Source: Methanolobus tindarius DSM 2278
GTDB taxonomy: Archaea; Halobacteriota; Methanosarcinia; Methanosarcinales; Methanosarcinaceae
DNA length: 64,000 nucleotides
Direction: 5' to 3'
Assembly (NCBI RefSeq): GCF_000504205.1
Contig: NZ_AZAJ01000001.1
Location: forward strand, 1,524,879-1,588,878
Shown here: positions 1-64,000 of the stretch, piece by piece
How positions within the stretch are numbered: position 1 is the first letter of the stretch
How the letters are laid out: each line of letters starts with the position of its first letter
Translations under genes and position numbers: made by a program
Notes under the pieces: model-generated
The model's input: the letters and a program-made list of their open reading frames with translations, nothing else
Told to the model about the DNA's origin: nothing
Database searches by the model: none

Positions 1-756
1 TTCTTGTGAATCAAAAATCACTGTTTTTGTTACTTCAATGAATTTCTTCTCTCCTTCCTGATCAATGAAATCCATTGTTTCACGTATAGTTTCACCTGTG
101 GTGATAGCTTCCTGATCAAGCTCAAAAAATTTGTCTGCAATATTTTGTGGAAAAAGTTGTTTATCTGTTTTACCTATAATTTCAGAGCTGGAAAGATTGG
201 TAAATTTTTCAAATGCTTTATTGCAGATTACAGCCTGTCCCAATTTGTTTTTAAAATACACTACCGATGGAATTGATCTTACCAACGAATCAAAAGTAAT
301 ATGAGTTTGTTCATCTTCATTCTGAAAACTGCAAAAAAAGTTTGAACTTTCAAATCTGGCAAATTCTGTAATATAACTTAAATCTCCAGTAGTTAAATCT
401 CCGGTTGAACTATAATTAAAAGATGATTGCAGACAAATGTATTTGTCTTTCTGATCCAGATAAGCATTATATCCGAATGAATCATCTTTACGTGAAATAG
501 TTTCAGGACAATTTTCACAGGGATTTGATTTTCCAAATATCTGAAAACATTTTTTTGTTTTTTCTTCTCCGGGATTAAAACCTGACAATATTAATCCAGC
601 ATGGTTTAAAAAAAGAATATTGTAATTCTTATCATATATACCAATTAAATGAGGAAATGAATTTAATAATGATTTAAGTATTAGATTATTTTCTATATCT
701 GTTTCTATAGATCCTAGTTTTGACTGGATTGTTGCATTTTCGGTTTCAATTAACAT
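1..756 (-). CDS. PAS-domain sensor protein, partial (C-terminus outside the window)
   Basis: An open frame reads leftward from ATG at 756 and runs off the window edge without a stop, giving 252 residues. The start has GGTGA just upstream. Two PAS-like segments are visible. The first (about residues 25-80) contains a CFQIFGKSNPCENCP cysteine motif common in PAS_4-type domains. The second (about residues 155-252) has the typical run of SIPSVVYFKNKLGQAVICNKAF and then EIIGKTDKQLFP. No membrane segment is seen in this part. The missing C-terminus would decide whether it is a histidine kinase or a kinase-less sensor. It points away from the origin region and shares no operon with other genes here. 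Sensor role confident; output unknown. Confidence 0.75.
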   Translation of the reverse strand, partial: MLIETENATIQSKLGSIETDIENNLILKSLLNSFPHLIGIYDKNYNILFLNHAGLILSGFNPGEEKTKKCFQIFGKSNPCENCPETISRKDDSFGYNAYLDQKDKYICLQSSFNYSSTGDLTTGDLSYITEFARFESSNFFCSFQNEDEQTHITFDSLVRSIPSVVYFKNKLGQAVICNKAFEKFTNLSSSEIIGKTDKQLFPQNIADKFFELDQEAITTGETIRETMDFIDQEGEKKFIEVTKTVIFDSQE

Positions 757-955
757 TACCCTTGTCACCACACAGTTTCTATTAAGACTATATTTCTTTT
801 ATTCTATATATCTATTTATAGAAAAATAAAACTATTTTAAGACTGTTTATTGATGATATAATTTAATGGATGATATTTAATTTGACAAAGTCAAGTATCA
901 AATTTTAAATATTGATATTTTTTTCTTAGATTTTAACAGATTTTTAGATAAGATA

Positions 956-984
956 GTCACCCCATGGTTTCCACTGGAGTTTGG
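956..984 (-). repeat. Origin recognition box 1
   Basis: Read on the minus strand it is CTCCAGTGGAAAC followed by CATGGGGT. This is the copy closest to the general archaeal ORB pattern. It is inverted relative to the boxes right of the A/T-rich core. Confidence 0.75.
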
Positions 985-1037
985 TTTTCGAATTCCGGAT
1001 TTTTTGGGATTTTTATTAAATCAATTTTATTAATGAG

Positions 1038-1067
1038 TGCAACCCCATGATTTCTACTGGAGTTTTT
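1038..1067 (-). repeat. Origin recognition box 2
   Basis: Minus-strand CTCCAGTAGAAATCATGGGG, followed by TTGC. It has the same orientation as box 1 and borders the A/T-rich core on its left side. Confidence 0.7.
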
Positions 1068-1266
1068 AAATTTCATTCTATTTTTGGAAATTCAATCAAC
1101 TTTATACCAACTTCAGATGTTTTTAAGTTTAATTATTAAATTAATCTTAAAAATTTTAATTAAAATTAACTTAAACTTCAGAAAAGCTTATATAGTAATA
1201 TATTGATACATACACTGCCATCTTTTTTTATTAAATTTTAAAAAAGATAGTCATATCTTTTTTTTG

Positions 1267-1294
1267 GCTTCCAGACGAAATCATAGGGTCACTG
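1267..1294 (+). repeat. Origin recognition box 3
   Basis: Plus-strand CTTCCAGACGAAATCATAGG, then GTCACTG. It is the most diverged of the three right-hand boxes, but it keeps TTCCAG, GAAA and a G-string at the usual spacing. Confidence 0.6.
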
Positions 1295-1304
1295 TCTTTT
1301 ATAA

Positions 1305-1332
1305 ACCTTCCAGTTGAAACAAAGGGGTTTAC
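1305..1332 (+). repeat. Origin recognition box 4
   Basis: Plus-strand CTTCCAGTTGAAACAAAGGG, then GTTTAC. Only about 10 bp separate it from box 3. A half-site (CTTCCATATGAAACTC) follows directly at about 1332-1347. Confidence 0.75.
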
Positions 1333-1431
1333 TTCCATATGAAACTCTTTTCTTTATATCCTTTTGAATTTGCAAATCGTTAACAAAGTATACTGATGCT
1401 TTTTTACGTTCATGTTTGTTATTTTATATAA

Positions 1432-1460
1432 ATCTCCAATTGAAACAAAGGGGTCTAAAC
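1432..1460 (+). repeat. Origin recognition box 5
   Basis: Plus-strand TCTCCAATTGAAACAAAGGG, then GTCTAAACC. It shares GAAACAAAGGGGT with box 4 and is the box closest to orc1. Confidence 0.7.
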
Positions 1461-1666
1461 CATAAACATTAATAACCACCACTTCCATTGTATCCTTTGG
1501 AATTGAGAGAGGAAATCCAGTCAATCATTTCAAGTTAACAATTTGTTTCCCAGTTTTATATTAAGATCCAAATTGATTTTGATTTGTTTTTGATTGGTAG
1601 TTCTTATCCATAACAACAGATGTTTGAGTACAGTTTGTAAGTTAAAGGATAGGGTGAAATAAGTAA

Positions 1667-2902
1667 ATGCAAAGTAAATCATTAGATGGCCTGTTCCAGG
1701 AATTACTGGAAAATGAACCTATTTTTAAAAACAAAGAGGTTTTAAGACATTCATACACTCCTGATTCGCTTGTCCACCGTGACGATCAAATCAATAGCCT
1801 TGCTTCTATTCTTGTTTCAGCACTCAGGGGAGATACACCTTCTAACATTCTTATTTACGGAAAAACAGGTACAGGAAAAACAGCTGTTACAAGACATGTT
1901 GGAATTGAGCTTGAAAGAAAAGGCGAGTCTCTGGGACTTTCATGTAAAGTTGTCTACCTTAATTGTGAAGTAATCGACACGCAGTATAGACTTCTTGCAA
2001 ATCTCACAAGACAGTTTGGTGAAGACGTCCCGATGACCGGATGGCCTACTGACCAGGTCTTCTTCAAATTCAAGGAAACAATCGATAATGAAAGACAGGT
2101 TGTTATTATTATTCTGGACGAAATTGATAAGCTGATAAAAAAAGGCGATGATGTTCTTTACAATCTTTCAAGAATCAACACAGATCTTGAAAAGGCAAAA
2201 GTCAGTATGATTGGCGTTTCCAACGACCTCAAATTTACAGAATTCCTTGATCCAAGAGTAAAGAGTTCACTTGGAGAAGAAGAAATTATTTTCCCACCAT
2301 ACGATGCTGATCAGATTAGTGATATCCTGCATGAGAGAGCCCAGATTGCTTACAAGCCAGATGCACTGGATGAAATGGTAATTCCACTTTGTGCTGCTTT
2401 TGCAGCTCAGGAACATGGTGATGCGAGACGCGCTCTTGACCTTCTCAGGGTTGCAGGGGAAATTGCAGAACGGGAAAATAAATCACGTGTTGAGGAACAG
2501 CATGTAAAAGGCGCTCAGGAAAAGATTGAGATTGATCGCGTCATCGAAGTTGTGCGCACGCTTCCCACACAATCAAAGCTTGCACTCTACAGTGTAATGC
2601 TTCTGAGAAACAATGGTTACAAGAATGTTACAACCGGAGAAGTCTACAATGTGTATCGTCAGCTCTGTCTTCAGGTGGATATGGATATTTTAACACAGCG
2701 CAGGGTAACGGATCTCATGTCAGAGCTTGATATGCTTGGTATTGTCAATGCAGTTGTCGTCAGCAAAGGAAGATACGGCAGGACAAAAGAAATAGTATTA
2801 AGTGTCCCTATAAACAGTACGAAAAAAGTATTGTTTGAGGATTACAGGCTTAAACCACTTGAGTTCTTCAAACCTGTTCTCACAACACAGTTGCATCTTT
2901 AA
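1667..2902 (+). CDS. orc1: Orc1/Cdc6 origin recognition and initiator ATPase
   Basis: A 411-residue AAA+ protein of normal length for archaeal Orc1/Cdc6. Walker A is GKTGTGKT at residues 65-72. Walker B is IIILDEID ending near residue 154. A sensor-1 region (MIGVSNDLKF) and an arginine-rich GDARRALDLL segment (about 250-260) follow. The C-terminal third has winged-helix character, with TGEVYNVYRQLC then VTDLMSELDMLGIV. It is expected to bind the boxes at 956-1460 and help load the MCM helicase. The ATG has GGGTGA a few bases upstream. The gene is monocistronic, with a hairpin terminator overlapping its stop codon. Confidence 0.96.
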   Translation: MQSKSLDGLFQELLENEPIFKNKEVLRHSYTPDSLVHRDDQINSLASILVSALRGDTPSNILIYGKTGTGKTAVTRHVGIELERKGESLGLSCKVVYLNCEVIDTQYRLLANLTRQFGEDVPMTGWPTDQVFFKFKETIDNERQVVIIILDEIDKLIKKGDDVLYNLSRINTDLEKAKVSMIGVSNDLKFTEFLDPRVKSSLGEEEIIFPPYDADQISDILHERAQIAYKPDALDEMVIPLCAAFAAQEHGDARRALDLLRVAGEIAERENKSRVEEQHVKGAQEKIEIDRVIEVVRTLPTQSKLALYSVMLLRNNGYKNVTTGEVYNVYRQLCLQVDMDILTQRRVTDLMSELDMLGIVNAVVVSKGRYGRTKEIVLSVPINSTKKVLFEDYRLKPLEFFKPVLTTQLHL

Positions 2903-2937
2903 ACTTAAATTCAGGTTTAAAGATTACAACTTTTTTA
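2895..2937 (+). terminator. Terminator of orc1
   Basis: A perfect 10-bp inverted repeat (ATCTTTAAAC at 2895-2904 and GTTTAAAGAT at 2915-2924) includes the orc1 stop codon and is followed by a T-rich stretch. Confidence 0.65.
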
Positions 2938-3004
2938 TTCTTAACTTTTAAATCTAATTTTTGTATTTTAATTTGCAGCTTTCTAGCATTTGGCTTTATT
3001 TTAG

Positions 3005-3571
3005 TCAGAAACCAGGAAGTAGCAGTCTCAGATATCCAATATATGGAACTCTGTAACGTGCAACGCCAATTACCCAGTCTTCCTTAACAGGCATCAGGTA
3101 ACTGACTTGTCCCTGTTGATCATAGTATTTGTTGGTAATTTGGTTGTCACCTTTTGTAATGTAACCGGCATAAGGCGCAGCAGGACCACCATCCCACATA
3201 GGCTCTCCTTCTTCAACGTAATACATAGCCCTGTGAATAATCGGGGTCACACCTTCCTGTCCGTATGGTTTATAAAGTATTACATTACCGTATTTTTCGA
3301 AGGTAGTGTAATTATCGTTATTCATGCCTTCTTCATAAGTGACAATTTCAGTCCTGTCGATGCTCTGGATGAATATGATATCACCGATATTCATATGTGG
3401 TTCCATGCTTCCGGATTCCACTGCAACCATAGGTGTCCACATACCGAAAACAATCTGAGAGAAAGTTGCAAATACCAATACGGCTAACAGAACAGTCAGA
3501 ATGTCCCGGGCAAGCGAAACAAAGAAATTGTCACTTTCTTTGAAAACATGGTAGGTTTCTTTTAAATTCAT
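3005..3571 (-). CDS. Signal peptidase I (archaeal/ER type, S26B)
   Basis: A 188-residue membrane protease that removes signal peptides from secreted proteins. One N-terminal membrane segment (about 20-45) is followed by the catalytic serine box ESGSMEPHM (Ser55). The sequence DIIFIQS lies downstream and the box containing His113 is IIHRAMYY. A GDNQ box near 140-143 is typical of the family. The catalytic base position is histidine rather than lysine, which marks the archaeal/ER-type enzyme. A second hydrophobic stretch lies at the very C-terminus. It is divergent from polB, with 148 bp between the two starts. Confidence 0.92.
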   Translation of the reverse strand: MNLKETYHVFKESDNFFVSLARDILTVLLAVLVFATFSQIVFGMWTPMVAVESGSMEPHMNIGDIIFIQSIDRTEIVTYEEGMNNDNYTTFEKYGNVILYKPYGQEGVTPIIHRAMYYVEEGEPMWDGGPAAPYAGYITKGDNQITNKYYDQQGQVSYLMPVKEDWVIGVARYRVPYIGYLRLLLPGF

Positions 3572-3719
3572 ATTCTTACCTGTCTTCCGTCCAAATCAAT
3601 GAAAGAATCTATTAATGAGTATGGAATATAATTGCAAAAATAAAATGTTTCCCCCTTATAAAACATTTTTCAAATTTTTATTGTAAAATAAGCTGTACTT
3701 AAATCCAAATTGTATCACC
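3572..3719. promoter_or_regulatory. Divergent promoter region, signal peptidase / polB
   Basis: The A/T-rich gap contains CCCTTATAAAACAT at about 3654-3667, a good TATA-box candidate for the rightward polB gene. No convincing Shine-Dalgarno precedes the polB ATG at 3720 (the bases before it read TATCACC), so that mRNA may be translated with a non-SD or short leader. Confidence 0.45.
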
Positions 3720-5318
3720 ATGAATGAAATTGATGTGCTTACAGCCTTTATTGAAGAAGGCTATCAGATAAGTCCTGAAGCAGTGGACCTTATATGTTCT
3801 CATTGTTCCCCCGGGGAACTTGTGGCTTACGTACTTGAACACATAGATCTTTCTGTGCTTGTTATTGATGTCGAACACATTGATCTGGAAAGTTTCAATT
3901 CATCACTTCATGTAAATGAAGAGACATTTAAGTTATCAGAAGAACTTTCTCCTGAACTGGAAAAATCCTACAATTACAATGATTCTCATGATACAAATGG
4001 TTCTTATGATTCATATTCATCCTACCAGACATCTCCAATATCAGGTTTCAAGAGTAATTACTGTAATGTTGACAGTCCAATTTCCATACTTTCTGATATT
4101 ACCGACAATTCAACGTGTGTCGGTGAGTACATGGAATTTGTTCAGTTTTTCAGGAACAGGTATACAAGACTTAGTGATATCATACGCGGCAGGATAACAG
4201 CCCGACCTATTGAGAGTCTGAAAAAAGGCAAAGGAACTAACTTCAGAGGAAGCCGCGAAGCAGGGGAAGTTTCTATAATAGGCATGATCTCTGATATGAA
4301 AAGCACCAGTAATGGTCATAAGATTCTTGAGGTCGAAGACCCCACAGGCTCATTTTCAGTCCTTATACGCTCTGCTGACAAAGATCTTTTTGAGCAGGCC
4401 AGCCATTTTGTTCTGGATGAGGTTGTGGGGTTCACAGGAACTCTCACAAATGACGGCAACTTAATGATAGCACAGAAAGTCACGCTTCCGGACCTTCCTG
4501 CGGTAAATCCAAAAAAGACCGGAAGCTTTGGAAAAGCAGTTCTCACATCTGATATCCACATAGGAAGCAACACTTTCCTTGAAGAACCATGGGAACGTTT
4601 CCTTGATTTCCTCAATGGGGATACTGATAACGAAGCCCTGCTGGAGATTTCTAAGGAAATACGTTATCTTCTTGTTGCAGGTGATCTTGTGGATGGAGTT
4701 GGCATTTATCCGGGACAGGAAAATGAGCTTTCCATCATGGATGTATACGACCAGTACAAAAAAGCCGGTGAATACTTCCACATGATCCCAAAACACATCA
4801 AGATAATTATTTCTCCTGGAAACCATGATGCAGTTCGCCAGGCAGAGCCACAGCCAAGACTTCCTGAATGCATCAGGGACTATTTCCCTGAGAATGTTAC
4901 ATTCGTAGGAAATCCATCTATTGTTGATCTTGATGGTGTAAAAGTGATGCTCTACCACGGGCGTTCAATTGATGATCTGGTGTCTTCAGTTCCAGGTGTG
5001 TCATATACTGAACCCACAAAAGCAATGGTAGAAATGATGAAATTCAGGCACCTTTCACCAATTTATGGAAGCCGTGTTTCCATTGCACCTGAAAAGAAGG
5101 ATTATTTTGTTATTGGAAATGTACCTGATATACTGCATTGCGGCCATGTGCATACCATTGGTGTGGAATGGTACAAGAATGCCCTGCTGATAAATTCAGG
5201 AACATGGCAGGACCAGACTGAGTTTCAGAAAAGAGTAAATGTTGTACCGACACCTGCACAGGTGCCGGTGGTTGATCTTGAAACACTGAAGACCACTATT
5301 CTAAAGTTTAATGAATGA
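3720..5318 (+). CDS. polB: DNA polymerase D (PolII) small subunit DP1
   Basis: A 532-residue exonuclease subunit of the archaeal D-family replicative polymerase. The N-terminal region is followed by a low-complexity linker rich in Ser, Tyr, Asn and Asp (about residues 80-105). An OB-fold segment follows (VSIIGMISDMK, then ILEVEDPTGSF). The C-terminal calcineurin-like phosphoesterase core has every metal-ligand box: SDIHIGS, GDLVDG, GNHDA, YHGRS and CGHVHT. It would act with the DP2 large subunit, which is not in this window. Its closeness to orc1 and the putative origin matches arrangements in other archaea. Confidence 0.95.
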   Translation: MNEIDVLTAFIEEGYQISPEAVDLICSHCSPGELVAYVLEHIDLSVLVIDVEHIDLESFNSSLHVNEETFKLSEELSPELEKSYNYNDSHDTNGSYDSYSSYQTSPISGFKSNYCNVDSPISILSDITDNSTCVGEYMEFVQFFRNRYTRLSDIIRGRITARPIESLKKGKGTNFRGSREAGEVSIIGMISDMKSTSNGHKILEVEDPTGSFSVLIRSADKDLFEQASHFVLDEVVGFTGTLTNDGNLMIAQKVTLPDLPAVNPKKTGSFGKAVLTSDIHIGSNTFLEEPWERFLDFLNGDTDNEALLEISKEIRYLLVAGDLVDGVGIYPGQENELSIMDVYDQYKKAGEYFHMIPKHIKIIISPGNHDAVRQAEPQPRLPECIRDYFPENVTFVGNPSIVDLDGVKVMLYHGRSIDDLVSSVPGVSYTEPTKAMVEMMKFRHLSPIYGSRVSIAPEKKDYFVIGNVPDILHCGHVHTIGVEWYKNALLINSGTWQDQTEFQKRVNVVPTPAQVPVVDLETLKTTILKFNE

Positions 5319-5410
5319 AGTCATTTCTATTTTTGCAAAATTGAACATGTAAAATCAATTTAGACAATTATTTATATTACAACTCAGATGCTATTTTTGG
5401 GGTGTTTTAA
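5319..5410 (+). promoter_or_regulatory. Promoter and SD of the EVE/PUA-like gene
   Basis: A TATA-like ATTTATATTA lies around 5369-5378. A GGGGTG Shine-Dalgarno lies seven bases before the ATG at 5411. Confidence 0.4.
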
Positions 5411-5968
5411 ATGAAATCCAAAAATTGTTGGGTTATAGCTTTAGGAGAACAATCATTTTTTTGGGAAGAGTGCAGAAAAGGAAACTTCATCGTTATTGGA
5501 TGGGGTAAATATGGAGACCCTAGTAAGTATCATACTTATGAAGAACTAAAAGAACATTTGATAAATTTGGATTTTAGTGATATGACACCGATAAAAATTG
5601 GTAACATGGCCTCTCAGATTTGGAAATTTACAAAAATAATGGATGAAAAAGACATTGTTATTGTCAGAAGGGGCCAGAGTAGGATACTGGAAATAGGAAA
5701 AGTCAAAAGTAAGCAATATTATGATTCTGCAAAATTGTCTTATGAAATCAAAAGTGAATATTACAGTCCAAATATTGATGACTATAAAAATGCATATTCA
5801 ACTATCAGAGATGTAACATGGTTGGCCAATTTTCCACCAGAAGGAATTGAGGTTTCAAAACATCAAGATTGGATTAGGACTCTTATAGAAATTAAAGATG
5901 AGAAGCTGAAAATACTTTTGTCTGAACTCGAAAACTATGATATTTCACTTGATGTTTTGAATGAATAA
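5411..5968 (+). CDS. EVE/PUA-superfamily-like protein
   Basis: A 185-residue soluble protein. The N-terminal part (WVIALGEQSFFW, then IVIGWGKYGD) and the next segment (QIWKFTKIMDEKDIVIVRRG, then EIGKV at about 99-103) match the layout of EVE/PUA-like domains found at the N-terminus of some McrB-type and other restriction proteins, where they read modified bases. No nuclease or ATPase domain is present and no restriction gene is adjacent. The C-terminal half (about 110-185) is unassigned. It has its own promoter and ends just before an ORB-like site. Domain assignment is by pattern only; the biological role is unknown. Confidence 0.6.
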   Translation: MKSKNCWVIALGEQSFFWEECRKGNFIVIGWGKYGDPSKYHTYEELKEHLINLDFSDMTPIKIGNMASQIWKFTKIMDEKDIVIVRRGQSRILEIGKVKSKQYYDSAKLSYEIKSEYYSPNIDDYKNAYSTIRDVTWLANFPPEGIEVSKHQDWIRTLIEIKDEKLKILLSELENYDISLDVLNE

Positions 5969-5976
5969 TTTCTAAT

Positions 5977-6002
5977 CCCTTTGTTTCTAGTGGAACTTCA
6001 AA
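5977..6002 (-). repeat. Isolated ORB-like site
   Basis: Minus-strand TTCCACTAGAAACAAAGGG matches the pattern of boxes 4 and 5 at the origin. It lies about 4.5 kb from them, between the convergent stops of the EVE-like gene and ramA. Confidence 0.5.
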
Positions 6003-6025
6003 TTAATTTGAATAATCTTATTTGA

Positions 6026-7651
6026 TCATTCTTCCTTAATCTTCAGCAATGAATGATTCATTGTCTGCTCAGGACAGATTGTCACACAGCGCCTGCAACT
6101 TGTGCCAAGACAGTGCTGACTGTCGATATTGACAATTCTTGCACCGTTTTCTTCAATTATTTCCAGTGCATCCTCAGGACATTCTTCCACGCATTCATGG
6201 CAGAGTATACATTTCTCAACCGGAGCTTCAAGTGTGATTCCTATATCCTTTACAATATCAAGGCCAAGGTAACCAACGTCATCGATATCCCTGGAAACTC
6301 TTCTTTCGATTTCAACTTTTTCAAGATCCTGCGGGAATACAGGAATACCATACATTTCCAGCATCTGAGCGTACATCTCTGCAGGCATTCCCTGCTGCCA
6401 GGTTGATAGTTCGCAGACATAGATATCCTTAAAAGTATCACTTGTTGCCATCATCAGGTGGTCTGCATGTATCTTTTTTGCAACTGCAATAACCTCATCC
6501 AGCTTTGAAACATCGATTGCAATCTTCCTTGCCAATCCGATTGAAGTGTTACCGAATTGGATAATTCCTCTTGAAAAACCAGGAACAGAACCGATGTGTC
6601 TTGCTTTATCAGCATCCACATACGTGCCAGTTGCACCTGACATGTATGAATACCTGAGATCCTCATATTTAAGTCCCGATTCAACCATAAGTGTCATGTG
6701 AGCGGCACGGATTGCTCCGATTGCCTTACCTACTTCCTCGACATCCTGGTCGGTGATAACTATTCCCTCACCAAGTATCAGTTTTCTATTGGGTAACTGC
6801 GGAAGTTTCTCGATAATTCCTTCCTTGATTGCAAGTGCCATTGTAGAAATAACACCTGTACCGGTGATACCTTTTGGAACAAGATCTCCTTCTTCTATTG
6901 TTTCACCACTTACCGGATCAACAAGAGGACCCTTACCTGAAGTCATTGTTTCATCAAGAACAGTGAGCCTCCAGTGTCCATTTTCCACGTTAATATCACT
7001 GATTGCTCCAGGACCTGCAAGCATTCCACAAGCAATTCCCTGTCCTTCGATTGCAGGACCTGCGGCTGCACTTGCAGTTATTATTCTTTCACCGATCTTC
7101 AGTGCCATTTCGGCATTGGTGCCGTAATCAGTGACAAGACAGGGTTCTGCCTGGTGAATGAAATCTGTTTCAAGCATCATTGCAAGGGCATCTGCACCAA
7201 TCTCGTGTTTGATTGCCGGTGGAATAACTATTTCACAATTATCCATTGGATATATATCTGCAAAAATCTCGTTTGCAGGGAATATCCTTGCATCCCTTTT
7301 CACATCTTTAACACCAAGTGATGCCTGTTTGTTTTCACCTGCATACGCAAGATCCCTGATCTCCATATTCTGGAAAAGTGAGAGTTGTATTGGATTACCG
7401 CAGACAGCTATTCTCTGTATCTTTTCAGGTTCAACATCGAACTTTTCAAGTATCTCTTTGACAGTTTCGATGATAAGCCCGTGAGCCACATCCGTTCCGG
7501 TGCCCATTGCAAAGTCGAGGTGGTCCATTACATTTCCACCAGGAAGCGGGTGTCCCATTGTGATTACAGTCTTTACAGTTTCCTGTTTCTCAAGATCGAT
7601 AAGTTGTGACCTGAAACCACTGGTTCCAAGGTCAAGGGAAATCACATACAT
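6026..7651 (-). CDS. ramA: RamA, ATP-dependent reductive activator of methylamine corrinoid proteins
   Basis: A 541-residue iron-sulfur ASKHA protein. RamA reduces Co(II) to Co(I) in MtmC, MtbC and MttC at the expense of ATP. The N-terminal ATPase phosphate motif is SLDLGTSGF (about 5-13). The central domain has DYGTNAEMAL near 170-180, and the C-terminus carries two [4Fe-4S] motifs: Cys481/484/487/491 and Cys514/519/522/526. Length and layout match the enzyme described in Methanosarcina barkeri. It is the last gene of the leftward pylS-pylB-pylC-pylD-ramA series, 51 bp after pylD, so it is probably co-expressed with them. The ATG has GGAG about 11 bases upstream. Confidence 0.96.
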   Translation of the reverse strand: MYVISLDLGTSGFRSQLIDLEKQETVKTVITMGHPLPGGNVMDHLDFAMGTGTDVAHGLIIETVKEILEKFDVEPEKIQRIAVCGNPIQLSLFQNMEIRDLAYAGENKQASLGVKDVKRDARIFPANEIFADIYPMDNCEIVIPPAIKHEIGADALAMMLETDFIHQAEPCLVTDYGTNAEMALKIGERIITASAAAGPAIEGQGIACGMLAGPGAISDINVENGHWRLTVLDETMTSGKGPLVDPVSGETIEEGDLVPKGITGTGVISTMALAIKEGIIEKLPQLPNRKLILGEGIVITDQDVEEVGKAIGAIRAAHMTLMVESGLKYEDLRYSYMSGATGTYVDADKARHIGSVPGFSRGIIQFGNTSIGLARKIAIDVSKLDEVIAVAKKIHADHLMMATSDTFKDIYVCELSTWQQGMPAEMYAQMLEMYGIPVFPQDLEKVEIERRVSRDIDDVGYLGLDIVKDIGITLEAPVEKCILCHECVEECPEDALEIIEENGARIVNIDSQHCLGTSCRRCVTICPEQTMNHSLLKIKEE

Positions 7652-7702
7652 ATTCTCAGCACTCCAATTTCAATTTAGACTTTTAAATTTAGACTTACAC
7701 TT

Positions 7703-8488
7703 TCAGTTCTGTATCACAGAATACAACATTGAAGCCACACCGATTGCAAGTGGCTCCATCACAAGGTCAACATGATACTTCTGCCCAATTTCAGGTGGAA
7801 GTCCGCAGGGAATTCCCGGAGTTGAGACAAGACATCTCTCCTCGATCATACCTTCTGATATGGTATTTGCATTGGGTGTTGCCTCAAAGACCATTGAGAA
7901 CTTTTTCCTGTCATCACTGCAATAGGGCTTGATCCCAAGTTCATCCACAGCCTTCTGCAGAAATTCCTTGTTTGGATCACATGCATAGACATTAAATCCC
8001 TTGTTCACAAGGTGACAGGCTCCTGCATAACCAACTCTTCCGAGTCCGATAACAAGTATATCTTTTGACTTTGCTTCCTGGAATCTTGATGCAATGTCAG
8101 CATATATCACACCTGTAGCAACGTGGTTGCTCACTATTTTCTCATTTCTCAGGTTGTGAGCGGTGAAGATGTGGTCATCTGCCATCATTATGATATCAGC
8201 ACCCTCAGAAACAGCTTCATAATAACCTGTGACATCGGGGTGTTCTGTCACAAATCCTTCAAAACCGAAATACTGGACTATGAACAGGAGTGATGATGTG
8301 AAAGTACTGATGATACCATTGCCGGCAGTTATTGGAATAATAGCTACTTTTTCAGAACCAGGTTCTGTACCGTATAATGCGGAGCATATACCTTTGATAT
8401 CAAGACCTGTAATCCTTTTTGCCATCTCATCATTCTCTTCAAGTTGCATTGAAAGGTTTTCAAGGTCTTCCGGTGTTAAAAGTGCCAT
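7703..8488 (-). CDS. pylD: Pyrrolysine biosynthesis protein PylD
   Basis: A 261-residue dehydrogenase-like enzyme that converts 3-methyl-D-ornithyl-N6-lysine to pyrrolysine by oxidation and ring closure. A Rossmann dinucleotide motif is visible (ILVIGLGRVGYAGACHL, about residues 145-161), followed by a basic/acidic region that fits NAD binding. Length is as expected. It starts 2 bp after the pylC stop with a strong GGAGG, so translation is probably coupled. It is the fourth gene of the operon. Confidence 0.96.
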   Translation of the reverse strand: MALLTPEDLENLSMQLEENDEMAKRITGLDIKGICSALYGTEPGSEKVAIIPITAGNGIISTFTSSLLFIVQYFGFEGFVTEHPDVTGYYEAVSEGADIIMMADDHIFTAHNLRNEKIVSNHVATGVIYADIASRFQEAKSKDILVIGLGRVGYAGACHLVNKGFNVYACDPNKEFLQKAVDELGIKPYCSDDRKKFSMVFEATPNANTISEGMIEERCLVSTPGIPCGLPPEIGQKYHVDLVMEPLAIGVASMLYSVIQN

Positions 8489-8490
8489 TT

Positions 8491-9594
8491 TTATTCCTCC
8501 TGTTCTATATTCCTGAAATGACCGATGATCATTTCCATTCCATTCTGTCTTATCGTTTCAGTCTCTTCTCTGTCAGTTCCATAGCTTATGAGGGTGAAAA
8601 CACTGTTTCTGTTCTCTCCTCTGGATTCGAATATTTCTAGTCCTTCTGAAGTCTGGAACTGCACGTATTCGTCTCCCTGTGAAAGCACATGCTCACCAAC
8701 AGGTTTCAGTTCTCCATTTTCAAGTAAAAGGTGCTCGTAAATGCAATAGTTAGTTTCAGGAGCCATTCCCATTTCCTGAACTTCTCCCACAAACGCCTGC
8801 ATGAGCATCTCCACAAGGTTGATTCCTGTAGAGTGATAAACTGCCGTAGGTGTTTGGCTCGGGAACCTCGCATCTATTTCCAGTACCTTAAGTCCCCTGG
8901 GACTGTCTATTGCTTCAACATCCATTATTCCTTGAAGATTGATGTTCCTGGCAAGCTCATAAGTTATTTTCCTGAATTCAGGATAATTTTTAATGGGAGT
9001 CACCATATGACAGTCATAGGTTTCATCGATGTGTATCTTTGTTTCCTTTACAACTGCAAAGTGAGTTCCATCACCTATCACTTCAAGGGAAATCACATCT
9101 CCCTCAACATACTCTTCAATGAGCATCGAAGGGTCAAGTCCTTCAAGCCCCTTGTCATCATATATTATAGATGTCCCGATACTGCTGCTCTCACATGGTG
9201 GTTTCACAAAATATGGCGGACTGGTAGGTTTATCTGCGGGAGTTGGGATATCAATTGACTTGAAATAGTCCTTGGAACGCTTCTTGTCCATGCTGATGTG
9301 ATATGCATCGAAATCAAAGAGTACGGGACAGGCAAGCTCATCCTTTATGCCTCTGAGAAAATCTATAGTTTCAAGGTTCTCGTTCACAGGGATGATAGCA
9401 TCCATATTTTCTGAGAGTTCGATGAGTTTTTCAGGTTCCCTGACCACATCGAAGCAGTGAAAACTGTCAACAACCTTGCGTATCAGGGGTTTTTCCCTGC
9501 GATCAACAAGTACGACATCCATACCTGCTTTATGTGCAAGATAAGTAACCTCAAAACCCTGTAGCTTGCCACCGATTATGCATACAGTAGTCAT
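8491..9594 (-). CDS. pylC: Pyrrolysine biosynthesis protein PylC (3-methylornithyl-lysine ligase)
   Basis: A 367-residue ATP-grasp ligase that joins 3-methyl-D-ornithine to the epsilon-amino group of lysine. The N-terminal pre-ATP-grasp fold has VCIIGGKLQGFEV (4-16). The ATP-grasp core includes YFVKPPCESSSIGTS, then LIEEYVEGDVISLEVIGDG and VLEIDARFPSQ (metal and nucleotide ligands). Its ATG overlaps the pylB stop by 4 bp (ATGA), which indicates translational coupling. Confidence 0.96.
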   Translation of the reverse strand: MTTVCIIGGKLQGFEVTYLAHKAGMDVVLVDRREKPLIRKVVDSFHCFDVVREPEKLIELSENMDAIIPVNENLETIDFLRGIKDELACPVLFDFDAYHISMDKKRSKDYFKSIDIPTPADKPTSPPYFVKPPCESSSIGTSIIYDDKGLEGLDPSMLIEEYVEGDVISLEVIGDGTHFAVVKETKIHIDETYDCHMVTPIKNYPEFRKITYELARNINLQGIMDVEAIDSPRGLKVLEIDARFPSQTPTAVYHSTGINLVEMLMQAFVGEVQEMGMAPETNYCIYEHLLLENGELKPVGEHVLSQGDEYVQFQTSEGLEIFESRGENRNSVFTLISYGTDREETETIRQNGMEMIIGHFRNIEQEE

Positions 9595-10682
9595 AGTGCA
9601 GCCACCGGGATTTTTATCGGAGTTCCCTGTTTTTTTTCTATTATCCTGTTAAATTCAGCCTGGCTCGCAGGCTCCATGCCTATTTTTCTCAGGCGATTAA
9701 TGACACTTCTTGAGTCCCTGTCCCTTTCTTCAAGTTCCCTGTCATAGTTGACAACGCCTTCTAGTGAGGAATCTGCGGATATAATTGATGTAACCACATT
9801 TGCACCTGCGTTAAGACGGTCTACCATACCATCGATTCCTTCAAGGTCAAGGGATGCTGGAATGAGTTTGTCAGGGAACATCAGTCTGAGAACTGAGATT
9901 ATTTTAAGTTCTGACAGGCTGGACTGCTGTGATACCAGTTCAAGAGGAGTTCCTTCCTGTGGAACGAAGGTCATAACACGAACCATATCTGGTTGTCCCT
10001 TTTGCATTCCACGAAGTGAGATTATGGTTGATTCAACATCATTTCCGACACCTGTGAGGATACCATCTTCAACGCAGTAACCATTGGTTCTCGCAAATTC
10101 TCTGGCATGATTCCTTTCATCGAAAGATTGTCCCACCCTCAGTTTCCGGTAGAGATTCTCATCATGAGTTTCCTGATAGAGTGCAAGAAAATTAGCTCCG
10201 CTTTCGTGGAGTCTGCTAAGAGTATTGTCATCCATGACCCCAGGAGAGATCATTATTGGAAGTCCTGTTTCTTCCTTTACTGCTTTTACAACATCAACGA
10301 ATTTTTCAGGATTGTTGTGGAAATAAGGGTCCTCTCCCATTGTAAGGTCTACCATGTGGATGGTCTCGTTCCTGATTGCCCGTGAAATTTTACGTATTTC
10401 TTCAAGATCAAGGCGATAGCGCTGTATGTCGTTGCACCTGTTATAATAACAGAAGGCACAGTTGTTCTTGCAGTGGGTTGAAAAATAAACGAAGCTGTAG
10501 AGGAAGACCCTGTTCCCGAAATGGTGGTCTCTCACTTTTCTTGCAACGTATTGCAGCTTCTCTATGTCTTCTTCTTCTGTCAGGGAAAGAAGTTCTCTTA
10601 AGTTATCATCTGTGAGCTTCTGTCCGTTTATTATATTTTCAGCGATAATGTCAAGATTCCGGTAATTACTGTCCTTTATCAT
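9591..10682 (-). CDS. pylB: Pyrrolysine biosynthesis protein PylB (3-methylornithine synthase)
   Basis: A 363-residue radical-SAM mutase that rearranges lysine to 3-methyl-D-ornithine. The cluster motif is CKNNCAFC, with Cys71, Cys75 and Cys78 (CX3CX2C). The family is related to biotin synthase, and the C-terminal barrel includes PQEGTPLE and PASLDLEGIDGM. It lies 9 bp after pylS with GAGGTGG as ribosome site and overlaps pylC by 4 bp. Confidence 0.97.
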   Translation of the reverse strand: MIKDSNYRNLDIIAENIINGQKLTDDNLRELLSLTEEEDIEKLQYVARKVRDHHFGNRVFLYSFVYFSTHCKNNCAFCYYNRCNDIQRYRLDLEEIRKISRAIRNETIHMVDLTMGEDPYFHNNPEKFVDVVKAVKEETGLPIMISPGVMDDNTLSRLHESGANFLALYQETHDENLYRKLRVGQSFDERNHAREFARTNGYCVEDGILTGVGNDVESTIISLRGMQKGQPDMVRVMTFVPQEGTPLELVSQQSSLSELKIISVLRLMFPDKLIPASLDLEGIDGMVDRLNAGANVVTSIISADSSLEGVVNYDRELEERDRDSRSVINRLRKIGMEPASQAEFNRIIEKKQGTPIKIPVAAL

Positions 10683-10691
10683 GGTTCCACC

Positions 10692-12371
<1,680 letters not shown>

Positions 12372-12460
12372 ATAGGGGGATACTTTCACCAGAACAAAAT
12401 GGTTATAGCATAATTTGCTAGCAATGTTAGCATTACATGTGAATTATCATGAGGTATAAT
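12372..12460 (+). repeat. Copy C of a three-copy structured element
   Basis: It shares TATAGCATAATTTG and TGTGAATTATCATG, then AGGT, with the copy at 12541-12690. It also shares TGAATTATCATG with the leader at about 25300-25388. No coding frame explains it. Confidence 0.45.
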
Positions 12461-12540
12461 AATCCTGAAGTAACAGACTCATACATGAGTTTCAGATTCT
12501 AAATAACTAAATGTAGATGGCAAAGTGTTACTTATTTTTG

Positions 12541-12690
12541 GGAAGTGCAGGAATACTGACCCGTATCCCTGCCTACGGATATAGACCCCTTTATTAAGGG
12601 ACACTTCCAGTAGAACAGAATAATATATAGCATAATTTGGTGCTATTATCTGCATGACATGTGAATTGTCATGGGGTACGATAACTGTCA
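12541..12690 (+). repeat. Copy A of a three-copy structured element; possible non-coding RNA
   Basis: The first 68 bases can fold as a closed three-way junction. GGAAGTG (12541-12547) pairs with CACTTCC (12602-12608). CAGGAATAC (12548-12556) pairs with GTATCCCTG (12563-12571) except for one mismatch. CCCTT/AAGGG (12587-12600) forms the third arm. Downstream are GTAGAACAG, the hairpin ATAGCA/TGCTAT, and CATGAC/GTCATG ending in GGGGT. Strand of transcription is unknown. Confidence 0.4.
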
Positions 12691-12755
12691 GCACATGAAT
12701 GAAATTATGTGCTCATAAGAAAACCTATTAATATCCCCAAAATGAAAATTTGAAA

Positions 12756-13166
12756 TTATTTATCGTGGCAATGTTCCATCTGATACTTATATAATGCAAT
12801 TTCAATTGTCGTTCGAAGGTCATCCTCTTCGAAAGGTTTTAAAATATATCCATAAGGTTCTGTCTGTTTAGCTCTTTTGAGCGTTTCATCATCAGAATGA
12901 GCCGTAAGATAGATTACTGGTATATTAAAACGTTCCCGGATTATTTGTGCTGCCTGAATTCCATCCATATCTCCTTTTAACCTGATATCCATAATCACAA
13001 GATCAGGGAGAAATCCTTCGGCTTTGTTAATTGCTTCTTTTCCGGTTGATGCAACACTGGAAACCTGATACCCAAGTTTATTAAGTCTTTTCTTTAGCTC
13101 CAAAGCAACTATATTTTCGTCCTCAACAACAAGTATCTTTGCATTATTTACCTCTGTTTCTTCCAT
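12756..13166 (-). CDS. Receiver-only response regulator
   Basis: A 136-residue CheY-like protein with no output domain. The acidic pocket is VVEDEN near the N-terminus, the phospho-acceptor Asp lies in LVIMDIRLKGDMDG, the Thr/Ser switch in VIYLTAHS, and the conserved Lys in YILKPFEEDD. I place the start at the ATG at 13166, two bases before the kinase stop and after GAGAGGAAC, rather than at an upstream ATG inside the kinase gene. It follows the histidine kinase directly and is its likely phosphotransfer partner. With no DNA-binding domain it must signal through another protein, perhaps the winged-helix regulators upstream. Confidence 0.9.
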   Translation of the reverse strand: MEETEVNNAKILVVEDENIVALELKKRLNKLGYQVSSVASTGKEAINKAEGFLPDLVIMDIRLKGDMDGIQAAQIIRERFNIPVIYLTAHSDDETLKRAKQTEPYGYILKPFEEDDLRTTIEIALYKYQMEHCHDK

Positions 13167-13167
13167 T

Positions 13168-16026
13168 TTAGTTCCTCTCTGAAAAATTAATGATAAATTC
13201 TGTTCCATGAATTGAGTTCAGTTCGATGGTTCCATCTATCTGGTCAACCAACGTGGTCACAAGCTGTAAACCCAGGGATTCTGTATTTCTAAAATCAATA
13301 TCCGGGGAAATACCAATTCCATTATCTTTTATTTTCAATAAAAAATCATTTTTAATGACATTAAGTTCCACACTGATTTCCCCTTCTTTCATTTCGGAGA
13401 AAGCATGTTTTAATGAGTTTGAAACAAGTTCGTTGATTATCATACCAAGCGGAACAGCTGTATCAACGTTGAGGTAAACACCCTCAATCTTAGAAACAAG
13501 CTTAATATCCTTCTTTCCATCTTCGCATGATCTGGATAGGTAATTCATTAATTTCTTCGTGTAATCGGAAAAATCAACACTTGTCATATCCTTTGATTGA
13601 TACAGTTCTTCATGTATCAGAGCCATTGAACGCACACGGTTACGACTATCTAAAAAAGCCTCTATTACATCCTGCTGCTCAAAATTATCAGATGCAAGAT
13701 AGAGCAAACTTGAAATTACCTGTAAATTGTTCTTCACACGGTGATGTATTTCTTTCTTGCGAATATTCTCTGCCTGAATAAGTGCTTCTTCTACCTTTTT
13801 ACGTTCAGTAATATCCAGAATTATTCCCTGCAATGAAATCCTGCCGTAGTTATCCCTTCTTGTAAAGGTTCTTTCATCTACCCATTTTATATCGCCTGAT
13901 TTGGTGTATATTCTGTATTCGTAGTTTAGTTCAGCCTCCTTTTTCATATAATAATTGGAAATATGCAGGTGAGTCCTTTCGCTATCATCGGGATGTATAA
14001 TATCGGCATACTTAAGACGGTTAGATGTAAAATCTTCTACAGTATAGCCAAGTTTTGTGATGTTTTTTGAAACAAATTCTACTGGCCAGTCAGTTTCTGT
14101 CTTCCATTTGAAAGCTATAACAGGACTGTTATTGATTATACTCTCCATTTCTTCCTTAAGTTCGTTTGAGTGCTCAAGTTCTTCAGCATATTTTTTGAGT
14201 TCTTTTTCACTTTGTTTTCTTTTACTAATATCTCTTGCAATAGTAATGATTGCTTTATGCCCATCGAACCTGATCATACGACTGCTCAATTCTACCGGAA
14301 AGACAGTACCATCTTTTCTCATGTGGATTGTTTCCAAGAGATTGCTCTTCATTTTACATAATTCTTTAAGTACTGTAAGAAAATCTTTGCCACGATTTGA
14401 AGCATCAATGTCCATATAAGTTAAAGAAAGGAATTCATCATGGCTATATCCCATTCTTTTACATGAGATCTCATTTATTTCCAGAATATTCCCCTGCAGG
14501 TCGGTGAGATATATTGCATCATTCAGGCTTTCAAACAAAGTCCTGAATTTCCTTTCAGAATCTCTTAGAGCCTTTTCAGCCTTTTTTTGTTCGTGAATTG
14601 CCAGATCTAATGAGTTTCTTGTTTCTTCGATTCCTTCGGTGAGGATATTAAAATCACCCTTTCCATGTATCCGAACGTTGCGGGAAAAATCATTGTTCTG
14701 TATAGCAGTAAGTACGTTATTGGAATCTGCAATAATATTGTTTAAGGAATCTGCAAAATCATCTAATGTATCTCCAAGATGCTTGAATTCCCCTTTCAGT
14801 TCCAGTTCGGTACGAGCCCCAAGTTCTCCTTTTGCAAGTGCATTTGTAACTCTGATAGATTCCCGTATCGGTGCTACCACAGCATCAAGGATCATATTAA
14901 GTCCGATTGGAATCTCTTTGAAATCCCTTTCTACATCTGTTTTTGCTCTTGTATCCAGTTTACCGTCAACAGCATCCTGCGCAATATTCCTGAAGTTCTC
15001 AACGATTTCATCTATAGGAGACGTTATCGATGTTGCTATCAAATAAGAAACAAAGCCCATAAAGAATATTGAAATAGTAGAAATAATGACTAGGGTGTTT
15101 CTGAGTTTGGTAACCCCGGCAAACATCTCTTCTTTTGGGATCACAAGTACAAAAGAGTAGTTACCTGTTCTCACAGGTTCATAAAACATTATTACTTCTT
15201 TGCCTGTCAAAGGATCGACAGTTTCAATGCTTCCTCCTATTCCATTTTTGATCTCTTCTGCAGCACCTGATATTTGAGGAATTCCAAGATCGTAAAGGGT
15301 ATGTGTGCCTATTCCTTCTTTGTATTCAGGGTGGGATACCAGAATACCGGTATTTCCTGTCACAAATGCATATCCTGTATCAAAGGCTCTTATGTCACTA
15401 ACAACATCGTCGATGTAATCAAGAGAGACATCAACACCTGCGATACCTGAAAATTCACCATTCTTAAAGATAGGAACGTCATAGCTTACCATGAATATGC
15501 CCTGATAATAATAAGGTTCAGTGACAATATTTTCGTGTGTTAGCTCCGGAAGCTGGTAGTAATCCTGGGTGTCATAGTTCACAAGGGGTTCAACTTCTAT
15601 TGTTCCCTGGATAGTATTCCAGTAGGGTATGAATCTCCCGGTGGAGTCGTGATATGGAGCATTGATATATTCATCATCATTTCCATCAAAAGCATCAGGT
15701 TCGTATCCTACATACACTCCCGTAAGAGAAGGATGAGTTTCAAGAATATTTTTGAGAATATTGTTTACTTCATTTCTGTCATCGGCTGTGTACATTTCCA
15801 TTGTTTTAGCAATTGTTTCTGCAATAGCCATATTTGCCTGCATGTCACCGTCGAACTGATTCGCATAGTCCCTTGCCATTTCTACGGATTGAAGATATGC
15901 AAGTTCTTCTTGTTGGGATGTTACGGTTTTGATACTAACTGCGGTTGAAACAACGAGTACAAGAAAGACACTGACCACTATATACATAATCAGTTTGGTT
16001 TTAATTGTCATCTCATTCTTTTTCAA
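13168..16026 (-). CDS. Membrane sensor histidine kinase (dCache-HAMP-PAS-PAS-HisKA_2)
   Basis: A 952-residue sensor. Membrane helices lie near 10-32 and 305-328. They enclose an extracytoplasmic double-Cache domain with GRFIPYWN, TEPYYYQG and GIAGVDVSLDYID boxes. A HAMP region follows, then two PAS domains (about 490-610 and 625-745). The kinase core is of the HisKA_2 type, with the phospho-acceptor in EIHHRVKNNLQ, and has HATPase boxes INELVSNSLKHA, DNGIGI and GLQLV. The start is TTG at 16026, 8 bases after a strong GGAGGT; the first ATG is five codons in and badly spaced. Ligand unknown; the genomic setting suggests methylated amines. The shorter paralogue at 32717-34774 lacks both PAS domains. 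Confidence 0.92.
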   Translation of the reverse strand: MKKNEMTIKTKLIMYIVVSVFLVLVVSTAVSIKTVTSQQEELAYLQSVEMARDYANQFDGDMQANMAIAETIAKTMEMYTADDRNEVNNILKNILETHPSLTGVYVGYEPDAFDGNDDEYINAPYHDSTGRFIPYWNTIQGTIEVEPLVNYDTQDYYQLPELTHENIVTEPYYYQGIFMVSYDVPIFKNGEFSGIAGVDVSLDYIDDVVSDIRAFDTGYAFVTGNTGILVSHPEYKEGIGTHTLYDLGIPQISGAAEEIKNGIGGSIETVDPLTGKEVIMFYEPVRTGNYSFVLVIPKEEMFAGVTKLRNTLVIISTISIFFMGFVSYLIATSITSPIDEIVENFRNIAQDAVDGKLDTRAKTDVERDFKEIPIGLNMILDAVVAPIRESIRVTNALAKGELGARTELELKGEFKHLGDTLDDFADSLNNIIADSNNVLTAIQNNDFSRNVRIHGKGDFNILTEGIEETRNSLDLAIHEQKKAEKALRDSERKFRTLFESLNDAIYLTDLQGNILEINEISCKRMGYSHDEFLSLTYMDIDASNRGKDFLTVLKELCKMKSNLLETIHMRKDGTVFPVELSSRMIRFDGHKAIITIARDISKRKQSEKELKKYAEELEHSNELKEEMESIINNSPVIAFKWKTETDWPVEFVSKNITKLGYTVEDFTSNRLKYADIIHPDDSERTHLHISNYYMKKEAELNYEYRIYTKSGDIKWVDERTFTRRDNYGRISLQGIILDITERKKVEEALIQAENIRKKEIHHRVKNNLQVISSLLYLASDNFEQQDVIEAFLDSRNRVRSMALIHEELYQSKDMTSVDFSDYTKKLMNYLSRSCEDGKKDIKLVSKIEGVYLNVDTAVPLGMIINELVSNSLKHAFSEMKEGEISVELNVIKNDFLLKIKDNGIGISPDIDFRNTESLGLQLVTTLVDQIDGTIELNSIHGTEFIINFSERN

Positions 16027-16084
16027 TCACATGCACCTCCCATTCCCCTTCACACCGACACTCAATGTACTTCCATACCGAATT

Positions 16085-16861
16085 CTAGATTTCAGTAGCC
16101 AGACTTTTGTAATGTTCAAACATCTCTTCCCCCCACTTAAGTGAACTTTGAGAAAAAGCCATTATATCCCTGTGGTCATACATTCCACTGATATTGAAAA
16201 AGCTCGCCGAAAATAAAGTATCAGTAACCACAATTGAGGGTGGACACATCTCTTTTTCATACAGGAACAATTTTGTATTTTCCAAGTCTTTCATTTTCTG
16301 CAGTTCTTCATTCCTGTCTTCAGTTATTCTTTGCAAAACAGATTGAGTGAAAATTATTGACACCTGGATCCCTTTTTCTGCAAGCTCACTGTAAAATGGG
16401 GGGTAAAGAGGGTGATAGATAGAAAAAATCGAATGCACATGTTTTGAATGCAAAAGCCCATCTGTAAACTCCACAGTAGGTTCAAACATATCATTAAGTT
16501 CCGGTTCCGAAATTGTATATTCTTCAATTTCTCCTATTCTGTCCAGAAGATATTCAGGTATTGAATCCAGATTTCTTTTAACCCAGTACTCAGTGTCCTT
16601 TTCAAAGAACTTTAGTATTTCATTAATTGGTTTCACTGTTTCTGCGATAAGTTTTCCAATATAGGACAGTTCATATATTCCTTCAGAATTGCATACAAGT
16701 TCCGCTTCCTTCAGTTCTTTAAGTGGGAGTATTAGTGAACGCCATGTAACACCGAATGCTTCCTTCATTTCGTCGGGCTTTTTTGGTCCGTCCAGTAATA
16801 GCAGCATTATTTTTCTTCTTTTTTCAGAAAACCATATTGTTTCGGTTAATGATGATTCCAT
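16085..16861 (-). CDS. Winged-helix methanogenesis regulator (FilR1/Msr-like), ends in UAG
   Basis: A 258-residue transcription factor. The N-terminal winged helix (about 8-75) includes FSEKRRKIMLLLLDGPK and then LPLKELKEAELV. The remainder matches the middle/C-terminal domain of methanogen regulators in the FilR1 and Msr families, which act on methyltransferase operons in Methanosarcina. It is the second of two tandem regulator genes, 29 bp after the first, and precedes the histidine kinase in the same direction. The terminal codon is TAG (16085-16087), one of only two complete genes here ending in TAG. Read-through would add pyrrolysine and 23 residues before a TGA that overlaps the kinase start. 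Confidence 0.85.
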   Translation of the reverse strand: MESSLTETIWFSEKRRKIMLLLLDGPKKPDEMKEAFGVTWRSLILPLKELKEAELVCNSEGIYELSYIGKLIAETVKPINEILKFFEKDTEYWVKRNLDSIPEYLLDRIGEIEEYTISEPELNDMFEPTVEFTDGLLHSKHVHSIFSIYHPLYPPFYSELAEKGIQVSIIFTQSVLQRITEDRNEELQKMKDLENTKLFLYEKEMCPPSIVVTDTLFSASFFNISGMYDHRDIMAFSQSSLKWGEEMFEHYKSLATEI

Positions 16862-16890
16862 AATTCCTGTCTCCCCATCCCATATTTGTA

Positions 16891-17688
16891 TTAAGCATCA
16901 TTTTCCATTTGGCAAATCTCTTTTGAACTATACCTGTAATACTCAAACAACTCATGGCACCATTCCAGTGAGCTTTCATCAAAACTTATGATATCTCTGT
17001 GGTCGTATCTTAATTCTTCATTGAAAAGACAGATGTAACAAAACCAGTCAGTCACTGTTATCATTGGTACCTTAAAGTTTTCTTCACAGAGAAAGAAGGT
17101 TATGCCATCTATTCTAACCAATTCGCTGAATTGTTCCAGATATTCTTTCTTTATTTTGTCTAACGCCGATTCTGAAAGGAAAAGTGAAATTTCTGCCCCT
17201 GAGTGGGCTGCTTTAAGATAAAGAGAAAGAAATGAAGGATGAAGGTACGAAACAAAAGTCATAATTGTTTTTGATTTTGGAATATTATCCACAAATTCCC
17301 TGGGAAGCTCAAACATATGGTTAATATCGGGTTCTATAAGGAAATAATGTCCAAGATCTCTTATCCTGCTGAAAAGGTGTGCTGGTATAGCATCGAAATT
17401 CCTGCTTGTCCAGAAATCTTTATTTTCTTCAACAATTCTTGATGTATCAAGAAACGGCAGCATATTGTTAGCAATTATATTTCCTATGGAAGTCAGGCTG
17501 AAATTCTCATCTTCCTGTTTAATTAGATTCTGCTTTTTCAGGGTTTTTATCTGAGGCATTATTGATCTGGTTGTTACATTCAGTGATTTCTTAATTTGTT
17601 CCAGATCCCTTTCTCCCTCACTTAATAATAACAAAAGATTTTTCCTCTTATCAGAATACCATACAGTATTTACCAGTGACGTTTTCAT
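16891..17688 (-). CDS. Winged-helix methanogenesis regulator (FilR1/Msr-like)
   Basis: A 265-residue paralogue of the next gene. The N-terminal winged helix contains YSDKRKNLLLLLSEGERD and SIMPQIKTLKKQNLI. The sensor-like remainder has the family's pattern FELPREFVDN and ends with DESSLEWCHELFEYY. It is the first gene of the leftward regulator-regulator-kinase-receiver series. Upstream, an 11-bp palindrome, CAGAACTTCTG (17727-17737), sits next to a TATA-like GATATAACC on the minus strand, so self-regulation is plausible. Targets are unknown, but the next operon rightward is mtmC-mtmB. Confidence 0.85.
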   Translation of the reverse strand: MKTSLVNTVWYSDKRKNLLLLLSEGERDLEQIKKSLNVTTRSIMPQIKTLKKQNLIKQEDENFSLTSIGNIIANNMLPFLDTSRIVEENKDFWTSRNFDAIPAHLFSRIRDLGHYFLIEPDINHMFELPREFVDNIPKSKTIMTFVSYLHPSFLSLYLKAAHSGAEISLFLSESALDKIKKEYLEQFSELVRIDGITFFLCEENFKVPMITVTDWFCYICLFNEELRYDHRDIISFDESSLEWCHELFEYYRYSSKEICQMENDA

Positions 17689-18185
17689 ACCTATCCTTTC
17701 CTATTCCCACTTCAATACTATCATAACAGAACTTCTGGTTATATCAAATGGTTTTAAATTTACCTTTCTTACCATTCAGTAATTTTTAGCATGTACAATT
17801 CTTTTTCCACTACTAGTAACGTTTTTGGTTTAAACTATATTAATTTATTTTATATGGTAATTCACAGTGGTACTTACAAGTCACATACCCTGTTACAATT
17901 CACAAGGGTAGTTACAATTCATGAAGCACATGAAAAATCAAATTCTCTTTTAGAAATCAATTCGAATTCAAAATTTCCATTATTCTAATTAAGTAACAAT
18001 GAAGGAGCTATATCCTGCAATTAATGAAAAATCGACAAGGATTAGTCTATATGTTGTAAAGTAAATGATGTATTTGCAGTGGCAGTCCCATGGATAGCCC
18101 GCAACAGGCAGTTGTTTTGAGAATGATTGTAAAGATAGTTGCAACGCTGTAAAAACAACTGCAACAGGAGATTAGGAGGTAAAAT
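17689..18185 (+). promoter_or_regulatory. Promoter and structured leader of mtmC1
   Basis: This gene-free stretch holds the divergent promoters of the regulator and of mtmC1. A/T-rich TATA candidates for mtmC1 occur around 17835-17855 and 18047-18055. Next to the gene, CAGTTGTTTT (18109-18118) and AAAACAACTG (18152-18161) form a perfect 10-bp inverted repeat, and GCAACAGG is repeated at 18101 and 18161. The TTACAATTCA decamer also occurs twice near 17892-17921. The SD is TAGGAGGT, directly after the repeat. Confidence 0.45.
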
Positions 18186-18836
18186 ATGTCAAATCAGGAG
18201 TTATTAGACAAACTCAGAGATACTATAGTCAATCAGGATATAAACGGCTGTGCTACAGCTACTCAGGAAGCTGTGGATGCAGGTATTAGTGCTGTTGATG
18301 CAATAGAAGGCGGTCTTTCGGTAGGTATGAAGATCGTAGGCGATAAATTTGAAGCGGCAGAGATCTATCTTCCACAGATTATGATGTCTGCAAAGGCTAT
18401 GAATGCTGCAATGGAAATTCTTACTCCTATACTTGCAGAAGAAAAGACAGGAGAAGGAGTGGGAACAGCAATCACTTTTGTACAGGAAGGCGACATCCAT
18501 GACATCGGTCACCGTTTGGTCTCAACTATGCTTGGTGCAAATGGTTTCAAGATAGTTGATCTTGGTGTTGATGTACCTGATGATACCATCGTGGATGAAG
18601 TCAAAAAGCTTGAGGGTAGCAAAATCCTCCTTGTAGGCTCTGCACTCATGACCACATCCATGCTGGGTCAGAAAGACACAGTAGGCACTCTTGTAGAAGA
18701 GAATCTCAGGGACTCTGTCAAGATAATGTTCGGTGGAGCACCAGTATCTGATGCATGGATCGCAGAAATTGGAGCAGATGCAACAGCAGAAAATGCAGCA
18801 GATGCAGCTCGTGTGGCATTGGAACTCATGAAATAA
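18186..18836 (+). CDS. mtmC: Monomethylamine corrinoid protein MtmC (copy 1)
   Basis: A 216-residue B12-binding protein that accepts the methyl group from monomethylamine through MtmB and donates it to MtbA. The N-terminal helical cap domain (about 1-90) is followed by a Rossmann B12-binding domain with the corrinoid-ligand motif GDIHDIGHRLV (DXHXXG), then the GSALMTTSMLGQ and GGAPVSDAW boxes. It lies 12 bp before mtmB1 with a GGAGGT ribosome site. Copies 2 and 3 are at 35521 and 58423. Confidence 0.96.
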   Translation: MSNQELLDKLRDTIVNQDINGCATATQEAVDAGISAVDAIEGGLSVGMKIVGDKFEAAEIYLPQIMMSAKAMNAAMEILTPILAEEKTGEGVGTAITFVQEGDIHDIGHRLVSTMLGANGFKIVDLGVDVPDDTIVDEVKKLEGSKILLVGSALMTTSMLGQKDTVGTLVEENLRDSVKIMFGGAPVSDAWIAEIGADATAENAADAARVALELMK

Positions 18837-18848
18837 GGGGGGTATAAT

Positions 18849-20225
18849 ATGACATTTTCAAGATCACTTGATTGTTTTGAATTCTATGAGCGTGCAAAGA
18901 AAGGTCAGAAGATGACCCAGGATGACTGGGACCTCATGACCATCCCTATGAAGGCAATGGAGCTCAAACAGAAATACAACCTTGATTTCAAGAACGAGTT
19001 CGTACCAACTGACAAAGATATGATGGAAAACCTGTTCAAAGCAGGTTTTGAGATGCTCCTTGAGTGCGGTATTTTCTGTACCGACACAGGCCGTGTGGTA
19101 AAATACACAGAAGAAGAGATATGGGACGCAATCAATAATGTCCAGAAGGAATTCGTGCTTGGTACCGGCAGGGATGCTGTAAGAGTACAGAAGAGAAGTG
19201 TTGGTGACAAAAGAAAGCCAATCGTCCAGGGTGGTCCGACAGGTTCCCCTATTTCTGAAAACATGTTCATGCCGGTTCATATGAGCTATGCACTTGAGAA
19301 GGAAGTTGACACAATTGTCAACGGTGTCATGATGACAGTCCGTGGCAAGCCACCAATTCCAAAGAGTCCTTATGAGGTTCTTGCAGCAAAGACCGAGACA
19401 AGGCTCATTAAGAATGCAGCCGCAATGGCCGGAAGGCCAGGCATGGGCATATAGGGACCAGAGACTTCCCTGTCCGCTCAGGGAAATATCGCTTCAGACT
19501 GCGTCGGTGGCCAGGTCTGCAGTGACAGTCACGAAGTATCACAGCTCAATGAGCTTAAGATAGACCTTGATGCTATCAGTGTAATGGCTCACTATCAGGG
19601 TAACAGTGACATCATCATGGATGAACAGATGCCTATCTTTGGTGGATATGCCGGTGGCATAGAAGAAACCACAATTGTAGATATTGCAACCCACATCAAC
19701 GCTTTTGTAATGAGCAATGCAAGCTGGCACCTTGACGGTCCGGTTCACATTCGCTGGGGATCCACAAACACCCGTGAGACCCTCATGATCGCTGGCTGGG
19801 CATGTGCTACAATTTCAGAATTCACTGATATACTTTCAGGTAACCAGTACTATCCATGTGCAGGTCCATGTACCGAGATGTGCCTTTTGGAAGCATCCGC
19901 TCAGTCTATCACTGACACAGCTTCAGGTCGTGAAATCCTCTCCGGTGTTGCAGCCGCAAAGGGTGTCGTTCAGGACAAGACAACCGGTATGGAAGCAAGA
20001 ATGATGGGAGAAGTCGCAAGGGCAACCGCAGGAATGGATATTTCCGAAGTTAACAAGGTTCTTGATGCTCTTGTCAGTTCTTATGAAGGCAACTATGCAA
20101 CTGCACCAGAGGGTAAGACTTTCCAGGAATGTTACGACATTGCAACCGTAACGCCAACCGACGAATACGTCAAGGTCTATGACGGTGCACGCAAGAAGCT
20201 AGAGGAGTTTGGACTTACGTTTTAA
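18849..20225 (+). CDS. mtmB: Monomethylamine methyltransferase MtmB (copy 1), pyrrolysine at residue 202
   Basis: Two frames separated by a TAG (19452-19454) are one 458-residue gene. Residue 202 is read as pyrrolysine, the same position as in M. barkeri MtmB. The flanking context is GRPGMGI-Pyl-GPETSLSAQGN. MtmB transfers the methyl of monomethylamine to Co(I) on MtmC. The downstream half remains in frame and is as conserved as the upstream half, so this is not a pseudogene. A 7-bp hairpin (TTCCCTG/CAGGGAA, 19466-19485) starts 12 bases after the TAG. Terminated by a hairpin at 20239. Confidence 0.97.
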
Positions 20226-20238
20226 TCCCTCCGAGCAA

Positions 20239-20267
20239 GCCAGCGATTAATTTCGCTGGCATTTTTT
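20239..20267 (+). terminator. Terminator of mtmC1-mtmB1
   Basis: GCCAGCG (20239-20245) pairs with CGCTGGC (20254-20260) and a run of T follows. The permease genes begin 64 bp further on, so they are either expressed by read-through or from their own promoter. Confidence 0.75.
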
Positions 20268-20323
20268 ATCGGGATAAAGGTAACGAATAATCGAGTAAAA
20301 TCTATTAAAATGGAGGTTTTCCA

Positions 20324-20434
20324 ATGGATGCGTACTGGACGATCATTAATGGAATAATATACTTGCTGGCTTTTGCATTGATCGGATGGGTCTTGCTTGA
20401 TGCGAGTAAAACATCCAAGAAATTGAAGAGGTGA
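20324..20434 (+). CDS. 36-residue membrane peptide ahead of the amine permease
   Basis: The frame encodes 36 residues: a short N-terminus, one hydrophobic helix (IINGIIYLLAFALIGWVLL, about 7-25) and a lysine-rich tail. The SD GGAGGT stands 6-7 bases before the ATG. The permease SD lies within the last codons of this gene, and its GTG start follows after 4 bp. Size and position recall the tiny accessory subunits of some bacterial amino-acid and solute symporters, but no homology is claimed. Good evidence that it is a gene; function unknown. Confidence 0.7.
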   Translation: MDAYWTIINGIIYLLAFALIGWVLLDASKTSKKLKR

Positions 20435-20438
20435 TCAT

Positions 20439-21830
20439 GTGACCGATGAAGTTACAGAATCACCCGGACTTGTTAAGACGCTCAGGCCCTATCACGTCTG
20501 GGCATTGGGAGTCGGAATAGTTCTTGTTGGTGAGTTTATGGGGTGGAACTTCACCGTTGCAAAAGGAGGAATTCTTGGAGCTCTGCTTGCAATGCTTGTT
20601 GCGGGAACAATGTACGTCATAATTTCCCTGTGTGCAAGTGAACTTGGATCCGCCACCAAACTGGCAGGTGGGCCTTATGACTGGGCAAGGCTTTTTGTAG
20701 GACCGGGTGCTGCAGCCAGTGTTGGACTTGCGGTATATATGGAATTTATAGCCCTGGAGGCTGCTGATGCTATAGTTGTTGCTTTTATTGCGCAGGAGCT
20801 TTTCCCGCAGTTGCAGGTTTTCCCCGTTACATTGCTAGTAATTGCTACTCTGACATTTATTAACTACAGGGGTGTTGTGGCCGCACTTACACTTAACTTC
20901 TTCATGACTGCCATCGCTTTCCTTGCCATAATATTGTTCTTCTTCTCAGGAACATTCGGCGTCTTTGAACTTCACCCGGAGAACCTTTTCCAGGGTGCAA
21001 TGCCAAACGGCATGATAGGTCTCTTTGCCGCTTTGCAGTTCGGTCCGTGGTTCTTCCTGGGTATTGAAGGAGCCGCAATGTGTGCAGAGGAATGTAAACG
21101 TCCGTCAAGGGCAGTGCCCCTGGGACAACAGGCAGGAATGATAACATTGCTGGTCGGAGCCGCAATGACACTTTTCATATGTGCAAGCCTGCTCCCATCC
21201 AGCATACCTGCTGAAGGTCTGGGAGTTTCCGTATATCCACTCTTCGAGGCTGCACAGGTAAGCGGAGTACCGGTACTGGTTGCACTTCTGGCAATTGGAA
21301 CTTTGCTAACATGTATTTCCAGTGCAAACGGCTGTGTTTGTGATTCATCAAGGTCATGGTTTGCTCTTTCAAGAGATCATTTTGTGTCTAATTGGTTCGC
21401 TTCAGTGCATCCAAAATACCAGTCACCTTACAAAGCAGTAATTTTCACCATGCCTATAGCAATAGCCTTTGCATTCAGCGGTTATCTTGATCAGGTCATC
21501 ACTTTCTCAATCGTATCAGGTTTGCTTTGTTACGTTCTGATACCATTCTCCCTGCTACGTTTCAGAAAGATGTTCCCATCCCATATCAACAAGATTCGCC
21601 CGTTTGTAAGCCCACTTCAGCCATGGATATCCTACTTTGCAATTATAATTGCAATAACAATCATGTCCACACTGTTCTGGGGCTACAGATACAACCTTAT
21701 CTTCGCTTTGGTCTTCTATCTGATAGCATACTTCTACTTCCATAATAAGCACAAGAAACATCAGAAAGAATTCGATTGGCAAAGGGAAATGGGATGGCCG
21801 AATCCAAGCCACCATAATATTGAGGAGTGA
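20439..21830 (+). CDS. mtmP: APC-family permease, probable monomethylamine transporter
   Basis: A 463-residue integral membrane protein with about 12 hydrophobic helices and the amino acid-polyamine-organocation (APC) pattern, for example GPYDWARLFVGPGAAASVG and FLGIEGAAMCAEECKRPSRAVP. Its place after mtmC-mtmB matches mtmP in Methanosarcina, where it is thought to import monomethylamine. The start is GTG at 20439, with GAGGTGAT upstream. Small membrane proteins surround it: 36 residues before, 87 and 81 residues after. Substrate is inferred from context only. Confidence 0.85.
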   Translation: MTDEVTESPGLVKTLRPYHVWALGVGIVLVGEFMGWNFTVAKGGILGALLAMLVAGTMYVIISLCASELGSATKLAGGPYDWARLFVGPGAAASVGLAVYMEFIALEAADAIVVAFIAQELFPQLQVFPVTLLVIATLTFINYRGVVAALTLNFFMTAIAFLAIILFFFSGTFGVFELHPENLFQGAMPNGMIGLFAALQFGPWFFLGIEGAAMCAEECKRPSRAVPLGQQAGMITLLVGAAMTLFICASLLPSSIPAEGLGVSVYPLFEAAQVSGVPVLVALLAIGTLLTCISSANGCVCDSSRSWFALSRDHFVSNWFASVHPKYQSPYKAVIFTMPIAIAFAFSGYLDQVITFSIVSGLLCYVLIPFSLLRFRKMFPSHINKIRPFVSPLQPWISYFAIIIAITIMSTLFWGYRYNLIFALVFYLIAYFYFHNKHKKHQKEFDWQREMGWPNPSHHNIEE

Positions 21831-21835
21831 TAAAA

Positions 21836-22099
21836 ATGGATGGAATCAATGAAGCAAAATACAATAGTGCATTTGCAAAGGACACCTTTCTGATACTGGG
21901 TGCAATTGCGCTGTTGATTGTTATTGAAGGCTATGTGGTCTTTACCATACTGTCTGAGGCTGGTTCAGCTGTTTCGCCTGCAATTCAGGGGATATACATC
22001 CTGTTCTTCGGTTTGGTAGTGGGTATTGAGACTATAGGCTATATGCAGGTCAGGCGCTCAATAAAACAGCACATGTTTGATTTCAAGTACTATGATTGA
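21836..22099 (+). CDS. 87-residue membrane protein following the permease
   Basis: Start chosen at ATG 21836, five bases after the permease stop, because GAGGAGTGAT is well spaced for it; a GTG three codons earlier overlaps the permease stop. Two hydrophobic helices (about 18-40 and 47-68) are followed by a basic, aromatic tail. Likely translated with the permease, and possibly a transporter subunit. Not recognised as a known family. Confidence 0.75.
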   Translation: MDGINEAKYNSAFAKDTFLILGAIALLIVIEGYVVFTILSEAGSAVSPAIQGIYILFFGLVVGIETIGYMQVRRSIKQHMFDFKYYD

Positions 22100-22109
22100 G
22101 GTGAACAAT

Positions 22110-22355
22110 ATGAGTGAAGACACTGAAAAGAAAAACTGGATGATGGAGGCATTTGACATCATTTTCATTTTTGTGCTTGCTTTCATCTGTCTGGTTGTAC
22201 CGACGCAGATACAGGGTTCAGTACTTGTGGGATGGTCAGAGACCGGTTCAATCCAGTTCATATGGGACCCGGTGGGCTTTTTCAGTTTGCTGGGGGTTAT
22301 AATCGCGTTTTTTGTGATTATGCTTTACCATTCTGTAAGCCATTACAAATACTGA
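22110..22355 (+). CDS. 81-residue membrane protein, last gene of the permease operon
   Basis: The ATG at 22110 follows GAGGTGA with ideal spacing, so an upstream ATG overlapping the previous gene is rejected. After a charged N-terminus there are two hydrophobic helices (about 13-33 and 52-72). It lies 10 bp after the 87-residue gene and is followed by a terminator. Function unknown; the fixed position with the permease suggests a transporter accessory role. Confidence 0.75.
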   Translation: MSEDTEKKNWMMEAFDIIFIFVLAFICLVVPTQIQGSVLVGWSETGSIQFIWDPVGFFSLLGVIIAFFVIMLYHSVSHYKY

Positions 22356-22359
22356 AGAT

Positions 22360-22385
22360 GTGTCAGCTTAACTGACACTTCTTTT
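22360..22385 (+). terminator. Terminator of the mtmP operon
   Basis: GTGTCAG (22360-22366) pairs with CTGACAC (22372-22378) and is followed by TTCTTTTT. Confidence 0.75.
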
Positions 22386-22446
22386 TGGATTTTATGTTTA
22401 AATTAATCTTTAATTTGCTAATTAATGGATATTATAAGGTGAAATT

Positions 22447-22929
22447 ATGAGTTCAGATATCAATATTCAACGGGCAAAAGATCATGATAATCTTACCGAT
22501 ACGGAAAAAAAGCATATTCCTGTCATTGAGGCTCCTTCAGAAGTGAAAGCCGGGGAACCTTTTGATGTTAAGGTAACTGTAGGAGCTATTCCTCATGTTA
22601 TGGAAGAGGAGCACTACATAAAATGGATAGAACTGCACCTGAACGGAACTCTTGTGGGAAGAAAGGAACTTCAGGCATCAGAAGGGAAAGCTGAAGCGAC
22701 ATTTACCGCCGTAGGCACTGAAGAGATGATCACTGCAAGAGAAATCCGAAATTGCACAATTCATGGCTTTGGTGTATGTGGTACATGCGGCACAAAATCA
22801 GCTATTGTCAATCTCAAAGCAGTTGAAAGTTGCAATGTTCATGGATTGTGGGAAGATTCGAAAGGTATTGAAATTATTTCTTCTGTTGTCAAAGATGGGA
22901 AGAAATGCACATGGGGTTCCCAGTTGTGA
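22447..22929 (+). CDS. Methanoferrodoxin-type superoxide reductase
   Basis: A 160-residue protein that should reduce superoxide to peroxide. The neelaredoxin/SOR core supplies the iron centre: His23 (KKHIPVIEAP), His50, His56 and the CNVHGLW box with Cys129 and His132. Extra cysteines (Cys103, Cys111, Cys114, Cys154) fit the additional [4Fe-4S] cluster of methanoferrodoxin, a protein described in Methanosarcina mazei. It is 27 bp before mtbA in the same direction with no terminator between, so the two are probably co-transcribed. The link to a methyltransferase gene is unusual. Confidence 0.88.
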   Translation: MSSDINIQRAKDHDNLTDTEKKHIPVIEAPSEVKAGEPFDVKVTVGAIPHVMEEEHYIKWIELHLNGTLVGRKELQASEGKAEATFTAVGTEEMITAREIRNCTIHGFGVCGTCGTKSAIVNLKAVESCNVHGLWEDSKGIEIISSVVKDGKKCTWGSQL

Positions 22930-22956
22930 CTCCATTTAAGTAAGGAGATTATATCT

Positions 22957-23976
22957 ATGACAGAATATACCCCTAAAGAAAGATTAGCGCGTGCATTGAC
23001 AGGCCAGCCTGTTGACAGAATGCCTGCCGTTTCTGTCACCCAGACAGGAACAGTTGAACAAATGGAAGCTTGCGGTGCCTTCTGGCCCGAGGCTAACAAT
23101 GATGCCGAAAAAATGGCCACACTTGCAGAAGCAGGTCATACAGTAGTTGGATTTGAAGCTGTGCGTGTGCCTTTTGATATTACAGCAGAAGCTGAGTTCT
23201 TCGGCTGTGAGATAAAAGACGGTACAAAAGAACAGCAGCCATCTGTTGTAGGTCATGTTGTAAGCAATGTTGAAGACATTGAGAAGCTCAAAGGTTACAG
23301 CCTCGAACACGGCAGGATCGGTGTTGTCTGTGAGGCAATAAAGATACTTGCAGACAAATATGGTGATGAACTTCCTGTCATGGGAAGCATGATCGGTCCT
23401 TTCTCACTTGCACAACACATCAATGGTGATGACTGGTTTATGGCAATCTTCACAGACGAAGCATTCGGTCTTGCCCTCATGGAATTCACAACCGATTTCT
23501 GTGTTGCATATGCAGAAAAAATGGTTGAGAACGGTGCTGATACGATGGTTATCATTGATCCTACGGCAAGTGCACAGCTTATTGGTGCCGAATTCTATGA
23601 AAAGTTTGTTGTACCTTTCCATGCAAAGATAGTTGATGCAATGCACAAGGTCAACGTTCCTGTAGTTCTGCACATATGTGGTGACACCACCCTGGGTCTT
23701 GCTCTTATGGAATCATCAGGTGTAGACGGCATTAGTGTAGACCAGAATGTTGATGTAGCAACCGCCGTTGGCAGTGTCGAAAAAGCTGTGATCGTCGGGA
23801 ACCTTGACCCCGTGAACATGCTCTGGAACCAGACTCCTGAAACCATCAGGGAGCAGTCACAGAAGGTCCTTGATGCAGGAGTGGGCTTGCTTGCACCGGG
23901 CTGTGGTATTGTCAGCAAGACTCCCACAGAGAACCTCCGGGCAATGGTAGAAATGGCAAGGAACCACAAATACTGA
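22957..23976 (+). CDS. mtbA: Methylcobamide:CoM methyltransferase MtbA (copy 1)
   Basis: A 339-residue TIM-barrel enzyme of the uroporphyrinogen-decarboxylase superfamily. It transfers the methyl group from methylated MtmC, MtbC or MttC to coenzyme M. The zinc ligands are His239 and Cys241 (LHICGD) and Cys316 (GCGIVS). Length is that of the methylamine-specific enzyme. A strong AAGGAG precedes the ATG. A second copy begins at 63286, and a degraded C-terminal remnant lies at 34988-35146. Confidence 0.96.
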
Positions 23977-23984
23977 TTAAAAGT

Positions 23985-24042
23985 TTCTCCGGGACAAATC
24001 CTTCATACGAGTAGTCACCATTTTTGCCCGGAGAACTATTTT
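23985..24042 (+). terminator. Terminator of mtbA1
   Basis: TTCTCCGGG (23985-23993) pairs perfectly with CCCGGAGAA (24027-24035) across a 33-base loop, followed by a T run. Confidence 0.65.
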
Positions 24043-24216
24043 TTATGAGTTCAGAACATCAATCAGCCTGAGAACCGGAATCCGATAATTTCTGCGTTTT
24101 TCTTTTTTTTGGAATATTGATATTCTGTTTATAGTTCGTTTCCTGCTTTTTCCCGAATTAGTTCAGATTATTTGTTTCTTTATGGATTCTTCCTGTTTTC
24201 TGGCTACCATACAAAA

Positions 24217-24299
24217 TTATAAATACTATTAGACCAGTTACCAGATGCCGACTTCCACAAGTCGGGTAAAACAATCAAAACTAAAAGGAGAAAACGGTT
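24217..24299 (+). promoter_or_regulatory. Promoter and hairpin leader of the 39-residue gene
   Basis: A TATA box (TTATAAAT, 24217-24224) stands about 75 bases before the start codon. The leader carries a perfect 7-bp hairpin (CCGACTT/AAGTCGG, 24248-24265) and an AAGGAG ribosome site. Confidence 0.5.
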
Positions 24300-24419
24300 A
24301 TGCCTGAAAAATTAGAAGACAGAGTATTTGCTGCATCACCATTGCCACCTGTATTGCATGGAGTCAGATTAAGGGATACAAAAGCTCAGGACAAAGCACA
24401 TTCATCCTGTGAAAAGTAA
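24300..24419 (+). CDS. 39-residue orphan protein
   Basis: ATG to TAA encodes 39 residues with a PLPPVLHGVRLRD stretch and a single Cys near the end. It has its own TATA box, leader hairpin and well-spaced SD (GGAG), which together argue for a real gene. It is hydrophilic, with no membrane helix. No family is recognised. It sits between mtbA1 and the permease cluster, followed by 350 bases of structured non-coding DNA. Confidence 0.5.
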   Translation: MPEKLEDRVFAASPLPPVLHGVRLRDTKAQDKAHSSCEK

Positions 24420-24772
24420 GAATTATTCCTTCTTAATAATTTAACATTCTGTTTGGAGTTGTAGGGATGATAAGTTCATCCTTACTCTGGAGGTTGACCC
24501 TCATTATGTTATTATACTAATGAGGGTCTGATGGCAACAAACGGTATGCTTGTCTTCCATTTAAAAGCAAGGAACATGTTACCGTTTGAGCCTGAACTAT
24601 TTTTTTTACAGATCGAGCAAAACAAACTTAAAATGGTGAGCAATAAAAAACCCTTATATTTCATTATTCCTTATATCATAGTATTATAATTACCCTTAAA
24701 TATTCGGATATATTGCTCCGAACTGAAAAACAGAAAAACTGGCTTTTTTGCCTTCATTCACCTGGTGTAAAA
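24420..24772. other. Non-coding stretch with a strong hairpin
   Basis: GACCCTCATTA (24496-24506) and TAATGAGGGTC (24518-24528) form a perfect 11-bp stem with an 11-base loop. It is not followed by a clean T run, so it may be a structured RNA or processing site rather than a terminator. A weaker AACGGTA/TACCGTT pairing lies at about 24540-24600. No gene is seen. Confidence 0.4.
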
Positions 24773-24937
24773 ATGGAAATTGAAGATTTTATTATTGCTA
24801 ATATTGCTATTGCCATTCTGGCAAGTTCTTTCATCTATGCAGCGACCAATCCTCTCCCTTCAGGGATTCCAATACTTGAAACTCTGGCCATTGGTGGTCT
24901 CTGTGCCTACCTTTTTAATAATCCAAATATTTTGTAA
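24773..24937 (+). CDS. 54-residue membrane protein (copy 1), upstream of the amine permease
   Basis: The ATG at 24773 is preferred over an earlier in-frame ATG because a near-identical second copy at 27074 begins at the same residue. The protein is almost entirely hydrophobic (helices about 5-23 and 32-48) with a conserved NPLPSG turn between them, and ends NNPNIL with TAA. The bases before each copy are also similar. The two copies lie on either side of the permease gene, which suggests a permease-associated subunit. Family not recognised. Confidence 0.75.
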   Translation: MEIEDFIIANIAIAILASSFIYAATNPLPSGIPILETLAIGGLCAYLFNNPNIL

Positions 24938-25388
24938 GATCCATATCTGGAATCTTATTTATTATGGGTCGATCTAATATTTTCCAGATTTAATTTAATT
25001 TAATTTTGAAGATTTTGATTTGTGGCCTTTTTGATTTTCCATAAAGGAAGACTATGTAATATTATCGGAGATTACACCAGTAGATCCATCTTTTTTAGGG
25101 CATCCATGACGGAAGTACATTTCCGTCAATTATAAGTATTAGTAGCAGGAATAGAATATCCGTAAAATATAAGTAGCGCACTTGAAGTTCCATATATATA
25201 TTTATTGTTCAGGTGGGTTGCTTTGAGATCTAAGGTGTTAGAATGAACAAAATCATCATTTTGAATGAATATGTGGATTGTCTTGTCCATGACTATTGTC
25301 CTGTAGTCGGAATATAGGCCGGAAACGGCTACCCGATGGGTACGCCTCTTTCCTGTAGAACAGACCTGAATTATCATGGGGTGTGTGC
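24938..25388 (+). promoter_or_regulatory. Structured leader of the permease gene (includes copy B of the three-copy element)
   Basis: Several hairpins precede the permease. GACGGAA/TTCCGTC lies at about 25108-25127. CAAAAT/ATTTTG lies at about 25248-25263. GCCG-GAAA-CGGC (a GNRA-like tetraloop) and TACCC-GAT-GGGTA follow in 25318-25345. The sequence CGGCTACCCGATGGGTACGC, then C, differs at only two positions from the region just after the amber codon of mtbB1 (29258-29279). The stretch ending in TGAATTATCATGGGGT matches the elements near 12.4-12.7 kb. Confidence 0.45.
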
Positions 25389-26924
25389 ATGAGCAAGAAA
25401 ACAGATGCATCCCCTGGAATTGACTGGGAACATGGTGCTCAGTGTGCTAAAAATATATGTGACCCTCAGGAACTTGAGAGATCCATTGACTGGAAACAGG
25501 GTCTTGCAATAGCGCTGGGTGTTCCTCTTCTTATCCTTCCTTCAATCGGATATCTTACAAGCTATGTCTGGTCCTTCGCCATAGTTATCTGGGGAGCCAC
25601 CGTGCTTCTTGGATTTTTACAGAACTTTGCATTCGGAGAACTGGCAACAGTTTTCCCAAAGGCATCAGGTCTTCCTGGTTATACGCAAACGGTCTTTGGT
25701 TCGGATAAAGATAAGAACAACAAGGGCAAGTTCAAGTTCGGTAAGTTCATCGGCGGTTTCAGTGCCTGGAGTTACTGGTTCGGATGGAGTCCTGTCCTTG
25801 CTATCTATGCAATTCTTATATCAGATTATCTTCAGGGAATGGTCCCTGCAATTGCAGGAATAAACTCAACACTTATGGCACTGGTAGTAGGAGGTTTCAT
25901 CTTCGGTTCCCTTGCAATCATTAATTCAAAAGGACTCAAGAACGGAGCAGCCGCCGGAGTTATCTTAGCTGCTATTTCCCTGGTACCTCTTCTGGTCATC
26001 ACCATTGCACCATTCTTTACCGGTGATTTCCAGATGGCAAACATCACAAATTCATGGTTCCCTACAGACTGGAGCTGGGACTGGGAGCACATACTTATCC
26101 TTCTCGGACTTCTGGCAATGGCTGAATGGAGTGCTGCTGCATGGGAAACCGCTGCAATCTATGGTCCTGAATACAAGAAGCCAAATTCCGATATACCAAA
26201 GGCACTGCTTGTTTGTGGAGCAATCTGCCTTGTTCTTTACGTACTTGTACAGACATCCGTAATAGGTGCTCTTGGAGTTGACGGAGTTCTTGCGGAACCT
26301 ATTTCACCAATGCTTCCACTGGCAAACATGGCACTTGGTCCTATTGGTGCTTCCATTTCAATTATAATGCTGATAGGTGCAATGCTTCTGATTATCCAGA
26401 CAGCCTTCCTTTCATCTGCACGTTCCATCTATTCAATGTCAGTCGAAGGTAATCTGCCATCATTTCTGAGTAAGCTGAACAAGCACGGACACCCAATGAA
26501 CGCAATGCTTGCTGATGCAGGGTTCAACATGTTCCTTATTCTTCTTGGAACACCAACAGCTATCCTTGCTGCTTCTGCAATTGGATATATTTGTGCCAAC
26601 GGTATCAGTCTTTACACCTATGTAAAAGTCAGGAACGATCCTGAACTTTCTAAACTGGATAGACCTTTTAAGGCTCCAAGGGGATGGAAAAAAGTCGCTC
26701 TGGCAACAACCATACTGAACACTCCATTCTTCCTGATAGGTATAATCTACCTCAACAGCCTTGAACTTGGATGGGCAACAACTGGTGTAGGTTTCTTCAT
26801 GCTCTGTCTCTTCATTCCACTCTGGGTGTATTCACAGCGTGAGAGGAACAGAATGCCTGTTTCCAGTGCAGTACACAGAGAACATAGTGTATTTGAACCA
26901 GAACCACTTCCTCTGGAAGAATAA
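25389..26924 (+). CDS. APC-family methylamine permease A (dimethylamine cluster)
   Basis: A transporter of about 511 residues with roughly 12 membrane helices. It has a soluble N-terminal tag of about 30 residues containing a Cys pair (HGAQCAKNICD) and then ERSIDWKQGLAIALGVPLL. I start at the ATG at 25389, eight bases after GGGG, rather than at the GTG two codons earlier. The paralogue at 29705 shares the N-terminal tag and most helices, including the WSAxAWETAAIYGPEYK box. The two bracket mtbC-mtbB, so dimethylamine is the likely substrate. A terminator follows. Confidence 0.85.
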   Translation: MSKKTDASPGIDWEHGAQCAKNICDPQELERSIDWKQGLAIALGVPLLILPSIGYLTSYVWSFAIVIWGATVLLGFLQNFAFGELATVFPKASGLPGYTQTVFGSDKDKNNKGKFKFGKFIGGFSAWSYWFGWSPVLAIYAILISDYLQGMVPAIAGINSTLMALVVGGFIFGSLAIINSKGLKNGAAAGVILAAISLVPLLVITIAPFFTGDFQMANITNSWFPTDWSWDWEHILILLGLLAMAEWSAAAWETAAIYGPEYKKPNSDIPKALLVCGAICLVLYVLVQTSVIGALGVDGVLAEPISPMLPLANMALGPIGASISIIMLIGAMLLIIQTAFLSSARSIYSMSVEGNLPSFLSKLNKHGHPMNAMLADAGFNMFLILLGTPTAILAASAIGYICANGISLYTYVKVRNDPELSKLDRPFKAPRGWKKVALATTILNTPFFLIGIIYLNSLELGWATTGVGFFMLCLFIPLWVYSQRERNRMPVSSAVHREHSVFEPEPLPLEE

Positions 26925-26950
26925 GTAAAATACTATGAGTGACACAGGAA

Positions 26951-26981
26951 CCTGATATCGAGGATATCAGGATCCCTTTTT
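26951..26981 (+). terminator. Terminator of permease A
   Basis: CCTGATATC (26951-26959) pairs with GATATCAGG (26963-26971) around a 3-base loop, and a T run follows. Confidence 0.8.
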
Positions 26982-27073
26982 CATATTTAGATATTTTTAG
27001 ATATTAATAGTCTGAAACTGAAAAAGATAAGAATTAAAAATGGCATTTTTGCCTGCTTTCACCGGGTATAAAA

Positions 27074-27238
27074 ATGGAAATTGAAGTTCTCATTATTGCT
27101 AATATTGGAATTGCCATTCTGGTAAGTTTCCTAATTTATGCAGCAACAAATCCTTTACCTTCAGGAATCAAAGTACTTGAAACCCTGGCAATTGGTGGTC
27201 TGTGGTTTTATCTCTTTAATAATCCAAATATTTTATAG
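27074..27238 (+). CDS. 54-residue membrane protein (copy 2), ends in UAG
   Basis: A close paralogue of the protein at 24773, with the same length and the same NPLPSG and NNPNIL segments. The differences are mostly conservative, as expected for a translated sequence under selection. The terminal codon is TAG rather than TAA. Read as pyrrolysine, it would extend the protein by 11 more residues before a TAA. An imperfect copy of the 24735-24772 leader precedes the ATG. Confidence 0.75.
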   Translation: MEIEVLIIANIGIAILVSFLIYAATNPLPSGIKVLETLAIGGLWFYLFNNPNIL

Positions 27239-27311
27239 GATGAAGTCTCTCTGGTGCAAATTCTGAGATTATAATTATTGCTACTATATTGAAAATCATC
27301 TCAACGTCAAT

Positions 27312-27353
27312 AATCCATCTGGATTTTTTTTAAGATTACAATGCTGTTGTAAT
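27312..27353 (+). terminator. Terminator and following hairpin
   Basis: AATCC/GGATT (27312-27325) followed by a T run is a terminator. ATTACAA/TTGTAAT (27335-27353) forms a second perfect 7-bp hairpin directly after it. Confidence 0.6.
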
Positions 27354-27523
27354 GCTTCAACTATAGATCAATATTGACTCCATCTTTATAAATTCAGGCT
27401 CAGTAGACATATTTACTTGAGTTTATGATATATACATTTTCTTCTTATGCTTCTATAGCTGATTGCTCTTCAAGTCTAATTTCCCTGTTATGAACTGAAG
27501 GCAAAAAGTATGGAGGTATTATT

Positions 27524-28168
27524 ATTAGCAACGAAGAAATGTTCAAAGAACTTTCAGACGCTGTTGTCACATGTAAAAAAGATGTTGTAACAGCAGCCGT
27601 TGAGAAAGCAAAGAGTGAGGGGGTTCCACCTGCAGAGATCATTGAAAAAGGTCTTGCAGCCGGAATGAACGAAGTCGGTGTTCTTTTTGAAAGAGGTAAG
27701 TTATTTCTTCCTCACGTAATGATGGCGGCAGGCGCAATGGAAGAAGGAGTCAGGCTTCTTGAAGCGGACATGCCAAAAGATGCTGTAAGCAAGAAACTCG
27801 GTGTAATTGTAAATGGTACCGTTGAAGGTGACGTCCATGACATCGGCAAATCTATTGTTTCTACCATGCTCCAGTCATCAGGTTTTGAAGTCCATGACAT
27901 TGGAAGAGATGTCCCGCTACAGGACTTCCTCGATAAAATAAAGGAAACAGGTGCCACAATGGTAGGTCTTTCAGCTCTTATGACAACCACTCTCCAGGGG
28001 CAGAGGGATGTCATCGAGATGCTTAAGGAACAGGGCATGAGAGATGGCGTAAAGGTCATGGTCGGCGGTGCTCCTGCAACCCAGGCATGGGCTGACAAGA
28101 TCGGTGCAGACTGCTATGCAGAAAATGCAAGTGAAGCTGTTGTAAAGGCAAAGGAGCTTCTGCTTTAA
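27524..28168 (+). CDS. mtbC: Dimethylamine corrinoid protein MtbC (copy 1), probable AUU start
   Basis: A 213-214 residue B12-binding protein, the methyl acceptor for MtbB. Its boxes are GDVHDIGKSIV (DXHXXG), GLSALMTTTLQGQ and GGAPATQAW. The second copy at 56253 begins ATG AGC AAT GAA GAA ATG. Here the same codons are ATT AGC AAC GAA GAA ATG, with GGAGGT at 27512-27517 spaced for the ATT. The ATG at 27539 lies 21 bases from that site. I therefore favour ATT initiation, but 27539 is the conservative alternative. Confidence 0.9.
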   Translation: MSNEEMFKELSDAVVTCKKDVVTAAVEKAKSEGVPPAEIIEKGLAAGMNEVGVLFERGKLFLPHVMMAAGAMEEGVRLLEADMPKDAVSKKLGVIVNGTVEGDVHDIGKSIVSTMLQSSGFEVHDIGRDVPLQDFLDKIKETGATMVGLSALMTTTLQGQRDVIEMLKEQGMRDGVKVMVGGAPATQAWADKIGADCYAENASEAVVKAKELLL

Positions 28169-28181
28169 TTGAGGTTTTATC

Positions 28182-29585
28182 ATGGCAACAGAATATAAAT
28201 TGAGAATGGGAGACGGAAAGCGTATTTTCATGACAAGGGAAGATATCATCGCTGACCTTAAGGAAGGTATGGCAGATGCTGCAGATCTTGGAGCTATTCC
28301 TGACCTTAGTGAAGATGAAATCGATAAACTTGTTGATATTGTGACCATGCCTTCAAGGATGGTTGGTGTTGAGCAGGGAATGGAAGTTCCAGTAACCCAC
28401 GATATCGGAACCATAAGAATTGATGGTGACCAGGGTAACAGTGGTGTAGGTATTCCATCCAGCAGGCTCGTTGGTGCAATGATGCACGAAAGAGCGTTTG
28501 GTGCTGACACAATGGAACTCGGTCACATCGACTACAGTTACAAACCAGTAAAACCTGTAATTTCACAGGAGATGCAGACAATGGAAGTCTGTCAGCAGAA
28601 CATGATAGTTCCACTGCTCTATGGTGCCATGCCAAACATGGGTCTTTACTACACACCTGATGGTCCTTTTTCAAATCCCGGTGACCTTATGAAGGCTTTC
28701 AAGATCCAGGAAGCCCAGGAATCCATGCAGCATGCAGCTGAACACCTTACAAGGGACACAGTCTGGATAATGCAGAGGCTTATGTCTTCCGGTGCCGACG
28801 GTGTTAACTTTGATACAATCGGTGCAGCAGGTGATGGTGACATGTATGCATCACTCCATGCAATTGAAGCATTGAGGAAGCAGTATCCTGATATCTATAT
28901 TGAAGCAGGTATGGCAGGAGAACTTCTGCTAGGTCTGCACGGTGAGATGGAATACGATGGCACAGTACTTGCAGGTCTGTGGCCACATGAGCAGGCTCCA
29001 CTTGTTGCAAAGGCAGGAGCAAACATTTTCGGTCCTGTAGTTAACACAAACACCAGTAAGAGTGCAGCATGGAATCTTGGAAGAGCTGTTACATTCATCA
29101 AGGCAGCTGTTAAGGCTTCACCAATACCATGTCATGTAAACATGGGAATGGGTGTTGGTAGTATTCCAATGTTTGAGACTCCGACCATTGATGCTGTTTC
29201 AAGAGCCAGTAAGGCCATGGTCGAAATTGCTGGCGTGGATGGTATATAGATAGGGGTCGGCGACCCGATGGGTATGCCGATCTCCCACATAATGACCTCA
29301 GGAATGAGCGGAATCAGAGCAGCCGGTGACCTTGTTGCCAGGATGCAGCTTGCAAAGAGCATGAGAATTGGAGAAGCAAAGGATTACGTTGCAAAGAAAC
29401 TTGACGTAACCACAGATGACCTCAGTGACGAGTATGTAATGAGGGAACTGAGAGAAGAACTTGGTATAGGGGTCATCACTTCAGTAGCAGGTGCTCCAAA
29501 AGGAATTGCAGCAAAGACGAATATCGAGAAACTTCTCGATCTCAAAATTAACTGCTGTGAGAAATTCAGAGGACAGTTGAAGTAA
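28182..29585 (+). CDS. mtbB: Dimethylamine methyltransferase MtbB (copy 1), pyrrolysine at residue 356
   Basis: One gene of 467 residues with an in-frame TAG at 29247-29249 as codon 356, the known position of pyrrolysine in MtbB. The context is VEIAGVDGI[13 protein letters not shown]. It demethylates dimethylamine to monomethylamine and methylates MtbC. The frame continues for 111 conserved residues to TAA. A GGGTC/GACCC hairpin (29254-29266) begins four bases after the TAG. It lies 13 bp after mtbC1, with a GAGG site inside TTGAGGTTTT. Confidence 0.97.
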
Positions 29586-29639
29586 AGAATTTTTCTTTCA
29601 AAAATCTGGAAAATCTTCGGATACAGAAAATATAGAAAG

Positions 29640-29684
29640 CACCTGTAATTGCTTTTTAAGTAAATACAGGTGTTAACTATTTTT
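29640..29684 (+). terminator. Terminator of mtbC1-mtbB1
   Basis: CACCTGTA (29640-29647) pairs with TACAGGTG (29665-29672), followed by TTAACTATTTTT. Confidence 0.65.
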
Positions 29685-29704
29685 GGAAGAAGGGGGAATA
29701 ATAA

Positions 29705-31189
29705 ATGGAAAAAGAAGAAGGAATAGACTGGCATCATGCAGAACAGTGCTCTAAAGTGGTTTGTGAAACCGGTGAAGAAAGCGGACTTGAACGTTCAATC
29801 GACTGGAAACAGGGTCTTGCGATTGCTGTGGGAGTTCCTCTGTTGATCCTGCCATCAATTGGATATTTTGCAGGCTGGCTATGGTCTGCTGCTATAATTG
29901 TCTGGGGTCTTTCCGTATTCCAGGGATTCATGCAGAATCTGGCATATGGTGAACTTGCAACAACTTTCCCGAAAGCATCCGGACTTCCCGGATTCGCACA
30001 GAACGTTTTCAAAACCCGCAATTATACGGGCAAATATGACAAAAGTAAACTTGTAGGTGGGTTCAGTGCATGGAGTTACTGGTTTGCATGGAATCCTGTA
30101 CTTGCTATCTTTGCTATCCTTGTAGGTTTTTACCTGCACAGCCTCTTCCCGGGACTGGCAGCTACTTTCAGTGAATACCAGCTTTCACTGGCTGCAGGAA
30201 TTGTTATATTCGGAGGTCTTATACTTATTAATTATCGTGGTGTTTCAAGTGGAGCACTGGTAGGTTATATTCTTGCAGCACTTGCATTTGTACCTTTGAT
30301 CATAATTGCACTGGCACCTTATGCAACAGGTGACTTCGTACTGGCAAACATCACCAGCACATGGTTGCCAACTGACTGGGTATGGAACTTGAACAGTATT
30401 CTTGTCCTCCTGGGTATTTTTGCAATGGCACAATGGAGTGCATGCGCCTGGGAAACAGCAGCTATCTACGGTCCAGAATACAAGAACCCTGGTAAGGATG
30501 TACCAAAGGCACTTTTCACATGTGGCGCTATCTGTCTCCTTGCATTTGTGGTCGTTCAGACAACAGTAACCGGAGTACTTGGTGTTGATGGAATTGCCAA
30601 CGCACCAATCGATCCTATGCTTCCTGTAGCACAGGCAGCCCTTGGTGACATGGGTTCAACAGTTGCTATTGTAATGCTCATTGCCGCAATGGTCCTTATC
30701 ATACAGACTGCATACCTTGGTTCTGCAAGGGCAATGCACTCCATGGCAATTGAAGGAAACCTTCCAAGGGTATTCGGTAAAGTAAACTCTCACGGAACCC
30801 CGATACTTGCAATGGTTGTTATAGGTATTTTCAACCTGGCGCTCATTTCAATGGGCACTCCAACAGCTATCCTTGCGGCATCCGCTATAGGATATGTATG
30901 TGCAAATGGTATCAGTCTCTTTGCATACGTAAAGGCAAAGGCAGATCCGCATCTTGCAGGTCTTGAAAGACCATTTAAGGCTCCAACCGGCTGGAAGAAT
31001 GTTGCACTCATGTTTGGTCTTTTCAACATTCCTCTCTGTCTTATCGGCATAATTTATCTCAACAGTATTGAAGGAAGCTGGTTCTCCACCGGTGTTGGAA
31101 TACTTGTATTGGGTCTGTATGTTCCTATGTGGTATTACTCACAGCATGAGAACCATGTAGCAAGAATAGCTGAATCGCAAGCAGCCTGA
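29705..31189 (+). CDS. APC-family methylamine permease B (dimethylamine cluster)
   Basis: A 494-residue paralogue of the permease at 25389. It has about 12 membrane helices and the same Cys-bearing N-terminal tag (IDWHHAEQCSKVVC, then LERSIDWKQGLAIAVGVPLL). It carries no small membrane partner of its own. The spacing from mtbB1 is about 120 bp and includes a terminator, with an AGAAGGGGG ribosome site. Two terminators follow it. Dimethylamine transport is inferred from location; trimethylamine or monomethylamine cannot be excluded. Confidence 0.85.
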   Translation: MEKEEGIDWHHAEQCSKVVCETGEESGLERSIDWKQGLAIAVGVPLLILPSIGYFAGWLWSAAIIVWGLSVFQGFMQNLAYGELATTFPKASGLPGFAQNVFKTRNYTGKYDKSKLVGGFSAWSYWFAWNPVLAIFAILVGFYLHSLFPGLAATFSEYQLSLAAGIVIFGGLILINYRGVSSGALVGYILAALAFVPLIIIALAPYATGDFVLANITSTWLPTDWVWNLNSILVLLGIFAMAQWSACAWETAAIYGPEYKNPGKDVPKALFTCGAICLLAFVVVQTTVTGVLGVDGIANAPIDPMLPVAQAALGDMGSTVAIVMLIAAMVLIIQTAYLGSARAMHSMAIEGNLPRVFGKVNSHGTPILAMVVIGIFNLALISMGTPTAILAASAIGYVCANGISLFAYVKAKADPHLAGLERPFKAPTGWKNVALMFGLFNIPLCLIGIIYLNSIEGSWFSTGVGILVLGLYVPMWYYSQHENHVARIAESQAA

Positions 31190-31197
31190 TATAATAC

Positions 31198-31239
31198 TGC
31201 AGTCAGCACTAAAAATGCTTACTGCACATTTTATTTTTA
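31198..31239 (+). terminator. Terminator 1 of permease B
   Basis: TGCAGT and AGCA (31198-31208) pair with TGCT and ACTGCA (31216-31226) in a nested stem, followed by a T-rich run. Confidence 0.7.
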
Positions 31240-31272
31240 TTACCGCATAACCTCCAATTATGCAAACATTTT

Positions 31273-31317
31273 ATCCGGTAGTTCGAAAGAAAATACCTGT
31301 AGCTACCGGATTTTTTA
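31273..31317 (+). terminator. Terminator 2 of permease B
   Basis: ATCCGGTAG (31273-31281) pairs perfectly with CTACCGGAT (31303-31311) and is followed by six T residues. Confidence 0.7.
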
Positions 31318-31410
31318 ATCATCTGGAAATCTTATGTACTTTTAAGAATTCAAAATGGAGATATTGAAGGGATTGAAAAGAAGCTGAAAAGCTTATTTTT
31401 ACAATTTAAT

Positions 31411-32199
31411 TCAAACGAGTTTTTCAGCTCTCTCTTTAAAATAGAAGAACAATTCTTTACTCCACTGGAGTGCGTTACTGTCAAAACTCATGAGGATTGT
31501 ATGGTCGTATTGTTCCTGTTTATTGAATAAACAGAGAAAAAGAAACCTGTCTGTGGAAACCAGTGTTGCAAGACCGGTTGTTTCATCTGATACGAAAAAT
31601 TCTGTATTATCATAACCGGTGAATTTCATCATCTCTTCGTTGTAATCATTTTCCATTCTTTCATGGACAGAATTCGTTGTAACAAGAGATACAGGAATCC
31701 CTTTTTCGGCAAGACTTGAGTAAAGGGCCGGATATTCAGGATGGAAATAAGCGTTAAAGGCCATAACATAGCTGGCTTTGTGTATGTTCTCTGTGAACTC
31801 TTTAGGGAACTCAAACAGGTAATTAAGATCAGGCTCAATGATAACACAGTTACCTAGTTCGCCAAGTCTTTTCAGGATGTTTTCAGGTATTCCACTAAGA
31901 TCCCTGTTTCTCCAGTAGTGGCTGTTTTCCTCAAAGACCTCAACAGCATTCAAAAGAGGCAGCATGTTTGCGACCAGTACTTTTCCCATGTTTGTCAGTA
32001 TATAATGGTCTCCGTTCTGTATGACAAGACCATTTTCCTTCAGTTTTTTTATCTGTGGAATAAGGGCTGTGGAAGTTACATTCAGGCTTGTTTTTATTTC
32101 ATCACGGCTTTTCTCTCCTTCCATAAGGAGAAGCAGAACATTTTTCCGTTTTTCCGAATTAAAGATTATATCTATTAACGAATTGTTCATTCCAACCAA
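31411..32199 (-). CDS. Winged-helix methanogenesis regulator (FilR1/Msr-like), third copy
   Basis: A 262-residue paralogue of the regulators at 16085 and 16891. The N-terminal winged helix includes FNSEKRKNVLLLLMEGEKS and ALIPQIKKLKENGLV. The C-terminal part has FEFPKEFTENIHKASY and ends SFDSNALQWSKELF. It is the last gene of a kinase-receiver-regulator series read leftward. At the first locus the regulators come first. Regulation of the adjacent methylamine operons is the likely role. Confidence 0.85.
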   Translation of the reverse strand: MVGMNNSLIDIIFNSEKRKNVLLLLMEGEKSRDEIKTSLNVTSTALIPQIKKLKENGLVIQNGDHYILTNMGKVLVANMLPLLNAVEVFEENSHYWRNRDLSGIPENILKRLGELGNCVIIEPDLNYLFEFPKEFTENIHKASYVMAFNAYFHPEYPALYSSLAEKGIPVSLVTTNSVHERMENDYNEEMMKFTGYDNTEFFVSDETTGLATLVSTDRFLFLCLFNKQEQYDHTILMSFDSNALQWSKELFFYFKERAEKLV

Positions 32200-32252
32200 C
32201 TACCACAGTTTCATACACAGTTTGCAAAAAGATTACTATCGCTTCAAAAGAT

Positions 32253-32678
32253 TTATGTGTTGCCATTACAGACTGTTTCCTGATCACTTTTTTCCATTTC
32301 ATGCCTGTATAGTGCCATTTCAATATTGCTGCGCAGGTCATTGGCTTTGAAAGGCTTGACTATATACCCGTAAGGCTTTGTTTTCTTTGCTTTCTCAAGG
32401 ATTTCATCATCCGAATATGCAGTGAGATAAACTATCGGGATGTCAAAGTCTTTGCGTATCTCTTCAGCCGTCCGGATTCCGTCCATTTCGCCTTTTAATC
32501 TGACATCCATAAGGATAAGATCCGGAAAAGTTATCTCCGCCATTTTGATGGCCTCTTCGCCTGTGGTAGCAAGAGCTGGTACGGTATATCCGAAGCTCTT
32601 CAGCTTCTTTTTTATGTTTAAGGCAATGATGCTTTCATCTTCAACGACAAGTATTTTTATATCTTTCGTGTCTTCCAC
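32253..32678 (-). CDS. Receiver-only response regulator, second copy
   Basis: A 141-residue CheY-like protein with VVEDES, the phospho-acceptor in [21 protein letters not shown] and the conserved Lys in [10 protein letters not shown]. It is a close paralogue of the receiver at 12756. It follows the kinase by 38 bp and precedes the winged-helix regulator by 53 bp, so phosphate from the kinase probably reaches this protein. Its output partner is not known. Confidence 0.9.
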
Positions 32679-32716
32679 AATATCACCTGTTCTGCTTTAG
32701 TTTAGTTTAATTTAGT

Positions 32717-34774
32717 TTAATTTAGTTTTATCCTGAATTTAGTACCTTCACTGGTATCAAGTTCAATGGTTCCGTTTATCTGGGCTGTTAATGTAGTTAC
32801 AAGTTGGAGCCCAAGGGACTCTGTCCGGGTATAATCGAGATCTTCGGGGAAACCACGCCCGTTATCACCGATTGTCAGTGTCAGTTTTCCATCTGCAAGA
32901 TCCAGTTTTACAAATATTTCTCCTTCCTGGTCCGGTTCAAATGCATGTTTAAGTGAATTTGAAATAATCTCGTTAACTATCATTCCCAGTGGTATGGCAG
33001 TATCCATTTCAACAAAGACAATATCAAGATCCAGTTTTATCTCGATATTTTTCTTTTCCACCATGTATGAATAGGATAGCTCATTTACAAGTTTCATGAG
33101 ATAATCAGAAAAATCAATGCTTTCCATATCCTGTGACCTGTAAAGCTCTTCGTGCACAAGGGCCATGGATATTACACGGTTCTGACTTTCCCTGAATGCC
33201 TCGACAACTTCTTCGTTTTCGAATTTGTCAGACTCAAGGTCAAGCAGGCTTGAAATAACCTGAAGATTGTTCTTAATACGATGATGAATCTCCTTCTTGC
33301 GTATCTCTTCAACTTTTTTGCGCTCATCCATCATACTTGACAACGTTTCCCTCGTTTGTTCGATTCCTTCGGTAAGTATGAGGAAATCACCTTCACCGTA
33401 TACCCGGACGTTTCTTGAGAAGTCGTTATTTTGTACCGCAGTAAGTACCTTATTTGAATCTTTTATGATAGTATCCAGCAGCTCCGCAAAAACATCCAGT
33501 GTGTCTGTGAGCTGTCTGAATTCCCCGTGGACATTCAAATGGGTTCTTTCATTGAGTTTTCCTGTTGCGAGCTCATTTGTAAGTCTTATGGCATCATGGA
33601 TAGGGGTTATTACTGCATCCAGAATCTCATTGAGACCCATGGGTATCTCCCTGAAATCAATCTCCACGTTCGTTTCAGCTCTTGAGTCGAGTTTTCCCAT
33701 TACCGCATCTTTCGATATATTCTTAAAATCAGTAACTATCTCCTTAATGGGTCTTGTAAAGGACAGGGCTATGAAGTATGAGATTGCGGCCATGAAAATT
33801 ACGGCTGCAAAGGAAATATGGAGAAGTTTATTACTCAGGCTGTTCACACCTGCAAGCATCTCATCTTTTGGAATTACAAGAACAAATGAAAAGTTGCCGG
33901 TTTCTATAGGTTCATAGAACATTACAACTTCTTTACCAGTGGTAGGGTCGATGGTTTCAATATGACCGCTCCTGCCATTAATAATATCGTCTGCAGCTAT
34001 TGAGGATTCTTCTATACCAAGGTCATAGAGTTTCCTTTCCCCAATCCAGTCCTTCTTTGCAGGATGGGACACAAGGATGCCGGTATTGCCAGTCAGGAAA
34101 GCATAGCCGGAATCAAATGCTTTTATTTCACTGGTTATTTCGTCCAGATAATTAAGTGAAACATCTACCCCACCGATTCCAATAAATTCATCATCTTTTA
34201 CTATCGGGAAAACATAGCTTACAATGAAAACCCCTTCATAGTAATAGGGTTCGGTTATTACTTCGTTTCCTGTGCTTTTTGGCACCTGATAATAATCCAG
34301 TGTCTCATAATTCAGAAGAGGATCGAGTGTAATAGGCCCGGTTATCTTGTTCCAGTAGGGAATAAACCTTCCAGTGGAATCGTGTCCTGGAGTGTTAACA
34401 TACAGACTGTCATCCCCGTCAAAGGCGTTGGGTTCATAGGCAACATACGTGCCGAGTAAGTGAGGATGTTCAGCAAGCAGGTTGTACAACATTCTGTTTG
34501 CTTCCTCCCTGCTCATAGAGTCATAGCTTCCCATGCTCACTGCTATGGTTTCAGCAATGGCCCGGTTTGTTTCCATATCTCCGTTGAACTCATTTGCGTA
34601 TGTCTTGGCCATTTCGATGGATTGCTTATAGGCAAGTTCCTCTTCCTGATTTGTCACAGTGGAAATGGTCATTGCAGTGCTGGCTGCAAGCACAAGTAAA
34701 GTACCCACTACTATGTAAAGAATTAGTTTGAACTTAAGTGAGGTGCTTTTCCATTTCATTTTCAGAGCCTGCAT
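32717..34774 (-). CDS. Membrane sensor histidine kinase (dCache-HAMP-HisKA_2)
   Basis: A 685-residue kinase. Helices near 12-34 and 312-333 enclose a double-Cache sensor with GRFIPYWN, TEPYYYEG and GIGGVDVSLNYLD, almost the same boxes as the kinase at 13168. A HAMP-like stalk follows, then directly the HisKA_2 core (EIHHRIKNNLQ) and HATPase boxes (VNEIISNSLKHA, DNGRGFP). It lacks the two PAS domains of its paralogue. Shared sensor boxes suggest related ligands. Upstream inverted repeats (34810-34901) may be its control site. Confidence 0.92.
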   Translation of the reverse strand: MQALKMKWKSTSLKFKLILYIVVGTLLVLAASTAMTISTVTNQEEELAYKQSIEMAKTYANEFNGDMETNRAIAETIAVSMGSYDSMSREEANRMLYNLLAEHPHLLGTYVAYEPNAFDGDDSLYVNTPGHDSTGRFIPYWNKITGPITLDPLLNYETLDYYQVPKSTGNEVITEPYYYEGVFIVSYVFPIVKDDEFIGIGGVDVSLNYLDEITSEIKAFDSGYAFLTGNTGILVSHPAKKDWIGERKLYDLGIEESSIAADDIINGRSGHIETIDPTTGKEVVMFYEPIETGNFSFVLVIPKDEMLAGVNSLSNKLLHISFAAVIFMAAISYFIALSFTRPIKEIVTDFKNISKDAVMGKLDSRAETNVEIDFREIPMGLNEILDAVITPIHDAIRLTNELATGKLNERTHLNVHGEFRQLTDTLDVFAELLDTIIKDSNKVLTAVQNNDFSRNVRVYGEGDFLILTEGIEQTRETLSSMMDERKKVEEIRKKEIHHRIKNNLQVISSLLDLESDKFENEEVVEAFRESQNRVISMALVHEELYRSQDMESIDFSDYLMKLVNELSYSYMVEKKNIEIKLDLDIVFVEMDTAIPLGMIVNEIISNSLKHAFEPDQEGEIFVKLDLADGKLTLTIGDNGRGFPEDLDYTRTESLGLQLVTTLTAQINGTIELDTSEGTKFRIKLN

Positions 34775-34809
34775 TGACAGCGTTGTATAATTCTGAATGC
34801 CTTAGTTGC

Positions 34810-34901
34810 AATACTTACAGTATTAACTGTAATCTTTAACTTTATAATAGACTCTTATTAAGATTATAACAGCATTATAATCATAAAGTGCTATTATAAT
34901 C
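34810..34901 (-). promoter_or_regulatory. Operator-like inverted repeats upstream of the second kinase
   Basis: GATTATAA (34862-34869) and TTATAATC (34875-34882) form a perfect 8-bp inverted repeat. TTATAATC recurs at 34894-34901, and AATACT/AGTATT (34810-34824) is a further dyad. They lie 36-127 bases before the kinase start, where its promoter must be. Confidence 0.45.
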
Positions 34902-34987
34902 ATTGAAATAGGGCCAATGTTTTTTAAAACTTAATAAATTCAGAATCAGTAAGCATTTTTCTCTGATTTTATTCTTCACTGACAGGC

Positions 34988-35146
34988 AATTATGAAAATG
35001 AACTTCCTGAAGGCATTAAGGGACAGTTACAGAAGGTTTTTGGTGCAGGAGTAGGTCTGTTTGTATCAGGCTGTGGTATTGTCAGCAAGACGCCTATAGA
35101 GAACCTCCAGGCAATGGTAGAAATGGCAAAGAACCACAAATTATAA
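34988..35146 (+). pseudogene. Degraded C-terminal remnant of mtbA
   Basis: About 53 codons read in frame to TAA and match the last part of Mtb[20 protein letters not shown] against [19 protein letters not shown], followed by QAMVEMAKNHK. No start or upstream coding sequence remains. Downstream bases still resemble the mtbA1 terminator region (shared AAATCCTTC and CCCGG). It is therefore the scar of a third mtbA copy, lying upstream of mtmC2. Confidence 0.75.
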
Positions 35147-35385
35147 ATATTGTTCTCTCCCGGTCAAATCCTTCTTTTGGGCAATCTGAATTTTTATTCC
35201 CGGCAATATTACTTTTTAATTTGTTCCTGGCTTTGCTTCTAAGGCTTTGCTTGTATATGCTTAAAAACAGGTTCAATAGAAGTTATTTTTTGAAATTATC
35301 CTAACATTATGGTAGTTCTTACCTAAAATTATATTATTGTATTTTTATGTCATTGTCTTATTTTCTCTCTTTTTTAAGGGAAATT

Positions 35386-35520
35386 TATAAATATTAGTGG
35401 CACGGTACAAGATTACCGTATTCTTATGGTTTGCCATAATGGCTGCAAATCATCATGAATGACATCGGAACAAGGCTCATCACAATGATTTGAGCTACAA
35501 TTCACTTTCGAGGCAAAAAT
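35386..35520 (+). promoter_or_regulatory. Promoter and leader of mtmC2
   Basis: TATAAATATTAGT (35386-35398) is identical to the motif at 51702-51714 upstream of mttB. The leader holds a perfect 8-bp inverted repeat, CAAATCAT (35446-35453) / ATGATTTG (35485-35492). The ribosome site is a modest CGAGGC. Confidence 0.5.
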
Positions 35521-36174
35521 ATGTCAAATCAGGAAATGTTAGATACACTCAGAGACACAGTCGTTACACAGAACATCAACGGTTGTGCAGAAGCTACCCA
35601 GGCAGCTCTTGATGCAGGGCTCAGTGCAGTTGAAATTATAAACGATGGTCTTTCCCCGGGAATGAAGATTGTCGGAGACAAGTTCGAAGCAGCAGAAATC
35701 TACCTCCCACAAATTATGATGTCTGCAAAGGCAATGAACGCAGCAATGGAACTTCTTTTACCAGTACTTGAAGAGGAGAAGGGAGACACCGAAGGAGTAG
35801 GAACAGCAATCACCTACGTGCAGGAAGGAGACATTCACGATATCGGTCACCGTCTTGTAACAACCATGCTTGAAGCAAATGGTTTCAAGATCGTTGACAT
35901 GGGCGTAGATGTACCAAATGAAAAGGTTGCAGAAACAGTTGCACAAAACAAGGACAAGAAACTCTTACTCGTTGGTTCAGCACTTATGACAACCTCAATG
36001 CTCGGACAGAAGGACACTGTGGCTATGCTGGCAGAAGAAGGTCTTAGAGATTCTGTTAAGATTATGTTCGGTGGAGCACCAGTATCCGATGCATGGATTG
36101 CAGAAATCGGAGCAGACGCAACAGCAGAAAACGCAGCAGATGCAGCAAGAGTTGCACTCAGTCTTATGCAGTAA
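35521..36174 (+). CDS. mtmC: Monomethylamine corrinoid protein MtmC (copy 2)
   Basis: A 217-residue paralogue of MtmC1 with the same cap domain and B12 domain (GDIHDIGHRLV, GSALMTTSMLGQ, GGAPVSDAW). It precedes mtmB2 by 14 bp. This copy has no transporter gene next to it and sits downstream of the mtbA remnant. Confidence 0.96.
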   Translation: MSNQEMLDTLRDTVVTQNINGCAEATQAALDAGLSAVEIINDGLSPGMKIVGDKFEAAEIYLPQIMMSAKAMNAAMELLLPVLEEEKGDTEGVGTAITYVQEGDIHDIGHRLVTTMLEANGFKIVDMGVDVPNEKVAETVAQNKDKKLLLVGSALMTTSMLGQKDTVAMLAEEGLRDSVKIMFGGAPVSDAWIAEIGADATAENAADAARVALSLMQ

Positions 36175-36188
36175 AAGAGGTATTAATA

Positions 36189-37565
36189 ATGACATTCGCA
36201 AGATCACTTGATTGTTTTGAGTTCTACGAGAGGGCAAAGAAGGGCGAGAAGACCACCCAGGATGACTGGGATCTTATGACAATCCCAATGAAGGCAATGG
36301 AACTCAAGCAGAAATACAACCTTGACTTCAAGAACGAATTTGTACCAACTGACAAGGACATGATGGAAAACCTATTCAAAGCAGGTTTTGAGATGCTTCT
36401 TGAGTGCGGTATTTTCTGTACCGACACAAGCCGTGTAGTAAAATACACAGAAGATGAGATCTGGGATGCAATCAACAACGTCCAGAAGGAATTCGTGCTC
36501 GGTACCGGCAGGGATGCTGTAAGAGTACAGAAGAGAAGTGTTGGCGACAAGAGAAAGCCAATCGTCCAGGGTGGTCCTACCGGTTCCCCAATTTCCGAAG
36601 ACATGTTCATGCCAGTTCACATGAGCTATGCTCTTGAGAAAGAAGTCGACACAATTGTTAACGGTGTGATGATGACAGTCCGTGGCAAGCCACCAATTCC
36701 AAAGAGTCCTTATGAGGTCCTTGCAGCAAAGACCGAAACCAGACTCATTAAGGCAGCAGCAGCAATGGCCGGAAGGCCAGGTATGGGCATATAGGGACCA
36801 GAGACTTCCCTGTCCGCTCAGGGAAATATATCTGCTGACTGTGCCGGTGGTATGGTTTGCAGTGACAGTCACGAAGTATCACAGCTCAACGAGCTTAAGA
36901 TCGACCTTGACGCTATCAGTGTAATGGCTCACTATCAGGGTAACAGTGACATCATCATGGATGAACAGATGCCTATCTTTGGTGGATATGCCGGTGGCAT
37001 AGAAGAAACCACAATAGTCAACATCGCAACACACATCAACGCTTTTGTAATGAGCAATGCAAGCTGGCACCTTGACGGTCCGGTTCACATCCGCTGGGGT
37101 TCAACCAACACAAGGGAAACTCTCATGATCGCTGGATGGGCATGTGCTACAATCTCCGAATTCACTGACATGCTTTCCGGTAACCAGTATTACCCATGTG
37201 CAGGTCCATGTACCGAGATGTGCCTTTTGGAAGCATCCGCTCAGTCTATCACTGACACAGCTTCAGGTCGTGAGATCCTCTCCGGTGTAGCATCTGCAAA
37301 GGGTGTCGTTCAGGATAAGACAACCGGTATGGAAGCAAGGATGATGGGAGAAGTTGCAAGGGCAACAGCAGGAATGGACATCGAAGATGTCAACAAGGTT
37401 CTTGATCTCCTTGTAAGCTCCTACGAGGGCAATTATGCAAATGCACCACAGGGTAAGACCTTCCAGGAATGTTACGATATCGCTACCGTAACACCAACTG
37501 ACGAGTACATGAAGGTCTACGACGGTGCACGCAAGAAGCTCGAAGAGTTCGGACTAACATTCTAA
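36189..37565 (+). CDS. mtmB: Monomethylamine methyltransferase MtmB (copy 2), pyrrolysine at residue 202
   Basis: 458 residues with in-frame TAG at 36792-36794 (codon 202). The start is the ATG at 36189 after AAGAGGT; a frame extending further upstream overlaps mtmC2 and is rejected. Sequence around the amber codon and for about 100 bp near 36900-37010 is nearly identical to mtmB1. The same TTCCCTG/CAGGGAA hairpin follows the TAG. Confidence 0.97.
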
Positions 37566-37604
37566 GACCAATCGATAAAATCAAACCCTCCTTCAATTCC
37601 ATTT

Positions 37605-37641
37605 AGATGGCTGGCTTCTTCCATTTACCAGTCATCTTTTT
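37605..37641 (+). terminator. Terminator of mtmC2-mtmB2
   Basis: AGATGGCTGG (37605-37614) pairs with CCAGTCATCT (37628-37637) through one G-T wobble, followed by a T run. Confidence 0.7.
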
Positions 37642-37823
37642 GGTTGATATGTTGAATTAACTTATTATTTTCTAATATACAGTGGCTACTGAAGTATAAT
37701 TGGAATGCTTGGTTTTGTAGCGAATCTCACTTTTTTATGTTCCGGGCACACGCTCTTATTGAGAATCTCTTATTTACTATTGTGCCAGTACTAAAGAAAA
37801 GAGATTCTGTCACAAGTGATAAT

Positions 37824-39125
37824 ATGGATACTTCAAAGGATTATACCAGTGGGTTTTTTAACTTTATGAAAAAGGCGACAACACCTGTTCAGACTGTAGA
37901 TACTATAATAGAACGTCTGGATGCTGAAGGCTTCTCAAAACTGGATCTGAATGAGCAGTGGAACTTTTCAGCATCAGGGAAATACTGGCTGTCACCTTAT
38001 CCTTCTATGATTATCGCTTTTACCATTGGAAAAAGTGATTCTCTCACAAAAAGTATGAGAATCATTGCGGCTCACACAGATAACCCTGCATTCAGAATAA
38101 AACCGAATCCGGAAGTGAGCAGTGAAGGAATGCTGACACTTAATGTGGAACGCTATGGAGGTCCAATTCTTAACACATGGTTTGATCGTCCTTTATCCAT
38201 TGCAGGGAGAATTGCTGTAAAGTCCGATGAAGTGCTGAAGCCAAAAGTAATTCATCTTGATTTTCAGAGACCAATACTTACTCTGCCAAACCTTGCCATT
38301 CATATGAATCCGGGACCCAACCAGAGTACAGAGATCAAAGTGCAAAAAGAAATGCAGCCTCTTTTGACCCGGTTGATGGAAGATGAGGTCAAAGATAATT
38401 ATCTGCTTGACCTTGTTGCAAAGGAAATCGGTGTAAATGCTGAAGAAATTCTGGATATGGATCTGAACGTTTATTGTTGTGAGGAAGGGATGCTGGTTGG
38501 CTTAAAAGAAGAATTCGTATCCTGTCCAAGAATCGATGATCTTTCCATGGTTTATGCTGCAATGGAAGCACTTGTGGCTTCAGATAACAATTCCGGTATT
38601 AACATTGCTGCATTCATGGATAATGAAGAGGTTGGTTCCATGACAAAACAGGGTGCAGATTCTGTACTTTTAAGCAGCATCCTGGAAAAGATTCATGCAG
38701 GAATTGAGGGAATAGATCAGAGATCGGAATGTCAGGTAAAGGATTATTTTGTCATCTCTGCTGATGGTGCACATGGTTTGCATCCTAATTATGCTGAAAA
38801 GAACGATATTACTAACAAGCCCGTGATGAACAAAGGCATAACAATTAAGATAAGCGGTAGCCGTTCATATGCTTCAGAAGTTGAGACAATTGCAGCTTTT
38901 CAACAGCTTTGTAATAAAGCCGGTGTAAAGTACCAGAAATTTGTGAATCATTCTGATCAAAGGGGTGGAACAACTCTTGGTCCTCTTCTCAGCAAATATC
39001 TACCTGTTCATGTTGTTGATGTCGGAGTTCCAATGCTTGCGATGCATTCAACAAGAGAACTTATGGGCAAACAGGATTTCCTTGATTCCATAGAGGTTTT
39101 CAGGACATTTTTCCAGTTAGAGTGA
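37824..39125 (+). CDS. M18-family aminopeptidase (aspartyl aminopeptidase type)
   Basis: A 433-residue zinc aminopeptidase. The metal-site boxes are AAHTDNPAF, FMDNEEVGS, SADGAHGLHPNYAEKN and NHSDQRGGTTLGP near the C-terminus. I start at the ATG at 37824, after AAGTGAT, because the upstream extension is not typical of the family and the first conserved segment begins right after it. The role is release of N-terminal residues from peptides, probably in the cytoplasm. It stands alone between mtmB2 and tRNA-Pyl and has no visible link to methylamine metabolism. Confidence 0.9.
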   Translation: MDTSKDYTSGFFNFMKKATTPVQTVDTIIERLDAEGFSKLDLNEQWNFSASGKYWLSPYPSMIIAFTIGKSDSLTKSMRIIAAHTDNPAFRIKPNPEVSSEGMLTLNVERYGGPILNTWFDRPLSIAGRIAVKSDEVLKPKVIHLDFQRPILTLPNLAIHMNPGPNQSTEIKVQKEMQPLLTRLMEDEVKDNYLLDLVAKEIGVNAEEILDMDLNVYCCEEGMLVGLKEEFVSCPRIDDLSMVYAAMEALVASDNNSGINIAAFMDNEEVGSMTKQGADSVLLSSILEKIHAGIEGIDQRSECQVKDYFVISADGAHGLHPNYAEKNDITNKPVMNKGITIKISGSRSYASEVETIAAFQQLCNKAGVKYQKFVNHSDQRGGTTLGPLLSKYLPVHVVDVGVPMLAMHSTRELMGKQDFLDSIEVFRTFFQLE

Positions 39126-39181
39126 TAAATAAAAGCTACCAGCTCAAGCGCGCAAATAATTAGGAAAAATATTTGAAAAAT

Positions 39182-39219
39182 TTGAAAAAAGATTTTGTCA
39201 TTATGTGACTCTGGTCACA
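39182..39219 (-). terminator. Terminator of tRNA-Pyl
   Basis: TGTGAC/GTCACA (39204-39219) with a 4-base loop lies 15 bases after the tRNA 3' end, followed on the minus strand by TCTTTTTTC. Confidence 0.6.
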
Positions 39220-39233
39220 CAATGAAACGCATA

Positions 39234-39305
39234 TGGCGGAAACCTCGGGAATTTAACCCGACTGAACGGATTTAGAGTCCATTCGATCAACCTGATCTGA
39301 TTTCC
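39234..39305 (-). tRNA. pylT: tRNA-Pyl (anticodon CUA)
   Basis: 72 bases including the encoded CCA. The acceptor stem is GGAAATC/GGTTTCC with one U-G pair and G as discriminator. The short D arm is GATC/GATC. The anticodon stem has six pairs and the loop CTCTAAA. A 3-base variable region and T stem TCGGG/CCCGA follow. It matches the unusual tRNA-Pyl shape and most bases of the M. barkeri molecule. Its own TATA box (ATATAAAT on the minus strand, about 39348-39356) lies about 43 bases upstream. It is some 27 kb from pylS. Confidence 0.95.
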
Positions 39306-39763
39306 ATGATGATTGGTTGAATCTATTTCTTCCTTGGAATTAATAGTATTTATATCTATCTAGATCTATCTCTTCTCCATATACTGTTGGTGTCTATGCA
39401 TGCTGTTTTCTTATAGTATTATCTTTTTAGCCCACAATATTGATATAGGATGTGTTTCAGGCAGAACATTTCTTCTTCTCTGTTTGTTTGGATTTCACTT
39501 TGCTTCTCTTCTTTGCCTGCATGAACAGGGAATTTCTCATAATTTTATCATTATTTATCATGAACCATAAGAAGGTTTATAAACTTCTATTCAAATGTAG
39601 TATTAGTTCTTACTTGATGATTGTTCCTACATGATAATAATTATTATCTAAGATAAAACATCATCAATGAGTTGTCATCATTATGCAAGTAATTGCGAAT
39701 TCCGGTTGTTCCCGGAATTGACAAAAGCAAACAAAATAAAAGTAATACAAAGGGGACTAAAGA
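39306..39763 (+). promoter_or_regulatory. Region between tRNA-Pyl and cydA with palindrome and leader hairpin
   Basis: A perfect 16-bp palindrome, GATAATAATTATTATC, lies at 39633-39648. Its look is close to a Fur/DtxR-type operator. In the cydA leader, AATTCCGG (39698-39705) pairs with CCGGAATT (39712-39719). AAAGGGG precedes the cydA ATG. A 60-codon frame at 39452-39634 has poor composition and is not called. The tRNA-Pyl promoter is at the left end. Confidence 0.5.
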
Positions 39764-41080
39764 ATGTTAGATTTGCTATATTTAAGCCGTCTGCAGTTTG
39801 CAATAACTGTAGCATTCCACTTCCTGTTCGTTCCACTTACACTGGGACTTGCATTGTTAGTGGCTTATATGGAAACAGTCTATTACAAGACCAAGGATGA
39901 AACCTGGCGTAAAATGGCTGATTTCTGGGGAAGGATATTCAAAATAAACTTTGCAATAGGCCTTGTTACGGGTCTTGCAATGACATTCCAGTTCGGTACT
40001 AATTGGGGTCCATATTCAGAATTTATGGGTGACGTATTCGGATCACCACTGGCCGTAGAAGCACTAATGGCTTTCTTCCTTGAAGGAACTTTCTTTGGTG
40101 CATGGATCTTCCTTGACCGCAACAGACAGAAGCTCAAGGCTTTCTCCATGTGGATGGTTGCTCTTGGAACAAACATCTCTGCACTGTGGATCATCACAGC
40201 CAACGGTTTCATGCAGAACCCGGTAGGATACGAGCTGCTACCTGACGGAAGCAAGGTCATAATGACTGATTTTCTTGCGCTTGTAACTAATAGTTATGTA
40301 TGGTACATGCTGGTTCACACACTTCTTTCAGCTTACCTGCTAACAGCTTTCGTAATTCTTGGAATATGTGCCTATCAGTTCCTTAAGAGAAATGACAGCG
40401 AAGTATTCAGAAAGTCATTCAGGATGGCAATTGTCATTGCACTCGCAACATCAATATTGCTTCCTGTTCTCGGACATGGTTATGCGCAATATGTTACAGA
40501 GATCCAGCCGGCAAAGGGCGCTGCAATGGATGCAATCTGGGAAACCGGTTCATCGGTTCCGATGTATCTCATACAGGTTCCGGATTCAAGTACAGGTTCT
40601 AACAGCGTAGAACTACTTGGAATCCCGGGTCTTGCCAGCTTCCTGTATACCGGAAGTTTCAGTGGTACGATCACCGGCCTGAACCAGATGCCAGCCGATG
40701 AGATTCCACCTGTTGGAATGGTATTCTGGAACTTCAAGCTCATGACAGTCTTAGGTTTCGTTTTCATAGCAGAGGCACTCGCAGGTCTATATCTTCAGAA
40801 GACCGGAAAGCTGTACAGGTCTGATCTGTATCTCAAGTTGATGCAGTGGTCCATTCCGCTTCCATTCATTGCCATAATAGCCGGATGGAATGTTGCAGAA
40901 ATTGGAAGGCAGCCATGGATAGTTTACGGACTGCTTAAGACACCTGATGGAATCTCAATGGTTCCAACATCAGAAGTCATGTTGAGTGTTATACTTATAA
41001 CCGGATTCTATGCGATCCTGTGGGTCTTTGAGTATTACCTGATCAAGAAGACTGTTGTCAATGCAATAGGAGCTGAGTAA
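39764..41080 (+). CDS. cydA: Cytochrome bd oxidase subunit I
   Basis: A 438-residue membrane subunit carrying hemes b558, b595 and d. Nine or so helices are visible. Recognisable boxes are SRLQFAITVAFHFLFVPLT (His ligand), the AFFLEGTFFGAWIFLDRN region, YMLVHTLLSAYLLTAF (second His) and GWNVAEIGRQPWIVYG. The quinol-binding Q-loop is short. In a methanogen the donor would be methanophenazine or another low-potential carrier; oxygen removal is a more likely purpose than respiration. The cydB start follows 1 bp after the stop. Confidence 0.95.
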   Translation: MLDLLYLSRLQFAITVAFHFLFVPLTLGLALLVAYMETVYYKTKDETWRKMADFWGRIFKINFAIGLVTGLAMTFQFGTNWGPYSEFMGDVFGSPLAVEALMAFFLEGTFFGAWIFLDRNRQKLKAFSMWMVALGTNISALWIITANGFMQNPVGYELLPDGSKVIMTDFLALVTNSYVWYMLVHTLLSAYLLTAFVILGICAYQFLKRNDSEVFRKSFRMAIVIALATSILLPVLGHGYAQYVTEIQPAKGAAMDAIWETGSSVPMYLIQVPDSSTGSNSVELLGIPGLASFLYTGSFSGTITGLNQMPADEIPPVGMVFWNFKLMTVLGFVFIAEALAGLYLQKTGKLYRSDLYLKLMQWSIPLPFIAIIAGWNVAEIGRQPWIVYGLLKTPDGISMVPTSEVMLSVILITGFYAILWVFEYYLIKKTVVNAIGAE

Positions 41081-41081
41081 A

Positions 41082-42125
41082 ATGCTGGAATTCTTAACAC
41101 ATGATTTACTTGCTAATATCTGGTTCTTCCTCTGGTGCGTAATTTGGGGAATCTACTTCATAGTAGATTCATTCTCACTTGGAGCAGGTCTTATCACACC
41201 ATTCATTGCATCAGATAAGACACAGAGAATTCAGATCCAGAAGTCAGTAGGTCCTTTCTGGGGTGGAAATGAAGTCTGGCTCATACTGGCTGCAGGTGGA
41301 ACATTTGCCGCTTTTCCACTGGTATTCTCAAAGATGTTCACATTCCTCTATCTTCCAATGATGCTCCTTCTTATTGGACTTATAATGAGAGGAATCTCAG
41401 TTGAGTATCTCCACAAGGATGAAAGTCCCAAGATACAGAACATTCTCATGTGGGGATGGTTTACAGGAAGCCTTGTAATCTCACTTGTACTCGGAGTCGC
41501 ATTTGCAAACTTCTTCAAGGGACTAGCAATCGCTGACGGATGGGTTTACCAGGGTACGCTTCTTGGACTTTTCAGTCCTTATGCATTGATTGGAGGAATA
41601 CTCTTTGTGCTTATCAGTGCAACATCAGGTGCCCTGTGGATCAAGATTAAGACAGAAGGTCCAATTGCTACAAAGGCAGAAGATTTCGCAAATAAGAGCA
41701 GTATAGCAGTACTTGTACTCACCCTTGTGTACCTGGTATATTCCTTTGCAGGAATTGCAAATTTCACAGTTAATTACGCTGCAACACCTGTATTCTATGT
41801 GCTGCCGGCAATTGCAGTTCTGACTGCTATCCTTGCAGTTGTTTTTGCAATGAAGGGAAAGGCCTTCCTTGCTTTCTGCTGCAATCTTGGAGTAATACTC
41901 TTTATTGTACAAAGCGGTCTTGCAAGTATATATCCGTACATGCTCAAGTCATCCATTGCGCTTGAATATGGTATTGATATATATCAGGGAGCTTCAAGCC
42001 AGCTTACTCTGACAGTAATGCTTCTGGGAGCACTTGTGTTTGTGCCACTGGTTATCATTTACCAGCTATGGGCTTACACATTGTTCAAGGAAAAAATAAG
42101 AGAAACAGAAACGGTTGATTACTAA
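41082..42125 (+). CDS. cydB: Cytochrome bd oxidase subunit II
   Basis: A 347-residue partner of CydA with about eight helices. Family boxes are WCVIWGIYFIVDSFSLGAG, PFWGGNEVWLILAAGGTFAAFP and the middle region NILMWGWFTGSLVISLVLG. It begins 1 bp after cydA. No cydX-like peptide or cydDC exporter genes are present. A terminator overlaps the stop codon. Confidence 0.95.
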   Translation: MLEFLTHDLLANIWFFLWCVIWGIYFIVDSFSLGAGLITPFIASDKTQRIQIQKSVGPFWGGNEVWLILAAGGTFAAFPLVFSKMFTFLYLPMMLLLIGLIMRGISVEYLHKDESPKIQNILMWGWFTGSLVISLVLGVAFANFFKGLAIADGWVYQGTLLGLFSPYALIGGILFVLISATSGALWIKIKTEGPIATKAEDFANKSSIAVLVLTLVYLVYSFAGIANFTVNYAATPVFYVLPAIAVLTAILAVVFAMKGKAFLAFCCNLGVILFIVQSGLASIYPYMLKSSIALEYGIDIYQGASSQLTLTVMLLGALVFVPLVIIYQLWAYTLFKEKIRETETVDY

Positions 42126-42147
42126 CCGTTTCAACATTTTGTTTTTT
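42108..42147 (+). terminator. Terminator of cydAB
   Basis: GAAACGGTT (42108-42116) pairs perfectly with AACCGTTTC (42124-42132) and two T runs follow. The stem contains the end of cydB. Confidence 0.8.
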
Positions 42148-42195
42148 GTATCATTTCAATTTATTTAAATTTTAAACATATACCTGACTTTCATT

Positions 42196-44124
42196 TCAGT
42201 TTTCTTTTTCAGGAATTCCGGTACCAAGGAAAATAAGTTTAGTTTCTATCGGAGTACCATCATCACCATCAGTCATTGTGATATCTTCTCTTTGGATGTC
42301 AATATTCACATTTTCAGGTTTCAGGTCAGATTCCTGCATGTATTCAAGTATCAGTTTTTTCCCGTGCTCGTTTGCATATTCCAGAGCATCTGAATAAGTT
42401 GGGAACTCCTTTCTTTCCACTGGAGAAAACACCAGAATGCTTCTTTCAGTCTTCTTGTAAAATGATTTTACAAGTATCTCAATGCTTTTTACTCCTTTAC
42501 CCACAAGAGCCCCGACAGCATTTCCAACATCGGCATGTTCAGGAACTACAATATCGGCAATAATAAGCCTGTTAAGTTCTTCAACATAGCAACTGACAGG
42601 TCCACCAAGAAGCACCACCGGAACATTCACTTTAAACTGTGAGAGGAAATCCCCGCGTATCATTTTTTCTATCTCAGGCTTTGAAATTCCTTTATACATA
42701 AAGCTCATGAGATCAAGTGCCATATTGATTGCGACTTCCTTTTTAATATGCATACAAAGTTCGGTCTCATCCATTGGTGTGAGCCTTGCAAGGATCTTTG
42801 CTCCGGTATGTGAGGCTTCAGTGTCCCATTTTGTGTATTCTCCAAGCACATGTAGGGCATCTGTCGGAGTAAAACCGATTGCCTGGACAAGTCTTTTTTG
42901 TATCAGTGAATCAACACTATCCGGAGATATTGGTTTTCCGATCTTCCAGAATATATCGTTCAGTGAGACAGGTTCAAACTGAATTATTTCCATGAGTTCT
43001 TTTTCAAATGGACTAAGGTTTGTGGCGTCTTTTCCCGTCCTGACGAAAAACTTAGTTGGTTGCACATTTTCTGCAAGATGCACCCTTGAAGGTGTCCTGC
43101 CAGATTTTAACTGCTCCATGAAACCGGGATATTTAATAGCAGCAAGGCAGAGTGGAACAACCCTGCGTGGTCCGATATTGACATTGCGGTTTTTGATCCA
43201 TACATGACTGTCACCGCCCATGGCAGATGTTTCCATACGTATGGCCTTCACTTTTGTATGCCATCCTCCGACCACGGCTCCTGTGTCCACAAGTTCCGGG
43301 AAACCACTGTAATTCAGTGAAACATCGGTACTTGTTCCTCCGACATCGATAACTGCACAAGTATCATTTCCTGAAAGGAAGGAAGCACCCATAAGACTTG
43401 CAGCAGGTCCTGAAAATATAGACTCGATAGGTTTTTCCATGGCCTCGTGTATGCCTATTACAGAGCCGTCACATTTCAGCATCATGAGTTTTGCATCTAT
43501 GCCACGTTTTTTAATATCGGTTAGAATTGCGTGGATGAATTGGTCTGCAATCGGAAGTAGTTGTGCGTTAAGATAAGCTGTAACACCTCTTTCATATGCT
43601 CCAAGATCCTGTGACAGTTCGTGTCCACAAACAATTGGAAGTCCGGTTAGCTCTGAAAGCATATCCCTCACTTTTATTTCATGATCAGGATTACGGATAC
43701 TGAAATATGAGGAGACAGCAAAAGCGGAAACCCTTTCTTTGACTTTAAGAGCATATTCCCTTATGGCTTCCATATCAAGAATATCGTCTTCAAGCCCGGC
43801 TACGTTGTGTCCACCTTTTACTACAATGAAATCGGCTATTGGTGTATTTGCAGGGAGTGTGTGTTTTCCTATGAGTATAAGAGCAACCGGGTAGCCGGTT
43901 TTTTCAAGTATGGTGTTGGTTGCAAGGGTTGTTGAAACTGAAACAAGTTTGACATCAGACAGATACTTGCCGTCAAGTCCATCGATTGCATTCTCTATTC
44001 CTGTTAAAAGGTCAGGATATGTCGTAAGGGCTTTATTGGAATCAATAACCTTTCTGTCAGAATCCCTTACAATTACTGCATCGGTGTACGTCCCACCGGC
44101 ATCTATTCCAAGACTGTACTGCAT
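42196..44124 (-). CDS. HyuA-like ASKHA ATPase family protein (copy 1)
   Basis: A 642-residue protein of the hydantoinase/oxoprolinase HyuA type. Phosphate-1 is GIDAGGTYTDAV (6-17), with SGPAAS at 238-243, phosphate-2 DVGGTSTDV (260-268) and a conserved ETSAMGGDSHVW box (298-309). All ATP-site elements are intact. It is directly downstream of a paralogue (stop and start abut), so the two are one operon. No HyuB partner gene is present, which argues against a true hydantoinase. It lacks the iron-sulfur domain of RamA. Substrate unknown; ATP-driven activation of a corrinoid protein or hydrolysis of a small cyclic amide are possibilities. Confidence 0.85.
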   Translation of the reverse strand: MQYSLGIDAGGTYTDAVIVRDSDRKVIDSNKALTTYPDLLTGIENAIDGLDGKYLSDVKLVSVSTTLATNTILEKTGYPVALILIGKHTLPANTPIADFIVVKGGHNVAGLEDDILDMEAIREYALKVKERVSAFAVSSYFSIRNPDHEIKVRDMLSELTGLPIVCGHELSQDLGAYERGVTAYLNAQLLPIADQFIHAILTDIKKRGIDAKLMMLKCDGSVIGIHEAMEKPIESIFSGPAASLMGASFLSGNDTCAVIDVGGTSTDVSLNYSGFPELVDTGAVVGGWHTKVKAIRMETSAMGGDSHVWIKNRNVNIGPRRVVPLCLAAIKYPGFMEQLKSGRTPSRVHLAENVQPTKFFVRTGKDATNLSPFEKELMEIIQFEPVSLNDIFWKIGKPISPDSVDSLIQKRLVQAIGFTPTDALHVLGEYTKWDTEASHTGAKILARLTPMDETELCMHIKKEVAINMALDLMSFMYKGISKPEIEKMIRGDFLSQFKVNVPVVLLGGPVSCYVEELNRLIIADIVVPEHADVGNAVGALVGKGVKSIEILVKSFYKKTERSILVFSPVERKEFPTYSDALEYANEHGKKLILEYMQESDLKPENVNIDIQREDITMTDGDDGTPIETKLIFLGTGIPEKEN

Positions 44125-46080
44125 TTATTCTACCTCCATTTTCCTTCCTTTTCCGGCTTCTCCAATACCTGAAAAGGCGAGTCGTGTTTCTACAGGAAGC
44201 CCTCCTTCGTGTGTAATAATATCACTTCGATGCATATCGATGCTAACATCAGCAGTGTTCAGGCCGGCATCACTCATGTAGTTCATTATGAGCTTGCTGC
44301 CAATTTCTTCACCGAATTCCAGAGCTTCGTGATATGATGCGAATTCCTCCCTGCCTCCCGGGAAGAATACAACAAAAGATGATGTTTTGAGATTGTATTT
44401 TGATTCCGTGTAGCTGGCTTTTATCAGAACCTCAAGTTTCTTTGCACCTTTTCCTGCAACTGCACCAACGGCGTTTCCGACGCTGCAGTATTCGGGAAGG
44501 ATAATCTGTGCATCTATGAAATCTGCAAGTCCCTTCTCATAAGCTTTTACAGGTCCGCCAAGAAGAACCACGGGGAGATAGACTTTGAATCCGGCAAAGA
44601 ACTTTCCCCTGAGCACTTTTTCTATCTCTTCCCTGCTTACACCTTCAAGCAGGAATGAAATAAGGTTCTGTGCCATGTTTATGGCAACATCTTCCTTTAT
44701 TCGGAGACAAAACTCCTCTTCATCGGTTCCTGAAAGGGCAGCCAGAATACCGGCTCCCAGAACTGAAGCTTCCTTGTTCCACTGGGTGTATTCCCCAAGA
44801 ACATGGAGAGCGTCTGTGGGTGTAAATCCAATTGTTTTTATGAGCCTTTTCTGTATGAGCAGGTCAAGTGTAGCTGGGCTCGGAAGCCTGTTCTCATTCC
44901 AGTAAATCTCACTGACAGTAAGTGGTTTGTCTCCTATTCTTGAAAGTAAGTCATCTTCTGCAGAACTGATGTCCGGTAATTCCAGTCCTGATCTGATAAA
45001 GAATTTTGTTGGTTGCAGGTTCTCACCTATTTGATTGCGGAGAATAACCTGATTTTGTTTGAGCTTTTCAATTATTTCGGGGTGTTCACTGGCAGCAAGA
45101 CAAAGTGGAATTACCCTTCTTGGTCCAATATTTGTCACATGGTTTCTGACCCATACATGACTGTCTCCTCCCATTGCGGATGTTTCCATTCTTATGGCTT
45201 TGACCTTTGTCTGCCATCCACCTACCAGAGCACCGGAATCACTGAGTTCGGGAATACCGTTGTGTATAACTGAAACATCGGTACTGGTTCCTCCAACATC
45301 GATGACAACACAGTCCTCAGTTCCTGAAAGATATGATGCTCCAACTAAACTTGCAGCAGGTCCTGAGAATACAGATTCTATCGGTTTTTTCGGGGCTTCA
45401 GAGATACCTACAACTGAACCGTCACATTTGAGCATCATGAGTTTTGCGTCAATATTTCTTCTTTCTATTTCAGAACTGACAGCTTTCATAAAATGACTTG
45501 ATATTGGTATGAGTCTGGCGTTCAGGTATGCAGTGATACCTCTTTCATATGCACCAAGATCCTGTGAAAGTTCATGTCCGCAAACAACCGGAAGTCCGCT
45601 GAGTTCAGTGATAAGTTCTTTTATTTTTAATTCGTGATCCGGGTTCCGTACACTGAAATAGGATGAAACTGCAAATGCAGAGACTTTATCTTTTACTCTG
45701 AGTACAAATTCCCTTACAGATTCCAGGTCAACAGGACAAACTTCGTTCCCTGCACTGTTATGTCCTCCTTTTACAAGGCTGAAATGTTCGATTTTTGATC
45801 TGTTGGGTACATCCGCATCATTTGCAAGAATAAGAGCTACAGGGTAGCCTGTTTTTTCAAGTACACTATTGGTTGCAAGGGTTGTAGAAACAGATACATA
45901 ACCGACCTTTTCAAGGTGATGCTGATCAAGCCCGTCCAGAGTATTCCTGATGCCTTTTAAAAGGTCAGGATATGTAGTCAATGACTTGTTTGAATCTATT
46001 ATGCTGCCATCAGAGTCCCTGATCAGGACAGCGTCAGTATAGGTGCCTCCGGCATCTATTCCTAGGCTGTAATCCATCAA
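44125..46080 (-). CDS. HyuA-like ASKHA ATPase family protein (copy 2)
   Basis: A 651-residue paralogue, first gene of the leftward pair. It has the same boxes: GIDAGGTYTDAV near the N-terminus, SGPAAS, DVGGTSTDV and ETSAMGGDSHVW. The C-terminal 50 residues diverge from copy 1. Its ribosome site (AGGAGGT) lies inside a perfect 6-bp inverted repeat (46081-46097) touching the start codon. It is head-to-head with the PAS/GAF sensor gene at 46847, so the two may be controlled from one intergenic region. Confidence 0.85.
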   Translation of the reverse strand: MMDYSLGIDAGGTYTDAVLIRDSDGSIIDSNKSLTTYPDLLKGIRNTLDGLDQHHLEKVGYVSVSTTLATNSVLEKTGYPVALILANDADVPNRSKIEHFSLVKGGHNSAGNEVCPVDLESVREFVLRVKDKVSAFAVSSYFSVRNPDHELKIKELITELSGLPVVCGHELSQDLGAYERGITAYLNARLIPISSHFMKAVSSEIERRNIDAKLMMLKCDGSVVGISEAPKKPIESVFSGPAASLVGASYLSGTEDCVVIDVGGTSTDVSVIHNGIPELSDSGALVGGWQTKVKAIRMETSAMGGDSHVWVRNHVTNIGPRRVIPLCLAASEHPEIIEKLKQNQVILRNQIGENLQPTKFFIRSGLELPDISSAEDDLLSRIGDKPLTVSEIYWNENRLPSPATLDLLIQKRLIKTIGFTPTDALHVLGEYTQWNKEASVLGAGILAALSGTDEEEFCLRIKEDVAINMAQNLISFLLEGVSREEIEKVLRGKFFAGFKVYLPVVLLGGPVKAYEKGLADFIDAQIILPEYCSVGNAVGAVAGKGAKKLEVLIKASYTESKYNLKTSSFVVFFPGGREEFASYHEALEFGEEIGSKLIMNYMSDAGLNTADVSIDMHRSDIITHEGGLPVETRLAFSGIGEAGKGRKMEVE

Positions 46081-46097
46081 AGTACCTCCTAGGTACT
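46081..46097 (-). promoter_or_regulatory. Hairpin over the ribosome site of HyuA-like copy 2
   Basis: AGTACC (46081-46086) and GGTACT (46092-46097) pair with a 5-base loop. The SD bases fall within the stem and loop, directly beside the ATG at 46080. Confidence 0.5.
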
Positions 46098-46846
46098 GTC
46101 AGAGCTCAATTTTTTTTTTTCAAAAAGAATATTCTGGTTTTGGAAAGGAAAGACAGATAAAATCAATCTTCCACTAATCATTCTTTTAAGCATATTTCTA
46201 CCTCAAAAATAAAAATAATAGGAAATTCCTGCCCCTTTATAGTTTTAGTGGAGTTAAAACCCAGGAGCAAATGAAGGAGGTAGAATTTCCAAAGGATTTG
46301 TAGACCCAATTACTAATCAAGGTGACTTGTAAAATCCCAAACACTACTATGAACAATCTAGTATTTATATTTTATGATACCTCTCTCCTTAATTTCACTG
46401 TAAAATACAGTAATATCACGCTAATGCTAGTGTTTTTGGTATTTTTTCTTCAAAACCTATTTGAAATCCTTATGCACAAGATATTTATATTGATTCTTTT
46501 TCTCGTTTTTACGTTGGGAGAAATTACATATTATTAAAGTTTTACTTACCTCTCTAAACTCTCTTTCTTCGTCCAGAAAACGATAGTTTAAAACTATCTA
46601 TATATATTTTGTGCAGGGTCATTTTTTTATTGTTGTTTGCTCATATTCTATTACTAGCATTTTAAAGAGCATGCAAGGGCATGCATATATATTGTTGCAT
46701 AAAATTTATATATGATTACCGGAAGACTCCAATCGTTAATAATATATACTGAAATGCTACTTCCAGTGTCAAAGTAAAAAAACACATTTAAATTTGAGAC
46801 TCATGTAAGTTTTGAGCTTCTATCCACCGTAGCAGCATGAAAATGA
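46098..46846. promoter_or_regulatory. Divergent intergenic region, HyuA-like pair / PAS-GAF sensor
   Basis: An AT-rich 750-bp stretch with several TATA-like runs (about 46597-46610 and 46683-46711). A 71-codon hydrophobic frame at 46322-46537 has no ribosome site and biased A/T composition, so it is not called. Otherwise nothing recognisable. Confidence 0.3.
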
Positions 46847-49441
46847 ATGAATGCAATTTTGGGCGTGGTATACATATCAGATACAAAAATTTCCGAAAAC
46901 AGTAGTGTTCAGAAAGGAAATGTTCCTGACACTGTTTTAGTCGACAAAAAACTCGAAGCAGTTTACAACAGCAGTCCAGTCATCTCTTTTATTTGGAAAG
47001 CTGAAGGTAACTGGCCTGTTGAATATGTTTCCGGGAATATTACTCAGCTTGGATACTCGCCAGATGAATTCCTTTCAGGAAAGCTGGCATATGGGGATAT
47101 TGTTTTCCCTGATGATCTTGACAGGATTCTTCTTGAAGTCAAAAAACATTCTGAGAAAAAGAACACATCCTATTTCTCTCTGAATTATCGAATTCTGACC
47201 AGTTCTGACGAAGTACGTTGGGTTACTGAAAGATCTTTTATCAAAAGGGATGAAAATGGGAACATTACTCATTTTCAGGGGATTATTATAGATAATACTG
47301 AACTGGAAAAAACGGAAAGGGAGCTACTGGAAACCGGTAAAAAATACAAGATAATATTTGAGAGGTCTCCGGTAGGGATTCTTTATTTTGATGAAAATGG
47401 AATAATCACTCACTGTAACAAAAGTTGTTCCAGCATAATTGGTGCTCCGGTAAAGAAAATAGTCGGTTTCAGCGTTCTTTCCTCTCTTAAAGATGAAAGG
47501 CTTAAAAATGCAGTGGATGTTGTTTTCCTTGGGAATCCGGGTTTTTATGAAGGTACATTTGTCTCCAGTATAAGTGGAAAACAAATAGCATTAAAAGCCA
47601 GTTTTACTCCTGTAATGGATGATGATGGTTCTTTACTTGGTGGTATCGGAATACTTGAAGATATATCAGTCAGTAAAGATGCAAAAGAAAAACTGGCTCT
47701 CAACGAGATGCGACTTGAAGCCCTGCTGAAATTGTACCAGATGCAGGATTTTCCGATGAGTGAAATTGCAGAATACGCAATTCAGAAAGCTGCCGAACTA
47801 ACCACCAGCACTACAGGTTATTTGGAATTCCTGAATGAAGATGAGAACGTTCTGGAAACATATCACTGGCCCGTGGATGTTGAACCAGGTCTGTCAGGTA
47901 GTGAAGAGCCCTTTGTGCATCCTCTCAAATTAACCGGTTTCTGGGGAGAGGCCATACGTGAAAGAAAACCCGTAATAGTCAATACTCCATATGCTTCGGA
48001 TAATCTTGATGAGATCTACCCCGGCAAAAAAGAACGCATGCTAAATCATATAACAGTCCCCGTATTTGATAATGAGCAGATAGTAGCAGTTGCAAGCGTT
48101 GCTAATAAGTCAAAGAACTATGACGAGTCCGATGTACGCCAACTGACACTTCTTATGGAAGGTATGTGGAAACTTGTCCAGTACAAGAACACAAACGAAG
48201 TTTTGTATGAAGCTCTAAGGATGCGCAGGATGCTTGAATCTATCATGAGTTCAAGTCCTGCTATTGTTTTCCTATGGAAACCTGAACAGGACTGGCCTGT
48301 TGAATTTGTTTCTGAAAATATTAAGCAGTTTGGCTACAATGTGAATGATTTCATCTCAGGAAAAATAATTTATGGTGACATAATTCATCCATCTGATCTC
48401 CATAGGGTAAGGAGTGAAGTTGAAAGAGCATCAAGGGAAGGTTTCTCTGATTTTAGTCAGGAATACAGGATACTTACAAAATCCGGAGATGTAAGGTGGG
48501 TAGATGAAAGGACACTGCTACACTATAATGAAAGAGGTATGGTGGATTATCTTCAGGGTATAATTGTTGATATAACTGAACGCAAGCAGGCTAATAATTT
48601 CCTGCGTATTGAGTGTGATCTTGATAATGTGCTTGGTGAAACAGGAGGACTTGAAGAAACCTTTGAGAAATTGCTTGATTTTACCCTTGAAGCTAAGGCT
48701 ATTGATTCCGGTATAATGTATGTTGTGGACGAGCTGACAGGAGGATTTGAAGCCATTTCCTATCGTGGCCTGTCCGAAAATTTTGTCTCTTCATTGGCTA
48801 ATTTCGGTCCGAACACACTTATGGCACGTCTTTTTACAACAGGTTTCCCCGTGTATAAGTATTTCTCAGAGATCAATATGATGATGCCTGCTGTAAATCT
48901 TGATTTTGAAGGCTTACAGGCAATGGCCTTTATACCTGTAAAATTCAATGAAAAGCTGGTGGCTGCTATTGTGCTTGGTTCTCATACAGAGCTGGAGATT
49001 CCTGCAAACTCAAGGAACCTAGTAGAAACCATAGCCAATCAAGTTGGTATCATCATATCCAGGATGAAAAAAGATTCCGGTGTCCAGAAAAGTAAGAACA
49101 ATATGAATTCTCTGCTTGATGCACTTGATGAGGTTGTTTTTATAATGGATATGGAAGGCAAGATTCTTCATATTAATAAAACTCTTATTGAAATTCTTAA
49201 CTATTCATCAAGGGACCTTGAAATGAAGGATTTCCTGATGCTATATCCGCAAGACTGGGAAGACGATGTTCTGTCCACACTGGACGAGATTATGGCAGGA
49301 AAACTTTCTACTTGTGATATTCCACTTGTAAGCAAAGAAGGTATTCTTGTGCCTGTGAAGTCAAAATTTACAATTGGTGACTGGGGCGGACAGGATGTTC
49401 TTATATCCATATCTTCCCCGATAAAAGAGCCTGGAACTTAA
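46847..49441 (+). CDS. Multi-domain PAS/GAF sensor without kinase domain
   Basis: 864 residues, with no membrane helix and no histidine kinase or other output domain. Domain order by pattern is PAS (about 35-155, with FIWKAEGNWPVEYVS), PAS (165-280), GAF (about 290-450), PAS (460-580, FLWKPEQDWPVEFVS, a near copy of the first), GAF (about 590-740) and a C-terminal PAS (750-864). The GAF domains resemble those of cytoplasmic methanogen sensors such as MsmS, which bind heme, but heme binding here is only a possibility. It must act through a partner. The stop overlaps that of the convergent HyuA-like copy 3 (TTAA). The nearest neighbours on both sides are HyuA-like genes. Confidence 0.85.
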   Translation: MNAILGVVYISDTKISENSSVQKGNVPDTVLVDKKLEAVYNSSPVISFIWKAEGNWPVEYVSGNITQLGYSPDEFLSGKLAYGDIVFPDDLDRILLEVKKHSEKKNTSYFSLNYRILTSSDEVRWVTERSFIKRDENGNITHFQGIIIDNTELEKTERELLETGKKYKIIFERSPVGILYFDENGIITHCNKSCSSIIGAPVKKIVGFSVLSSLKDERLKNAVDVVFLGNPGFYEGTFVSSISGKQIALKASFTPVMDDDGSLLGGIGILEDISVSKDAKEKLALNEMRLEALLKLYQMQDFPMSEIAEYAIQKAAELTTSTTGYLEFLNEDENVLETYHWPVDVEPGLSGSEEPFVHPLKLTGFWGEAIRERKPVIVNTPYASDNLDEIYPGKKERMLNHITVPVFDNEQIVAVASVANKSKNYDESDVRQLTLLMEGMWKLVQYKNTNEVLYEALRMRRMLESIMSSSPAIVFLWKPEQDWPVEFVSENIKQFGYNVNDFISGKIIYGDIIHPSDLHRVRSEVERASREGFSDFSQEYRILTKSGDVRWVDERTLLHYNERGMVDYLQGIIVDITERKQANNFLRIECDLDNVLGETGGLEETFEKLLDFTLEAKAIDSGIMYVVDELTGGFEAISYRGLSENFVSSLANFGPNTLMARLFTTGFPVYKYFSEINMMMPAVNLDFEGLQAMAFIPVKFNEKLVAAIVLGSHTELEIPANSRNLVETIANQVGIIISRMKKDSGVQKSKNNMNSLLDALDEVVFIMDMEGKILHINKTLIEILNYSSRDLEMKDFLMLYPQDWEDDVLSTLDEIMAGKLSTCDIPLVSKEGILVPVKSKFTIGDWGGQDVLISISSPIKEPGT

Positions 49442-51372
49442 CAGTATTCCAGGCTGTCGTCTCTGTTTCCTACTCCAAGGACTACAAGTTTAGTTTCCAT
49501 GGGAGTTTTCCAGCCCACAGGGATGACTTCTTCTTTTTTAATATCTATCTTTATGTGGCTAGGGTCAAGTCCTGCTTCTTTCATATAGCTGAGCACGGTG
49601 GTTTCACCAAGGTTTACAGCATAGTCCAGAGCTTCCTGATATTCATAGAAGTTGTTCTTTCCATGTTCTGAGAAAACAAGGAATTCCCAATCAGGAGCAG
49701 CCATGGATGCAGGTCTTATAAGTACTTCAAATCTGCGTATGCCTTTTGCAGCCAGCGCCCCGGCAGCATTTCCAACACTTGAATATTCAGGAAGGATTAT
49801 TCTGGCATCCAGTATTTCCTGCATTTCTTTTACGAATGCGGATACAGGTCCTCCTATTAATACTATAGGTACCTCTATCTTAAACTTTGCAGGTGACTGG
49901 ATATCGAACATTTTTCTTATCTCAGATTTTTCAACTCCGTCAAAGAAGAATGATACAAGGTCACATGCCATGTTCTTTGAAAATTCTTTTTTGATATGTT
50001 GGGCAAATTCATGCCTGTTCATTCCTACAAGGGAACCAAGCATGTCCGCACCCACATTTGCAGCTTCAACATTCCTTTCAGTGTATTCACCGAGTACGTG
50101 AAGGGCATCTGTAAGTGTGAAACCAATTGGTTGCAACAATCTTTTTTGTATGAGGCTGTCAAATACCTTGCTTGCAGGGAATTTTTTTATGCGGTTAAAG
50201 ATTTCTGTTGTGGATGTTGGTTCCTTTTTAACAGCTTCAAGAACTTCCTGTTCCTCCTGACTTGCTTCCAATGCTTCATAATCTGTCCTTAGATAGAATT
50301 TAGTTGGCTGGTAATTCACTCCAATTTTCAGTTTTGATGGCATTGGATTTGCTCTGAGTTGTTCAAGGAAATCCGGGTAAAGTACAGCAGCCCTGCAGAG
50401 GGGAATAACTCTTCTTGGGCCTATATTGATATTTGCTCCTTTTACCCATACATGACTATCGCCTCCCATAGCTGATGTTTCCATTTTAATGGCTTTAACT
50501 CTCGTTTTCCATCCGCCTACAACTGCGCCTGCATCGCTCATTTCAGGAACACCTTTATAGATTACAGATATATCCGTGCTGGTTCCTCCTACATCTATTA
50601 CGGCACATGTTTCTTCATTTGCGAGGAATGAGGCACCTACAAGACTCCCCGCAGGTCCTGAGAATATAGATTCTATAGGTTTTTTAAGAGCACTCTGTAT
50701 TCCAATTACTGAACCATCACATTTGAGCATGAATACTTTTGCATCAATTCCTCTGGATTTAATTTCAGCTTCTACTGTCGTCATAAATCTTTCAGTTACA
50801 GGTATTAATTGTGCGTTCAAAAATGCTGTAACAGCTCTTTCAAATGCACCGAGATCCTGAGAAAGTTCATAACTGCAGACGACTGGAAGGCCGGTGTGTT
50901 CCATAATAATATCTTTTGCGCGGAGTTCATGTTCATGATTTCTTACACTAAAATAAGATGAGATTGCAAAGGCTGAAACTTTGTCTTTGACACTAAGGGC
51001 AAATTCCCTGATTGCTTCTTCCTCAAGAGTATCGGTTTCTATACCGTTGTGGTCGTGCCCTCCTTTTACTTTTATGAAATGTTTTGTAGGGAGTTCCTGC
51101 TTGATATCATAATTTCCTATGAGTATCAGGGCTACCGGTGAACCCGTTCCTTCAAGTATACTGTTTGTGGAAAGTGTTGTGGATACTGACACTACTTTTA
51201 CATCTCTGAGACATTCGGGATCCAATCCATCTATGGCTTTTGTTATCCCTTCCAGAGGGTCTGGATAACTTGTCAGTGCTTTGTTTGACTGGATTATTGT
51301 GTTATCATCATCTTTCAAAAGAACCGCATCAGTATACGTCCCTCCTGCATCAATACCTAGGCTATAACTCAT
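49438..51372 (-). CDS. HyuA-like ASKHA ATPase family protein (copy 3)
   Basis: A 644-residue paralogue of the genes at 42196 and 44125. ATP-site boxes are intact: GIDAGGTYTDAV, SGPAGS, DVGGTSTDI and ETSAMGGDSHVW. It overlaps the end of the PAS/GAF sensor gene by 4 bp (convergent) and is divergent from mttB, with 628 bp between them. A GGAG site lies nine bases before the ATG. It has no HyuB partner. Being next to the trimethylamine operon strengthens an association with methylotrophy but does not show function. Confidence 0.85.
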   Translation of the reverse strand: MSYSLGIDAGGTYTDAVLLKDDDNTIIQSNKALTSYPDPLEGITKAIDGLDPECLRDVKVVSVSTTLSTNSILEGTGSPVALILIGNYDIKQELPTKHFIKVKGGHDHNGIETDTLEEEAIREFALSVKDKVSAFAISSYFSVRNHEHELRAKDIIMEHTGLPVVCSYELSQDLGAFERAVTAFLNAQLIPVTERFMTTVEAEIKSRGIDAKVFMLKCDGSVIGIQSALKKPIESIFSGPAGSLVGASFLANEETCAVIDVGGTSTDISVIYKGVPEMSDAGAVVGGWKTRVKAIKMETSAMGGDSHVWVKGANINIGPRRVIPLCRAAVLYPDFLEQLRANPMPSKLKIGVNYQPTKFYLRTDYEALEASQEEQEVLEAVKKEPTSTTEIFNRIKKFPASKVFDSLIQKRLLQPIGFTLTDALHVLGEYTERNVEAANVGADMLGSLVGMNRHEFAQHIKKEFSKNMACDLVSFFFDGVEKSEIRKMFDIQSPAKFKIEVPIVLIGGPVSAFVKEMQEILDARIILPEYSSVGNAAGALAAKGIRRFEVLIRPASMAAPDWEFLVFSEHGKNNFYEYQEALDYAVNLGETTVLSYMKEAGLDPSHIKIDIKKEEVIPVGWKTPMETKLVVLGVGNRDDSLEYC

Positions 51373-51701
51373 TTATGTGAACTCCATTATTTTTGTCTGT
51401 TTAATTGCCTGAATGTTCCAAAATTATGGTATATATATTTTTTGTAAAACCTTTCACACTGTTAACTCAAAAAACATACTCAACAGGCTTTTTTTCAAAA
51501 ATTACTTTTTTGTCTTCTAATGGCAGGTAGAAACAATTATATGGTATAATTGTGGTAGATTTTTTAATATGTGAATTGGTAACTAAGAGTCGTGACAGTC
51601 TCTGCGGGTTTGAATATACTAATTTTCGACTAGAATATGATAAAATATCTTTTTAGACGATGTATTTATATATGAGTTTTTGGCACTCTATTTGAGTAAA
51701 G

Positions 51702-52000
51702 TATAAATATTAGTTCTTACTAAGAAATAATTAGTAATCTTGGGCTTCTTCCTATAAAAATAAGTAAATGCAATCTATGTCTGTGTTTTTGTTTTTTTGT
51801 CATCTTTTGTATTGCGTTATCTTTATATATGGCATTCAAAACCGCTCAAATAGGAAAATATATATAGTAGATTAGTAGGGAATCTTTATATACTTGAATA
51901 TGATACCTATTTGTGAGGAATAACAATGCTCTAAGCATGTTTCACTCCTTCGGAATATTTTACATGTATTCCGATTAAAATTTAAATTGGAGGTTAAGAA
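51702..52000 (+). promoter_or_regulatory. Tandem promoters and structured leader of mttB
   Basis: TATAAATATTAGT at 51702-51714 equals the motif before mtmC2. A second strong TATA box (TTTATATA) lies at 51885-51892, about 110 bases before the ATG, and others are near 51825 and 51858. The leader has the hairpins ATGCT/AGCAT (about 51926-51938) and CGGAATA (51951-51957) / TATTCCG (51967-51973), then GGAGGT. The part from 51373 to 51701 is AT-rich and shows nothing else. Confidence 0.5.
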
Positions 52001-53491
52001 ATGGTAAAACAATATTACCCAGGTAGAAGTCCATTAGAAGGCGTAACTCTGGAACTTTTTTCTGAAGATGATCTCAGATCCCTTCACTATGCTACAATGG
52101 ATGTCTTCATTAACACTGGTATTCAGGTATCAGATGCTGAAGCAAGAGCTATCTTTAAAGAAGGTGGCTGTTTAGTCGACGAAAAAACACATATCGTCAA
52201 GATTCCTGAGTTTGTAGTAAACAGAGCACTTCGTGACTGCCCATCCAAGTTCGTCCTTTGGGGACGTGACAAGCAGCACAACGTCAAGCAGGAGCACAAA
52301 GGAAAGGTACACTGGACCTGTTTCGGTACCGGTGTCAAGATGTGCAACTACCAGGCACCTGGTAAGTACGTGACTGTTGACTCAACAGACAAGGATCTTG
52401 CAGACACAGCAAAACTCTGTGACTGGGCAGAGAATATCAACTACTTCTCACTTTCAGTTTCCGCAAGGGACTGGGCAGGAAAGGGTGCACAGGATGTCCA
52501 CGAGACACTGACACCATTGATGAACACAACAAAACACTTCCACCACATTGATCCTGTGGGCGAGAACGTTGAGTACTACCAGCAGCTTGCTACTGCATAC
52601 TATGGCGGAGATGACGAGGAAGCACGCAAGAAGCCTATCTTCTCAACATTGCTCTGTCCAACAAGCCCACTGGAGCTTGGTGACAATGCATGTCAGGTTA
52701 TCATAAAGGGTGCAAGATTCGGTACACCAGTTAACGTACTCAGTATGGCAATGGCTGGCGGTTCATCACCAGTACACCTTGCAGGTACACTCGTAACACA
52801 CAACGCTGAGGTACTTTCCGGTATCGTACTCGCACAGCTTGTCAAGCCAGGTGCACCAGTATGGTATGGTAGTTCTACCACAACATTCGACCTGAAGAAG
52901 GGTACTGCTCCTGTGGGTTCCCCTGAACTTGGTCTTATCAGTGCAGCTGTAGCAAAACTCGGTCAGTACTATGGTCTTCCTACATTTGTAGCAGGATCGT
53001 AGGCAGATGCCAAGATACCTGATGGCCAGGCTGGCCATGAGAAAACAATGACTACTCTTTTCCCCGCATTGTCTGGTGCAAACACCCTTTACGGTGCAGG
53101 TATGCTTGAGCTCGGTATGACATTCTCACTTGAACAGCTTGTTCTTGACAATGACATGATCTCCATGACAAAGAAGGCAATGCAGGGAATCCCTGTAACA
53201 GAGGAGACCATGGCAGTTGAATCCATCGACCAGGTTGGTATTGGAAACAACTTCCTTGCACACAAGACAACAAGACAGAACATCAACCTCCCATCCAGCC
53301 CAATGCTCATTGACAGGCTTATGTTCGGAGACTGGGAAATGGCAGGTTCAAAGGACATCGCTACAGTGGCTCATGAAAAAGTCGTTGACATCATGAAGAA
53401 CCACGAAGTTGAGCCAATAGACGCAGATCTGCTCAAGGATATGCAGGCAGTCGTTGAGAAGGCTGACAAGGCATTCAGGGACAGCAGATAA
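52001..53491 (+). CDS. mttB: Trimethylamine methyltransferase MttB, pyrrolysine at residue 334
   Basis: 496 residues with an in-frame TAG at 53000-53002 as codon 334, the known Pyl position in MttB. The context is LPTFVAGS[12 protein letters not shown]. It transfers one methyl of trimethylamine to MttC and yields dimethylamine for MtbB. The frame after TAG remains open for 162 conserved residues. A perfect 7-bp hairpin (ATGGCCA/TGGCCAT, 53022-53038) starts about 20 bases after the TAG. The start is well supported by GGAGGT. Confidence 0.97.
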
Positions 53492-53508
53492 ACAAGGAGG
53501 TTTAAAAA

Positions 53509-54156
53509 ATGGCAACAAAAGAAGAGATTATTGCAAAAGCAAAAGCAGCAATTTTAGACTTTGATGAGGATGCAGCAGCAGAAGCAGCTCAGGAAGGTCT
53601 TGACGCAGATGTAGATCCTGTTGACCTTATTCAGGATGGATTCACTGCAGCTATGAATGAAGTTGGTGACCAGTTTGAAGCAGGTACAGTATTCCTTCCA
53701 CACGTCATTGCAGCATCAGAAGCAATGAGCGCAGGAGTAGCAATACTTACACCAGCTCTTGAAGCAAAAGGTTCAGAAACAGCAAGTAAGGGTACAATAG
53801 TTATCGGTACAATTGAGGGAGATATTCACTCAATCGGTAAGGACATTGTAGCAACAATGCTCAAGATCGCTGGTTTCAAGGTTGTAGACCTTGGAAGAGA
53901 TGTAGCTATCGGTAAGTATGTCGAGGCTGTAAAAGCAAACAAGGCTGATGTAGTAGCTTCATCTGCTCTTATGACCACCACAATGGTCAGCCAGATCCAG
54001 GTCGAAGAACAGCTCAAGGAAGCAGGAGTTCGCGATTCCGTTAAGACAATGGTCGGTGGAGCACCTGTAACCCAGGACTGGGCAACAAAGATCGGCGCAG
54101 ACATCTACGGAGAAAACGCAACAGACGTTGTAACAAAACTGAATGCACTCTTCTGA
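53509..54156 (+). CDS. mttC: Trimethylamine corrinoid protein MttC
   Basis: A 215-residue B12 protein and cognate partner of MttB. The cap domain is rich in Ala and Glu. The B12 domain has GDIHSIGKDIV (DXHXXG), ASSALMTTTMVSQ and GGAPVTQDW. It lies 17 bp after mttB with AAGGAGGT. A 261-bp structured gap separates it from mttP. Confidence 0.96.
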   Translation: MATKEEIIAKAKAAILDFDEDAAAEAAQEGLDADVDPVDLIQDGFTAAMNEVGDQFEAGTVFLPHVIAASEAMSAGVAILTPALEAKGSETASKGTIVIGTIEGDIHSIGKDIVATMLKIAGFKVVDLGRDVAIGKYVEAVKANKADVVASSALMTTTMVSQIQVEEQLKEAGVRDSVKTMVGGAPVTQDWATKIGADIYGENATDVVTKLNALF

Positions 54157-54174
54157 GAGGGCAAATTAAGTTGA

Positions 54175-54359
54175 GAGGATGTTTAGGCATCCTCACAACC
54201 GGAAGACAATAATTTCGTATTTATTGTTTCCTGGTAATTGGTGCTAGGGGGAATAGGAGTATTCCTTCGTAGTGCCCTCAAGAAAAAATGATTGCTTTCA
54301 ACTTGATCGGCGTTGTAGCTTTCTATTTTTTTGAGTATTCTTTTCCGGTACAACCGGAA
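54175..54359 (+). other. Chain of hairpins between mttC and mttP
   Basis: Four hairpins occur in under 200 bases: GAGGATG/CATCCTC (54175-54194); an 11-bp stem with one bulged G joining GGAAGACAATAA to TTATTGTTTCC (54201-54231); GGAATA/TATTCC (about 54252-54267); and TTCCGGT/ACCGGAA (54343-54359). T runs are weak, so they look more like RNA-stability or processing elements than simple terminators. Confidence 0.55.
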
Positions 54360-54417
54360 TCAAATGGTCAGAAATGGCCGCTATGTTCATGAAGGTTTGA
54401 AATTGGAGGTATTGACT

Positions 54418-55464
54418 ATGGATTTAAAAGCTTTAAAAAAGCAAGAACACCAGAAGAGGGTCAAGTATGGTTACATGTGGGCTCTCTTCTGTGCAGTTCT
54501 CTGGGGTATGTGGTATATTCCCGGTACTACTGTATGGGTACTTAACCCATTCGATGAAATGTATGGTGAAATCGCTGCAGGAAGCGGCGATGGTATGGCA
54601 CTTGTAATCGTGGCTGTATTGATCACAGCATTTAATGCATTAACAGTTATTCTGGCTCTTACCGTCTGGAATGGCGTTCTAGGTAAGTTCGGTGAAATGA
54701 AGAGGACAGTGAAGGAATTCCATCCTTGTTCAAAATGGTTCTTCCTGGCATCTATTTTTGGTGGTCCAATGGCCATTCTTGGTTCTTTTATCGCAATGGG
54801 ATTTGTTGGCGGTGCTTTTGCAGCGGTTGCAGCTCTTATGTATCCTGTTGTAGGTTCTATCCTTGCTCAGAAGTGGTATGGTGAAAAGATCTCAAAGAGG
54901 GCTTATCTTGGTATTGCTTTCATTATTGCAGGTGGTATCACCATATTCGGTGGTGGACTACTTACTGAGCTTGGAAGCGGAAACGTTGCCTGGATTGGTT
55001 ATCTCGGTGGCCTTATGGCAGCAGCCGGATGGGGTATTGAAGGTGCTATAGCAGGTAAAGGTCTTGATATCGCAGAACCTGATGTTGGTCTGACACTGAG
55101 ATTCCTCGGTGAAAACATCATCTGGTGGATTATCATTGTCCCAATACTGGCTATTGTTGGTTTCCCAATGTTTAAGTATGCACTTATGGCATTTGAACCA
55201 CTCACACTTCTGGTACTTGTCTTTGCAGGAATTACATTTGGTTTCTGTTACGTTACATGGTACAAGTCTTTCCCACTTATTGGTGTTGGAAGGGGTCAGG
55301 GTATCGGTAACCTGTACGGTCTGTTCGCTGTAATATTCATCTTCCTTTTCTTCGGAGATGTCCCTTCATGGACTATCCTTCTGGGAGGTGCACTCTGTCT
55401 TGGAGGTAGCTCAATCATGTTCTCTGAAGACACCGGTGAAATGGAATCTCTGAGAGGTGACTAA
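54418..55464 (+). CDS. mttP: Trimethylamine permease MttP (10-helix, DMT/EamA-like)
   Basis: A 348-residue membrane protein with about ten helices, of a different superfamily from the APC permeases in this window. Its location after mttB-mttC agrees with mttP of Methanosarcina. I start at the ATG at 54418, after GGAGGT; an earlier in-frame ATG at 54331 lies inside the hairpin region. It lies one base before the next gene. Trimethylamine import is inferred from operon position. Confidence 0.88.
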   Translation: MDLKALKKQEHQKRVKYGYMWALFCAVLWGMWYIPGTTVWVLNPFDEMYGEIAAGSGDGMALVIVAVLITAFNALTVILALTVWNGVLGKFGEMKRTVKEFHPCSKWFFLASIFGGPMAILGSFIAMGFVGGAFAAVAALMYPVVGSILAQKWYGEKISKRAYLGIAFIIAGGITIFGGGLLTELGSGNVAWIGYLGGLMAAAGWGIEGAIAGKGLDIAEPDVGLTLRFLGENIIWWIIIVPILAIVGFPMFKYALMAFEPLTLLVLVFAGITFGFCYVTWYKSFPLIGVGRGQGIGNLYGLFAVIFIFLFFGDVPSWTILLGGALCLGGSSIMFSEDTGEMESLRGD

Positions 55465-55465
55465 A

Positions 55466-55756
55466 ATGGCAGGACGACGTCCTATTAAATTCAGGATACT
55501 TGAGCTTTGTAACGGCGGCAAATGGAACTATGAAATTGTCCAGCAAATACAGAAAGAGTATGGGTTGAAAGGCAATTTCCAGAGGGATTCCATAAACTTC
55601 GATATCATTGAACTCGCATCAGGCGGAATGCTGAAAGATGTAGAGGTTAAGGTTGACGAAGAAGGAATCTACAAGAAAGGTTTCCTCTTGCACAAGTACG
55701 AACTGACAGACTTTGGAAAAATAAGGGCTGCAGATGCCTGTTTAATGTATGTATAA
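55466..55756 (+). CDS. Small winged-helix-like protein of the mttP operon
   Basis: A 96-residue basic protein. FRILELCNGGKWNYEIVQQI, FDIIELASGGMLKDVEVK and LHKYELTDFGKIRA fit a winged-helix DNA-binding pattern like that of small methanogen regulators. The ATG at 55466 follows the permease stop by one base and uses GAGGTGA inside mttP. It may control the trimethylamine operon. Assignment is by pattern only. Confidence 0.7.
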   Translation: MAGRRPIKFRILELCNGGKWNYEIVQQIQKEYGLKGNFQRDSINFDIIELASGGMLKDVEVKVDEEGIYKKGFLLHKYELTDFGKIRAADACLMYV

Positions 55757-55769
55757 GGAGTGATTCAAA

Positions 55770-55919
55770 ATGGTACAGACACAAGCTGCAATGGAAGCTT
55801 ATAATGCTTACTGGGTGAATTCACCCCTGCCCGCTGCTGATGTTCTGTGGATGGTTGCCATCCTCATAGTAGCATTAGTAGCACTCTGGCAAGCAAGAAC
55901 ATTTGTTTCCCAATTCTGA
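55770..55919 (+). CDS. 49-residue single-helix membrane peptide of the mttP operon
   Basis: ATG to TGA encodes 49 residues: a soluble N-terminus with MEAYNAYWVNSPLPAADV, one helix (about 26-40) and a short basic tail. AAGGAG precedes the ATG by 8 bases, and the gene lies 13 bp after the winged-helix gene. It recalls the small membrane partners of the other amine permeases in this window. No family recognised. Confidence 0.65.
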   Translation: MVQTQAAMEAYNAYWVNSPLPAADVLWMVAILIVALVALWQARTFVSQF

Positions 55920-55961
55920 GGAGATGCTAAAAAAGAATCTTTAAGATTCGTTGAGTAGATG

Positions 55962-56019
55962 GACACAGTGAAGTTGCAGGATTCTTATCCCATGGTCATT
56001 CCTGTGACGAAACTGTGTC
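55962..56019 (+). terminator. Nested hairpin at the end of the mttP operon
   Basis: GACACAGT (55962-55969) pairs with ACTGTGTC (56012-56019), with an inner CAGGA/TCCTG stem. A T-rich tract follows. Confidence 0.55.
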
Positions 56020-56252
56020 TATTCATATTTATTTAGTCAACTGCCTCGGAGGTTACGTAAGTCAATATAATAGAAAAATATAAATACAAGATACTATCAA
56101 AATGCATGAGTAATATTTATATAGTGTACTTAAAGGTAACATATATATCTATCGTATGACTATGCAGATTAACCTCCGGGTTATACCCCCAACTTCAAAC
56201 CAGAACATAATAAGAATCGTCTAAAATTATTAAAAATCAATGAGGTGTACAA
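56020..56252 (+). promoter_or_regulatory. Promoter of mtbC2
   Basis: TTTATATAG at about 56116-56124 and ATATATATCTAT near 56143-56154 are TATA candidates upstream of mtbC2. GAGGTG lies six bases before the ATG at 56253. The remaining bases are AT-rich with no gene. Confidence 0.45.
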
Positions 56253-56897
56253 ATGAGCAATGAAGAAATGTTCAAAGAACTCGCAGATGCTGTCGTCACA
56301 TGCAAGAAAGATGTTGTCACAGCAGCTGTAGAGAAGGCAAAGGGCGAGGGCATTCCTGCACCCGAGATCATCGAGAAGGGTCTTGCGTCCGGAATGAACG
56401 AAGTCGGTGTCCTTTTCGAAAGAGGAAAGTTATTCCTTCCTCACGTAATGATGGCTGCAGGCGCGATGGAAGAAGGTGTCAAGCTTCTTGAAGCAGACAT
56501 GCCAAAGGACGCTGTCAGCAAGAAACTCGGTGTAATTGTCAACGGTACTGTCGAAGGTGACGTTCACGACATAGGAAAGGCAATTGTATCCACTATGCTT
56601 CAGTCAGCTGGCTTTGAAGTTCACGACATTGGAAGAGATGTTCCACTCCAGAATTTCATCGACAAGATAAAAGAGACAAATGCAGACATGGTAGGTCTTT
56701 CAGCACTTATGACCACCACTCTCCAGGGACAGAAAGATGTCATCGAGATGCTCAAAGAAAATGGTATGAGGGATGGCGTAAAGGTCATGGTCGGCGGTGC
56801 TCCTGCAACCCAGGCATGGGCTGACAAGATCGGTGCAGACTGCTATGCAGAAAATGCAAGTGAAGCTGTTGTAAAAGCTAAGGAACTTCTACTTTAA
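56253..56897 (+). CDS. mtbC: Dimethylamine corrinoid protein MtbC (copy 2)
   Basis: A 214-residue B12 protein with GDVHDIGKAIV, GLSALMTTTLQGQ and GGAPATQAW. It starts with a normal ATG, unlike copy 1. The last 100 bases, the 13-bp spacer and the first 60 bases of mtbB are practically identical to copy 1. Confidence 0.96.
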   Translation: MSNEEMFKELADAVVTCKKDVVTAAVEKAKGEGIPAPEIIEKGLASGMNEVGVLFERGKLFLPHVMMAAGAMEEGVKLLEADMPKDAVSKKLGVIVNGTVEGDVHDIGKAIVSTMLQSAGFEVHDIGRDVPLQNFIDKIKETNADMVGLSALMTTTLQGQKDVIEMLKENGMRDGVKVMVGGAPATQAWADKIGADCYAENASEAVVKAKELLL

Positions 56898-56910
56898 TTG
56901 AGGTTTTATC

Positions 56911-58314
56911 ATGACAACAGAATATAAATTGAGAATGGGAGACGGAAAGCGTATTTTCATGACAAAGGAGCAGATCGTCGCTGACCTTAAAGAAGGTATG
57001 GCAGATGCTGCAGACCTTGGAAGCATTCCAGATCTCAGTGCAGATGAGATAGATAAGCTCGTAGACATTATCACCATGCCTTCAAGGATGGTTGGTGTTG
57101 AGCAGGGAATGGAAGTTCCAGTAACCCACGATATCGGAACCATAAGAATTGATGGTGACCAGGGTAACAGTGGTGTAGGAATCCCATCCAGCAGACTTGT
57201 CGGTGCAATGATGCACGAGCGTGCATTTGGTGCTGACACAATGGAACTCGGTCACATTGACTACAGTTACAAGCCAGCAAAGCCTGTAATTGCACAGGAA
57301 ATGCAGACAATGGAAATCTGCCAGCAGAACATGATCGTTCCTCTTCTGTACGGTGCAATGCCAAACATGGGTCTTTATTACACACCAGACGGTCCATTTG
57401 AGAACCCTGGAGATCTTATGAAAGCATTCAAGATCGAAGAAGCAAGACAATCCATGGAACACTCTGCAGAACACCTCACAAGGGATATTGTTTGGATCAT
57501 GCAGAGGATGATGGCATCTGGTTCTGACGGTGTCAACTTCGATACTATCGGTGCTGCAGGTGACGGTGATATGTATGCATCACTTCATGCAATCGAAGCA
57601 CTCAGAAAGCAGTTCCCTGATATCTACATTGAAGCAGGTATGGCAGGAGAACTTATGCTTGGAATGCACGGCGAGCTTGAGTACGATGGTACAACTCTTG
57701 CAGGTCTCTGGCCACATGAGCAGGCTCCACTTGTTGCAAAGGCAGGAGCAAACGTATTCGGTCCAGTAGTTAACACAAACACCAGTAAGAGTGCAGCATG
57801 GAACCTTGGAAGAGCTGTTACATTCATTAAAGCAGCTGTTGAAGCTTCAACACTACCATGCCATGTGAACATGGGAATGGGTGTTGGTGGTATTCCAATG
57901 CTTGAAACCCCTACAATTGATGCTGTATCAAGAGCCAGCAAGGCGATGGTTGAAATTGCTGGCGTGGATGGTATATAGATAGGGGTCGGCGACCCGATGG
58001 GTATGCCGATCTCCCACATAATGACCTCCGGTATGAGCGGAATAAGAGCAGCTGGTGACCTTGTTGCAAGAATGGAATTTGCAAAGGGAATGAGAATTGG
58101 AGAAGCAAAGGATTACGTTGCAAAGAAACTTGACGTAACCACAGATGACCTCAGTGACGAATATGTAATGAGAGAACTGAGAGAAGAACTTGGTATAGGT
58201 GTCATCACTTCAGTAGCAGGTGCTCCAAAGGGAATTGCAGCTAAGATGAACATCGAGAAACTTCTCGATCTTAAGATCAACAGCTGTGAGAAATTCAGAG
58301 GCCAGTTGAAGTAA
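56911..58314 (+). CDS. mtbB: Dimethylamine methyltransferase MtbB (copy 2), pyrrolysine at residue 356
   Basis: 467 residues with in-frame TAG at 57976-57978 (codon 356). The 50 bases around the TAG are identical to copy 1, and the GGGTC/GACCC hairpin is kept. Protein differences from copy 1 are scattered and conservative, so both copies should be active. It is followed by a strong terminator. Confidence 0.97.
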
Positions 58315-58321
58315 ATATCTC

Positions 58322-58384
58322 AGGTAATCAGTTTTGAGTTTCACTGTTAGTGAAACTCATTTCCTTTTTGATTACCTTTTTTTC
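58322..58384 (+). terminator. Terminator of mtbC2-mtbB2
   Basis: AGGTAATCA pairs with TGATTACCT (58322-58330 / 58369-58377) outside a perfect 10-bp stem, GAGTTTCACT/AGTGAAACTC (58336-58358), followed by a T run. This is the strongest hairpin in the window. Confidence 0.85.
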
Positions 58385-58422
58385 ATAAATAAAAAACGGA
58401 AATAGATTTTGGAGGCTAATAT

Positions 58423-59079
58423 ATGTCAAATCAGGAAATGTTAGACAAACTTAGGGACACAATTGTCACTCAGAATATTAATGGCTGTGCCGAAGCTACC
58501 CAGGAAGCCCTGGACTCCGGTATGACAGCAGTTGAGATCATCAACGATGGTCTTTCAGTAGGTATGAAGATCATCGGAGACAAATTCGAGGCGGCAGAAG
58601 TCTATCTCCCACAGATCATGATGTCTGCAAAGGCAATGAATGCGGCAATGGAGATCCTTGTGCCTATCCTTGCAGAAGAAAAAGGTGCAGATGATGAAGG
58701 AGTCGGTCTTGCTGTTACTTACGTGCAGGAAGGCGATATTCACGATATCGGCCACCGCCTTGTAACCACCATGCTTGAAGCAAATGGTTTCAGAATAATT
58801 GACATGGGCGTAGATGTACCAAACGACAACATTGTTGAAGAAATTGCAAAACACAAGGGCAAGAAAGTACTGCTCGTGGGTTCCGCACTTATGACAACCT
58901 CAATGCTCGGACAGAAGGACACTGTATCCATGCTTGCAGAAGAGGGTCTTAGAGATTCTGTCAAGATAATGTTCGGTGGAGCACCAGTATCTGACGCATG
59001 GATCGCAGAGATCGGAGCAGATGCAACAGCAGAAAATGCAGCAGATGCAGCTCGTGTAGCACTTGAGATCATGCAGTAA
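58423..59079 (+). CDS. mtmC: Monomethylamine corrinoid protein MtmC (copy 3)
   Basis: A 218-residue B12 protein with GDIHDIGHRLV and the usual GSALMTTSMLGQ and GGAPVSDAW boxes. TTGGAGG precedes the ATG. It precedes mtmB3 by 13 bp. It follows the mtbB2 terminator by about 40 bases, too close for a complete separate promoter outside the hairpin, so partial read-through from mtbC2-mtbB2 is likely. Confidence 0.96.
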   Translation: MSNQEMLDKLRDTIVTQNINGCAEATQEALDSGMTAVEIINDGLSVGMKIIGDKFEAAEVYLPQIMMSAKAMNAAMEILVPILAEEKGADDEGVGLAVTYVQEGDIHDIGHRLVTTMLEANGFRIIDMGVDVPNDNIVEEIAKHKGKKVLLVGSALMTTSMLGQKDTVSMLAEEGLRDSVKIMFGGAPVSDAWIAEIGADATAENAADAARVALEIMQ

Positions 59080-59092
59080 GGGGGCATAAAAT

Positions 59093-60469
59093 ATGACATT
59101 TTCAAGATCAATGGATTGTTTTGAGTTCTATGAGAGAGCAAAGAAGGGAGAGAAGATGACCCAGGATGACTGGGACCTCATGACAATCCCAATGAAGGCA
59201 ATGGAGCTCAAACAGAAATACAACCTTGATTTCAAGAACGAGTTCGTTCCAACTGACAAGGACATGATGGAGAATCTCTTCAAAGCAGGTTTCGATATGC
59301 TTCTTGAGTGCGGTATCTTCTGTACCGACACAAGCCGTGTGGTAAAATACACTGAAGCTGAAATCCTTGACGCTCTTAATAATGTCCAGAAGGAATTCAC
59401 ACTCGGTACTGGCAGAGACGCTGTAAGGGTTCAGAAGAGAAGTGTTGGCGACAAGAGAAAGCCAATCGTACAGGGTGGTCCTACCGGTTCCCCTATTTCC
59501 GAGGACATGTTCATGCCAGTTCACATGAGCTACGCTCTTGAGAAAGAAGTCGACACAATTGTCAACGGTGTCATGATGACAGTCCGTGGCAAGCCACCAA
59601 TTCCAAAGAGTCCGTATGAGGTTCTTGCAGCAAAGACCGAGACAAGGCTCATTAAGAATGCAGCCGCAATGGCCGGAAGGCCAGGCATGGGCATATAGGG
59701 ACCAGAGACTTCCCTGTCCGCTCAGGGAAATATCGCTTCAGACTGCGTCGGTGGCCAGGTCTGTAGTGACAGTCACGAAGTATCACAGCTCAATGAGCTT
59801 AAGATAGACCTTGATGCTATCAGTGTAATGGCACACTATCAGGGTAACAGTGACATTATAATGGACGAACAGATGCCTATCTTTGGTGGCTATGCCGGTG
59901 GCATAGAAGAAACTGCTATCGTTGATATCGCAACTCACATCAACGCTTTTGTAATGAGCAATGCAAGCTGGCACCTTGACGGTCCAGTCCACATCCGCTG
60001 GGGATCCACAAACACCCGTGAGACTCTCATGATTGCAGGATGGACATGTGCAACTATCTCCGAGTTCACAGACATTATCTCCGGTAACCAGTACTATCCA
60101 TGTGCAGGTCCATGTACAGAAATGTGTCTCCTTGAAGCATCCGCTCAGTCTATAACTGACACAGCATCAGGCCGTGAGATCCTCTCCGGTGTTGCAGCTG
60201 CAAAGGGTGTTGTCCAGGACAAGACCACAGGTATGGAAGCAAGGATGATGGGAGAAGTTGCAAGGGCAACCTCCGGAATGGATATTTCTGAGGTTAACAA
60301 GATCCTTGACGCTCTTGTCAGCTCATACGAAGGCAACTATGCAACTGCACCAGAGGGTAAGACTTTCCAGGAATGTTACGATGTTGCAACCGTAACACCA
60401 ACCGACGAATACGTCAAGGTCTACGAAGGTGCACGCAAGAAGCTCGAAGAGTTCGGACTTTCATTCTGA
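59093..60469 (+). CDS. mtmB: Monomethylamine methyltransferase MtmB (copy 3), pyrrolysine at residue 202
   Basis: 458 residues with in-frame TAG at 59696-59698 (codon 202). Roughly 250 bases around the TAG are nearly identical to mtmB1 (about two differences), while sequence further away differs much more at third positions. The TTCCCTG/CAGGGAA hairpin follows the TAG as in the other copies. Confidence 0.97.
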
Positions 60470-60484
60470 AATCAATGAATCCCT

Positions 60485-60556
60485 GTGATAACGTAGTTTA
60501 TCACTTCCCTAACGAGCCAGCGATTTATCACCGCTGGCTCACCTTTGTTTTTTGAC
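60485..60556 (+). terminator. Double hairpin terminator of mtmC3-mtmB3
   Basis: GTGATAA/TTATCAC (60485-60504) is followed by a perfect 9-bp stem, GAGCCAGCG (60514-60522) / CGCTGGCTC (60532-60540), and a T run. The second stem resembles that after mtmB1 (GCCAGCG). Confidence 0.8.
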
Positions 60557-60660
60557 ATTTGTATTTTTTTGTTTATCTTTGATAATTTGATATTCATTAA
60601 GATATTTCTTAAATAAAAAAGACAATTATTTTAATAATTAAAAGGAGTATAGTAACCCTG

Positions 60661-61275
60661 ATGAATTTCAGATTTAAAGATACTCTCACCGAAATACCCT
60701 GGGAAGCCTCAATTCTTTTCATTGGATGGATATGGTTAGGGTGGTCGGTTTTTGGAATGACTTTAGTTAATATGATTTACCCTAGCTTGTATATTTATCA
60801 TTTTTTTGTGGCAGGCATTTACCTTTTACCTGTGGTCATCATTGGCTTTAAAATTTTAAATTACAGAAATGTCAGTGGAATACCTTTATTTTCAGCTTCA
60901 GGATTTATAGGATTATGGACTATTCTAATTCATTTGAAGATGAATCTGGGACTTAATATTGGTGTTTATACAGTAAGAAATATTGAGTTTTTCACAACAC
61001 TGGTATTAGTGGTAATTTTACCTGTGAGTTTCTATATTTACGCCCGATCAATCGGATGTAAGAAAAATATAAAATTGCAGTTTTTTCCTGGCTTTGCAGC
61101 AACTGCATTATTAATTTTACTGGTTAGCAAATTATTAGATTTTTATTATCAAGCAACATTCTCGTTTTTTGGATATTATGCGTTGCTTTCCTCATTACTT
61201 TTTTATTTCCTGTTTTTTATCGGGCCTGTATTAGGTGGCGTGTACATAAAGGAGATAATGTCAAAAGAAAGTTGA
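60661..61275 (+). CDS. Six-helix membrane protein of unknown function
   Basis: 204 residues with about six hydrophobic helices and short loops. It is clearly more A/T-rich than its neighbours. AAGGAG lies before the ATG. No family is recognised and there are no charged catalytic motifs. It is convergent with the Pyl-less MtmB homologue, 9 bp between stops, and stands downstream of the mtmB3 terminator. Confidence 0.7.
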   Translation: MNFRFKDTLTEIPWEASILFIGWIWLGWSVFGMTLVNMIYPSLYIYHFFVAGIYLLPVVIIGFKILNYRNVSGIPLFSASGFIGLWTILIHLKMNLGLNIGVYTVRNIEFFTTLVLVVILPVSFYIYARSIGCKKNIKLQFFPGFAATALLILLVSKLLDFYYQATFSFFGYYALLSSLLFYFLFFIGPVLGGVYIKEIMSKES

Positions 61276-61284
61276 TTTTAAGAT

Positions 61285-62658
61285 TCAAACAGGTTCTCCA
61301 GGCATATCACCCATTATCTCATAAGAGATCTTCCTGTAGAGCGCCAGATATTCCTCGGTGGGCTCCATATCGTATTCTGAGCGGATGTTGTAACATTTTT
61401 CGAAAGGTTTACCTTCTGGTGGATTATTCAGGCGGTTAGCATATTTGGAATAAATTTTCGATACCAGATTATTTGCTTCAGTAAGATTCAACTGCGTAGC
61501 AAGCTGCGCCATTTCTCCCATGAACCTCGATTCAAGCCCTGAGGAGTGATCAGGAGCACTTCCACGTCTTCCGCTTGGACCAAGCAGCATATTTCTTCCG
61601 CAAACGGTATCTCCGATTGCTTGGGCAGCAGTCTCGTAGAACATCATATCGGTGCAAATGCCTGCAGTATTCCAGTAGTAACGTGCAGTATAGTAGTTCA
61701 TATTTCTGGAAATACCAAGTGATGCCAAATTGGATGCCCACATAATCTCCTTTGCAGATGATGAACCCGTGTTAGCGTGTACAGCACCGCATGCATGTAT
61801 ACTTGAATGGGCCAGAACCTTTGATTGTAGTGTCTCTGCAACATCCATAATCGCCAGTCCTTCAGGTGAACCTATACAAGGTCCTCCGAAAACAGGTACC
61901 TGTCCTGTTATATAGTGGTTACCATGCTCCTGGTGGTAGATACATTTTGAAAGGGTTTCGTAGTCTACCTTAAGATCGTCCATGTAGACTTCCTGAGGGT
62001 CACAGGTTGAATAAAGCTCATCTGATGAGACTAGCAGAGATGATGTTGTAAGCGTAGAGGTGCTTGGGCCCATAAGTGCCAGTCCTTCTCTGCCACCTAT
62101 TTTTGTAGCCAGTCTCTCATTCCTGGAAGCCTTGAGGACTGCAAGCATTTCCAGAGGACTTCGGGGTTGTATGTATTCTCCTCCAAACTGGTTCATTGCT
62201 CCACTGTATATGCCTTGTACAACATTTTCCTGCACAGAACTCAGGTTGATATAGAGAAAATTCTGTTCAGAAACACTTCCACCTGTAGGCCCACCGATAA
62301 TTACCGGTGGGAATGATATCATAGGGTACCGATGTGGTACAACCACTTTTTCTTTGAGCCGACCTATTTCAAGGGGATTAGTGGTGTTAAGTGCTTTAAG
62401 TATGTCCTCTTCATCGATGTTGATAACTCTTTGAGTGCTTCTGCAGAAAATTCCTACTGAGTGCAGAAGTTCAATGCCTGCTTCAAAAACAGCATCTCCC
62501 ATTTCAAGGTCATCGGGTACAAAAACTTTAGGGTCATACTCTATTCCATATTTCAGAGCAAGTTCTTCTGATTTCTTGAACACCATGATGTCATGCTCTC
62601 TTTCTGTGCGTTTTTCCCCTCCAATAGCATATTTGAGGTACTTGTAGATGTTTTGCAT
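61285..62658 (-). CDS. MtmB-family methyltransferase homologue lacking pyrrolysine (Met196 at the Pyl position)
   Basis: 457 residues with an uninterrupted frame. It aligns with MtmB over nearly its whole length, for example FPPVIIGGPTGGSVSEQNF against IVQGGPTGSPISENMF, then QVPVFGGPCIGSPEG against EQMPIFGGYAGGIEE, and PPEGKPFEKCYNI against APEGKTFQECYDI. The Pyl context GRPGMGI-Pyl-GPETS is here GREGLAL-Met-GPSTS, with ATG at 62071-62073. Since pyrrolysine binds the amine in MtmB, this protein is unlikely to use methylamine by that mechanism. A Pyl-less MttB relative that uses glycine betaine (MtgB) is a known precedent. No corrinoid protein gene is adjacent on its strand. Confidence 0.85.
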   Translation of the reverse strand: MQNIYKYLKYAIGGEKRTEREHDIMVFKKSEELALKYGIEYDPKVFVPDDLEMGDAVFEAGIELLHSVGIFCRSTQRVINIDEEDILKALNTTNPLEIGRLKEKVVVPHRYPMISFPPVIIGGPTGGSVSEQNFLYINLSSVQENVVQGIYSGAMNQFGGEYIQPRSPLEMLAVLKASRNERLATKIGGREGLALMGPSTSTLTTSSLLVSSDELYSTCDPQEVYMDDLKVDYETLSKCIYHQEHGNHYITGQVPVFGGPCIGSPEGLAIMDVAETLQSKVLAHSSIHACGAVHANTGSSSAKEIMWASNLASLGISRNMNYYTARYYWNTAGICTDMMFYETAAQAIGDTVCGRNMLLGPSGRRGSAPDHSSGLESRFMGEMAQLATQLNLTEANNLVSKIYSKYANRLNNPPEGKPFEKCYNIRSEYDMEPTEEYLALYRKISYEIMGDMPGEPV

Positions 62659-63285
62659 GACTAATCTCCTTAAAATATAAGTTTTCAGTATAGGTCGTAT
62701 TAGGTTTTTGTATTTATATTACAAATAGAATTGCTCCAATTACTTATATTTTTCTATATTTTACTGTTTTATTAATATGTTAAATTTATATACTGTCAAT
62801 TGATGTTGATTTTTAATCAATAATTACTTTCACAAAACAAATAATAGTAATTCTTATATGTAACTAATATTGCAGCAGACAATGTTCTTGTATAACATGC
62901 AGTTCTATAAGGGTTACTTTTATGTGTGTTTTTTTGTCTTCAACTTGCCCGCTCAAAATAACTTGTATTTATATTTTTTTGTATATGGCGAATTGTGATA
63001 ATTGTGATTCCTATTATCAAGAGTGTGAATTTGATATCAATATTTTTCTACTTTTTTATGTTTGCAAATTGATCTTCTATATGTGTAAATCAATATCAAT
63101 CGGCTTATTTTATGTCCTTGTTTTATGTTGTGTTATAATATTTCGATATCCTTCATTATCTTCTATTTATCTCTTTCCCATCCTTCCTTCTAATCCCTTG
63201 TATATAACTTTGTCCATATTGAATAGTAAAATATATATGCTAGCGAGGAGAATTTGAAGATAATCACAATAAGGAGATTGAATTT
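62659..63285 (+). promoter_or_regulatory. Long AT-rich region upstream of mtbA2
   Basis: TATATAAC at about 63200-63207 and ATATATATGC at about 63231-63240 are TATA candidates. AAGGAG lies before the ATG at 63286. A 111-codon frame at 62922-63257 with many Cys, Phe and Ile codons has no ribosome site and is not called. The region also contains the leftward promoter of the Pyl-less gene. Confidence 0.35.
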
Positions 63286-64000
63286 ATGGCAGAATACACC
63301 CCTAAAGAAAGATTAGCACGCGCATTAACAGGCCAGCCTGTAGACAGGATGCCTGCAGTCTCAGTAACCCAGACCGGAACAGTTGGGCAGATGGAAGCCT
63401 GTGGAGCTTTCTGGCCAGAAGCAAACTATGATGCTGAAAAGATGGCAACACTTGCCGAAGCAGGGCACACTGTAATTGGCTTTGAAGCAGTACGTGTTCC
63501 TTTCGACATCACTGCTGAAGCTGAATTCTTTGGCTGTGAGATCAAGGATGGTACACAGGAACAGCAGCCATCCGTAATTGGTCATGTCGTATCCAGCATG
63601 GAAGATATCGAAAATCTTAAAGGCTACGATCTTAGCAACGGCAGGATCAATGTTGTATGTGACGCAATTAAGATCCTTGCAGACAAGTATGGAGACGAAC
63701 TCCCTATCATGGGCAGTATGATTGGTCCTTTCTCCCTTGCTCAGCACATCAATGGTGACGAATGGTTCATGGCTATCATGACAAATGAGGAATTCGGTCT
63801 TGCACTAATGGAGTTCACAACAGAATTTAATGTTGCTTATGCAAAGAAGATGGTTGAGAACGGTGCCGACACAATGGTAATCATTGATCCAACAGCAAGT
63901 GCTCAACTTATCGGTAATGAATTCTACGAGAAATTTGTGGTACCTTACCATAAGAAGATCTGCGATGCAATGCATGAACTCAATGTACCAGTAGTACTTC
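63286..64000 (+). CDS. mtbA: Methylcobamide:CoM methyltransferase MtbA (copy 2), partial
   Basis: The first 238 codons match MtbA1 closely, including [20 protein letters not shown] and [14 protein letters not shown], and the frame is open to the window edge. The cut falls just before the His-X-Cys zinc pair, so those ligands cannot be checked. Start with AAGGAG as in copy 1. It is not preceded by a methanoferrodoxin gene, in contrast to copy 1. Confidence 0.93.

Follow-up and report, generated by a model that had tools for sequence, protein, structure and literature searches.

Methanogens growing on methanol, methylamines or methyl sulfides start their metabolism with vitamin-B12-dependent enzymes, and the question raised by this locus of Methanolobus tindarius is what three proteins resembling the HyuA subunit of hydantoinases are doing among the genes for such enzymes. 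The window, that is, the whole 64-kb stretch of DNA that was analysed, is by its sequence a methylamine island with RamA, pyl genes and Msr-type regulators, and its MtmB-, MtbB- and MttB-type methyltransferases have in-frame TAG codons. The sequence-only reading placed three HyuA-like paralogues and a PAS/GAF protein between cydAB and mttBC, and open reading frames and Pfam bear this out (Table 1). It had also presented the three as a group; three copies do lie at the locus, but the genome contains seven paralogues in all, 49–100 percent identical to copy 3. HyuB is absent throughout the window, as had been claimed, and in the genome as a whole Hydantoinase_B is matched once, by a fused HyuAB gene (open frame of 1221 aa) about 100 kb away.

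Table 1 Features of the HyuA-like locus, with positions numbered from the first letter of the window
Feature	Position	Strand	Basis and remarks
HyuA-like ASKHA ATPase copy 1 (642 aa)	42196..44124	-	Intact ORF and Pfam; second gene of tandem pair, directly after copy 2
HyuA-like ASKHA ATPase copy 2 (651 aa, TTG start as called)	44125..46080	-	Intact ORF and Pfam; first gene of tandem pair
HyuA-like ASKHA ATPase copy 3 (644 aa)	49438..51372	-	Intact ORF and Pfam; predicted structure, pLDDT 87; divergent from mttB
Kinase-less soluble sensor, PAS-PAS-GAF-PAS-GAF-PAS (864 aa)	46847..49441	+	Pfam; sits between copies 2 and 3
Copy 3 residues 362–432, winged-helix-like helical pattern leading to GFTPTDALHVLG motif	50077..50289	-	Model; Foldseek matches not significant
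Intergenic region between copy 3 and mttB, possible shared regulatory region	51373..52000	.	Gene orientations
mttB, trimethylamine methyltransferase, in-frame TAG (pyrrolysine)	52001..53491	+	ORFs and MttB search
mttC, trimethylamine corrinoid protein	53509..54156	+	PF02607 match at genome position 1578411
cydAB-like terminal oxidase genes (flank)	39764..42125	+	Read from sequence alone

All three copies match Hydant_A_N in Pfam (E 1e-28 to 3e-33) and, over profile positions 1–145 of 291 only, Hydantoinase_A, in both cases above the cut-offs. The ATP-site motifs are intact, as first noticed: the phosphate-binding motifs DAGGTYTD and DVGGTSTD and a GGPV...GNAxGA segment are found, and across 100 homologues their key residues vary little or not at all. 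NCBIfam models of HyuA-type subunits show similarity with scores far below the enzyme (equivalog) cut-offs, and Pfam MutL matches weakly (E 7e-7 to 1e-8) over the N-terminal 50–70 residues only. Neither RACo_C_ter (DUF4445), which RamA of a neighbouring locus does match, nor Fer4 is matched by the window proteins in Pfam, and their conserved cysteines are isolated single residues. Lacking both RACo_C_ter and ferredoxin-type Fe–S motifs, they are not placed in the RamA/RACo group. A cysteine-ligated cluster was also considered; Cys 166, 218 and 256 are each 99 percent conserved, but no protein deviates at more than one of them and we do not argue for a triad.

Copy 3 was modelled with AlphaFold2 from 45 aligned sequences (pLDDT 87), and the best structural matches of the model are acetone carboxylase beta, acetophenone carboxylase and caprolactamase. 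Acetone carboxylase beta corresponds over its full length (Z 30.3, 517 residues, rmsd 3.9). Taken together, the acetone and acetophenone carboxylase subunits (5svc, 5m45, 5l9w) align with the predicted fold over ~500 residues at Z 21–30 and have the nucleotide-site motifs; the window family differs from them in being 14–20 percent identical, in lacking a HyuB-like subunit and in its corrinoid methyltransferase context. HyuA, caprolactamase CapA and N-methylhydantoinase (6yra, 9h03) have Hydant_A_N, the first half of Hydantoinase_A and the same fold in common with the window family, whereas the latter is stand-alone, leaves the second half of the Pfam domain unmatched and falls far short of the equivalog scores. 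RACo, diol-dehydratase reactivase (2d0o, Z 16.6) and the 2-hydroxyacyl-CoA dehydratase activators match over the common ASKHA core only. The modelled fold is of the HyuA/acetone-carboxylase-beta type and not of the RamA type. The kinship of HyuA and RamA from which the sequence-only reading argued holds at the level of the ASKHA superfamily, and RamA-type activases adjoin HyuA-like genes at several loci, but the structural link is weak and the copies lie in the other, HyuA/AcxA branch of the fold.

Likeness to HyuA-type subunits in Pfam and NCBIfam could mean that the window proteins are subunits of hydantoinases, oxoprolinases or lactamases that hydrolyse amides with HyuB, a rival that the sequence-only reading had kept. 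HyuB was searched for in 13 genomes; it occurs in 12, solely inside a fused HyuAB gene, and was not found in the other. Each genome thus has HyuB once at most, compared with 4–9 HyuA-like copies, and none of 100 HyuA-like proteins from 18 genomes, the 13 among them, showed a HyuB partner. Since HyuB is absent outside the fused gene, and with scores so far under the enzyme cut-offs, we reject amide hydrolysis of the HyuAB type as highly improbable.

The genomic surroundings of the family point elsewhere. Every open frame in the vicinity of the 100 proteins was included in a clustering, most clusters being labelled by Pfam, and neighbours were counted within a radius of 6 kb. Corrinoid proteins are found near 36 of the 100, Msr-type (FilR1) regulators near 26, MtaA/URO-D near 20, MtaB near 19 and PAS/GAF sensors near 17 and 14; CobW-like GTPase, HSP60 and acetate-uptake-like genes follow with 12 each, then MttB (10), RamA (9) and the DUF1638 family (9). 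No gene of this list lies within 6 kb of 38 copies, and 13 more have accessory ones only. The linkage was compared with chance by random rotations (13 genomes, 61 HyuA-like loci, corrinoid-protein genes within 8 kb). Such genes occur at 28 of the 61 loci against 3.7 expected, and none of 5000 rotations reached 28, the maximum being 12. With one genome per genus the figure is 15 of 36 loci against 2.2 expected (0 of 20000 rotations), and with the Mts (methyl-sulfide) clade left out 9 of 28 against 1.7 (2 of 20000). The fused HyuAB gene, used as a control, has corrinoid genes nearby in 0 of 7 cases. The non-random linkage of HyuA-like genes to corrinoid methyltransferase loci is well supported. 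The sequence-only reading had turned on whether these genes in other methanogens accompany methylotrophy genes or HyuB; the former is what we find and HyuB is never a partner, but for about half of the copies the surroundings contain no methyltransferase gene.

The family is present in 103 of 112 Methanosarcinaceae genomes, at up to nine copies per genome, and across 393 sampled genomes of the phylum it is confined to the Methanosarcinaceae. MtaB occurs in 65 genomes of this sample, 57 of which have both and eight, all outside the Methanosarcinaceae, MtaB alone. Conversely, 57 of the 62 genomes with a HyuA-like gene carry MtaB, and the remaining five have either MtmB (four genomes) or MttB (one). 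Of seven genomes of one genus, the two that carry MttB and MtmB have the HyuA-like gene as well, and the other five lack all three. There are exceptions: two drafts of 75–76 percent completeness have MtmB, and a further genome has MtaB, with no HyuA-like gene. Because MtaB or MtmB occur in genomes without the HyuA-like protein, such systems do not in general require it.

Two gene arrangements recur. In an operon of Mts type, a sensor, an Msr regulator, a fused corrinoid/URO-D methyltransferase, a HyuA-like protein and an HSP60 chaperonin follow one another on the same strand, with URO-D, RamA, CobW-like or DUF6951 genes downstream of HSP60. This order, found in about eight genera, is that of most members of a single supported clade comprising 17 HyuA-like proteins. 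In Methanosarcina, the order is mtaC, mtaB, transporter, two HyuA-like genes and two msr genes, which agrees with the placement of the predicted hydantoinases MA4395 and MA4396 of M. acetivorans between mtaCB2 and msrDE (PMC11619418); this remark was the only prior mention of the family's function that a literature search found. Tandem pairs of diverged members, 57–67 percent identical, number 17 in the 18 genomes and include window copies 2 and 1, which suggests that the pairs may form hetero-oligomers.

Full-length bacterial relatives with the same motifs (30–34 percent identity) were found in plasmid records. In Azoarcus KH32C and at two Mesorhizobium loci, the HyuA-like gene lies ~1–7 kb from an MttB-family gene and betaine/choline genes, with no adjacent HyuB. 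Neither annotation nor tblastn revealed an MttB-type methyltransferase at the plasmid loci of Sinorhizobium, Aliiroseovarius, Rhodobacter, Shinella, Pseudorhodobacter and two further Mesorhizobium. On one contig, assigned by binning to Bacteroidales, mttB with an in-frame TAG and mttC are followed, 180 bases further on and in the same orientation, by a HyuA-like gene; the proteins of this contig resemble those of Methanosarcinaceae and it may be misbinned. An unexplained 'HydA', at most a candidate for this family, is reported in glycine-betaine clusters of acetogens (PMC9768040).

In the sensor that separates copies 2 and 3, Pfam finds PAS and GAF domains but no histidine-kinase domain (HATPase_c). 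The family of this sensor comprises nine proteins from seven genera, encoded close to mtaCB or mttBC; HATPase_c is absent from the seven scanned with Pfam, and all nine resemble one another at the C-terminus. The window sensor is akin to the MsmS/RdmS type of M. acetivorans, PAS/GAF sensors that adjoin Msr regulators and methyl-sulfide methyltransferases, and HyuA-like genes lie beside apparent MsmS/RdmS loci; the window sensor and its scanned homologues differ in lacking the kinase ATPase domain. MsmS and RdmS have no H-box, and RdmS when re-tested proved to be a kinase with an unidentified substrate and not an autokinase (PMC11784639). The regulators downstream of such sensors have no receiver domains (PMC6944256). 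That the ATPases are switched by the soluble sensor, as first proposed, is supported in part by the recurrence of kinase-less homologues near HyuA-like loci in seven genera, but HyuA-like proteins also occur without such a homologue and the sensor homologue of the most conserved operon has a HATPase_c ATPase domain. The kinase-less sensor may belong to the same regulon as the window ATPases.

From these observations, we describe the HyuA-like family as lineage-specific, multi-copy, stand-alone (HyuB-less) HyuA-fold ATPases of the Methanosarcinaceae and tentatively, with somewhat less than even confidence, take them most likely to be ATP-driven assembly or activation factors of particular corrinoid methyltransferase systems. 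They would serve as chaperone- or reactivase-type factors for the Mts, Mta and Mtt systems, working beside RamA and not replacing it. Each would hydrolyse ATP and bind either the corrinoid protein or the methyltransferase of its system, tandem pairs would form hetero-oligomers, and the system served by the window copies would be that for trimethylamine. In its mode of action such a factor would be of the kind of GlmL/MutL and diol-dehydratase reactivase, which are ASKHA factors for B12 enzymes; their resemblance to the family is confined to the weak N-terminal MutL match and the ASKHA core, with no whole-length similarity, and their partner enzymes differ. The original suggestion of ATP-dependent activators or chaperones is in this respect plausible from the neighbours RamA, CobW-like GTPase, HSP60 and DUF1638, although the activity is one that we infer. 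In Phaeobacter, DUF1638 and a RamA-like protein are cofit with B12-dependent methionine synthase (PMC5764234), and a gene lying with both therefore fits an assembly or activation module. Against assembly factors, it can be said that the closest structural relatives are small-molecule-activating enzymes and not chaperones, and that several bacterial relatives have no methyltransferase neighbour.

The main rivals to assembly or activation are regulation and small-molecule activation. The proteins might be small-molecule kinases or ATP-dependent activators like acetone carboxylase beta, which make or repair a C1 substrate or a cofactor-related metabolite without HyuB. The full-length fold match and the intact ATP site agree with this, but a HyuB-like partner gene is absent and paralogy linked to isozymes would fit a protein partner better than a metabolite; on balance we regard it as fairly unlikely. 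As regulators, ATP-bound ASKHA proteins would use a winged-helix-like segment to relay the state of a PAS/GAF sensor to Msr-type regulators or DNA, each for one methyltransferase isozyme. Since MsmS and RdmS have no H-box, RdmS is not an autokinase and the regulators have no receiver domains, a signalling link between sensors and regulators may indeed be missing, and both are frequent neighbours of HyuA-like genes. The model of copy 3 has three helices in a winged-helix-like order (the pattern being predicted for residues ~365–426), but they run on into the HyuA motif GFTPTDALHVLG (TDALHVLG), and a separate Foldseek search with this segment gave no significant match to winged-helix proteins (best E 1.6); DNA binding through it was rejected on this account. 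Bacterial relatives of the same architecture, moreover, have no PAS/GAF sensors or Msr-type regulators nearby, and we consider a regulatory role unlikely.

It could also be that the co-location is incidental, methylotrophy islands gathering many genes, and that these are housekeeping proteins. About half of the copies do lie outside such islands, some of them adjoining conserved housekeeping genes. Several findings speak against this reading: the outcome of the rotations, the fused HyuAB genes used as control, an Mts operon kept on one strand in different genera, the co-loss seen in the phyletic profile, and a co-location in bacteria that is in part independent. We consider it unlikely.

Methylotrophic methanogenesis relies on corrinoid proteins, whose assembly and reactivation have so far been explained chiefly by RamA. 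Going further than the assignment made above, the family may represent a separate class of ATP-dependent helpers of corrinoid methyltransferases, built on the HyuA fold without HyuB, one per isozyme and some as heteromeric pairs. They would act on the B12 protein by loading, repairing or switching it, in methanogens that live by methylotrophy as well as in certain bacteria with MttB-family enzymes; we put this forward as possible, though less likely than not. Nearly all sampled Methanosarcinaceae carry this family, linked to particular methyltransferase isozymes, under the annotation 'hydantoinase', which is misleading. Its role is open to genetic tests in Methanosarcina acetivorans, where MA4395/MA4396 and the copies next to Mts methyltransferases are suitable targets.

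PAS/GAF proteins that lack a kinase domain form a recurring family close to mtaCB or mttBC genes, with representatives in seven genera. A HyuA-like relative of 568-570 aa, whose N-terminal half shows ~36 percent identity, is found in three Methanosarcina loci, where it adjoins both a PAS/GAF protein, with a kinase-like C-terminus in the one sequence read, and a conserved protein of 530-575 aa. In the window itself, a URO-D/MtbA-like methyltransferase gene is immediately preceded by the gene for a small protein that, judged by eye alone, resembles a superoxide-reductase-like (SORL) domain.

Many genera have a gene for a TCP-1/cpn60-type chaperonin directly after the HyuA-like gene in their methyl-sulfide operon. 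One genome (G017) carries a short HyuA-like gene fragment, seemingly a leftover copy, that is broken by two TAA stops in frame. On a contig assigned to a Bacteroidales MAG, a HyuA-like gene shares its strand with mttC and with an mttB that contains a TAG in frame; sequence similarity suggests that this contig has an archaeal source and was placed in the wrong bin.

Positions of the features in the window and in the compared loci (L) and genome (G)
Feature	Location
Kinase-less PAS/GAF family members	window:46847-49441; L090, L095, L117, L122, L133, L136, L142, L149
HyuA-like relative of 568-570 aa	L160, L161, L162, near position 9400
Region of the SORL-like small protein	window:22447-23976
Chaperonin gene, immediately after HyuA-like gene	L094:11186-12820 and equivalents
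HyuA-like fragment	G017:C1:27941-28279
mttB, mttC, HyuA-like gene	L044:1-3466
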